NCBI GenBank assembly: GCA_947624645.1
Contig: CANQLG010000022.1
Coordinates: forward strand, 1-32,916
DNA: 32,916 nucleotides
Reading direction: 5' to 3'
From: Candidatus Gastranaerophilales bacterium
Lineage (GTDB): Bacteria > Cyanobacteriota > Vampirovibrionia > Gastranaerophilales > Gastranaerophilaceae
Position numbers and translations under genes: made by a program. The notes under the pieces were generated by a model that had not been told where the DNA came from, searched no databases, and saw nothing but the letters and a program-made list of their open reading frames with translations. Each line of letters opens with the position of its first letter. Within the stretch, counting starts at the first letter, position 1. Shown one piece after another: positions 1-32,916 of the stretch.

Positions 1-2493
1 TGGCAATAACGGCAGATATTGCCTTAGTTCATCACTTATATTAAATACTCCCGTATTCGCTGCTACAAGGTTCCTTACTACCTCTTTCTTTCTCTTTTGA
101 GATATCTCGTTTATATTTTGTTTATTTATTAATCCCTTAAATTGTGCAGCTGCTACTATATCATCTTTTGATAATCCTCTTGCTACATCCTTCCCGATTA
201 TCCGTTCTACGGCCTTTATATCTTGTATCGTTATTGTATTTGATTCTAAGACTGCTATTATATACTGCGGTGTTAGTTCTTTTTCTTCTATTTGTTCAAC
301 TAATTTTTTTGTTGATTTAATACTTTCTTCAGTAAGAAAGGCATGCTGCATTATAGTCGCTATATCATCACCGGAAAAACTTTTTTTATTTATTAATGTA
401 ATTAAAATTTCTTTATTTTTAGGAGATATTTTTGTAAAAACTTTAAAAATGTTCTCACCGGAAAACCTGAAATTATTATCTTTATCTTTTTCATTAATTA
501 ATTTATCTAAAATATCCTTATTATCCGGGGTTATTTTTAACAAAATTAAAGCAAGCTCATAATACTTAAACCTAAAGTTACCGTCTTTATCTTGTGCATT
601 AACTAAATTATTAACAACTTCCTTATTTTCAGGGGTTATTTTTGACAATATGTAAGCAATATTCTCACCAGAATACCTAAAGTTATTATCTTTATTTTTT
701 GTATTAATTAATTTATCTAAAGTATCTTTATTTTCGGGGGTAATTTTTGACAAAATAGTAGATATATCCTGACAAGAAAACCTAGAGTTATCATCTTTAT
801 CTTTTGCATTAATTAAGGTATCTAAAATTTTTTTATTTCCCGGGGTTATTTTTTTCAAAATGTCAGTAATACCATATCTATCAAACCTGAAATTACCGTC
901 TTTATCTTGTGAACTAACTAAAGTATTAACAAATTCTTTATTTTCAAGTGTTATGCTTGATAAAATGTATCCAATATCAGAGCCACAAAACCTGAATTTT
1001 TCGTCTTTATCTTTTGTATTAATTAAGGTATCTAAATTTTCTTTATTTTCAGGAGTTATACAAGATAAAATGCCTGCAATATCAGAGCCACAAAACCTGA
1101 AATTATCGTCTTTATCTTTTGTATTGATTAATGTATCTAAAATTTCTTTATTTTCAGGAGTTATGCAAGATAAAATGCCTGCAATATCAGAGCCACAAAA
1201 CCTGAAATCATCGTCTTTATCTTTTGTATTGATTAATGTATCTAAAATTTCTTTATTTTCCGGGGTTCTTGCTTGCAAAATGGAAATAATTTCATAACTA
1301 TTAAACCTGAAGTTATTATCTTTATCTTTTGTATTAACTAAAGTATTTACAAATTCTTTATTTTCCGGGGTTATGTATGAAAAGATGCAGGCAATTCCAC
1401 GACCATCAAATCTAAAATTATTGCCTGTTTTATCTTTACAATCAATTAAGGTATCTAAAATTTCTTTATTTTCTGAGGTTATTGCTTTCAAAATATCAGT
1501 AATACCATGTATATTAAACCTGGAGTCATTATATTCATCTTTTGCAGTATATAATATATCTGCAACATCAAATATAATATCCTTATTATCAGGGGTAATG
1601 CTTGAAAGAATCAGGCTAATATCGCTTCCTTTAAACTTATAATTACCATCTTTATCTATGGCATTACATAATTTTTTAAATATTTCATTATTTTCAGGGG
1701 TTATGTTTGAACTGATGGAGATAATATCGCTAGTGCCAAAATCAAGAAATTTACCATTTTCATTTTTTGCTTTAATTAATGTATTTAAGATATACATATT
1801 TTCGGGAGTCATATCTATATTTTCTAGAATATTAGAAATAAAAGCTCCCGTAAATCTAGAAGAAACTTCACCATATCCGTAAGGTATGCGTACAATATTA
1901 TTATCTTTTATCATTTCTAGCAGTATATCCCTATTCTCAGGGGTAACGTTTGGTATAATTATAGCAAGATCATCCATATAAAATCTGCGCGACGAAGCTT
2001 GTTCAGAATCTAACATTGCTTGTAAAATATCTTTATTCTCAGGGATAACATTATAAAGTACGGATGCTATATCATCTCCTGAAGCTGGAGTTGCGTAATA
2101 AAATAATTCATTAAAAAGTTTCATGTCATCTTCTAAGTATCCGCTTAAAAGATAACTCTTGCATTTTTTATTTATTTCTTTTGAATCTAAACCGTCATGA
2201 CTAATGTCAGATATAAATTGTATAAAACTTTTTTTCCTATTATTTATTCTGCCTTTAGTATCCATATTATCTAATTTTTCTATATAATTTTTTTTAGCAT
2301 CGGCAAGTAATTTGTTAAATAGTTCTGTTTCATTTTGTCTTGGATGATTAACAATAGCTTTGCCATATGCATTTAAAGCTTCAGATGCAGATATATCTGC
2401 TTGCTTTGGTTCAAGACCTGAAGTCTTTTTCTCTTTTTCTCTTGGTACTGGATTATTTACATTATTAATTCTGTTAATTTTGTTTATATCCAT
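1..2493 (-). CDS. Giant tandem-repeat protein, C-terminus beyond the left edge (partial)
   Basis: An open frame of 831 codons runs without a stop from an ATG at 2493-2491 to the window edge. A GGAG lies just upstream of the ATG. Residues ~1-145 form a charged, mostly helical N-terminal region without a signal peptide. Residues ~148-713 are sixteen tandem units, mostly exactly 35 residues, of the form xxITPENKEILDTLIN, then a DKDxNxRF loop, then a DIxxIL helix. The part after the repeats matches the neighbouring 1306-residue protein: NKQNINEISQKRKK here against NKQNINEISLKRKK there, and ISDELRQYLPLLP against VSDKLKQYFPLIP. The two are therefore tandem paralogs 45 bp apart. The paralog continues into an HD domain, so this one may too, but that lies outside the window. 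The function is not recognised. It is probably cytoplasmic, or exported by a route without a classical signal peptide. Confidence 0.85.
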   Translation of the reverse strand, partial: MDINKINRINNVNNPVPREKEKKTSGLEPKQADISASEALNAYGKAIVNHPRQNETELFNKLLADAKKNYIEKLDNMDTKGRINNRKKSFIQFISDISHDGLDSKEINKKCKSYLLSGYLEDDMKLFNELFYYATPASGDDIASVLYNVIPENKDILQAMLDSEQASSRRFYMDDLAIIIPNVTPENRDILLEMIKDNNIVRIPYGYGEVSSRFTGAFISNILENIDMTPENMYILNTLIKAKNENGKFLDFGTSDIISISSNITPENNEIFKKLCNAIDKDGNYKFKGSDISLILSSITPDNKDIIFDVADILYTAKDEYNDSRFNIHGITDILKAITSENKEILDTLIDCKDKTGNNFRFDGRGIACIFSYITPENKEFVNTLVNTKDKDNNFRFNSYEIISILQARTPENKEILDTLINTKDKDDDFRFCGSDIAGILSCITPENKEILDTLINTKDKDDNFRFCGSDIAGILSCITPENKENLDTLINTKDKDEKFRFCGSDIGYILSSITLENKEFVNTLVSSQDKDGNFRFDRYGITDILKKITPGNKKILDTLINAKDKDDNSRFSCQDISTILSKITPENKDTLDKLINTKNKDNNFRYSGENIAYILSKITPENKEVVNNLVNAQDKDGNFRFKYYELALILLKITPDNKDILDKLINEKDKDNNFRFSGENIFKVFTKISPKNKEILITLINKKSFSGDDIATIMQHAFLTEESIKSTKKLVEQIEEKELTPQYIIAVLESNTITIQDIKAVERIIGKDVARGLSKDDIVAAAQFKGLINKQNINEISQKRKKEVVRNLVAANTGVFNISDELRQYLPLLP
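355..2050 (-). repeat. Sixteen coding tandem repeats with a 105-bp period
   Basis: The equivalent TTTAT start of successive units falls at 481, 586, 691, 796, 901, 1006, 1111, 1216 and 1321, an exact 105-bp spacing. The next unit is one codon longer, and units toward the N-terminus (1500-2050) vary in length (35-43 residues). Each unit encodes helix - acidic loop - helix. The loop most often reads DKDxNFRF with Asp or Glu about four residues later. Length changes stay in frame, so the array is under coding selection. Confidence 0.9.
1061..1260 (-). repeat. Two nearly identical adjacent repeat units
   Basis: Positions 1061-1155 and 1166-1260 match over 95 bp with one difference (T1104 versus C1209). 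Other units of the array differ at many sites. The previous unit (961-1060) is also close. This suggests recent duplication by slippage or unequal recombination in the middle of the array. Confidence 0.85.
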
Positions 2494-2538
2494 TTTTACT
2501 CCAAAATTATAAAATACACCTATATATCGCCTTAAATA

Positions 2539-5500
2539 TTAATCACCAAATACTATAAACGGCATATCTTTTTTAATAGCATATTTTTTCAAAAAGTCTT
2601 TTTGTTTATTAACAAACTTTATTACATCTCCGACTTTATCATTTTCACTGTACGCAAATACTCCCATTACCTCGGGATTTGTTATATACATTTCATTATA
2701 CGCTCGGTCCCCTTTGCGAGTATTTGAATTTATCGCAGAAAATGCCTGTATTATTTTATTTCTTACTTCTTCAGGTTCTATCGACGTAAACGGTTTATCC
2801 GCATTGTCTTTTACAAATTTGATATACTCTTCATCCGTCATTCCAAGTGTATCTTTTATTAATTCAGATATATATTTTCGGTCACTTTCTCTAAATCCGC
2901 CAAATATATAATTCCGTTTAAATTCATCTATATTTTTTCCGCGACCTGAACCTGCATCCGTTTCTCCACCACCATGCATATATTTTGTCGGGGTCGTTAA
3001 TAACACTCCCTGTGTCCTAAAAAATCTGTATTTACTCTCGGGCCGCTCCGTATAACTTACCGATAATAATGCTTCTGAATCCGGAAGCGCAAATGCTTCA
3101 AACTTTGCCAACTGGTTTGAATAATCTAATCCATGCGCAAAGAACTTTATATTCCCTGTATTTACATCCTCACTTGATTGTATCTTGCCTCTTCTTGACG
3201 AAAATCCGTGAGCCTCTATACCACTTGATATCGAGCCTTTCGGAAATCCTATCTTTTCCCAATCTCCATTTTCTACTTCATTATATTTTATTATTACAAG
3301 TCCGCCTCTATTTTTATATACGCCTTTTATATTTGTTGAACCGTCTGCATTTACTCTTGTTATTGCTTTTTCAATTTCACTTGCCTTCGGTATCGGTGTT
3401 ACCGGCATTAACGGCTGCGAGGTCTTTAATTCAGCTATATTTTTTTCTATGGCTTCAGAGTGTTCTTTGAATGCATCTTTAAATCGTTCATAAAAATAAT
3501 CGTCATTCTTTACCGCTTTCATATCAGCCTGGGTAAATATCTTTGATAACTCGAATAAATTATCATACTGCAAATCAAATGCAACAGATTGTTGTCTTTT
3601 TATAACATCAGATTTATTGGAATTTAGGTAGTTAAGCCATTCATGGTACCTTATTAAGGTATATAATTTAATTTTGTCATCTTTTGACATTTTCAATTTA
3701 TTTACTATATAGTATGTATCAAATGCACTCTCTTGAGGATGTGCTCCGTCCCGCTTCCCTTCCGTTTTATTTTGGTCGTGAAATAACGATGCTAAAAGCA
3801 TTATTTGTTTATCAGATTCGGATAATTCTTCGAAATTGGGATCCTGAACTATTTTTTGCATAACTTTTAAAGAATGCTTTATTAAATCAAAAGTGTGCGT
3901 TCCATGTTGACCTTTTTCTATTTGAGTTCTTAATTCGGGAAAATATTTTAAAGTTTGATTTAAATATTTTTCCAGTAACTTATTTTCTGTTTTTATAGGA
4001 TTATTCATTGAAAAAGCAATTACTTTCGGACGCAATTGTTCCACTACTGCTTTTGTTTGCAGATTATTTATCTGAGCTAATTTTTTCCCGTTATTTAAAT
4101 TTACGGGATATCCCGAAATACTAAATTTACTTTTTCTTTTAGAATCTGGTTGTGTTCCGTTTTCATTATGAACTAACTCAAACCCGTAATAATCATATAC
4201 TTTTTGTCTTTCTTGCGGAGTAAGATCTTTTACCGATTCATAAACATCTTTTATAAAATCTGATTTTTTATATTCCTGACTTATTGTTAAACTGTTAAAT
4301 TCCTCATCACTTATTGATTTTAATTCTTCTGCAAGATTATTTATACTCTTTTTACAATCTTTTATCTCGTCATCAGATAACGTATTTGTTTCAATACCTA
4401 TTGACCTGACTATTGACGGCAATAATGAACAGTATTCTTCTTGATTTGCCGGTATTAAAGGGAAATATTGTTTTAATTTATCGCTTACATGAAACAGTCC
4501 GCTGTTATTTTCTACTAACTTTCTTAACAGTGTTTTTTTCCTTTTTAATGAAATTTCATTAATATTTTGTTTATTACATAGCTCTACTAACTCAGCGCCT
4601 TTACTTATATCATATGCGGATAATTCCAGCATAACGTCCAAGCCGAGTATTCGCTCCATTTTTTTTATATCTTTATAATTTATTTTATTTATTTTTTTGA
4701 CTAATGCCTGAAAATACTTTGTGGGCATTTCGCCTTCTTGGATATAAGATATACATTTTTCAAGTTCTTCATACTTTTCGGTTGATATATTTCGGTTGCT
4801 TATCAAGGCAACTGCAATATCCGTTATTTCCTCAGGAAGAAATATTTTGTCTTTATTCACGATAAGTTTTTTTAGAAACTCAACATTTTCTTTTTGTGTA
4901 CCTTGTATTATTTGATTTAATATGTTTAAATCCATATCATAAGGTAATGATAATAATGTTTGCGCCATCTCAACTTTATTTTTATCACCCACTGTCAACC
5001 CAAACCAAGAGCTATTTTCTGTTGATTCAACTACCGATATAATATCTTTAATGTCATATTTATCAGGCAAATTTAACATCATTTCAATTATCGGTATAGT
5101 TTTTTTATTTGATTTTTGTATTAATTCTTCCAATTGAGATTTAAAAAAAGGATTATAATAAATATTGATTTTATCTAAAACTTTTAAAACAACTTGTGTT
5201 TTAATTTTTTTATCTTCTATATCTTCTCTTTGTTCTTCTAATGTTTGAGTAGCTTTTAATAATTCTTCTATTCCCTCCGGATATATTGAATATTTATCAG
5301 GTAATTCTATAAGTTTATTTGCGGCTTCTAAATTTATATCATCAATACAATTTAAAATTATACTTTTTTCATCATTTGTATATTTTTCATTATTAAATAA
5401 AAATTCCTCAACAAATTCTATTGTATTTTCATTTGTACCTTTAAGTATTCTTGAAATTTCTTCGGGCTTAAATTTATTATCGGATTTATCATTTATCAAT

Positions 5501-6459
5501 TTATCCGCTAATTTTATTGATGATGAATCATTTAAGTTTGAAATGATTAATGCCAGTTCTTTATTTGTATAAGATATATCAGGATCGTTTAACAATTGCT
5601 TTACATAATCAATTGTATCTTTATTTGTACCTTTTAATATTTGAGAAATTTGAGCACTATCAAATTTTAACTGACTATTTATGTATAATTTTTTATCTTC
5701 AGCTATAATATCCTTATTTATACCTGTTAATTCTTCCGCCAATTCTAAATTAGAATCATTTAAATTTTTTATTATGTCAATTTTTATATCCTTAGGATAT
5801 TCTTCATTTGAAAAATCAAATAATTTTTCTGCAAACTCAACCTTTGAATCAGTTGTATTTACTAATATCTCATGTATATCATTTTCATCAATCAAACTAT
5901 CTTTATCTGTTATTATTTTTTTTAATAGACCAACCGTTTTATCATTAACACAAAGCAAAATTATTCCCAATTCAGTTTCATCAATGGCTAAATCATTATT
6001 TTTCAGTATATATTGAGCTAATTCTTTTGCCTTTTGAGGTTCATTTAAAAGAAATTCTTTTGAATTGCGACTAATATCATAATAATTTTTAATCTGATTT
6101 TCATCTTTTCCAAATTCCAAAAAACCGTCAATTTTTTCTATATCTTCATAATTCATTCCCATATATAAAAATGGTAAAGCTAATCTGAACAATAAATCAG
6201 ATATGCCAAAAAGTTTATCTTTGGTCTCTTTATCGTTTATTCCCAAAAACTTTGCAAGTTCCATTCTCTTTTGTATAGGAACTTTAACGTAATCTTTTGA
6301 ACCGAATGAACATGATTTTATATTGGCTTTTGCATAGTTTGCAAGCAATTCGGATGCACCTGCATTTGTTTGTTTTAATTCAGCATTGATTTTAGTTTTT
6401 ACTTTTTGTTGTAATTCAGTTTTATTGATAAAATTTGCAGAACTATTACTAATTTTCAT
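2539..6459 (-). CDS. 1306-residue helical-repeat protein with HD domain and unassigned C-terminal domain
   Basis: The ATG at 6459 follows a CGGAG ribosome site. Residues ~70-600 are degenerate helix-loop-helix repeats of about 35 residues (for example EISRILKGTNENTIEFVEEF), related to those of the next gene. Residues ~850-985 look like an HD-superfamily metal-dependent phosphohydrolase: candidate ligands are H855/H862, the doublet H894-D895 in LFHDQNK, and D979 in QADMKAV. The HD substrate (nucleotide, cyclic dinucleotide or other) cannot be told. Residues ~1050-1306 form another domain with a Gly-rich GGGETDAGSGRGKN stretch starting near 1163 and a conserved-looking NEMYITNPEVMGVF around E1256. 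I do not recognise this domain. There is no signal peptide or membrane segment. The gene lies 57 bp after recN and 45 bp before its paralog. The HD assignment is fairly firm; the role is unknown. Confidence 0.85.
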   Translation of the reverse strand: MKISNSSANFINKTELQQKVKTKINAELKQTNAGASELLANYAKANIKSCSFGSKDYVKVPIQKRMELAKFLGINDKETKDKLFGISDLLFRLALPFLYMGMNYEDIEKIDGFLEFGKDENQIKNYYDISRNSKEFLLNEPQKAKELAQYILKNNDLAIDETELGIILLCVNDKTVGLLKKIITDKDSLIDENDIHEILVNTTDSKVEFAEKLFDFSNEEYPKDIKIDIIKNLNDSNLELAEELTGINKDIIAEDKKLYINSQLKFDSAQISQILKGTNKDTIDYVKQLLNDPDISYTNKELALIISNLNDSSSIKLADKLINDKSDNKFKPEEISRILKGTNENTIEFVEEFLFNNEKYTNDEKSIILNCIDDINLEAANKLIELPDKYSIYPEGIEELLKATQTLEEQREDIEDKKIKTQVVLKVLDKINIYYNPFFKSQLEELIQKSNKKTIPIIEMMLNLPDKYDIKDIISVVESTENSSWFGLTVGDKNKVEMAQTLLSLPYDMDLNILNQIIQGTQKENVEFLKKLIVNKDKIFLPEEITDIAVALISNRNISTEKYEELEKCISYIQEGEMPTKYFQALVKKINKINYKDIKKMERILGLDVMLELSAYDISKGAELVELCNKQNINEISLKRKKTLLRKLVENNSGLFHVSDKLKQYFPLIPANQEEYCSLLPSIVRSIGIETNTLSDDEIKDCKKSINNLAEELKSISDEEFNSLTISQEYKKSDFIKDVYESVKDLTPQERQKVYDYYGFELVHNENGTQPDSKRKSKFSISGYPVNLNNGKKLAQINNLQTKAVVEQLRPKVIAFSMNNPIKTENKLLEKYLNQTLKYFPELRTQIEKGQHGTHTFDLIKHSLKVMQKIVQDPNFEELSESDKQIMLLASLFHDQNKTEGKRDGAHPQESAFDTYYIVNKLKMSKDDKIKLYTLIRYHEWLNYLNSNKSDVIKRQQSVAFDLQYDNLFELSKIFTQADMKAVKNDDYFYERFKDAFKEHSEAIEKNIAELKTSQPLMPVTPIPKASEIEKAITRVNADGSTNIKGVYKNRGGLVIIKYNEVENGDWEKIGFPKGSISSGIEAHGFSSRRGKIQSSEDVNTGNIKFFAHGLDYSNQLAKFEAFALPDSEALLSVSYTERPESKYRFFRTQGVLLTTPTKYMHGGGETDAGSGRGKNIDEFKRNYIFGGFRESDRKYISELIKDTLGMTDEEYIKFVKDNADKPFTSIEPEEVRNKIIQAFSAINSNTRKGDRAYNEMYITNPEVMGVFAYSENDKVGDVIKFVNKQKDFLKKYAIKKDMPFIVFGD

Positions 6460-6516
6460 ACTTACTCCGAATTGTTTATAAAAAGGTTATCGGATATTTT
6501 TTTGAAAACTTTAATT

Positions 6517-8169
6517 TTATACACCCAAAAGATTTTTTGCAAATGCGGAAGAATCTTCGTTAATTTCACCCGCTGCTAACAGGGCTATTGCTTTTATCCT
6601 GTTTTCTCCGTCAAGATTATACACTTTAATTTTTGTTACATCAGTTTGTTCTTTTTTAACATAAAAATGCTTTGAGGCTTTTGCTGCAATTATAGGCTGG
6701 TGTGTTATCAATATTATTTGATGAGTTTTTGATAAATCACTGATTGCATCTGCTACCGATTGAGATGCTTTGCCCGAAATCCCAGTATCTATTTCGTCAA
6801 ATATTACAGTGTTTGTTTCATCCGCTTTTGCAAATATTGTTTTTATTGCAAGCATTATTCTTGATATTTCACCGCCGGATGCAGTTTTGGCAAGTGGTTT
6901 TACACCCTCTGATATATTTGTGGATATCAAAAATTCAACCTTGTCTTGACCTCTTTCATTGATAGGACACTCTTGTATATCTATTTCAAACCGTGATTTC
7001 GGAAGCTCTAATTTCTCTAATTCTTCTGTTACTGCTTTTGACAATACTTTTGCAAGTTCTTTTCTGGCATTAGATATTATTTCCGCTAAATTATTTATAT
7101 AACTTTCCAGTTCTTTTTCTTCTTTTTCCAGTCTTATAATGTCGTCTTGTGAACATTCTATATGACTTAATTCCTCTAATAGTCTGTCATAAGTACTTAA
7201 AATCTCTTCCAGACTTCCGCCATATTTACGTTTCAATTTTTCAAGCAGACTTAATCTTTCTCCTATATAATCCATTCTTTCATTGTCATTTTCTTTTGAA
7301 TCCGAATAATTCCTTAATTGTGAGGATATCTCTTTTAATGTTTCATATGAATTTATAAATTCTTCTTCAATGGGTTTTATTTCGTCATCAGTTGCACTTA
7401 ATTTAGAAAGATTTGATTTTACAGTTCCCAATGCACTTAATATATTCTCATCATTTCCGTTTAAAATATTATATGAACTATATGACAGTTCTTTTAATTT
7501 TTCTATATTCGATAATACTTCAAGCTCTTTTTCCAGCTTTTCACACTCTTGAGTATTTTCTATATTTGCATCTTCTATTTCTTTTAATTGAAATTTTAAA
7601 AATTCCTCCTGTTGATTTGAATTTTTAACTAAATTTCTTGCTGATTCAAGCTCTTTTTTTACTTTTTGCAATTGATTATATTTTTCAGCGAATATCTCAA
7701 TATTATCTCTATGAGGCTTAAGCGCAAAATTATCCAATAATATTATATGGTTTTTAGTTTGCAGATAATTATAACTTTGATGCTGTGTATGAATATCCAA
7801 AAATTTTTCTCTGATTTCTTTTATAAAATCTTGATTAACAAGTACTCCGTTTATTCTGTATCTGGAATTTGCAGCAAGGATTTCTCTTGAAATAATTATT
7901 TCATCATCAAATATTTCAATTCCGTTATTAACAAAAACATCCTTATTAAAATCAGGTTTTAATTTAACTGTTATTTCAATATAAGCTCTATCCGTTCCCG
8001 ATTTTATAACATCTTTATTGACTTTAGCTCCAAAAACAGCATCAATTGCACCTATAATAATACTTTTCCCGGCACCCGTTTCACCCGTAAAAACATTAAA
8101 CCCTTCATCAAAATTAAGGGTTAATTCATCTATTAATATATAATTTTTTACAGTGACGGATTTTATCAT
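6517..8169 (-). CDS. recN: DNA repair ATPase RecN
   Basis: RecN is an SMC-like ATPase that acts early in double-strand break repair by holding DNA ends. The 550-residue length is typical. The N-terminus has a Walker A GETGAGKS near residue 30. The middle (~160-360) is a coiled coil rich in Glu, Lys and Leu. The C-terminal part has the ABC signature TASGGEISRIMLAIK and Walker B TVIFDEIDTGISGKAS, the combination typical of RecN. The start overlaps the nadK end region with only 1 bp between the stop of nadK and the ATG, so translation is probably coupled. The nadK-recN pairing is common in bacteria. Confidence 0.97.
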   Translation of the reverse strand: MIKSVTVKNYILIDELTLNFDEGFNVFTGETGAGKSIIIGAIDAVFGAKVNKDVIKSGTDRAYIEITVKLKPDFNKDVFVNNGIEIFDDEIIISREILAANSRYRINGVLVNQDFIKEIREKFLDIHTQHQSYNYLQTKNHIILLDNFALKPHRDNIEIFAEKYNQLQKVKKELESARNLVKNSNQQEEFLKFQLKEIEDANIENTQECEKLEKELEVLSNIEKLKELSYSSYNILNGNDENILSALGTVKSNLSKLSATDDEIKPIEEEFINSYETLKEISSQLRNYSDSKENDNERMDYIGERLSLLEKLKRKYGGSLEEILSTYDRLLEELSHIECSQDDIIRLEKEEKELESYINNLAEIISNARKELAKVLSKAVTEELEKLELPKSRFEIDIQECPINERGQDKVEFLISTNISEGVKPLAKTASGGEISRIMLAIKTIFAKADETNTVIFDEIDTGISGKASQSVADAISDLSKTHQIILITHQPIIAAKASKHFYVKKEQTDVTKIKVYNLDGENRIKAIALLAAGEINEDSSAFAKNLLGV

Positions 8170-8170
8170 T

Positions 8171-9019
8171 TTATCCCTTCCAAGATAATCCCCAATGAAG
8201 TTTTTCTTTTAACACCGAATAAAAAGAGTTTTTCTGAAGATTTAATAAAACAAGTTTTGCACTATTTTCGCTTCTTTTAATTTCTATTTCCTGATTAACA
8301 CCTATATTCAGTGTTTTTTGACCGTCTGCCGATATTTTTAAAAGCGGTTTAATATGACTTGAAGTAATTTTGATTATCTCTGATGACGGTATTACTATTG
8401 GTCTTGCATTCATTGTATGGGGACATATAGGTACTATTACGATTGCATCTATTATTGGTGCCAATATAGGTCCGCCTGCCGATAATGTATACGCAGTTGA
8501 ACCCGTTGGGGTAGAAATAATTATTCCGTCCGCAAGATAATCACATACAATATTATCATTTATATGCACATATAATCTTGATGTCCTTGAAAAACTTTCT
8601 CCCTTTATTACTATATCATTTAATGCGTTAAGTTCTCCGTTCATAGCACTCAGCATTAGTCTGTCTTCTATTTTATATGCACCTTTTAAAATTAAATCTA
8701 TCGCTTCATCCGCTTGAGATTCTTTTGCCTGAGATAAAAATCCCAAACGTCCCAAGTTTATCCCCAAAATAGGCACCTCATACTCGGAATAATACCTTGC
8801 AGTCCTTAAAATTGTTCCGTCACCACCTAATACTATTGCAAAGGTTATATCGGATTTATAATCTTCCGTTGTATTTATTTCACTATTTATATTATGCTGC
8901 TGTAATATTTTTTTAATTTTATCTGCTACATATTGAGCTTTTTGGTTATCTTTATTATAAAATATACCTGTTTTCTTTAAATTTATTTCATCCCCTGTAA
9001 CAGATTTTATAATATTCAC
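8171..9019 (-). CDS. nadK: NAD kinase
   Basis: NadK phosphorylates NAD to NADP with ATP in the cytoplasm. The 282-residue protein has the diagnostic GGDGTILRTARYY (GGDGT motif), the NAD-site segment LGINLGRLGFLSQ, and the conserved TPTGSTAYTLSAGGPI motif followed by VPICPHTMNARPIVIP. All hallmark parts of the family are present. It sits 10 bp after the methyltransferase stop and 1 bp before recN, within the grpE-dnaJ gene series. Supplying NADPH for oxidative stress defence would fit beside repair and chaperone genes, but that is inference. Confidence 0.96.
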   Translation of the reverse strand: MNIIKSVTGDEINLKKTGIFYNKDNQKAQYVADKIKKILQQHNINSEINTTEDYKSDITFAIVLGGDGTILRTARYYSEYEVPILGINLGRLGFLSQAKESQADEAIDLILKGAYKIEDRLMLSAMNGELNALNDIVIKGESFSRTSRLYVHINDNIVCDYLADGIIISTPTGSTAYTLSAGGPILAPIIDAIVIVPICPHTMNARPIVIPSSEIIKITSSHIKPLLKISADGQKTLNIGVNQEIEIKRSENSAKLVLLNLQKNSFYSVLKEKLHWGLSWKG

Positions 9020-9029
9020 ATCTTTTCTC

Positions 9030-9581
9030 CTATAATTTATAAGCCATTAAAAGTCCATCCGGTAAATCTAAAATTTGTACCTGATAATCTTTATGGTTAG
9101 TTATTGCATTTACAAAAGGTTCTACCTTTTTTGCATGCGATAATACATTATCTGCCAAAATAACTCCGCCTTTTTTTAATAACGGATGTATTACCTCAAA
9201 GAATTTTATATACTCCTGTTTATTTGCATCCATAAATACAAGATCAAAATCTTCATTTATTTCATCTTTTATTACATCATAGGCTTGACCTATTTTAAAT
9301 GTTACATAATCAGCCAAACCGCATTCCGAAATATATTTTCTGGCAAGACATTGACGTTTTTCCCAAAACTCAATAGTCGTTAAGTGTCCGTTGGTATACT
9401 TTAGCGCATCCGCTATCCATATACCCGAATATCCGTTTGATGTCCCGAGTTCCAATACATTTTTTGCGCCCATTACCTTTATTAACATACTGATAAAATT
9501 ACCCGTTTGATGTGAAACATTCCAGTATTCGTCTGCGGTAGTTTCAAGTTCTTCCAGTATTACGTTTGTCTTACTGTCCAT
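9030..9581 (-). CDS. SAM-dependent O-methyltransferase (COG4122 type)
   Basis: The protein shows a class I methyltransferase core: motif I VLELGTSNGYSGIWIA binds S-adenosylmethionine, then LTTIEFWEK (acidic ribose-binding residue), DLVFMDANKQEY (metal/substrate motif of the catechol/caffeoyl-CoA type family) and KKGGVILADNVL. At 183 residues it is shorter than the usual ~210-220, mainly at the N-terminus. The ATG at 9581 lies inside the end of the upstream YVTN gene (11-bp overlap), which supports this start and translational coupling. The substrate cannot be inferred. Confidence 0.9.
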   Translation of the reverse strand: MDSKTNVILEELETTADEYWNVSHQTGNFISMLIKVMGAKNVLELGTSNGYSGIWIADALKYTNGHLTTIEFWEKRQCLARKYISECGLADYVTFKIGQAYDVIKDEINEDFDLVFMDANKQEYIKFFEVIHPLLKKGGVILADNVLSHAKKVEPFVNAITNHKDYQVQILDLPDGLLMAYKL

Positions 9582-11208
9582 TTTTTCTTTCCAGTATTGT
9601 TATTGTATTTATATATTCACTTATTGGGTGGGTTTGTAATGCTTTATCTTTCGCCATATCGTATACTACATAATTTAAATCAGCCATATTTGTTATTATT
9701 GCCAAATCCGAGTTCGGCACAGGGCTGAATGATGTCGAAAAACCCTCCGTAGGAAGTTTTGTTTCCGTTAATTTATTTTGATTTATATCAAAATCATATA
9801 CCGTGTTATTTCCTGCACACAATATGTATATTTTGTTATTTTTTTCAAACATATCTACGGGTTTTATTCCTATTTCCACATCTTTAATACTTGTAGAATA
9901 CATGTTTGCATTTTCCAGCAATTCTTCATCCGTATCTGTATCTGTTTCAGGTTCAATGTTGTTTACGGAATATATATCAGTAGTGTATGCTTCGGCATTT
10001 ACTTGACTATCTTCTTCTTTTTTTTCTTTAGCTCGTTTTTTATCTTTTTTTGTTTTTGCAGTTTTAATATCCTGCAGCAAGTCAAACTCAACTATCCTCA
10101 ATTTTGGCGACGTTCTTGCTATTAAATATAAGACATTATCCTTTAAGATTATTTCTGTTGTATTAGGATAATTCGTTATCAATTTATTTTCATATTCATC
10201 ATATTCTAAATCCAATACATAAATATTGGATGTTTTCATATCCAAATAAGCTAATTTTTTTCCGTCGGGTGATAAACTAAGTCTTTGAGGCGCCCCTGCA
10301 AGCTGAATTTTTTCAGTCATCTTTAATGTTGTTAAGTCTATTACCGATAAAGACTCATCTGCCGTACTTGCAACATATGCTTTATTATTTGCATCATCAA
10401 CGGCTATTTCGGTCGGTATTGAGTTTAAATCTATATTTTTGCTTACATATTCATTATCTATATCCAATACATCAAGATTTTTTTTATCTTTTGTTGCAGT
10501 AAGCAAATATTTACCGTTCAACATCGGTTTTTTATCTTTTATTACACCCGAGGTCTTAAATGAATACAATGGTTCGGTCACTTCTGCCGAATACACCTGA
10601 AGATACTCGGTTTGAAAATTATTGACAAAAAACAATTTATTTTTCAAACTTTGAGGAACCGAATAATTTTTATTTCCGCCTATGGTTATTTTCCCGGTAG
10701 GTAAAGGTGCATTTTTTCTCCCCATTATAAAACCGGGGTTTTTAGCACTGCCTATTAAAGGTACCCTAACGTCACCCAATATTCCCGCTAAACTTTCAGG
10801 CAAAACTAAACCCCTTGGTACCATTATGTCCTGTGGTATTAACCCTGTTTTAACTTCTAAAGGCATATCAGGTATATCTCTTACAGTTAAAGTATTTTCC
10901 CCAGTCCTTATTACTTTTAATAACGCCATATTATTATTAAAAAGCACCATATCAGGGAAATTATCCATTTTCTGATTTTTGGGATACGTAACCTTTATTT
11001 CCAATTTTTCAACATTTTCCGGATATGCCGGTAGTATCGGAATATACATAACGTTATTATTATATACAACTACTCCGTCATATCTTACCGATGGAATTTT
11101 CTTTTGTGCTTGCAAATAGTCCTTAACCTCTTTTGGCAACTGTGTTGCAGTTGCATTAAGATTAAGCATAAGCATTATTATAATCGTTAAAATTGCTTTT
11201 ATTTTCAT
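9571..11208 (-). CDS. Secreted YVTN-family beta-propeller protein
   Basis: The 545-residue protein begins with a signal peptide (residues 1-~22, hydrophobic IIIMLMLNLNATAT), so it is probably exported. Residues ~210-370 contain propeller blades of YVTN type: NKAYVASTADESLSVIDL and, in the next blade, GKKLAYLDMKTSNIYVLDL, with the spacing expected of a surface or periplasmic beta-propeller. A charged, low-complexity insert follows (Lys-rich KTKKDKKRAKEKKEED, then an Asp/Glu/Thr-rich stretch). Later blades include KIYILCAGNNTVYDFDI. There is an AGAGG ribosome site before the ATG, 9 bp after dnaJ. Its function in a chaperone gene series is unknown. Confidence 0.8.
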   Translation of the reverse strand: MKIKAILTIIIMLMLNLNATATQLPKEVKDYLQAQKKIPSVRYDGVVVYNNNVMYIPILPAYPENVEKLEIKVTYPKNQKMDNFPDMVLFNNNMALLKVIRTGENTLTVRDIPDMPLEVKTGLIPQDIMVPRGLVLPESLAGILGDVRVPLIGSAKNPGFIMGRKNAPLPTGKITIGGNKNYSVPQSLKNKLFFVNNFQTEYLQVYSAEVTEPLYSFKTSGVIKDKKPMLNGKYLLTATKDKKNLDVLDIDNEYVSKNIDLNSIPTEIAVDDANNKAYVASTADESLSVIDLTTLKMTEKIQLAGAPQRLSLSPDGKKLAYLDMKTSNIYVLDLEYDEYENKLITNYPNTTEIILKDNVLYLIARTSPKLRIVEFDLLQDIKTAKTKKDKKRAKEKKEEDSQVNAEAYTTDIYSVNNIEPETDTDTDEELLENANMYSTSIKDVEIGIKPVDMFEKNNKIYILCAGNNTVYDFDINQNKLTETKLPTEGFSTSFSPVPNSDLAIITNMADLNYVVYDMAKDKALQTHPISEYINTITILERKNGQ

Positions 11209-11217
11209 ATTACCTCT

Positions 11218-12336
11218 TTAATTATGAAGTACATTCTTCATTTTATCAAGGAATTTAGAAGATGTCTTTTTGTTACAATTAATTTCCATTAATTTTGTAT
11301 ACAGTTGTTTTTCCTCGGGAGTAAGACTTTGAGGTGTTTTAATTTTTACAACAAAATTATGATTTCCACGTTTAGATGAATTTCCAAGATATGGCACTCC
11401 TATGCCTTTTATTTGAAGTATTTTATCCTGAACAACGCCTTGAGGAATAACAAGCTCTTTTTTGCCGTCTAAGGTATCAACTTCAACGGTATCTCCGAGC
11501 GCAGCTTGAGGAAATGTTATTTCTACGGGTGAGTATATATCAAATCCGTCACGTTTAAATGTTTTATGTTCTTTTACATATATGACAACCAATAAGTCAC
11601 CTGACCTGCCGCCATTTTTACCGCAATTTCCCTCGCCTGAAAGTCCGATTCTTGACCCGTTATCTACTCCTGCCGGAATATTTATTGTAAGTGTTCTTTC
11701 TACTTCCAATCTGCCGTCCCCATGACATTTTGGGCAAGGATTTACATTAATTTTACCCGTACCATGACATTTCGGGCATGTTGTAATCTGTCTGAAACTT
11801 CCTAACGGAGTTTGAGTAACCTGTTGTACTCTTCCCGTGCCTCCGCAGGTCGGACACGTTTCGGGTTTACTGCCTTTTTTTGCACCGGTTCCTCCGCATT
11901 CATCACAGGTCTCTAAATGGCTTATTTTTACTTCTTTTTTTACACCAAATACCGCTTCTTCAAAATCTATTTGTATATTTAACCTTAAATCTGCTCCGTT
12001 TTGAGGTCCGTTTGGGTTAGTTGCCCGTTCTGAAAATCCAAACCCGCCAAAAAAACTTTCAAATATATCGTTTAAATCTCCAAAACCGCCGTCAAACGGA
12101 CCGGATGTATATCCTGCATTCTTTAATCCGTCTTCACCATATCTGTCATACATTGCACGCTTTTCATCATCCATTAATGTTTCATATGCTTTGCCTAACA
12201 GTTTAAATTTCTCTTCGGCATCCGGAGCTTTGTTTATGTCCGGATGATATTCCTTTGCTTTCTTTTTGAACGCTGATTTAATCTCGTCTTTTGTTGCGTT
12301 CTTCTCCACCCCTAATATTTCGTAATAATCACTCAT
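11218..12336 (-). CDS. dnaJ: Chaperone DnaJ (Hsp40)
   Basis: DnaJ delivers clients to DnaK and stimulates its ATPase. The 372-residue protein is a complete type I Hsp40: a J domain with the HPD tripeptide (YHPDINK, ~residue 33), a Gly/Phe-rich linker (GGFGDLNDIFESFFGGFGF), four zinc-finger repeats (CDECGGTG, CPTCGGTG, CPKCHGTG, CPKCHGDG), and the C-terminal client-binding domains. It lies 23 bp after grpE. dnaK, which usually sits between grpE and dnaJ, is absent here. Confidence 0.98.
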   Translation of the reverse strand: MSDYYEILGVEKNATKDEIKSAFKKKAKEYHPDINKAPDAEEKFKLLGKAYETLMDDEKRAMYDRYGEDGLKNAGYTSGPFDGGFGDLNDIFESFFGGFGFSERATNPNGPQNGADLRLNIQIDFEEAVFGVKKEVKISHLETCDECGGTGAKKGSKPETCPTCGGTGRVQQVTQTPLGSFRQITTCPKCHGTGKINVNPCPKCHGDGRLEVERTLTINIPAGVDNGSRIGLSGEGNCGKNGGRSGDLLVVIYVKEHKTFKRDGFDIYSPVEITFPQAALGDTVEVDTLDGKKELVIPQGVVQDKILQIKGIGVPYLGNSSKRGNHNFVVKIKTPQSLTPEEKQLYTKLMEINCNKKTSSKFLDKMKNVLHN

Positions 12337-12359
12337 TTTCTTCTGTTCTCTCTTAATGT

Positions 12360-12995
12360 TTATTTTACGGCTACTTCTACCATTGCAGGTCTTAATACTT
12401 TATCCCCAAGCTTATAACCTTTTTGCAATTCCTTTATTATGGTTTCTTCGGGATATTCTTCACTTTGTGTCTGCATTACGGCTTCGTGTATATTCGGATC
12501 GAATTTCTCTCCGACACTTTTTATCTGTTCCAGTCCCAATTTTGTTAAAGAATCCATTAACTGCTTATTTAATACAAAAAATGTTTCTTTCATTTTTTCC
12601 ACATCATCAATTTTATTTACAACTTCTGATGCTCTGTCAAAATTATCAACTACTTCTATTACTTTTTTCATACACTCTTGTGCGCCATATTTAAGTAAAT
12701 CTTCCCGTTCTTGCGCCTGTCTTTTTCTGTAATTATCAAAATCCGCCGCTAACCTTAAATATTGATTATTTAAATTCTCATAATCCTGTTTTATTTTTTC
12801 TTCTAATGCGGCTTGACAGGTTTCAGGTTCGTCTTTTTGGGCAGACTCTCCTTTTGAAACTTCTTCTTGTTGAGTTTCTTCTACTATTTCTTGTTCGGTA
12901 TTTTCTTCAGCCATGGTTTCTTTTATTTCTCCTTTTTCCGCTTCTTTTTTTTCAAACGGATTATTATTTAATCTTTTCTCAAAAATATTTTTCAT
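12360..12995 (-). CDS. grpE: Nucleotide exchange factor GrpE
   Basis: GrpE releases ADP from DnaK. The 211-residue protein has a long acidic, disordered N-terminal region (~1-65, rich in Glu and Gln), then a coiled coil with LAADFDNYRKRQAQERED, a family hallmark, and a C-terminal beta domain ending in KVLRPAMVEVAVK. It is the first gene of a minus-strand series (grpE, dnaJ, YVTN protein, methyltransferase, nadK, recN). A promoter is visible upstream, but no CIRCE operator was seen, so HrcA control is not supported here. Confidence 0.97.
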   Translation of the reverse strand: MKNIFEKRLNNNPFEKKEAEKGEIKETMAEENTEQEIVEETQQEEVSKGESAQKDEPETCQAALEEKIKQDYENLNNQYLRLAADFDNYRKRQAQEREDLLKYGAQECMKKVIEVVDNFDRASEVVNKIDDVEKMKETFFVLNKQLMDSLTKLGLEQIKSVGEKFDPNIHEAVMQTQSEEYPEETIIKELQKGYKLGDKVLRPAMVEVAVK

Positions 12996-13021
12996 ACTAT
13001 CCTCTATTATTACTTATTTTA

Positions 13022-13049
13022 ATTATAATTTATCAATCTTTTTACTCAA
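13022..13049 (-). promoter_or_regulatory. Sigma-70-type promoter of the grpE series
   Basis: On the minus strand, TTGAGT (13049-13044) and TATAAT (13027-13022) are separated by 16 bp. They lie 27 bp upstream of the grpE ATG. This is the best promoter match for the grpE-dnaJ-recN series. Confidence 0.65.
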
Positions 13050-13072
13050 TATTTATTAATTTTTTCTTAACT

Positions 13073-13084
13073 ATTTGTACAAAT
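13073..13084. promoter_or_regulatory. 12-bp perfect palindrome between divergent promoters
   Basis: ATTTGTACAAAT is a perfect inverted repeat. It lies just upstream of the -10 box of the gene at 13117 and 24 bp upstream of the -35 box of grpE. It could be an operator for a dimeric regulator, but in AT-rich DNA a 12-bp palindrome can arise by chance. Confidence 0.3.
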
Positions 13085-13089
13085 TAAGG

Positions 13090-13095
13090 TATAAT
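13090..13095 (+). promoter_or_regulatory. -10 box for the GNAT-like gene
   Basis: A perfect TATAAT lies 21 bp before the GTG start at 13117. No convincing -35 box exists at 16-18 bp; the best is TTAACT at 13067. The ATTTGTACAAAT palindrome fills the spacer. Confidence 0.45.
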
Positions 13096-13116
13096 TAGTT
13101 TGTAGGAATTGTTTCT

Positions 13117-14112
13117 GTGGCTAAAATAAAAAAAATAAGTTATAGTGATATTCTCCAAATAAAAAAACTGATATCCGTTGTTTGTTCAGACAATGTTATG
13201 AGTTACAGACGTTTATTTTTTCTTTCCGTTCCTATTACTTATATTCAAAATTTTATTTATGATGTCAGGCTGAGACTTTTACCCGAAACTTATGTTGTTT
13301 CCGATAATTTCAAAAATCTTAAAGGAGTTATAACCGTTAAAGCTCAATATGGCAACCCTTATAAATGGCAGATTAAGCGCCTGTTTTTTGCTAAAAATGC
13401 TTATGAAGAAGGTAAACAGCTTATTGAATATATCATTGCAAAATTGGGTGCAAGAGCCGTTGATACTTTTTACGTTTCCGTTGATGATAATCAGCAGGAG
13501 CTGATTGATTTATTTGTTAAAGGCTGCGGGTTCAGGTTCTGTTCTACCGAATCTCTTTGGGCTGTTTCCAATATCAATTTTCTTAGTGACAATGTTCAGG
13601 AACTTCAGTTTAAACTGTTTAAAAATTCCGATAATCAAAAAGCTGCCGATTTATTTAATGATTCTTTAATTACTCATTATAAATATTCTCTGTCTAAAGA
13701 AAAAAATGAATTTAATGAAAATTTAATTCAAGGGTTCTATTCGGAAACTAATTTCAAATATATCCTTGAAAATCCCGATTCTAAAAATCTTAAAGCTTTA
13801 ATTGAAATTAAAACTCTTGATAATAAAAATTATTTTCTTGATACAATTATTCCGCCGCAATATATTGACCTTTTGCCTCAAATTTTATCTTTTGCGGTTA
13901 AAAAAATCAGTAAACGCAACAAAAATTTTAAACTGTATATAAAAAACAGAAAATATCTGCAAGCAGGTGAGTATATTGAAGATTTCTTCAGAAACAACAG
14001 GTTTGAACTTCTGCAAAATAATGCAATCTTAGTCAGAGATTTCTTTAAGTGCATTAAAGAAGAAAATAATTCTTTTAACCAAGCAATAGTCTTTAGCGGT
14101 TTTGAAATATAG
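13117..14112 (+). CDS. Hypothetical protein with GNAT-like N-terminal half
   Basis: The 331-residue frame starts with GTG, preceded by a TAGGAA ribosome site 9 bp upstream. The first ~160 residues resemble a GNAT acetyltransferase fold: a strand carrying LKGVITVKAQYG, a basic stretch then FAKNAYEEGKQLIEYIIAKLGA (in the place of the acetyl-CoA loop and helix, though without a clear Q/RxxGxG/A motif), and NQQELIDLFVKGCGFRFCST, which looks like the typical last helix and strand (neighbour residue, then GF). The second half (Phe-, Lys- and Asn-rich) could be a second degenerate GNAT unit. Because the CoA-binding motif is not clear, catalysis is uncertain. It stands alone on the plus strand and ends 1 bp from the stop of the convergent radical SAM gene. 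Confidence 0.75.
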   Translation: MAKIKKISYSDILQIKKLISVVCSDNVMSYRRLFFLSVPITYIQNFIYDVRLRLLPETYVVSDNFKNLKGVITVKAQYGNPYKWQIKRLFFAKNAYEEGKQLIEYIIAKLGARAVDTFYVSVDDNQQELIDLFVKGCGFRFCSTESLWAVSNINFLSDNVQELQFKLFKNSDNQKAADLFNDSLITHYKYSLSKEKNEFNENLIQGFYSETNFKYILENPDSKNLKALIEIKTLDNKNYFLDTIIPPQYIDLLPQILSFAVKKISKRNKNFKLYIKNRKYLQAGEYIEDFFRNNRFELLQNNAILVRDFFKCIKEENNSFNQAIVFSGFEI

Positions 14113-14113
14113 T

Positions 14114-15097
14114 TTATTCCAATAAATATTTTGCTCTGTCACATACTTCCAGCCTGTAAAATCCCATTTCTTTTGATTTTTGCATTACATACTTAATCAA
14201 ATCAATAATATTTTTATCTGGTTCTTGTTTTCTGTACTTGTTAAGCCAGCTGTTTTCAATATCTATTACAATTATTTCTATTTTGTTTTCTTTATTGAAT
14301 TTAAGCCAATTATCTATTTCTTCTTTTGTATCGTTTACATACGGAATAATAATATATTTGCTTATTACATTATAGGAATTTTTTTGAGCTTTTGCGTACC
14401 GTTTAAGATTTTTACTTACGGTATTAAACTTATCAAGCTGTTTAATATTTTTATAAGTTTCTCTTGAGGAGCTGTCTATTGAAATCACAACTGAAAGCTG
14501 CCCTGTTTTTATCCCTTTTTCTATCATTCTTGAATATTTTATTCCCGAAGACGGCACCCTAATATTGGTAAACCCGTTTTTTAAAAATAAATTTATAAGT
14601 TTATCAAACTCGGGCAGAATTGTGGGTTCTCCACCGCCAAAACCTATTGCTCCGTTTCTTCTTATTATCTTTTTATCAAACATATCTTTTATTATCGGAT
14701 ATATATTATAGGTTTTTAAAGAGTTATAACCCTTTTTATCTTCTTCTGTATAACAATATTTACAAGCGCAATTACATTTTGTGAAATGATCAAAAATAAT
14801 ACTGTCTATATAATCTTCCTGAAGCCACTCACGTTCTTCCAAAAAAACGCAGCCTCGGCAGCCATCCACTGTTCCGCCGCTTTTTTGTATTTCACGGTAT
14901 TTTCTTTTTATCTCAAAAAACTTGTCCCAATCAATTTTTGTTCCGTGATAATCTTCAAATATCATCACATTTCCGCCGCCCGGAGCACTCATATAACAGC
15001 ATAATTTCACATTGGAACCGTATACCCCGTTATCAAAACAAACCCCTGATTCCAGCCAAGTGCAGCTTACATATTTTTCATATTTTTTTTCCGTCAT
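14114..15097 (-). CDS. Radical SAM protein with Cys-rich N-terminal extension
   Basis: The [4Fe-4S]/SAM-binding motif CxxxCxxC is at C108-C112-C115 (CNCACKYCY), far from the N-terminus for this family. It is followed by GFGGGEPTILPEF (the GGE motif that contacts SAM) and VVISIDSSSRETY typical of the core barrel. Upstream, C12, C20, C33, C34, C80 and C83 form a pattern like a SPASM or Twitch auxiliary cluster domain placed before, instead of after, the barrel. The reaction is unknown. It is the last gene of a three-gene operon, 6 bp after another radical SAM gene. The order suggests the pair acts in one pathway; no small precursor-peptide gene was seen nearby. Confidence 0.88.
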   Translation of the reverse strand: MTEKKYEKYVSCTWLESGVCFDNGVYGSNVKLCCYMSAPGGGNVMIFEDYHGTKIDWDKFFEIKRKYREIQKSGGTVDGCRGCVFLEEREWLQEDYIDSIIFDHFTKCNCACKYCYTEEDKKGYNSLKTYNIYPIIKDMFDKKIIRRNGAIGFGGGEPTILPEFDKLINLFLKNGFTNIRVPSSGIKYSRMIEKGIKTGQLSVVISIDSSSRETYKNIKQLDKFNTVSKNLKRYAKAQKNSYNVISKYIIIPYVNDTKEEIDNWLKFNKENKIEIIVIDIENSWLNKYRKQEPDKNIIDLIKYVMQKSKEMGFYRLEVCDRAKYLLE

Positions 15098-15103
15098 ATA
15101 TCC

Positions 15104-16078
15104 CTATTTAAAATTACAATTTAATAATCTGCAATTTCTTGTACAATTTAGTATTTCTTCTCTTATTTTTTCCGCTTTTTCACTATACCATAATTCTTCG
15201 GGCTTCGATTCTTTTAAATTTCCTATCGGCTCCATACAAAAACATATCCTGCAATTTCCGTAAGGATCTATTGCAAAATTGTTTTCACCAACGGAACATG
15301 GAAGCGTATTTATCTCTTCCGGTGTATCTATCAACATTTTAAATGCTTTTAATTGATTAAAGCCGTTGCATATAGGATAACCGTCGTTTTTTAATTCTAT
15401 CATTTCATCAATAGCTTTTAAAGCTGCTGTTTTTATATCCGTTCCGTATATTTGGCTGTCTTTATTTACTGCCGTAGAAAAAGCATCCCCGTTATCCATC
15501 AATTGAAAACTTACTCCGATTCCCTCAGTTTTGCAAAATTCCGCTATCGGCTTTATTTCACTTAAATTTGACGGCATTACAACCGTGGACAAAAATATAT
15601 TTTTCCATTTATGATTTCCGTAATGCTTATTCATATATATTAAATTTTGCAATGCATTCATCGTACGTTCAAATGCATCTTGTCTTCCCCTCGAAGTATT
15701 ATGTATTGCGGGATTTTCTACTGCATTTAATGAAAATGTTATATTACTGAATGCACTTTCCAGGACTTTATCCAACTTATCGGGCAATGCCAATGCATTT
15801 GTCACTATATTTACCGTATCACCCAAATCTGATGCATATTTTGCCATATCAAACACATCATCTCTTATAAAAGGTTCTCCGCCCGATATTATAAATTGAT
15901 AATTGCCCATCCAATTATGCATATTGAAAAGTATTTTTTTCCATTCATCAAGCGTTAATTCTTGATTCTGCACTTCGGCAGGAGTTTTCCATCCGTTACA
16001 GGTTATACATCTCGACTGGCATCTTTCCGTATTATTATACGAAAAAGATATCGGTTTTTTATCTTTTGCTATCGGCAT
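15104..16078 (-). CDS. Radical SAM/SPASM domain protein
   Basis: The 324-residue protein has the radical SAM motif C20-C24-C27 (CQSRCITC), then FIISGGEPFIRDDVF (GGE motif). The C-terminal ~70 residues contain seven cysteines (in LPCSVGEN, GNCRICFC, LNCTRNCRLLNC) in the SPASM pattern that binds auxiliary [4Fe-4S] clusters. SPASM enzymes commonly modify peptides or proteins (anaerobic sulfatase activation, RiPP maturation), but some act on other substrates, so no substrate is assigned. The ATG lies 1 bp after the stop of the GGDEF gene, indicating coupling; the next radical SAM gene follows after 6 bp. Confidence 0.9.
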   Translation of the reverse strand: MPIAKDKKPISFSYNNTERCQSRCITCNGWKTPAEVQNQELTLDEWKKILFNMHNWMGNYQFIISGGEPFIRDDVFDMAKYASDLGDTVNIVTNALALPDKLDKVLESAFSNITFSLNAVENPAIHNTSRGRQDAFERTMNALQNLIYMNKHYGNHKWKNIFLSTVVMPSNLSEIKPIAEFCKTEGIGVSFQLMDNGDAFSTAVNKDSQIYGTDIKTAALKAIDEMIELKNDGYPICNGFNQLKAFKMLIDTPEEINTLPCSVGENNFAIDPYGNCRICFCMEPIGNLKESKPEELWYSEKAEKIREEILNCTRNCRLLNCNFK

Positions 16079-16079
16079 A

Positions 16080-16958
16080 TCAATAATCCAAATTTACCTG
16101 TGAAAATAATACTATTCTGTTTTTGCCTCTCTTTTTTGCATTATATAATGCGTGTTCAGCATACCTTATAAGTGTATTTGCATTATCCTGAGAATTATCC
16201 ATATACGGGTACGATGCGATTCCGCCTGATATTTTTACAGGGTGCGGTTCTATTTCGCCTGCCGGTATAAATTGCATTTTTTCTACATCTCGCCTGAATC
16301 TTTCCGCAAATATAAATGCATTTTCTTCGCTTGTATCGGGCAATACTACCATAAATTCTTCATCTCCGTATCTGGTTACTATATCTTCTTTTCTGGCAAG
16401 ATTTAATAACATTTCGGAAACTTTTTTTAATAGTACGTCTCCCCATTCATATCCGTACATATCGTTTATTACTTTAAAAAAGTCTAAATCAAATAATATA
16501 CAAGATAATGTTGAATTATACCTCCTTGCTCTTGACATTTCGGATTCCATCCGTTCCAACAAATATTTACGGTTATGAAGTCCTGTTAAGTCATCCCTTG
16601 TTGAAATACTGCCTATTTGTTCTTTCAGTTCTTTTATTTTCATTAAGTTTTTCAATTTTATTGATAATTCATATTCTATAATCGGATTAACTATATAATC
16701 ATAAGCTTCTCCTCTTATAATAAGATTTTCGGGTATATTATCCGATATTACCAATATCGGTACGGGAAATTTCATTACCATTGATATTTCTTTTAAGTCA
16801 TTTAAAGGTATATCCAGCACTGATAAAGTTATATCCTCACTTGCCATATTTTTTATTTCTTCTGAAGGCTTTGTTTCTATATCAGACTCTGTTAATCGTC
16901 TTACCATTTGTTCCAATACAGTATTTTCCTTATCGGTATAAATAATTATTCTATTCAT
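16080..16958 (-). CDS. REC-like plus GGDEF domain protein (variant active-site motif)
   Basis: Residues ~1-115 form a degenerate receiver domain: a possible phospho-acceptor D49 (VLDIPLND) is kept, but the conserved C-terminal Lys is replaced (DYIVNPI instead of DYxxKPF). Residues ~125-290 are a GGDEF domain, which makes cyclic di-GMP from two GTP. FDLDFFKVINDMYG supplies metal- and guanine-binding residues and RKED (R189, D192) is the inhibitory I-site, at the usual five residues before the signature. The signature reads G198-D-E-E-F instead of GGDEF/GGEEF; the second Gly is changed to Asp, so activity is uncertain. It heads an operon with two radical SAM genes and has its own promoter. Confidence 0.9.
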   Translation of the reverse strand: MNRIIIYTDKENTVLEQMVRRLTESDIETKPSEEIKNMASEDITLSVLDIPLNDLKEISMVMKFPVPILVISDNIPENLIIRGEAYDYIVNPIIEYELSIKLKNLMKIKELKEQIGSISTRDDLTGLHNRKYLLERMESEMSRARRYNSTLSCILFDLDFFKVINDMYGYEWGDVLLKKVSEMLLNLARKEDIVTRYGDEEFMVVLPDTSEENAFIFAERFRRDVEKMQFIPAGEIEPHPVKISGGIASYPYMDNSQDNANTLIRYAEHALYNAKKRGKNRIVLFSQVNLDY

Positions 16959-16982
16959 TTATTACCCTTTCTTATTGTCTTA

Positions 16983-17011
16983 ATTTTAACAAATTTATTA
17001 AAAAAGTTCAA
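16983..17011 (-). promoter_or_regulatory. Promoter of the GGDEF-radical SAM operon
   Basis: On the minus strand, TTGAAC (17011-17006) and TAAAAT (16988-16983) are separated by 17 bp, 24 bp before the ATG. It is divergent from the promoter of the beta-lactamase-like gene. Confidence 0.65.
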
Positions 17012-17024
17012 AATTTTTTACATA

Positions 17025-17053
17025 TTGCCGTCAAATTATTTATCCAATATAAT
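17025..17053 (+). promoter_or_regulatory. Promoter of the beta-lactamase-like gene
   Basis: TTGCCG (17025-17030) and TATAAT (17048-17053) are separated by 17 bp. An AGGGGG ribosome site at 17063-17068 follows and is correctly spaced for the TTG start at 17075, so the untranslated leader is very short. Confidence 0.7.
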
Positions 17054-17074
17054 ATTTGGAGTAGGGGGATTATT

Positions 17075-18226
17075 TTGCCGAAACAAATTTATAATTATTC
17101 ATACAACACAGACTTATACACAAATATGTATGAGCAATATTATTTTAAGAATACTCCCGTAAAACGGCTTAAACCCGTTTCAAGAAAAATAAAGAAGAAA
17201 AAGTCGTCAAATAATATATTATTGTATCTCTTTATCGGAATTTTAATGTTTTATATACTGCCGTTTTCTTTCAAATCTTTTGTTGCAGGTGTTCTTCCGC
17301 CCTCAAAAAAGGTTATTTTAAATGTGAATTATAATCAACTTATGTATCCGACAAGAGTTTATCTTAATCAGGATTTATTTTTGGGCAAGTTTGTAATTAA
17401 AGAACAAAAATATAAAAAACCTTTAATGATTGATATTAAAGAATCTAAAGAACGTATAGGATTAAAAAAAGGTTTAATTGCTCTGTCTAAACAATATCCT
17501 AAAATACGGCCGGCAATATACGTATGGGAATATGACGATAAATCTTTTGTAAATATTAATGCTGATGTGGCATATCCTGCTGCAAGTATTATAAAACTTC
17601 CGATTTTAATTGAGATGTTTAGAGATATAGACTCCGGAAAATTTTCTTTAAACGATACTATGGTTTTAGAAGACTATTATAGAGCATCAGGCTCAGGAAA
17701 ACTTCAGTATTCTCAAGGCGGTGTAGCACATACAATGGATTATCTCGCAAGAATAATGATTCAAAATTCAGATAATTCTTCCACAAATATGATAATGTCT
17801 AAAATCGGCGGGATGCCAGAAATGAACAGAGCTATGAAAAGCTGGGGATTAAAAACAACCAGAATTAACGAATGGCTGCCTGACCTTAAAGGTACAAATA
17901 TTACAACCGCACGTGAAATGGCTAAAATGCTTTATAACATTGATTCCACTTCAATACTTACCAATGATTCGAAACGTCAAATTGCGGATTATTTATCTCA
18001 TGTCAAAAATAATCGTTTACTTCAGGCAGGTTTACCTCCTCAGGCTATTTTACTTCATAAAACCGGTGATATCGGCTTTATGCTCGGTGATGCAGGACTT
18101 GTTAAAACCGCTAACGGGAAAAAATATCTCGTCGTAATTTTGGTTATAAGACCTTATAATAATCTTCAGGGTAAAGACTTTATTGTCAAAGCTTCCGATA
18201 TGATTTATAAAAATATGTCTTATTAA
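17075..18226 (+). CDS. Membrane-anchored class A beta-lactamase-like serine hydrolase
   Basis: The start is TTG at 17075, chosen because AGGGGG lies 6 bp upstream. A basic N-terminal region (~30-45) precedes one membrane helix (~48-68, ILLYLFIGILMFYILPF), so the catalytic domain is probably outside the membrane. The penicillin-recognising fold is shown by S171-I-I-K174 (SxxK, nucleophile), S232-D-N (SDN) and K329-T-G (KTG). In class A enzymes Glu166 and Asn170 lie in ExxLN of the omega loop. Here the aligned segment is W267-L-P-D-L-K, with Leu and Lys at those places and the only Glu (E266) two positions earlier. The enzyme may thus acylate but not deacylate like a resistance enzyme; a peptidoglycan-related or other role is likely. 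True beta-lactamase activity should not be assumed. Confidence 0.88.
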   Translation: MPKQIYNYSYNTDLYTNMYEQYYFKNTPVKRLKPVSRKIKKKKSSNNILLYLFIGILMFYILPFSFKSFVAGVLPPSKKVILNVNYNQLMYPTRVYLNQDLFLGKFVIKEQKYKKPLMIDIKESKERIGLKKGLIALSKQYPKIRPAIYVWEYDDKSFVNINADVAYPAASIIKLPILIEMFRDIDSGKFSLNDTMVLEDYYRASGSGKLQYSQGGVAHTMDYLARIMIQNSDNSSTNMIMSKIGGMPEMNRAMKSWGLKTTRINEWLPDLKGTNITTAREMAKMLYNIDSTSILTNDSKRQIADYLSHVKNNRLLQAGLPPQAILLHKTGDIGFMLGDAGLVKTANGKKYLVVILVIRPYNNLQGKDFIVKASDMIYKNMSY

Positions 18227-18272
18227 CTTTTATTTAGCTCATAAAAAATTTGTAATTATGTTAATTTGTTTT

Positions 18273-18281
18273 TGATATAAT
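18273..18281 (+). promoter_or_regulatory. Extended -10 promoter of the symporter gene
   Basis: TGATATAAT is a full extended -10 element (TGnTATAAT) 21 bp before the ATG at 18303. No clear -35 box is present, as is usual for extended -10 promoters. It suggests transcription separate from the upstream hydrolase gene. Confidence 0.55.
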
Positions 18282-18302
18282 TGTCTTAGGAACAATTATT
18301 TA

Positions 18303-19652
18303 ATGAAAACGTCAAGATTAACTTTATTCATATTTTTAAGTTTAGTTGCAGGAGTGTTTGTTGGTTGGAAATTTCCCTCTGTTGGCAAACAAATGCAGCC
18401 TTTAGCTCACATTTTCTTAAATATGATTAAAATGATAATTGCTCCGTTGTTATTTTCAGTAGTTGTTACAGGGATTGCTTCTCACGGTAACATTAAATCA
18501 TTGGGCAAATTAGGGGCTAAAACTCTTATTTATTTTGCTTGCGCCACATCTTTTGCTTTGGTTATCGGGCTTAGCGTCGGGCTGATATTTAAACCGGGGC
18601 TTGGATTTAAAACGTCCATTTCTCAAAATATGATTGAGACGGCTTCAGTTATGGCTGCTCAAAACTCGCATAATTCCACTATTGATATGCTTGTTAATAT
18701 TTTTCCGACAAGCATTGTCAAATCTATGGCGAACGGTGATTTGCTTCAAATCGTTGTTTTTTCAATATTTTTTGCGTTGGCTATATGCGCAGTCGGGCAG
18801 AAAGCTAAACCGGTTCTTGACTGCATCTCTTCTTTAGCCGAAATTATGTTTAAATTTACACAATTTGTTATGAATTTTGCACCTATCGGTGTTTTCGGAG
18901 CCATATCATATACTATCGCCGAAAGCGGGCTTGGTATTATGTTTAATTATGCCAAAATCATTTTATCTTTGTATTTTGCACTGATATTGTTCCTGTTTGT
19001 TATATTAAATATCGCTTGTAAGATAGTCGGCATTTCCGTACTTTCTTTGCTTAGAGCAATAAGAGAACCTGCTATTTTGGCATTTACCACTTCAACTTCC
19101 GAAGCTGCGCTCCCGCAAGCTATGAAAATTATGGAAAGTTACGGTGTCTCTAAAAATATTGTAGGGTTTGTTATGCCCACAGGTTATACTTTTAACTTAG
19201 ACGGTTCAACTCTTTATCTTGCTTTAGCTATGCTATTTTCACTTCAAATTACGGGGATTGAAGTATCTACTTTTCAAATGCTATTTATTATGGGTACATT
19301 AATGCTTACAAGTAAAGGTATTGCAGGTGTCCCGAGAGTCGCACTTGTTGTTCTCGCAGGCACTCTATCCGGATTCGGTTATCCTATTATCGGCGTTGCT
19401 ATTTTGCTTGGCGTTGACCAAATACTTGATATGGGCAGAACTACCGTTAATCTTATCGGCAATTGTATTGCTACCGTTGTCATTGCGAAATGGGAAAATG
19501 AATTTAATTATACTAAAATGGAACTCTTTAATAAACAATTTAAACGCACAACAAGAGAAGAACTCCAAGTTTACAGCAACGAAATATTATCACGTATTCA
19601 AATTGAAGAACATTCCAAATACGAAAATCTTGATTATAAGGAAAATGTTTAA
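18303..19652 (+). CDS. Dicarboxylate/amino acid:cation symporter (DAACS family)
   Basis: The 449-residue integral membrane protein belongs to the GltP/DctA/GltPh family, which takes up glutamate, aspartate or C4-dicarboxylates with H+ or Na+. Supporting segments are LNMIKMIIAPLLFSVVVTGI (an early helix), the serine-rich hairpin FTTSTSEAALPQAM (tip HP1), MPTGYTFNLDGSTLYLALA (the NMDGT-type motif, here NLDGS) and the HP2 region SKGIAGVPRVALVVLAG. The charged C-terminal tail (~30 residues) is cytoplasmic. Substrate choice between amino acids and dicarboxylates cannot be decided by eye. Its stop lies 1 bp from the stop of the convergent AsmA-like gene. Confidence 0.95.
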   Translation: MKTSRLTLFIFLSLVAGVFVGWKFPSVGKQMQPLAHIFLNMIKMIIAPLLFSVVVTGIASHGNIKSLGKLGAKTLIYFACATSFALVIGLSVGLIFKPGLGFKTSISQNMIETASVMAAQNSHNSTIDMLVNIFPTSIVKSMANGDLLQIVVFSIFFALAICAVGQKAKPVLDCISSLAEIMFKFTQFVMNFAPIGVFGAISYTIAESGLGIMFNYAKIILSLYFALILFLFVILNIACKIVGISVLSLLRAIREPAILAFTTSTSEAALPQAMKIMESYGVSKNIVGFVMPTGYTFNLDGSTLYLALAMLFSLQITGIEVSTFQMLFIMGTLMLTSKGIAGVPRVALVVLAGTLSGFGYPIIGVAILLGVDQILDMGRTTVNLIGNCIATVVIAKWENEFNYTKMELFNKQFKRTTREELQVYSNEILSRIQIEEHSKYENLDYKENV

Positions 19653-19653
19653 T

Positions 19654-22600
19654 CTATAATTCCGAGTTTTTTTTATCGGGAATATTTTCCGTTTGTTCCG
19701 TAATTGCTTTCGGAACTACCCACATAAATGAATTTATTGCATTTAATGAGTTTATGTCTCCATATATATTAACCTTAAAATTATTTGTTTTCTCATCGCT
19801 CTTTTTATATAACTGAGGTATTTTATCAATTATTTCATTTGGTACACTTATTATTGTATTCTTTTTATCTTGTTTCGTATTAACTACATCAGCTAATGAT
19901 ACGTTGCCAAAACTACCCAATTTATTTTTTATTTCGTCGGATATTCGCCCATATATTTCTATATTAGCCTGATTTGTTAACATATTATGTCTGCCTTGCA
20001 TAAACAGGCTCATATTTGTGCCTGTTGTTGTTATCTCATCCGCTATCATATAACCGTTTTCAAAAGTTATATTCCCCGATGATTCTTTAAAATATGAGGT
20101 ATTATCTCTGTGAAGAGTATTTGCCAACGAATTTAATGTTGCATTCAAGATTCCTCGTGATAATAAATTTTGTGCATACAAATAATACTCAAATTTTCCC
20201 AACGTGCCCATTTTTCCGTTTTGAGCGCCATATTGAAGTTTGCCTTTGATGGATTTCAATACCTCATTATATGTGCCTGTCCGCATTGATAGTTGAGCTT
20301 TAAAATTTGCTCTCCCCGCAAGATTATCCTCTATTTTGCATAAGTCATACAAAGAACTTTTAACATCAAGCCCTTGACCTGTCATATCTATATCTATATT
20401 GCCGTAATTAAAGTTATAATCCACTTTTCCGTTTACTTGACCCGCATAGGCATTTGCAGTGATATTTGACAGCTTTATTTTATTATTTTCTACTACAAAA
20501 TCACTTACTATATCTTTTGCTTTTATATCCAACACCTGAAAATTATTAATGGCGACACTGCCTTTTTTTATTGTTACCATTATTTTATGAGGCATATTTT
20601 GCAGATAAAACAACGAATTTAAATCAAGATTTAATGAATTTACTTCCATATTATCTATTACTATATTCTTAAAATCGATGACAGGATTTAATATTGCACT
20701 TATATTGAATGCCGAACCGTTTACTTGTACATCAGGCGCATTAATTTTAATATTATTCGGACTGAAGATTATTTCCATATTTTTCATTGATGTTAGCAGT
20801 TTTTTAATATTATATTTATAAATTTTTGCATTACCCGTTATTTGAGGTTTATCAACAGTATTATTCAAGATTATATCTGCATTTAAGGATATTTCTTCTC
20901 CGCCGAAAAAGTTTGTATTGATACTCAAGGTATTTGGTATTTGCACTCTTAAATCTTTTAACTTTATTGCTTTAGAATTTATTATTTGACCTGCTAAAGC
21001 TATAATTTTGGGGGCATTTTGAATATTTTCATATAAAGATAAATCTTTTAATATTATATTTTCTTGGTTGATTTCCGCATCAACATTCAATACGGACGGT
21101 TTATTTAATAATTCTTTTATTACAAGATAAGATATGTAGTTATCTTTATCAGCTTTTATTTTGGTTTTCACCTTTGATATTTTATCCTTGATGTGGCAGG
21201 TTCCGTCCAAAGTCAATGCACCTATTGCTTTATATGGTTCTTTTATATATTCCGAAAGAATTATGCCCAAATCATTTGAATTTATTTTTCCCGCATAATT
21301 CATATTTACTTCTGCGTTTGTAAGATAATTTTTTATGTCGCCCGATACATTTATCTGCGAATTATTTACATATACAATATTTTGAGGAAGTTTTATTTCC
21401 TTGTCATCAAAAGTAAATTTCAAATCCTTTAAATTTATATTTGTTTTTTTATATTTTGTCGATGCAAAACAGGTTATATCTCCAAAATACTTATCCTTAT
21501 TCGTGTTTATATTTATATCTGCCTGAGAAATACTCACCGGAAGTTTTTGTGTTTTCTCCACAAATACGACTTGTGATAGTTTAGCCTTTGTTTGTGTATT
21601 AACAGACTTATTCAAATTTCCTTTTATGTCTGATTCAAATGATAATTTACCTTTCAAGATATTAACCGGAAGTTCTTTATCTTTTATAAACATTGCAGTT
21701 ACGGCTTTTAAATCCAGATTCTCGGATTGAGCTTTTATATCTGCCGTAACATCAGGATTTATCAACCCCGTTATTTTTATAGGGGTATAATTTACTTTTA
21801 AACCTGCATTTTCTATTTGTATTTTATTATCATTAAAATTTATATCCGCATTGATGCCCGTTATTTTATACGGCAATTTTTCACTTATCACTATTGCATT
21901 TTTAATTTTAGCGCTGCCTTTCGATTTTAATTTCTTAAAATCAGAGTTAACACTAAAGTCCGCATCTAAAATCCCTTTTAAATTAATGTCCTTTAAAGGA
22001 TTATCAATATTTAATATTTTTGTTATTTCACTTGTTATTTTGGTTAAATTAGTCAAATTTGTGTTTGCTGCTTTTGTATGCAGGTCAATATAACGTTTTT
22101 TCCCGTATGCGAATCTGCCGTCTATTTCAACTTTGTCTTTTAATGAAGTATGCAGCACGGAATTTATTTCCGCTTCTTCTCCTTTAAATATTAAATTTAT
22201 ATTGTTATCCTTTAAATAAACATTATCAGCTTTTAATGATAAATCGTTAATTTTTAAATTCCCGTTAATATTATTCTTATCAAGCTTTAATATACCTGAA
22301 ACAGATGCTCTGACATCAGATTCATATATAGATTTAAAAGGAGAAAATGTAAATTTAGATTTTTCACTGCTTAAATCGGATAAAACATCAATATCGTATT
22401 TTATATATTCTTTTTCGTTTTCTAATAAAGCACCCTTTAGCAAAATATGAGCGCTGTCATTTAATTTTAAATTTTTTACAATCAGATTAGGACCTTCCAA
22501 ATAAAAGGTCCTGTTTATGGATTCATCATATATTTTCAGTTTATAATTTTCGCACAGAGTATCAGAAACAACTGCATTTAAGTTAAATCCGCCTGCATTG

Positions 22601-23019
22601 AATGTTTTATCGGGATTAATATATTTTTCAAGCGAAGTTGAAAAATCCTTATATAAAGTAACATTTATTATAGGTCTCGTAAGTTTTGCATTTTTTATTA
22701 CGACCTTTTTAAAAATTAACGGAATTATTTTTATTTTCAGCTCTGTTTCTTTAAGTTTTAAAAAAACTTCTTCATCAGGGTACAATACCAATGTATGATA
22801 CATATATATTTTAAGATACGGGCTAAAAGAATGCCTGAATTCCATATTCTCGCAAGATACTTTAAAACCTGTTTCCTGTTCTATTTGTGTTGTTAATTTT
22901 TCCTTATATTTATTTAAATCAACAACTTTAGGCAAAGTATACAATGCACTGAAATATATACCCGTAAATACTACGGCTGTTATTAAACATCCAAATATTA
23001 TTTTTTTATATATCGACAT
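19654..23019 (-). CDS. Large AsmA-like envelope protein
   Basis: The 1121-residue protein starts with a membrane anchor (residues ~7-29) followed by TLPKVVDLNKYKEKLTTQIE, a typical AsmA N-terminus, and then long beta-rich repeats full of Asn, Lys and Ile of the kind seen in the AsmA/TamB/YhdP group. The C-terminal part holds GKLQYGAQNGKMGTLGK and the DUF3971/AsmA_2-like region ending near NKLGSFGNVSLADVVN. Members of this group are thought to form hydrophobic grooves bridging the inner and outer membrane and to move phospholipids, which implies a diderm envelope. Its ATG is 3 bp after the atpG stop, so it is probably the last gene of the ATP synthase operon. Confidence 0.85.
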   Translation of the reverse strand: MSIYKKIIFGCLITAVVFTGIYFSALYTLPKVVDLNKYKEKLTTQIEQETGFKVSCENMEFRHSFSPYLKIYMYHTLVLYPDEEVFLKLKETELKIKIIPLIFKKVVIKNAKLTRPIINVTLYKDFSTSLEKYINPDKTFNAGGFNLNAVVSDTLCENYKLKIYDESINRTFYLEGPNLIVKNLKLNDSAHILLKGALLENEKEYIKYDIDVLSDLSSEKSKFTFSPFKSIYESDVRASVSGILKLDKNNINGNLKINDLSLKADNVYLKDNNINLIFKGEEAEINSVLHTSLKDKVEIDGRFAYGKKRYIDLHTKAANTNLTNLTKITSEITKILNIDNPLKDINLKGILDADFSVNSDFKKLKSKGSAKIKNAIVISEKLPYKITGINADINFNDNKIQIENAGLKVNYTPIKITGLINPDVTADIKAQSENLDLKAVTAMFIKDKELPVNILKGKLSFESDIKGNLNKSVNTQTKAKLSQVVFVEKTQKLPVSISQADININTNKDKYFGDITCFASTKYKKTNINLKDLKFTFDDKEIKLPQNIVYVNNSQINVSGDIKNYLTNAEVNMNYAGKINSNDLGIILSEYIKEPYKAIGALTLDGTCHIKDKISKVKTKIKADKDNYISYLVIKELLNKPSVLNVDAEINQENIILKDLSLYENIQNAPKIIALAGQIINSKAIKLKDLRVQIPNTLSINTNFFGGEEISLNADIILNNTVDKPQITGNAKIYKYNIKKLLTSMKNMEIIFSPNNIKINAPDVQVNGSAFNISAILNPVIDFKNIVIDNMEVNSLNLDLNSLFYLQNMPHKIMVTIKKGSVAINNFQVLDIKAKDIVSDFVVENNKIKLSNITANAYAGQVNGKVDYNFNYGNIDIDMTGQGLDVKSSLYDLCKIEDNLAGRANFKAQLSMRTGTYNEVLKSIKGKLQYGAQNGKMGTLGKFEYYLYAQNLLSRGILNATLNSLANTLHRDNTSYFKESSGNITFENGYMIADEITTTGTNMSLFMQGRHNMLTNQANIEIYGRISDEIKNKLGSFGNVSLADVVNTKQDKKNTIISVPNEIIDKIPQLYKKSDEKTNNFKVNIYGDINSLNAINSFMWVVPKAITEQTENIPDKKNSEL

Positions 23020-23022
23020 AAT

Positions 23023-23943
23023 CTATTTATTTAAAGCGACAGTACCGCCCACTATTTCCGTTAACTCTTGAGTTATCATAGCTTGACGTGCTTTATTATA
23101 ATCTACCGTTAATTTTTCAATCATTTCTTCCGCATTATCACAAGCGGCAGACATAGCAGTCATTCTTGATGCCAACTCACTTGCTATTGATTCTAGCATA
23201 GCTTGAAATATTATACTTGATATAAATAGAGGAACTAACTCGGATAAAACGGAAGGAACGCTCGGTTCTATCTCCATATCGTTAAATTCTTCTTTTGTAT
23301 AATCGTAATCCAACTCATCCAAGGGGAGAATATCCCATTTTTCAACGGAATAAGACATTAAATTTCTGAATCGTGTGGTTATAATCTCCATTGAATCAAT
23401 ATCACCGTTTACAAACGCCCTTGCCATATCTGAAGCAACCAGCATTGCATGTGAAGAATTTGGAGTTTCACTAAAGTTTAAATATGTTTGAGTAATTTTA
23501 AATCCGTAATCGTCGGTTAATCTTTTAAGTGCGCTGTATCCCTTTTGACCTATAATAAATAATTCACACTTTATACCTTTTTCTTTGTATTCTTGAATTG
23601 TTTTTACGGTATATCTCACTACATTGGCATTAAAAGCTCCCGATAAGCCTTTATTTGATGTCATAACAATAATTCCTACCGTTTTTATCGGTCTTTCGGA
23701 TAAGAGTATAGGGAAATTATTAATAGGCTCTTTAAAATCAGTTTGTTCCGGTTCTATATCGTTTAGTGAGTGTAATAACCTGTAAAACATTTTTTCAAGT
23801 TCATAAGTAAAAGGTCTTGAAGCTTTTACTTTATTCTCAAACTTTTTGACCTTTGCAGATGCAACCATTTTCATGGCACGTGTAATTTTTTGCGTACTTT
23901 TTATGGAATTTATTCTTGTTCTTATTTTTTTTAAATTTGCCAT
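23023..23943 (-). CDS. atpG: ATP synthase F1 gamma subunit
   Basis: Gamma is the rotating central stalk of F1. The 306-residue protein begins with NLKKIRTRINSIKSTQKITR and ends with ARQAMITQELTEIVGG, both family hallmarks (long N- and C-terminal coiled-coil helices). Although the operon is cyanobacterial in order, the ~35-residue regulatory insertion found in cyanobacterial and chloroplast gamma is missing: the chain runs directly from DILPLDELDYDYTKEEFNDM to the last helix. It lies 11 bp after atpA and 3 bp before the AsmA-like gene. Confidence 0.97.
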   Translation of the reverse strand: MANLKKIRTRINSIKSTQKITRAMKMVASAKVKKFENKVKASRPFTYELEKMFYRLLHSLNDIEPEQTDFKEPINNFPILLSERPIKTVGIIVMTSNKGLSGAFNANVVRYTVKTIQEYKEKGIKCELFIIGQKGYSALKRLTDDYGFKITQTYLNFSETPNSSHAMLVASDMARAFVNGDIDSMEIITTRFRNLMSYSVEKWDILPLDELDYDYTKEEFNDMEIEPSVPSVLSELVPLFISSIIFQAMLESIASELASRMTAMSAACDNAEEMIEKLTVDYNKARQAMITQELTEIVGGTVALNK

Positions 23944-23954
23944 TTTTTTCCCGA

Positions 23955-25475
23955 TTATTGTTTAAAGAAATTAGTTTTAAAGTTTATTATATTATTTTTC
24001 AAATCTGCCATATCTCTGTCAGTAAGTTTTTCACCCTTATTAAGTCTGTCGGATAAATCTTTCAAATTTGCATCAAAGAAATCAAACCAACCGAGTTTAA
24101 AGTCTTTAATTCCCGAATTATCAATATCATCTAAAAGCCCTTCGTTTGCGGCAAAAAGAATACTAACCTGCTTAGCAACGCTTAAAGGAGAGTATTGCGG
24201 CTGTTTTAGCACTTCCGTTAACTTTTGACCTCTTGTAAGCTGGTCTTTTGTTGCTTTATCCAAATCGCTTGCAAACTGTGCAAAAGCTTCAAGTTCTCTA
24301 TATTGTGCCAAATCCAATCTTAATTTACCTGCTACCTGTTTTATAGCTTTTGTTTGAGCTGCACCGCCGACACGAGATACCGAAATTCCGGCATTTATTG
24401 CAGGTCTTACCCCCGAATTAAATAAACCCGATTCTAAAAATATCTGTCCGTCTGTAATTGAAATAACGTTAGTCGGGATATATGCGGAAACGTCACCCGC
24501 CTGTGTTTCAATAATAGGGAGTGCGGTAATACTGCCTCCGCCTAGTTCATCATTTAACTTACAAGCCCTTTCTAAAAGTCTGGAATGTAAATAAAATACA
24601 TCACCGGGGTACGCTTCACGACCTGACGGACGTTTTAATAATAAACTCATTGCCCTATATGCTTGTGCGTGTTTAGAAAGGTCATCATATATTATAAGAC
24701 AGTGTTTTCTTTGTTCCATAAATTCTTCTGCAATAGCACAGCCTGCAAACGGTGCTATATATTGCATAGGTGCAGACTCGTTAGCAGGAGCAGAAACTAT
24801 TATTGTATATTCCATAGCACCATAATTTTCAAGAGTTTTCGCCAATTGTGCAACGGTAGAAGTCTTTTGACCTATTGCAACATATATGCAGATAACATCT
24901 TTACCTTTTTGATTTATTATTGTATCAATAGCAATAGCAGTTTTACCTGTTTGACGATCACCGATTATAAGTTCTCTCTGCCCCCTACCAATAGGCGTTA
25001 AAGCATCTATGGCAGTTAAACCCGTTTGTAATGGTTCAAATACTGATTTTCTCGTTACAATACCGGGGGCAACTCTTTCTATCGGACGTGTTTTTTCATA
25101 ATGAATATCTCCGTTTCCATCCACGGGTACTCCTGTCGGATCTATTATTCTGCCCAATAATCCTTCTCCCACGGGCACTGATGCAATTCTGCCTGTCGTT
25201 CTTACACTCATTCCCTCTTTTATATGAGTATAGTCACCTAATATTACTACTCCGACATTATCTTCTTCAAGATTTAACACGATTCCCAATGTACCTTTTC
25301 CGTCATCAAATTCCACAAGTTCTGATGCCATTGCATCACTTAAACCGTATATTCTTGATATACCATCCGCTACTTCTAAGACGGTACCTGTATTTTTCAC
25401 TTCTAATTTTGTTTCGTAGTTTTGTAATTTTTCTTTTATTACCGCCGTAATTTCATCAGGATTAATCGTTACCAT
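23955..25475 (-). CDS. atpA: ATP synthase F1 alpha subunit
   Basis: Alpha forms the non-catalytic nucleotide sites of the F1 hexamer. The 506-residue protein has the P-loop GDRQTGKT at residues 172-179, [20 protein letters not shown], and the family signature [17 protein letters not shown]. Length and order are standard. The ATG lies within the end of atpH (14-bp overlap), so the two are translationally coupled. Confidence 0.98.
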
Positions 25476-26034
25476 ATCTGTTTCCCTTTGTTAATTCTTT
25501 TTTCATGTTATCAAATTTATATTTTAAACTAAAATCAAGAGTATTATCGTCTATTTCTATTATAAGCCCGCCTATTATATCGGGATTTATTATATATTTC
25601 GGAGCAATTGTTTTTGATAATTTTTGGTTTAATTTTTCCGTTATTCTGCTTTTTTGAATTTCATCAAGTTCAACAGCAGACGTAATAACCGGAGTAGCTA
25701 CGTTATTTAACTTATTATATGCATAAATATATTGATTTAATGATTCATCAAATGCATTAATTCTGTTATTTTCAAGTAACAGCAGAAGAAAATCCAATGT
25801 TATTTTGTCAATTCTATTTTCCAACAGTCTATTAATAATATCTTTTTTATCTTCAAGCCTAATGACAGGATTTTTAAGGACATCTGACAATTGAGCATTG
25901 GTATGAATCAGCTCTTGGATAAACAACAAGTCTTCAAGCACTTTATCTGCCAAATTTTGTTCTTGTGCCGATTGGAGCAGCGCTTTTGAATATGTTTTTG
26001 CTATTTTTAATTGTTTTATATCTGCGGTTATCAT
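25462..26034 (-). CDS. atpH: ATP synthase F1 delta subunit
   Basis: Delta joins the peripheral stalk to the top of F1. The 190-residue protein has the N-terminal helical bundle ([30 protein letters not shown]) and the C-terminal region [20 protein letters not shown] typical of the delta/OSCP family. It overlaps the b gene by 4 bp (ATGA) and atpA by 14 bp. Confidence 0.95.
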
Positions 26035-26522
26035 AATTGTACCCTGTCAAGCTCATTTATAGCTTCATCAATATAAATATTATGAAGTTCTTTATTATCT
26101 TTCAACTGATTTTCGGCATTTTCTCTTGCTATATCCACCGATTTCTCCGTTATTGCACTTATTAATTTTGACTGAAATTTTTTTGTTTCCAGATTCAACA
26201 ACCTGTGAGCATTGATTTTAATATCATTTTTCTGTTCTTCAATCTCTTTTTCTATTTTTCGCTTTAAATTTTCTACATTGCCTCTTGTATCAGACTTTAT
26301 TTTTTCAATAGTTACGGGAAGATTGTTATATTCATCACTTATTTTATAATAGATATTACTTTTAGCTTTTTCTTCTTGTTTTGCGGTTTCAATATAATCC
26401 TTAATTTCCCGTCTGACCTGTTCTATCTTAGACATAATATCAAATTTATATATAAAATAAATCGCCATCCCAAGAACGATTAGGAAATTTATGGTATTTG
26501 ATTTTAACAAAATATCAAACAT
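26031..26522 (-). CDS. atpF: ATP synthase F0 b subunit
   Basis: The 163-residue protein has an N-terminal membrane helix (~10-28, TINFLIVLGMAIYFIYKF) and a long, highly charged coiled coil, which form one half of the peripheral stalk. Sequence similarity to the family is low, as usual for b. Its place right after the b' gene (3-bp gap) and before atpH (4-bp overlap) supports the call. Confidence 0.9.
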   Translation of the reverse strand: MFDILLKSNTINFLIVLGMAIYFIYKFDIMSKIEQVRREIKDYIETAKQEEKAKSNIYYKISDEYNNLPVTIEKIKSDTRGNVENLKRKIEKEIEEQKNDIKINAHRLLNLETKKFQSKLISAITEKSVDIARENAENQLKDNKELHNIYIDEAINELDRVQL

Positions 26523-26525
26523 ATC

Positions 26526-26990
26526 CTAATTGCCCTCTCTGATTTGTGATTTATCTATATGAGAAGCATCAATATTATCTCCTAACAGTTTATAAGAAAT
26601 TCCTTTAGCCAAATCAACAATGTTATCTTTTAGAAGTTCTTTAGCATCAATGGCAGAATTTCTAAGTTCTTCTTTTTCTTTAGCAATATTGCCGAAAAAT
26701 TCTTCCCTGTACTCAGCAATGGCTTGTGTACGTTGAAGTTTAAATTCTTTAGTTTTCTCGGCAATAACAGCTTGCGCTTCATCTCGGGATTTTTTCAGTC
26801 CTTCTTGAGTTTCTTTAAGCAATTTATCTGACAATTTCTGAATAGTCTCAGCAGATTCATATATCTTTGCCACACGAGTATCTCTTGCACTCATAGCGCA
26901 ATAAATAGGATAGAAAAAATGATCATCCATTTTTCTGAGAAAAACTATGAAACTGATTATAGCTATAATAAATGTTGCATCAAATTCCAT
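26526..26990 (-). CDS. atpF': ATP synthase F0 b' subunit
   Basis: A second b-type stalk subunit: FDATFIIAIISFIVFL at the N-terminus (the FDAT start of cyanobacterial and chloroplast b'), then FFYPIYCAMSARDTRV, then a charged coiled coil to residue 154. Two different b proteins that pair as a heterodimer are typical of cyanobacteria, chloroplasts and some alphaproteobacteria. It lies 9 bp after the c-subunit gene. Confidence 0.93.
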   Translation of the reverse strand: MEFDATFIIAIISFIVFLRKMDDHFFYPIYCAMSARDTRVAKIYESAETIQKLSDKLLKETQEGLKKSRDEAQAVIAEKTKEFKLQRTQAIAEYREEFFGNIAKEKEELRNSAIDAKELLKDNIVDLAKGISYKLLGDNIDASHIDKSQIREGN

Positions 26991-26999
26991 AACCTGAGC

Positions 27000-27242
27000 C
27001 TAAATTTTACCGATTAACATCAAGGCAACAACTAAAGCATACAAAGCACAAGCTTCAGCTAATGCTGCACCCAATAAGAAAAATCCGACAGCTTTACCTG
27101 CGGCTTCGGGCTGTCTTGCAACAGCTTCCATTAAGCCTTTAAGTCCTACCCCAATACCGAGTCCGGCACCAAGACCGGCTAAACCTATTGCCAATCCGGC
27201 ACCAAGCTGTGCTAAATCCGATATTGTTTTTACTTCTTCCAT
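27000..27242 (-). CDS. atpE: ATP synthase F0 c subunit
   Basis: The c subunit forms the membrane rotor ring. The 80-residue protein has helix 1 with the glycine series G23-x-G25-x-G27-x-G29-x-G31-x-G33, the polar loop RQPEA (43-47) and helix 2 with the ion-carrying E63. Residues that mark Na+ specificity are missing: helix 1 has V32 where a Gln is expected, and E63 is followed by Ala, not Ser or Thr. H+ coupling is therefore favoured. A good ribosome site (GGAG) precedes the ATG. Confidence 0.98.
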   Translation of the reverse strand: MEEVKTISDLAQLGAGLAIGLAGLGAGLGIGVGLKGLMEAVARQPEAAGKAVGFFLLGAALAEACALYALVVALMLIGKI

Positions 27243-27258
27243 TATTATCTCCTTTCGA

Positions 27259-27933
27259 TTAATGCTCTTTTGATTCTGCTGACGCTATATATGCTATTGC
27301 CAGCATCATAAATACAAATGCCTGTATAAATGCAACAAATATTTCAAACAGCATAACGGGTATCGGTGCTAAAAATGCAACCAAACCTAATACTACCGTT
27401 ATCAATATTTCTCCCGCAAGAATATTGGCAAAAAGACGAAGTGCCAAGCTTAACGGCCTTGTTACCATTTCCAATATATCTACAAGTGTTGTAATAATAC
27501 CGGTTATACTCAATCCATGGTATATAAATCTGAAACCTTTTTCTCTAAATCCGTGAAATACATAATAAACCAATACGATAACAGCCAAAGCTGCCGTCAT
27601 GTTTATATCATTTGTAGGTGAAGCGAGTTCTCCATGTTTTAATTGTATCAATCTTAAAGGCAATTGACCCATTAAATTAGCCGTTAAAATAAAAAAGAAT
27701 AAAGAACCGACGAGCGGAATATGCACCCAAGGATTCTCGGTTTCTGAAAGATTGTTTTCAAAAAATTTAACAAAAAATTCAGCTACAACTTGAGGTCGGT
27801 TAGGAATTATATCCACTTTTCTTACAAAAAGCTTTGCCATTAAAACTAAAAAAAGCATAGCTATCCACATCATTATTAATGTGTCCCAATGAACATGTAT
27901 AAAACCGTACTGACCTACCCAGTGTTCACCCAT
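27259..27933 (-). CDS. atpB: ATP synthase F0 a subunit
   Basis: The a subunit forms the proton half-channels. The 224-residue protein has about five membrane helices and the essential Arg in RPLSLALRLFANILAGE, followed by the last helix with IFVAFIQAFVFMMLAIAYIA. NLMGQLPLRLI near residue 85 is also family-typical. It is the first gene of the operon here; no AtpI gene was found upstream, and a divergent plus-strand gene begins at 28084. Confidence 0.97.
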   Translation of the reverse strand: MGEHWVGQYGFIHVHWDTLIMMWIAMLFLVLMAKLFVRKVDIIPNRPQVVAEFFVKFFENNLSETENPWVHIPLVGSLFFFILTANLMGQLPLRLIQLKHGELASPTNDINMTAALAVIVLVYYVFHGFREKGFRFIYHGLSITGIITTLVDILEMVTRPLSLALRLFANILAGEILITVVLGLVAFLAPIPVMLFEIFVAFIQAFVFMMLAIAYIASAESKEH

Positions 27934-27957
27934 TTATCTATCCTTTAAACAATTCTT

Positions 27958-27986
27958 ATAATACCACATTAATAAAGAAATTAGAA
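27958..27986 (-). promoter_or_regulatory. Possible promoter of the ATP synthase operon
   Basis: On the minus strand TATTAT (27963-27958) has a weak TTCTAA (27986-27981) 17 bp upstream, and lies 24 bp before the atpB ATG. The -10 is good and the -35 poor, so this is only a candidate. Confidence 0.35.
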
Positions 27987-28024
27987 TAATTTTTATTCCG
28001 CCAAAGAATAATTAAAAAAATTAT

Positions 28025-28052
28025 TTGCAAATTTAAAAAAAAATGTTATAAT
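28025..28052 (+). promoter_or_regulatory. Promoter of the small membrane protein/hydE pair
   Basis: TTGCAA (28025-28030) and TATAAT (28047-28052) are separated by 16 bp, and the -10 is extended (TGTTATAAT). An AGGGAAGGA ribosome site and an ATG at 28084 follow. It strongly supports the plus-strand gene over the antisense frame. Confidence 0.7.
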
Positions 28053-28083
28053 AGAACACCCACCTAAGGGAAGGAAAGTCAAG

Positions 28084-28536
28084 ATGAGAATTAACAGAGT
28101 TAGTATTAATACATATCCGTGCAGTTTTTCAGCCAATAAAGGAACGGCGTATAAGCCTCCGATAGTACAACAAAATGACAATAAAAAACTGAAAGCAGGT
28201 TTAATTGCGCTCGGCGTATTAGGCATGGCTGCAATAGGCTATGGCGTGGTAAAAAATATTAATAACTGTAAATTAAAATCAGTAAAAAATTTCATAAAAG
28301 ATGTAAAAAATCTTATGAATAATAAACCCGTGACTGACTCAATTACAAAACAACTTGATGGCAGACGCGGAGCAGAAGCCGTAAAAATTTATAACGGTTA
28401 TAGAGCGGTAAATAAGTTAGAATCTATGCATAATAAACTGTTAAACGGGTACTTTGACGGAAAACCCGCAGTTGTATTTGAACACCTGAGAAATAATGAA
28501 CGAATCATGCAACGACAAGCACTTTTCGCTGTGTAA
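28084..28536 (+). CDS. Small hypothetical protein with one membrane segment
   Basis: The 150-residue frame has a strong promoter and ribosome site. Residues ~37-58 (LKAGLIALGVLGMAAIGYGVV) form one hydrophobic segment; the rest is basic. The first residues (MRINRVSINTYPCSF) resemble the start of the hypothetical protein at 32692 (MRVNSISQTKQSFKS). No known domain is seen. Its end overlaps the start of hydE by 41 bp in another frame, which suggests coupled expression, although a hydrogenase link is not otherwise supported. Confidence 0.7.
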   Translation: MRINRVSINTYPCSFSANKGTAYKPPIVQQNDNKKLKAGLIALGVLGMAAIGYGVVKNINNCKLKSVKNFIKDVKNLMNNKPVTDSITKQLDGRRGAEAVKIYNGYRAVNKLESMHNKLLNGYFDGKPAVVFEHLRNNERIMQRQALFAV

Positions 28537-29548
28537 TATTTTACAAAAAGCCGAACAAGAGCATAAACTTTCAAAAAATGAAATTGTTGAGTTGTTAAAA
28601 TCTGACGGCGGATTATTATATAAATCCGCTGACAGAACAAGAAAACAGTATAAAGATGATTTCGTGCATCTAAGAGGATTGATAGAATTTTCCAATATAT
28701 GCAGATGCAATTGCTTTTATTGCGGTCTAAGAGCCGAAAATTCTTTGATTGACAGATATCGGCTTACCGAAAACGAAATATTGGATTGTGCAAATATTGC
28801 CATAGATGCAGGCTATAAAACAATAGTTCTCCAAAGCGGTGAAGATATGTTTTGGGATTCGAACAAAATATGTTCTTTGATTAAAAAAATTAAACAAAAA
28901 GATGTCGCAATTACGCTTAGTATAGGTGAAAGATCATACGAAGAATACAAAAAATTCAAAGATATAGGTGCAGACAGGTTCCTTTTAAGGATAGAAACCA
29001 CTGACAAAAATCTTTATAAACAACTTCATCCCAATATGAGTTTTGAAAACAGGGTACAATGCCTTTGGAATTTAAAAAAACTCGGTTATGAAACAGGTAC
29101 GGGATGCTTAGTCGGACTGCCAAATCAAACAATCGAGTCTTTAGCCAATGATATTTTATTCTTTAAAGAACTTGATGCCGATATGGTAGGAATAGGACCA
29201 TTAATTCCGCATCCGAATACACCTTTAAAGGATGCTAATAAAGATAATTTTGATATGGCCCTGAAAGTAATGGCAACAGTTCGGATTTTGATGCCTGATA
29301 TTAATATCCCTGCAACTACTGCAATGGAAAGCATAAGAGAAAACGGAAGAATTATTGCGCTTAATTCCGGGGCTAATGTGGTTATGCCTAATTTCACCGA
29401 AAGTGAATACAGAAAAAAATATGAAATTTATCCCAATAAAATATGTATAAATGATTCTCCAAAAAAGTGTATGAATTGTATCAAATTAAAAATAGAAAGC
29501 ATTGGAAGAAAAATATCCGAAACTAAAGGATACAGAAAAGAAAGTTGA
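28496..29548 (+). CDS. hydE: [FeFe]-hydrogenase H-cluster maturase HydE (radical SAM)
   Basis: HydE is one of three maturases (with HydF and HydG) that build the 2Fe subcluster of [FeFe] hydrogenase. The 350-residue length is typical. The SAM-cluster motif is C69-C73-C76 in RGLIEFSNICRCNCFYCGLR. Family segments TIVLQSGED, GCLVGLPNQTIESL, GIGPLIPHPNTPL and NIPATTAMESI all fit. C317, C325 and C328 match the spacing of the second cluster site (C-x7-C-x2-C). The ATG at 28496 gives the usual ~10 residues before the first helix, at the cost of a 41-bp overlap with the upstream gene. HydF, HydG and a hydrogenase are not in the window. Confidence 0.94.
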   Translation: MNESCNDKHFSLCNILQKAEQEHKLSKNEIVELLKSDGGLLYKSADRTRKQYKDDFVHLRGLIEFSNICRCNCFYCGLRAENSLIDRYRLTENEILDCANIAIDAGYKTIVLQSGEDMFWDSNKICSLIKKIKQKDVAITLSIGERSYEEYKKFKDIGADRFLLRIETTDKNLYKQLHPNMSFENRVQCLWNLKKLGYETGTGCLVGLPNQTIESLANDILFFKELDADMVGIGPLIPHPNTPLKDANKDNFDMALKVMATVRILMPDINIPATTAMESIRENGRIIALNSGANVVMPNFTESEYRKKYEIYPNKICINDSPKKCMNCIKLKIESIGRKISETKGYRKES

Positions 29549-29636
29549 TATAATCATAAAATATAATTTATTCAAACGATTACATCAAATAAATAAATTA
29601 TTAATATAATTATTAAATTAAATATTTGGAGGAAAT

Positions 29637-30614
29637 ATGAAAAAATTATTATCAACTTTTATTGGTATTATTGCGGTAATATTATTTACTTCAATAATAC
29701 AAACAGAAACGCAGGCTGCTGATGTTGAAAATATAACTATAAACAGTCCGATTAATCTTAGTTACAAATCAAAGCAGGAAATATACAACATAAGAAAATC
29801 ATATGTTGAAAAATCAATATTTGCAAAACCTGATTATGAACCGTCGGAAGAAGTATTTGGAGGTATAGTAGATAATAAACCATGGATATCCATGGACTGG
29901 AGTTTTGCATACGATTATAATAATCCTGAGAATTATGTAATCGAAACAAACGGACCGTCAAGCCACAGCAGAAGTTTAATTAACCCTTCTTTACCGGTAT
30001 TTATTGATTATCCGTTTGCAATTCCGAGAGTTCCGGAGTATGTGAGTGAATACTCAATAATGCCGCTGCTGATGGTTCCCGTAAAAGCGGTTTATTATAA
30101 ACCTCAAAAAGAAGTAGATATAACATACAAAAAATTAATTACACCAAAGGGTGAAGGCGGATATCAAATTAATGCAATTAATGCAAGAGATATGGGATAT
30201 AACTATATCTTTGTTGATAAAAATAAGTCCACATATAATATTAAATATATAAGCAATGATAATCTTAGTACAAGTATAAAAGAACTAACCGATTTTATAC
30301 ACTTGGGAGGTTCTTGCAAAGTATCAGGCGGATGCAACAATTGGTCAATTACGCGTGAAGATTTACAGTTTAGACCGGTTGAGGAAGTTAACAATACAAA
30401 ATCCGAGCAAAATAATAATCAAGCCGTAAAACAGAATAATTACACGCTGCAATCACATTCTTTAAGTATTAACGGAAGTAGTTCTTCAAGTTATACTCAA
30501 AACAGTGCTGCACCAACCTCATCAGGTCCTTGTATCTTTATTAAATTATGGAAAGAAAAACCATCAAGCCCATACAATGAAGCTGACTTAAATGTAAAAT
30601 TAATTTTTGAATAA
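29637..30614 (+). CDS. Secreted hypothetical protein
   Basis: The 325-residue protein has a clear signal peptide (residues 1-~28, hydrophobic FIGIIAVILF, likely cleaved after TETQAA). A GGAGG ribosome site lies 4 bp before the ATG. The mature part is rich in Tyr, Asn, Pro and Ser, with no recognised domain. Two cysteines (GGSCKVSGGCNNW) could form a disulfide. The C-terminus is Ser/Thr/Asn-rich before a final charged stretch. It stands 88 bp after hydE and ends just before a strong terminator. No function is suggested. Confidence 0.8.
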   Translation: MKKLLSTFIGIIAVILFTSIIQTETQAADVENITINSPINLSYKSKQEIYNIRKSYVEKSIFAKPDYEPSEEVFGGIVDNKPWISMDWSFAYDYNNPENYVIETNGPSSHSRSLINPSLPVFIDYPFAIPRVPEYVSEYSIMPLLMVPVKAVYYKPQKEVDITYKKLITPKGEGGYQINAINARDMGYNYIFVDKNKSTYNIKYISNDNLSTSIKELTDFIHLGGSCKVSGGCNNWSITREDLQFRPVEEVNNTKSEQNNNQAVKQNNYTLQSHSLSINGSSSSSYTQNSAAPTSSGPCIFIKLWKEKPSSPYNEADLNVKLIFE

Positions 30615-30626
30615 TAAAACAAAATA

Positions 30627-30658
30627 AAAAAAGACGCCCGATATCGGGCGTCTTTTTT
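30627..30658. terminator. Bidirectional intrinsic terminator
   Basis: A perfect 32-bp palindrome with core GACGCCCGATATCGGGCGTC is flanked by A-runs on the left and T-runs on the right, so it can end transcription from the secreted-protein gene (+) and from tpiA (-), whose stops lie 12-14 bp away on each side. Confidence 0.93.
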
Positions 30659-30671
30659 ATAAAATATTAAA

Positions 30672-31448
30672 TTACATAGCACCTTTAACAATCTGGCTGA
30701 AGCTGTCAACTTTTAAACTTGCACCGCCGACCAATGCCCCATCTATATCAGATTGAGCCATTTGTTCTTTAATAGTTTCAGGTTTAACACTTCCGCCGTA
30801 TAAAATTCTTATTGAATCAGCAGTATTAGCATCATATAAACTTTTAACTACATTTCTTATCATTGCAATTACTCTGTTAGCTTCAGTGCTGTCACATGTT
30901 TTACCCGTTCCGATAGCCCAAATAGGTTCATAAGCTATAATTGATTTTGCAACTTCTTGAGCGGTTAAATCTCTTAAAGCTTTTGTAATTTGTGAAGCGA
31001 TATGATAATCGGTAACACCTGCTTCTCTTTGTTCTAAAGATTCACCGCAGCAGATAATAGGTACCAAACCGTTAGCTAAGATAGCTTTAGCTTTTTTGTT
31101 AACCATTTCATCCGTTTCTCCGAAATATTGGCGTCTTTCCGAGTGTCCGATTATTATATATTCACAGCCTGTATCTTTTAACATCTGAACGGAGCATTCT
31201 CCGGTAAATGCACCTTTTTCCTCATAGTAGCAGTTTTGAGCAGCCAATCTTACTTTGCCGCATCCGCAATCTTTTAAAGCTTTATTTGCCGCATAAAGTG
31301 AAGTAAATGTAGGTGCAATAATAACTTCAGGTAATGCCGCTTTATCTATTTCTCTCAATGACTGCATTACACCATTTGTTAAATCAACAGCATCCTGCTG
31401 GAGGTTATGCATTTTCCAATTCCCTGCAATAACGGGTCTTCTTGACAT
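30672..31448 (-). CDS. tpiA: Triosephosphate isomerase
   Basis: TpiA interconverts dihydroxyacetone phosphate and glyceraldehyde 3-phosphate in glycolysis. The 258-residue protein has N10-W-K12-M, the catalytic His segment EYIIIGHSERR, the catalytic Glu segment AYEPIWAIGTGKT (loop 6), and the phosphate-binding segments ILYGGSVKPE and DGALVGGASL. All catalytic residues are present. It is a single-gene unit with its own promoter and terminator. Confidence 0.98.
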   Translation of the reverse strand: MSRRPVIAGNWKMHNLQQDAVDLTNGVMQSLREIDKAALPEVIIAPTFTSLYAANKALKDCGCGKVRLAAQNCYYEEKGAFTGECSVQMLKDTGCEYIIIGHSERRQYFGETDEMVNKKAKAILANGLVPIICCGESLEQREAGVTDYHIASQITKALRDLTAQEVAKSIIAYEPIWAIGTGKTCDSTEANRVIAMIRNVVKSLYDANTADSIRILYGGSVKPETIKEQMAQSDIDGALVGGASLKVDSFSQIVKGAM

Positions 31449-31465
31449 AATTCTACCTTCTTTCT

Positions 31466-31494
31466 TTTGTAACTGACATGTTGATATTAGTCAA
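31466..31494 (-). promoter_or_regulatory. Promoter of tpiA
   Basis: On the minus strand TTGACT (31494-31489) and TACAAA (31471-31466) are separated by 17 bp; AGAAGG follows before the tpiA ATG. Confidence 0.6.
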
Positions 31495-31525
31495 AACATA
31501 TTTTTTTATCAATATATCTTTACAA

Positions 31526-31555
31526 TTGTATATTTTACACTAGCCAAACTATAAA
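31526..31555 (+). promoter_or_regulatory. Possible promoter upstream of tiny ORFs
   Basis: TTGTAT (31526-31531) and TATAAA (31550-31555) are separated by 18 bp. An AAGGAG lies at 31557-31562, 17 bp before the first ATG at 31580, rather far for a ribosome site. Confidence 0.35.
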
Positions 31556-31579
31556 AAAGGAGTTAAAATAACAAAAAAT

Positions 31580-31606
31580 ATGTGTCAGGTAAAAGGGGTA
31601 ATTTAG
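31580..31606 (+). CDS. Possible 8-codon leader ORF
   Basis: ATG TGT CAG GTA AAA GGG GTA ATT TAG encodes MCQVKGVI. Its stop directly abuts the ATG of the next small ORF, an arrangement seen in coupled translation. It is far too short to prove. Confidence 0.15.
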   Translation: MCQVKGVI

Positions 31607-31702
31607 ATGAAATTTAATATTTTAGAAGTTTTATATAACCTTTTTTTACAATTGCTTATTCCTTGTGAAAAAGAATATATATTTATAAGAACAGATGAAT
31701 AG
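31607..31702 (+). CDS. Possible 31-residue small protein
   Basis: The frame starts at ATG 31607 after an AAAAGGGG ribosome site spaced 8 bp away. It reads MKFNILEVLYNLFLQLL at the N-terminus, a short amphipathic or hydrophobic stretch, and ends with a charged tail (KEYIFIRTDE). It has one Cys. No relative is known to me. In such AT-rich DNA a frame of this size can arise by chance. Confidence 0.25.
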   Translation: MKFNILEVLYNLFLQLLIPCEKEYIFIRTDE

Positions 31703-31723
31703 TCCTGTTTTTATATCTTTTTG

Positions 31724-31749
31724 TATAATCTGCAAAAATAAATTTTGCA
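31724..31749 (+). promoter_or_regulatory. -10 box with adjoining hairpin before the ygiW-like gene
   Basis: TATAAT (31724-31729) is followed at 31731-31749 by the inverted repeat TGCAAAA-ATAAA-TTTTGCA. The hairpin covers the expected transcription start region and could be an operator or a 5' stabilising stem. No good -35 box is seen. A GAGGA ribosome site and the ATG at 31782 follow. Confidence 0.4.
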
Positions 31750-31781
31750 TTATTTTGTGTTAGTAAAATGAGGATAAATTT

Positions 31782-32171
31782 ATGAAAAAATTATTAGTTA
31801 TTACAATGATAATACTATTTTGCAATATTATCGAGGTAAAAGCGAATGATATTGATACCAATACAGCATTTACCCAAAATCCCGCAGGAGGTTATACGGG
31901 TTCAACAAATGCGGTTTTGACAAAAGCATCGGATATTAAAAAATTGAGGGATAATACATATATTATGCTCAAAGGCAATATTGTATCTAAAATCGGGAAA
32001 GAAAAATATTTATTTAAAGATGCTTCGGGATCCGTTATTATTGAAATTGATGATAAAAACTGGGCAGGTATTACTGCCGGGCAGAATGATACCGTTATTA
32101 TTGAAGGTGAAGTTGATAAAGATTTTAATTCAACCAAAGTTGAAGTTGATACAATAAGAATTGATAAATAG
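31782..32171 (+). CDS. YgiW/YdeI-type periplasmic OB-fold protein (BOF family)
   Basis: The 129-residue protein has a signal peptide (1-~22, ending IEVKA before NDID), so it is exported. The mature part matches the BOF family closely: GGYTGS near the N-terminus, KLRDNTYIMLKGNIV, YLFKDASGSVIIEID, WAGITAGQNDTVIIEGEVDKDF and a C-terminal TIRIDK. In enterobacteria YgiW and relatives are stress proteins (peroxide, cationic peptides). A solute or signal ligand has been proposed for the fold, but none can be read here. Confidence 0.9.
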   Translation: MKKLLVITMIILFCNIIEVKANDIDTNTAFTQNPAGGYTGSTNAVLTKASDIKKLRDNTYIMLKGNIVSKIGKEKYLFKDASGSVIIEIDDKNWAGITAGQNDTVIIEGEVDKDFNSTKVEVDTIRIDK

Positions 32172-32184
32172 AAAAAACAGTAAC

Positions 32185-32217
32185 AAAAAACAGGATAGTT
32201 TATCTATCCTGTTTTTT
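32185..32217. terminator. Bidirectional intrinsic terminator
   Basis: A 14-bp stem (32185-32198 pairs with 32204-32217; core ACAGGATAG...CTATCCTGT) with a 5-nt loop TTTAT ends in a T-run on the plus strand and is preceded by an A-run, so it serves both the ygiW-like gene and the convergent gene ending at 32231. Confidence 0.9.
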
Positions 32218-32230
32218 TTGAATACAAATT

Positions 32231-32692
32231 TTATGCTTCTGTATTAACTCTGTGTGCAAGAGTTTGCTCAAGTGCTTTAGTAAATTCAATGGTTCTTTCT
32301 ATACCTTTAGAATTTGACAATTTATTATATTTTTTTGTTATATCTTCATCGTTTTCCGTATGGAGCAGAATAAGCTGTTTATTACCTTTTTTATCGTTTG
32401 GAACAAGTGCATATAAATAACCGTCCCCGTTAGGATTTTTGCCGGAAGTATTCATAAACAATTTTTCCGGAGGGTTATAGCCGTATATTTCATCATCAAT
32501 AAGATTATACACTTGAGCACCCTTGGAATTGATATATAAATCAGTGTACATATAATTTTGCATTACTTTTGATGCTTTAATGACTTCCAATAAATCTTGA
32601 ACGGAAAGTTTATTTAAATATTTATCCGCATCTTTTGTAACTATTAATGACTTAAATGATTGTTTTGTTTGTGAAATTGAATTTACTCTCAT
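32231..32692 (-). CDS. Hypothetical protein
   Basis: The 153-residue frame has an AGAAGG ribosome site before the ATG. It has no signal peptide or membrane segment. It contains a helical part (YLNKLSVQDLLEVIKASKVM), a Tyr/Asn/Gly-rich middle (IYGYNPPEKLF, NPNGDGYLYALVPN) and a helical C-terminus. The N-terminus MRVNSISQTKQSFKS resembles that of the small membrane protein at 28084. No known domain is recognised. It is a single gene bounded by a terminator and divergent from nifJ. Confidence 0.75.
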   Translation of the reverse strand: MRVNSISQTKQSFKSLIVTKDADKYLNKLSVQDLLEVIKASKVMQNYMYTDLYINSKGAQVYNLIDDEIYGYNPPEKLFMNTSGKNPNGDGYLYALVPNDKKGNKQLILLHTENDEDITKKYNKLSNSKGIERTIEFTKALEQTLAHRVNTEA

Positions 32693-32867
32693 AATTAACC
32701 TTCTTATATTTTTTCAATATTAATAAAATTCAAAAAAAATTTTTTATCTAAAAAATTTTTTAATATTAAGTTTTTTTTACAAATAAAAATTGTATTTTAG
32801 CTATTTTTGAAGTACATTTTTATTAACTAGATTATATGAAGAGATATGAGAATGGAGGTAGTATAAA
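32693..32867. other. 175-bp AT-rich divergent intergenic region
   Basis: This region lies between the minus-strand hypothetical and nifJ. It contains long A and T runs and near-palindromes (AAAAAATTTTTT-type), which may bend DNA. A nifJ promoter could use TTGAAG (32807-32812) with TTATAT (32832-32837), but the 19-bp spacer makes this weak. GGAGG at 32854-32858 is the nifJ ribosome site. Confidence 0.5.
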
Positions 32868-32916
32868 ATGTCAAAAAAGACAATTACGGTTGACGGTAAC
32901 TACGCTGCAGCACATA
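32868..32916 (+). CDS. nifJ: Start of pyruvate:ferredoxin oxidoreductase (partial)
   Basis: Only 16 codons are inside the window. ATG at 32868 follows GGAGG with 9 bp spacing. The peptide MSKKTITVDGNYAAAH matches the very conserved start of PFOR, where DGNxAAAHVAY precedes the pyruvate-binding YPITPSS segment. PFOR oxidises pyruvate to acetyl-CoA and CO2 and reduces ferredoxin, which would feed the hydrogenase implied by hydE. The call rests on this short motif and gene context. Confidence 0.72.
   Translation, partial: MSKKTITVDGNYAAAH

What the first reader, a model, noticed from the sequence alone, without database searches (positions are those of the whole stretch)
355..2050. Tandem array of EF-hand-like helix-loop-helix units with exact 35-residue period
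Many of the sixteen units carry a 12-residue loop of the form D-K-D-x-N-F-R-F-x-x-x-D/E between two helices, for example DKDDNFRFCGSD, DKDGNFRFKYYE and DKDNNFRFNSYE. This places acidic or Asn residues at EF-hand positions 1, 3, 5 and 12, with a hydrophobic residue at 8, and the total fits one EF-hand per unit. The Gly at position 6 is replaced by Phe. Either these are unusual calcium loops or a solenoid repeat that converged on the pattern. I know of no described family with this exact unit.
Basis: partly seen in the sequence, partly recalled or inferred. Interest (0 to 1): 0.7.

Follow-up and report, generated by a model that had tools for sequence, protein, structure and literature searches.

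The report
Helical solenoid repeats, not EF-hands
A gut bacterium of the Gastranaerophilales encodes a protein with sixteen tandem two-helix repeats whose loops resemble calcium-binding EF-hands, but the evidence shows an unannotated helical solenoid with a six-residue loop insertion, normally joined to a conserved HD-type hydrolase.

Summary
The repeat is real. It is a minus-strand gene (window 1-2493, cut by the contig end) with 16 units at window 343-2049. Ten units are exactly 35 residues; the others are 29, 34, 36, 36, 39 and 45. The EF-hand reading is not supported. Over 146 family units, none has Gly at loop position 6 and only 17 have acceptable residues at 1, 3, 5 and 12. The conserved loop residues are the non-ligand ones (G4, F/Y6, R7, F8). 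EF-hand profiles find 12 places in this genome but not the array. AlphaFold2 (pLDDT about 90) gives a continuous alpha-alpha solenoid with one beta-bridge inside each loop. Profile-profile comparison shows homology to 29-31-residue loopless units in sister proteins (P 2e-9; score 43.7 against at most 16.7 in 200 shuffles), with a six-residue gap exactly at the loop; unit 16 of the same protein is itself a 29-residue loopless unit. Full-length relatives join this solenoid to an HD phosphohydrolase-fold core (Z 17.7 to 3wfs/3wfo) and a C-terminal domain without a family match; the core occurs in about 55% of sampled genomes of the family. Most likely it is the variable binding arm of an HD hydrolase; function and target are inferred.

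The parts
1..2493 (-). repeat-protein gene (P0001, 831 aa); its 3' end is cut off by the contig end at base 1
   Evidence: ATG start, one open frame
2050..2493 (-). N-terminal region of P0001 (aa 1-148), low model confidence, with an 'A-L-N-A-Y-G-K-A' stretch shared with relatives (consensus ALxSYGRA)
343..2049 (-). array of 16 two-helix units (aa 149-717); lengths 34, 45, 36, 35, 39, 36, then nine of 35, then 29
   Evidence: AlphaFold2
430..1374 (-). nine consecutive units of exactly 35 residues (aa 374-688); DNA identity between units 65-95%, highest (0.87-0.95) among the three units at 955-1269
1081..1116 (-). example of the EF-hand-like 12-residue loop (DKDDNFRFCGSD, aa 460-471); the model pairs K459 with F465 inside the same loop
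343..429 (-). unit 16: a 29-residue unit that lacks the loop (ISPKNKEILITLINKKSFSGDDIATIMQH) but continues the solenoid
1..342 (-). loopless helices after the array and the conserved 'NKQNINEIS' stretch that leads into the HD core in relatives
2539..6459 (-). adjacent paralogue (P0003, 1306 aa): N-terminal stretch rich in helix-like 30-34-residue units without the DxxG loop, then the same core
3421..4380 (-). HD-hydrolase-like region of P0003, invariant H...HD...H...H...D across 30 relatives
2542..3417 (-). C-terminal alpha/beta domain of P0003 (about 290 aa), no family match

Best explanation
The array is an alpha-alpha solenoid. Each unit is helix A (DIxxIL), a conserved TPEN turn, helix B (KEILDxLI), and a short loop KDxxGxFRF closed by one beta-bridge. 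The apparent EF-hand loop is a six-residue insertion (about 'DxxGNxR') into a 29-31-residue two-helix unit found in sister proteins. Its conserved G4, F/Y6, R7 and F8 are structural, and no metal is needed. The solenoid is probably the variable binding arm of a protein whose conserved C-terminal half is an HD-superfamily phosphohydrolase plus an uncharacterised alpha/beta domain. Shown by computation: unit boundaries, loop statistics, homology to loopless units, confident solenoid model, HD fold of the core. Inferred: that this truncated gene carries the core, that the solenoid binds a protein partner, and that the HD centre is catalytic.
For: (1) AlphaFold2: pLDDT about 90 for aa 380-720, two helices per unit, continuous, with an intra-loop bridge. 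(2) hhalign of the 35-residue against the 29-31-residue units: Prob 96, P 2e-9, score 43.7; best of 200 column shuffles 16.7, reversed 7.3; the gap is exactly six residues in each unit (repeated with other alignments, P 1.2e-7). (3) Unit 16 of the same protein is 29 residues without the loop. (4) Entropy over 155 units: EF positions 3, 5 and 12 are variable (2.5-3.0 bits) while G4, R7 and F8 are conserved (0.8-1.1 bits) and F/Y6 fairly so (1.8). (5) EF-hand Pfam models find 12 places in the own genome, none in the array. (6) Full-length homologue P0002 and P0003: HD core, Z 17.7 over about 193 residues to 3wfs/3wfo, next group Z 9.9; HD ligands invariant in 30 sequences; Pfam HD in 23 of 30, best E 2.9e-5. 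(7) Contig C24 begins inside the C-terminal domain and is followed by the dehydrogenase gene that follows the repeat-HD gene in L032, so this gene's missing end probably lies there.
Against: A single-sequence search gives calmodulin at E about 0.001-0.002, although a family profile loses it. Some true EF-hands lack Gly6 and still bind calcium (NOX5 EF1, PMC7317449), so Gly6 alone does not decide. In this particular protein 6 of 13 loops keep a plausible ligand set, so weak calcium binding by some loops is not excluded. The solenoid is a prediction, with pTM 0.60 for the whole chain. The HD core of this gene is not in the window. The binding role rests on analogy.
Confidence: 0.8

Rival explanations
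1. Unusual EF-hand: each unit is a helix-loop-helix that coordinates calcium through loop residues 1, 3, 5 and 12, giving up to 16 calcium sites and calcium-dependent rigidity.
For: D-K-D-x-N ... D/E pattern, hydrophobic residue at 8, about one hand per unit; phmmer to calmodulin E 0.0012-0.0024; 6 of 13 window loops have a usable ligand set.
Against: 0 of 146 units have Gly6, 17 of 146 meet the four-ligand minimum; Lys at position 5 in 51 of 155; unit 16 lacks the loop and unit lengths range 29-45; no EF-hand family in Pfam scans, none in own-genome EF-hand searches that do find real ones; the model puts a beta-bridge inside the loop rather than between paired loops.
Confidence: 0.05
2. TALE-like nucleic-acid-binding solenoid: each unit reads a base through the turn between its two helices.
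For: Best Foldseek matches in the PDB are TALE and BurrH chains (E 1.1e-3 to 2e-2); repeat length 35 against 33-35.
Against: VIA Z mostly 3.5-5.5 at rmsd up to 12-18 A, while a designed helical repeat reaches 7.7; such values are common for helical repeats. No TALE chain in sequence or profile searches at E up to 10. The inter-helix turn (TPEN) is conserved, whereas a code needs it variable. Arrays are acidic (net -7 over 315 aa here; all 14 arrays negative).
Confidence: 0.06
3. The solenoid is a structural spacer or scaffold with no specific partner; copy number drifts by unequal recombination between near-identical units.
For: Units 8-10 share 87-95% DNA identity, a sign of recent tandem duplication; detected unit number differs widely between relatives.
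Against: Columns 7, 8, 24, 27 and 28 are far more variable (3.2-3.7 bits) than the hydrophobic core columns, as expected for a binding face; but variability also fits neutral drift.
Confidence: 0.25

Closest known systems
EF-hand (Pfam PF13499, PF13202, PF00036) and dockerin
   Same: Helix, acidic 12-residue-like loop, helix; D at 1, often D at 3 and N at 5; hydrophobic residue at 8
   Different: No Gly6; ligand positions not conserved in the family; loop length varies and the loop can be absent; predicted intra-loop bridge and continuous solenoid; no profile match
TALE-like repeats (TAL effectors, BurrH) and mTERF
   Same: Two short helices per 33-35-residue unit, long solenoid; top Foldseek matches
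   Different: No sequence match; conserved rather than variable inter-helix turn; acidic; extra loop with beta-bridge; low VIA Z
HD-superfamily hydrolases: the 'tRNA processing enzyme' of PDB 3wfo-3wfs; GlnD (TIGR01693), HD part
   Same: Conserved core of the family has the HD fold (Z 17.7 over about 193 residues) and invariant H...HD...H...H...D; NCBIfam GlnD match E 1.9e-7 for P0002
   Different: 17% identity; joined to a variable N-terminal solenoid and to a C-terminal domain with no family match; substrate unknown
29-31-residue loopless units of sister Gastranaerophilales proteins (L052, L055, L057, L058, L089, L090)
   Same: Homologous helix pair, same position in front of the same HD core
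   Different: Lack the six-residue loop; also unannotated in Pfam

Membership tests
EF-hand | Gly (or equivalent) at loop position 6 | tested here: not met
   0 of 146 units; F/Y instead. Rare calcium-binding exceptions exist (NOX5 EF1)
EF-hand | Oxygen ligands at positions 1, 3, 5 and 12 | tested here: not met
   17 of 146 family units (6 of 13 window loops); Lys at position 5 in 51 of 155
EF-hand | Constant 12-residue loop | tested here: not met
   Units of 29-45 residues in this protein, unit 16 without loop; homologous units lack it
EF-hand | Recognised by EF-hand profile models | tested here: not met
   Own-genome searches with PF13499 and PF13202 find 12 places each, none in C22; Pfam scans
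EF-hand | Paired helix-loop-helix with loop-to-loop beta contact | tested here: not met
   Model: continuous alpha-alpha solenoid, bridge inside each loop; prediction, not a solved structure
EF-hand | Calcium binding | not testable with these tools
   needs calorimetry or a structure
TALE-like | Two-helix repeats of 33-35 residues in a solenoid | tested here: met
TALE-like | Detectable sequence similarity to TALE repeats | tested here: not met
   no TALE chain at E up to 10 with sequence or profile
TALE-like | Hypervariable di-residue in the inter-helix turn | tested here: not met
   Turn is conserved TPEN; E and N columns 1.5 and 0.7 bits
TALE-like | Superimposable superhelix | tested here: inconclusive
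   VIA Z up to 5.5, rmsd mostly above 12 A for long alignments
HD-superfamily hydrolase (core of the protein family) | HD fold | tested here: met
   Z 17.7, 3.1 A over about 193 residues to 3wfs/3wfo, for P0003; the core of P0001 is not in the window
HD-superfamily hydrolase (core of the protein family) | Metal-ligand motif H...HD...H...H...D | tested here: met
   H302, H334-D335, H347, H379, D419 invariant in 30 sequences
HD-superfamily hydrolase (core of the protein family) | Phosphohydrolase or nuclease activity | not testable with these tools
   needs an assay

The most novel reading that the evidence does not exclude
The proteins are a modular effector-like family of gut Gastranaerophilales: a conserved HD hydrolase plus new C-terminal domain carried behind exchangeable, fast-evolving recognition solenoids, including the 35-residue kind, and exported to act on a host or competitor.
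Probability: 0.2. Interest if true: 0.65.

Novelty: new variant of a known kind. Interest (0 to 1): 0.36.

Why it matters
It removes a tempting but wrong annotation (a 16-fold calcium-binding protein) and replaces it with a repeat family absent from Pfam, with a visible evolutionary step: a six-residue loop inserted into a 29-31-residue two-helix repeat and then spread through the array. It also brings to light a large paralogous family (present in 210 of 383 sampled genomes of the bacterial family) with a conserved HD core and a C-terminal domain of unknown function in gut bacteria known here mainly from metagenome assemblies.

Tried and rejected
Calmodulin match: appears only with the single window sequence, disappears with a profile of 21 two-unit blocks; taken as a short-motif resemblance. 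Pfam HrcA, HOOK, GGDEF and NCBIfam Obg matches: tiny pieces spread over repeats, mostly below cut-off or without a stretch that passes; chance. Viral structure library: nothing convincing. Viral and phage sequence collections: none. No dockerin or EF-hand chain appears in the VIA list, which is not by itself evidence. The unit HMM does not reach significance on P0003, so P0003's N-terminal units are called similar, not proven homologous. Literature searches found no description of the family. One call failed for a frame error and was not repeated.

Full report
Observation. The gene is on the minus strand (window 1-2493, 831 aa) and is cut off at base 1, where the contig ends. Sixteen units can be cut at window 343-2049. 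Units 4 and 7-15 are exactly 35 residues; the rest are 34, 45, 36, 39, 36 and 29. Tandem Repeats Finder sees the array as 105-base and 315-base periods. Three neighbouring units (window 955-1269) share 87-95% of their DNA, a sign of recent duplication. So the count and place are right; 'exact period' is right for 10 of 16.

Source. A homologous locus lies in a Candidatus Gastranaerophilales genome (CANQNX010000002.1, L032). Gene order is shared: dnaJ, propeller-like protein, methyltransferase, NAD kinase, recN, repeat-HD gene (gene names other than the repeat genes are read from the sequences, not searched). The full-length homologue there (P0002, 1344 aa) has the same kind of repeats, then the conserved NKQNINEIS stretch, an HD region and a C-terminal domain. 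The window holds two such genes side by side: P0001 (the finding) and P0003 (window 2539-6459).

EF-hand test. An HMM built from the nine regular units collected 192 matches in 17 frames of relatives; 155 clean units were compared. The loop consensus is K-D-x-x-G-[NK]-[FY]-R-F-x-G-x-[DNE]-I. Position 6 is never Gly. Position 5 is Lys in a third. Positions 3, 5 and 12 are variable (2.5-3.0 bits), while G4, R7 and F8 are conserved (0.8-1.1 bits) and F/Y6 fairly so (1.8). Only 17 of 146 units meet even a lax ligand rule. The conserved positions are those that a calcium loop would not need, and the ligand positions drift. The calmodulin resemblance of the single sequence (E about 0.001-0.002) vanishes with a profile. 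As a positive control, EF-hand models PF13499 and PF13202 find 12 places each in the same genome, one over the curated cut-off, and none in this array. A true EF-hand can lack Gly6 (NOX5 EF1, PMC7317449), so the case rests on all these together.

Fold. AlphaFold2 with 14 relatives gives pLDDT about 90 over aa 380-720: two short helices per unit, packed as a continuous solenoid. DSSP reports two bridge residues in each loop, the residue before D1 and loop position 6 (K459 and F465 in unit 9), which I read as one bridge closing the loop; EF-hand loops instead pair with a neighbouring hand. The helices continue through unit 16 and beyond, where the loop is missing. Foldseek's best matches are TALE-like repeat proteins (E about 1e-3 to 2e-2), but VIA Z is at most 5.5 at large rmsd, within what helical repeats commonly give; there is no sequence similarity to TALEs, the inter-helix turn is conserved, and the arrays are acidic. 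I take this as a shared general arrangement, not membership.

Origin of the loop. Sister proteins with the same core carry 29-31-residue units (e.g. TNEKNIAIAEKLCSDKDFPKDVVSFIVFL in L089). Profile-profile alignment of two-unit blocks gives Prob 96, P 2e-9, score 43.7, with a six-residue gap at the loop in both units; 200 column shuffles reach at most 16.7 and the reversed profile 7.3. Other alignments of the same two unit types give P 1.2e-7. Some L055 units have a loop longer by two residues, and unit 16 of the window protein is itself 29 residues without the loop. The 'EF-hand loop' is therefore best read as a six-residue insertion into an existing two-helix repeat (the direction, insertion rather than loss, is inferred and not tested by a tree).

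Context. Matches to P0002, mostly in the core after the repeats (about 746 aa), are found in 210 of 383 sampled genomes of the bacterial family, and in a phylum-wide sample of 292 genomes the core is found only within this family. The 35-residue unit is patchier: in that sample it reaches E 1e-6 in only two genomes, both of this genus, although relatives from two further genera of the family carry it (L034, L040, L048, L056). The core model (pLDDT 86) matches HD-domain structures 3wfo-3wfs at Z 17.7 over about 193 residues, well above the next group (phosphodiesterases, Z 9.9). The ligands H302, H334-D335, H347, H379 and D419 are invariant in 30 sequences. The C-terminal 290 aa have no credible match in Pfam or PDB sequences. 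Giant relatives reach 6,608 aa, this one with a LysM domain (E 1e-6), which hints at export.

The missing end. Contig C24 of the same genome starts inside this C-terminal domain and is followed by the same dehydrogenase-like gene that follows the repeat-HD gene in L032. The gene in the window therefore probably continues there, across a core so similar to P0003 that assembly broke.

Mechanism. Most likely: a variable helical arm positions an HD phosphohydrolase on its target. Supporting this, columns 7, 8, 24, 27 and 28 of the unit are the most variable (3.2-3.7 bits) and the hydrophobic core columns the least. Not shown: the partner, the substrate, export, and catalysis.

Noticed in passing
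G000 contigs C22 (window 1), C24 end (L079:2214-3098), C10 start (L080:1-249): Three contig ends of this genome break inside copies of the same HD/C-terminal core; near-identical paralogues probably broke the assembly.
   Followed up: partly
L084:149-19975: A 6,608-aa relative with a LysM domain near its N-terminus and the same HD/C-terminal core at its end; other relatives exceed 3,000 aa.
   Followed up: partly
L085, L088: Giant relatives contain 'RHELTHxN'-type stretches (metalloprotease-like) and a 'GYTALQ...EWQxRG...AEHVPYD' stretch that reminds of RelA/SpoT synthetases; no Pfam match at E 0.01, so unproven.
   Followed up: partly
L089:305-600: The N-terminus of a giant relative has a more canonical EF-hand-like loop (DSDKNGLIETNN, with Gly6), in contrast to the array.
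   Followed up: no
window 28084-28536, 32231-32692, and N-termini of L004, L005, L008, L026: Many proteins here begin with M-[KRED]-[IV]-N... followed within about 30 residues by an [AS]F[KGS]-type stretch; it could be a shared N-terminal sorting signal.
   Followed up: no
G000:C6:22307-22534: A 194-aa frame that does pass the EF-hand_7 cut-off: the genome has a real EF-hand candidate elsewhere.
   Followed up: no
window 14114-16078: Two adjacent genes (327 and 324 aa) with CxxxCxxC-type motifs that look like radical-SAM proteins, next to a GGDEF-like gene at 16080-16958.
   Followed up: no
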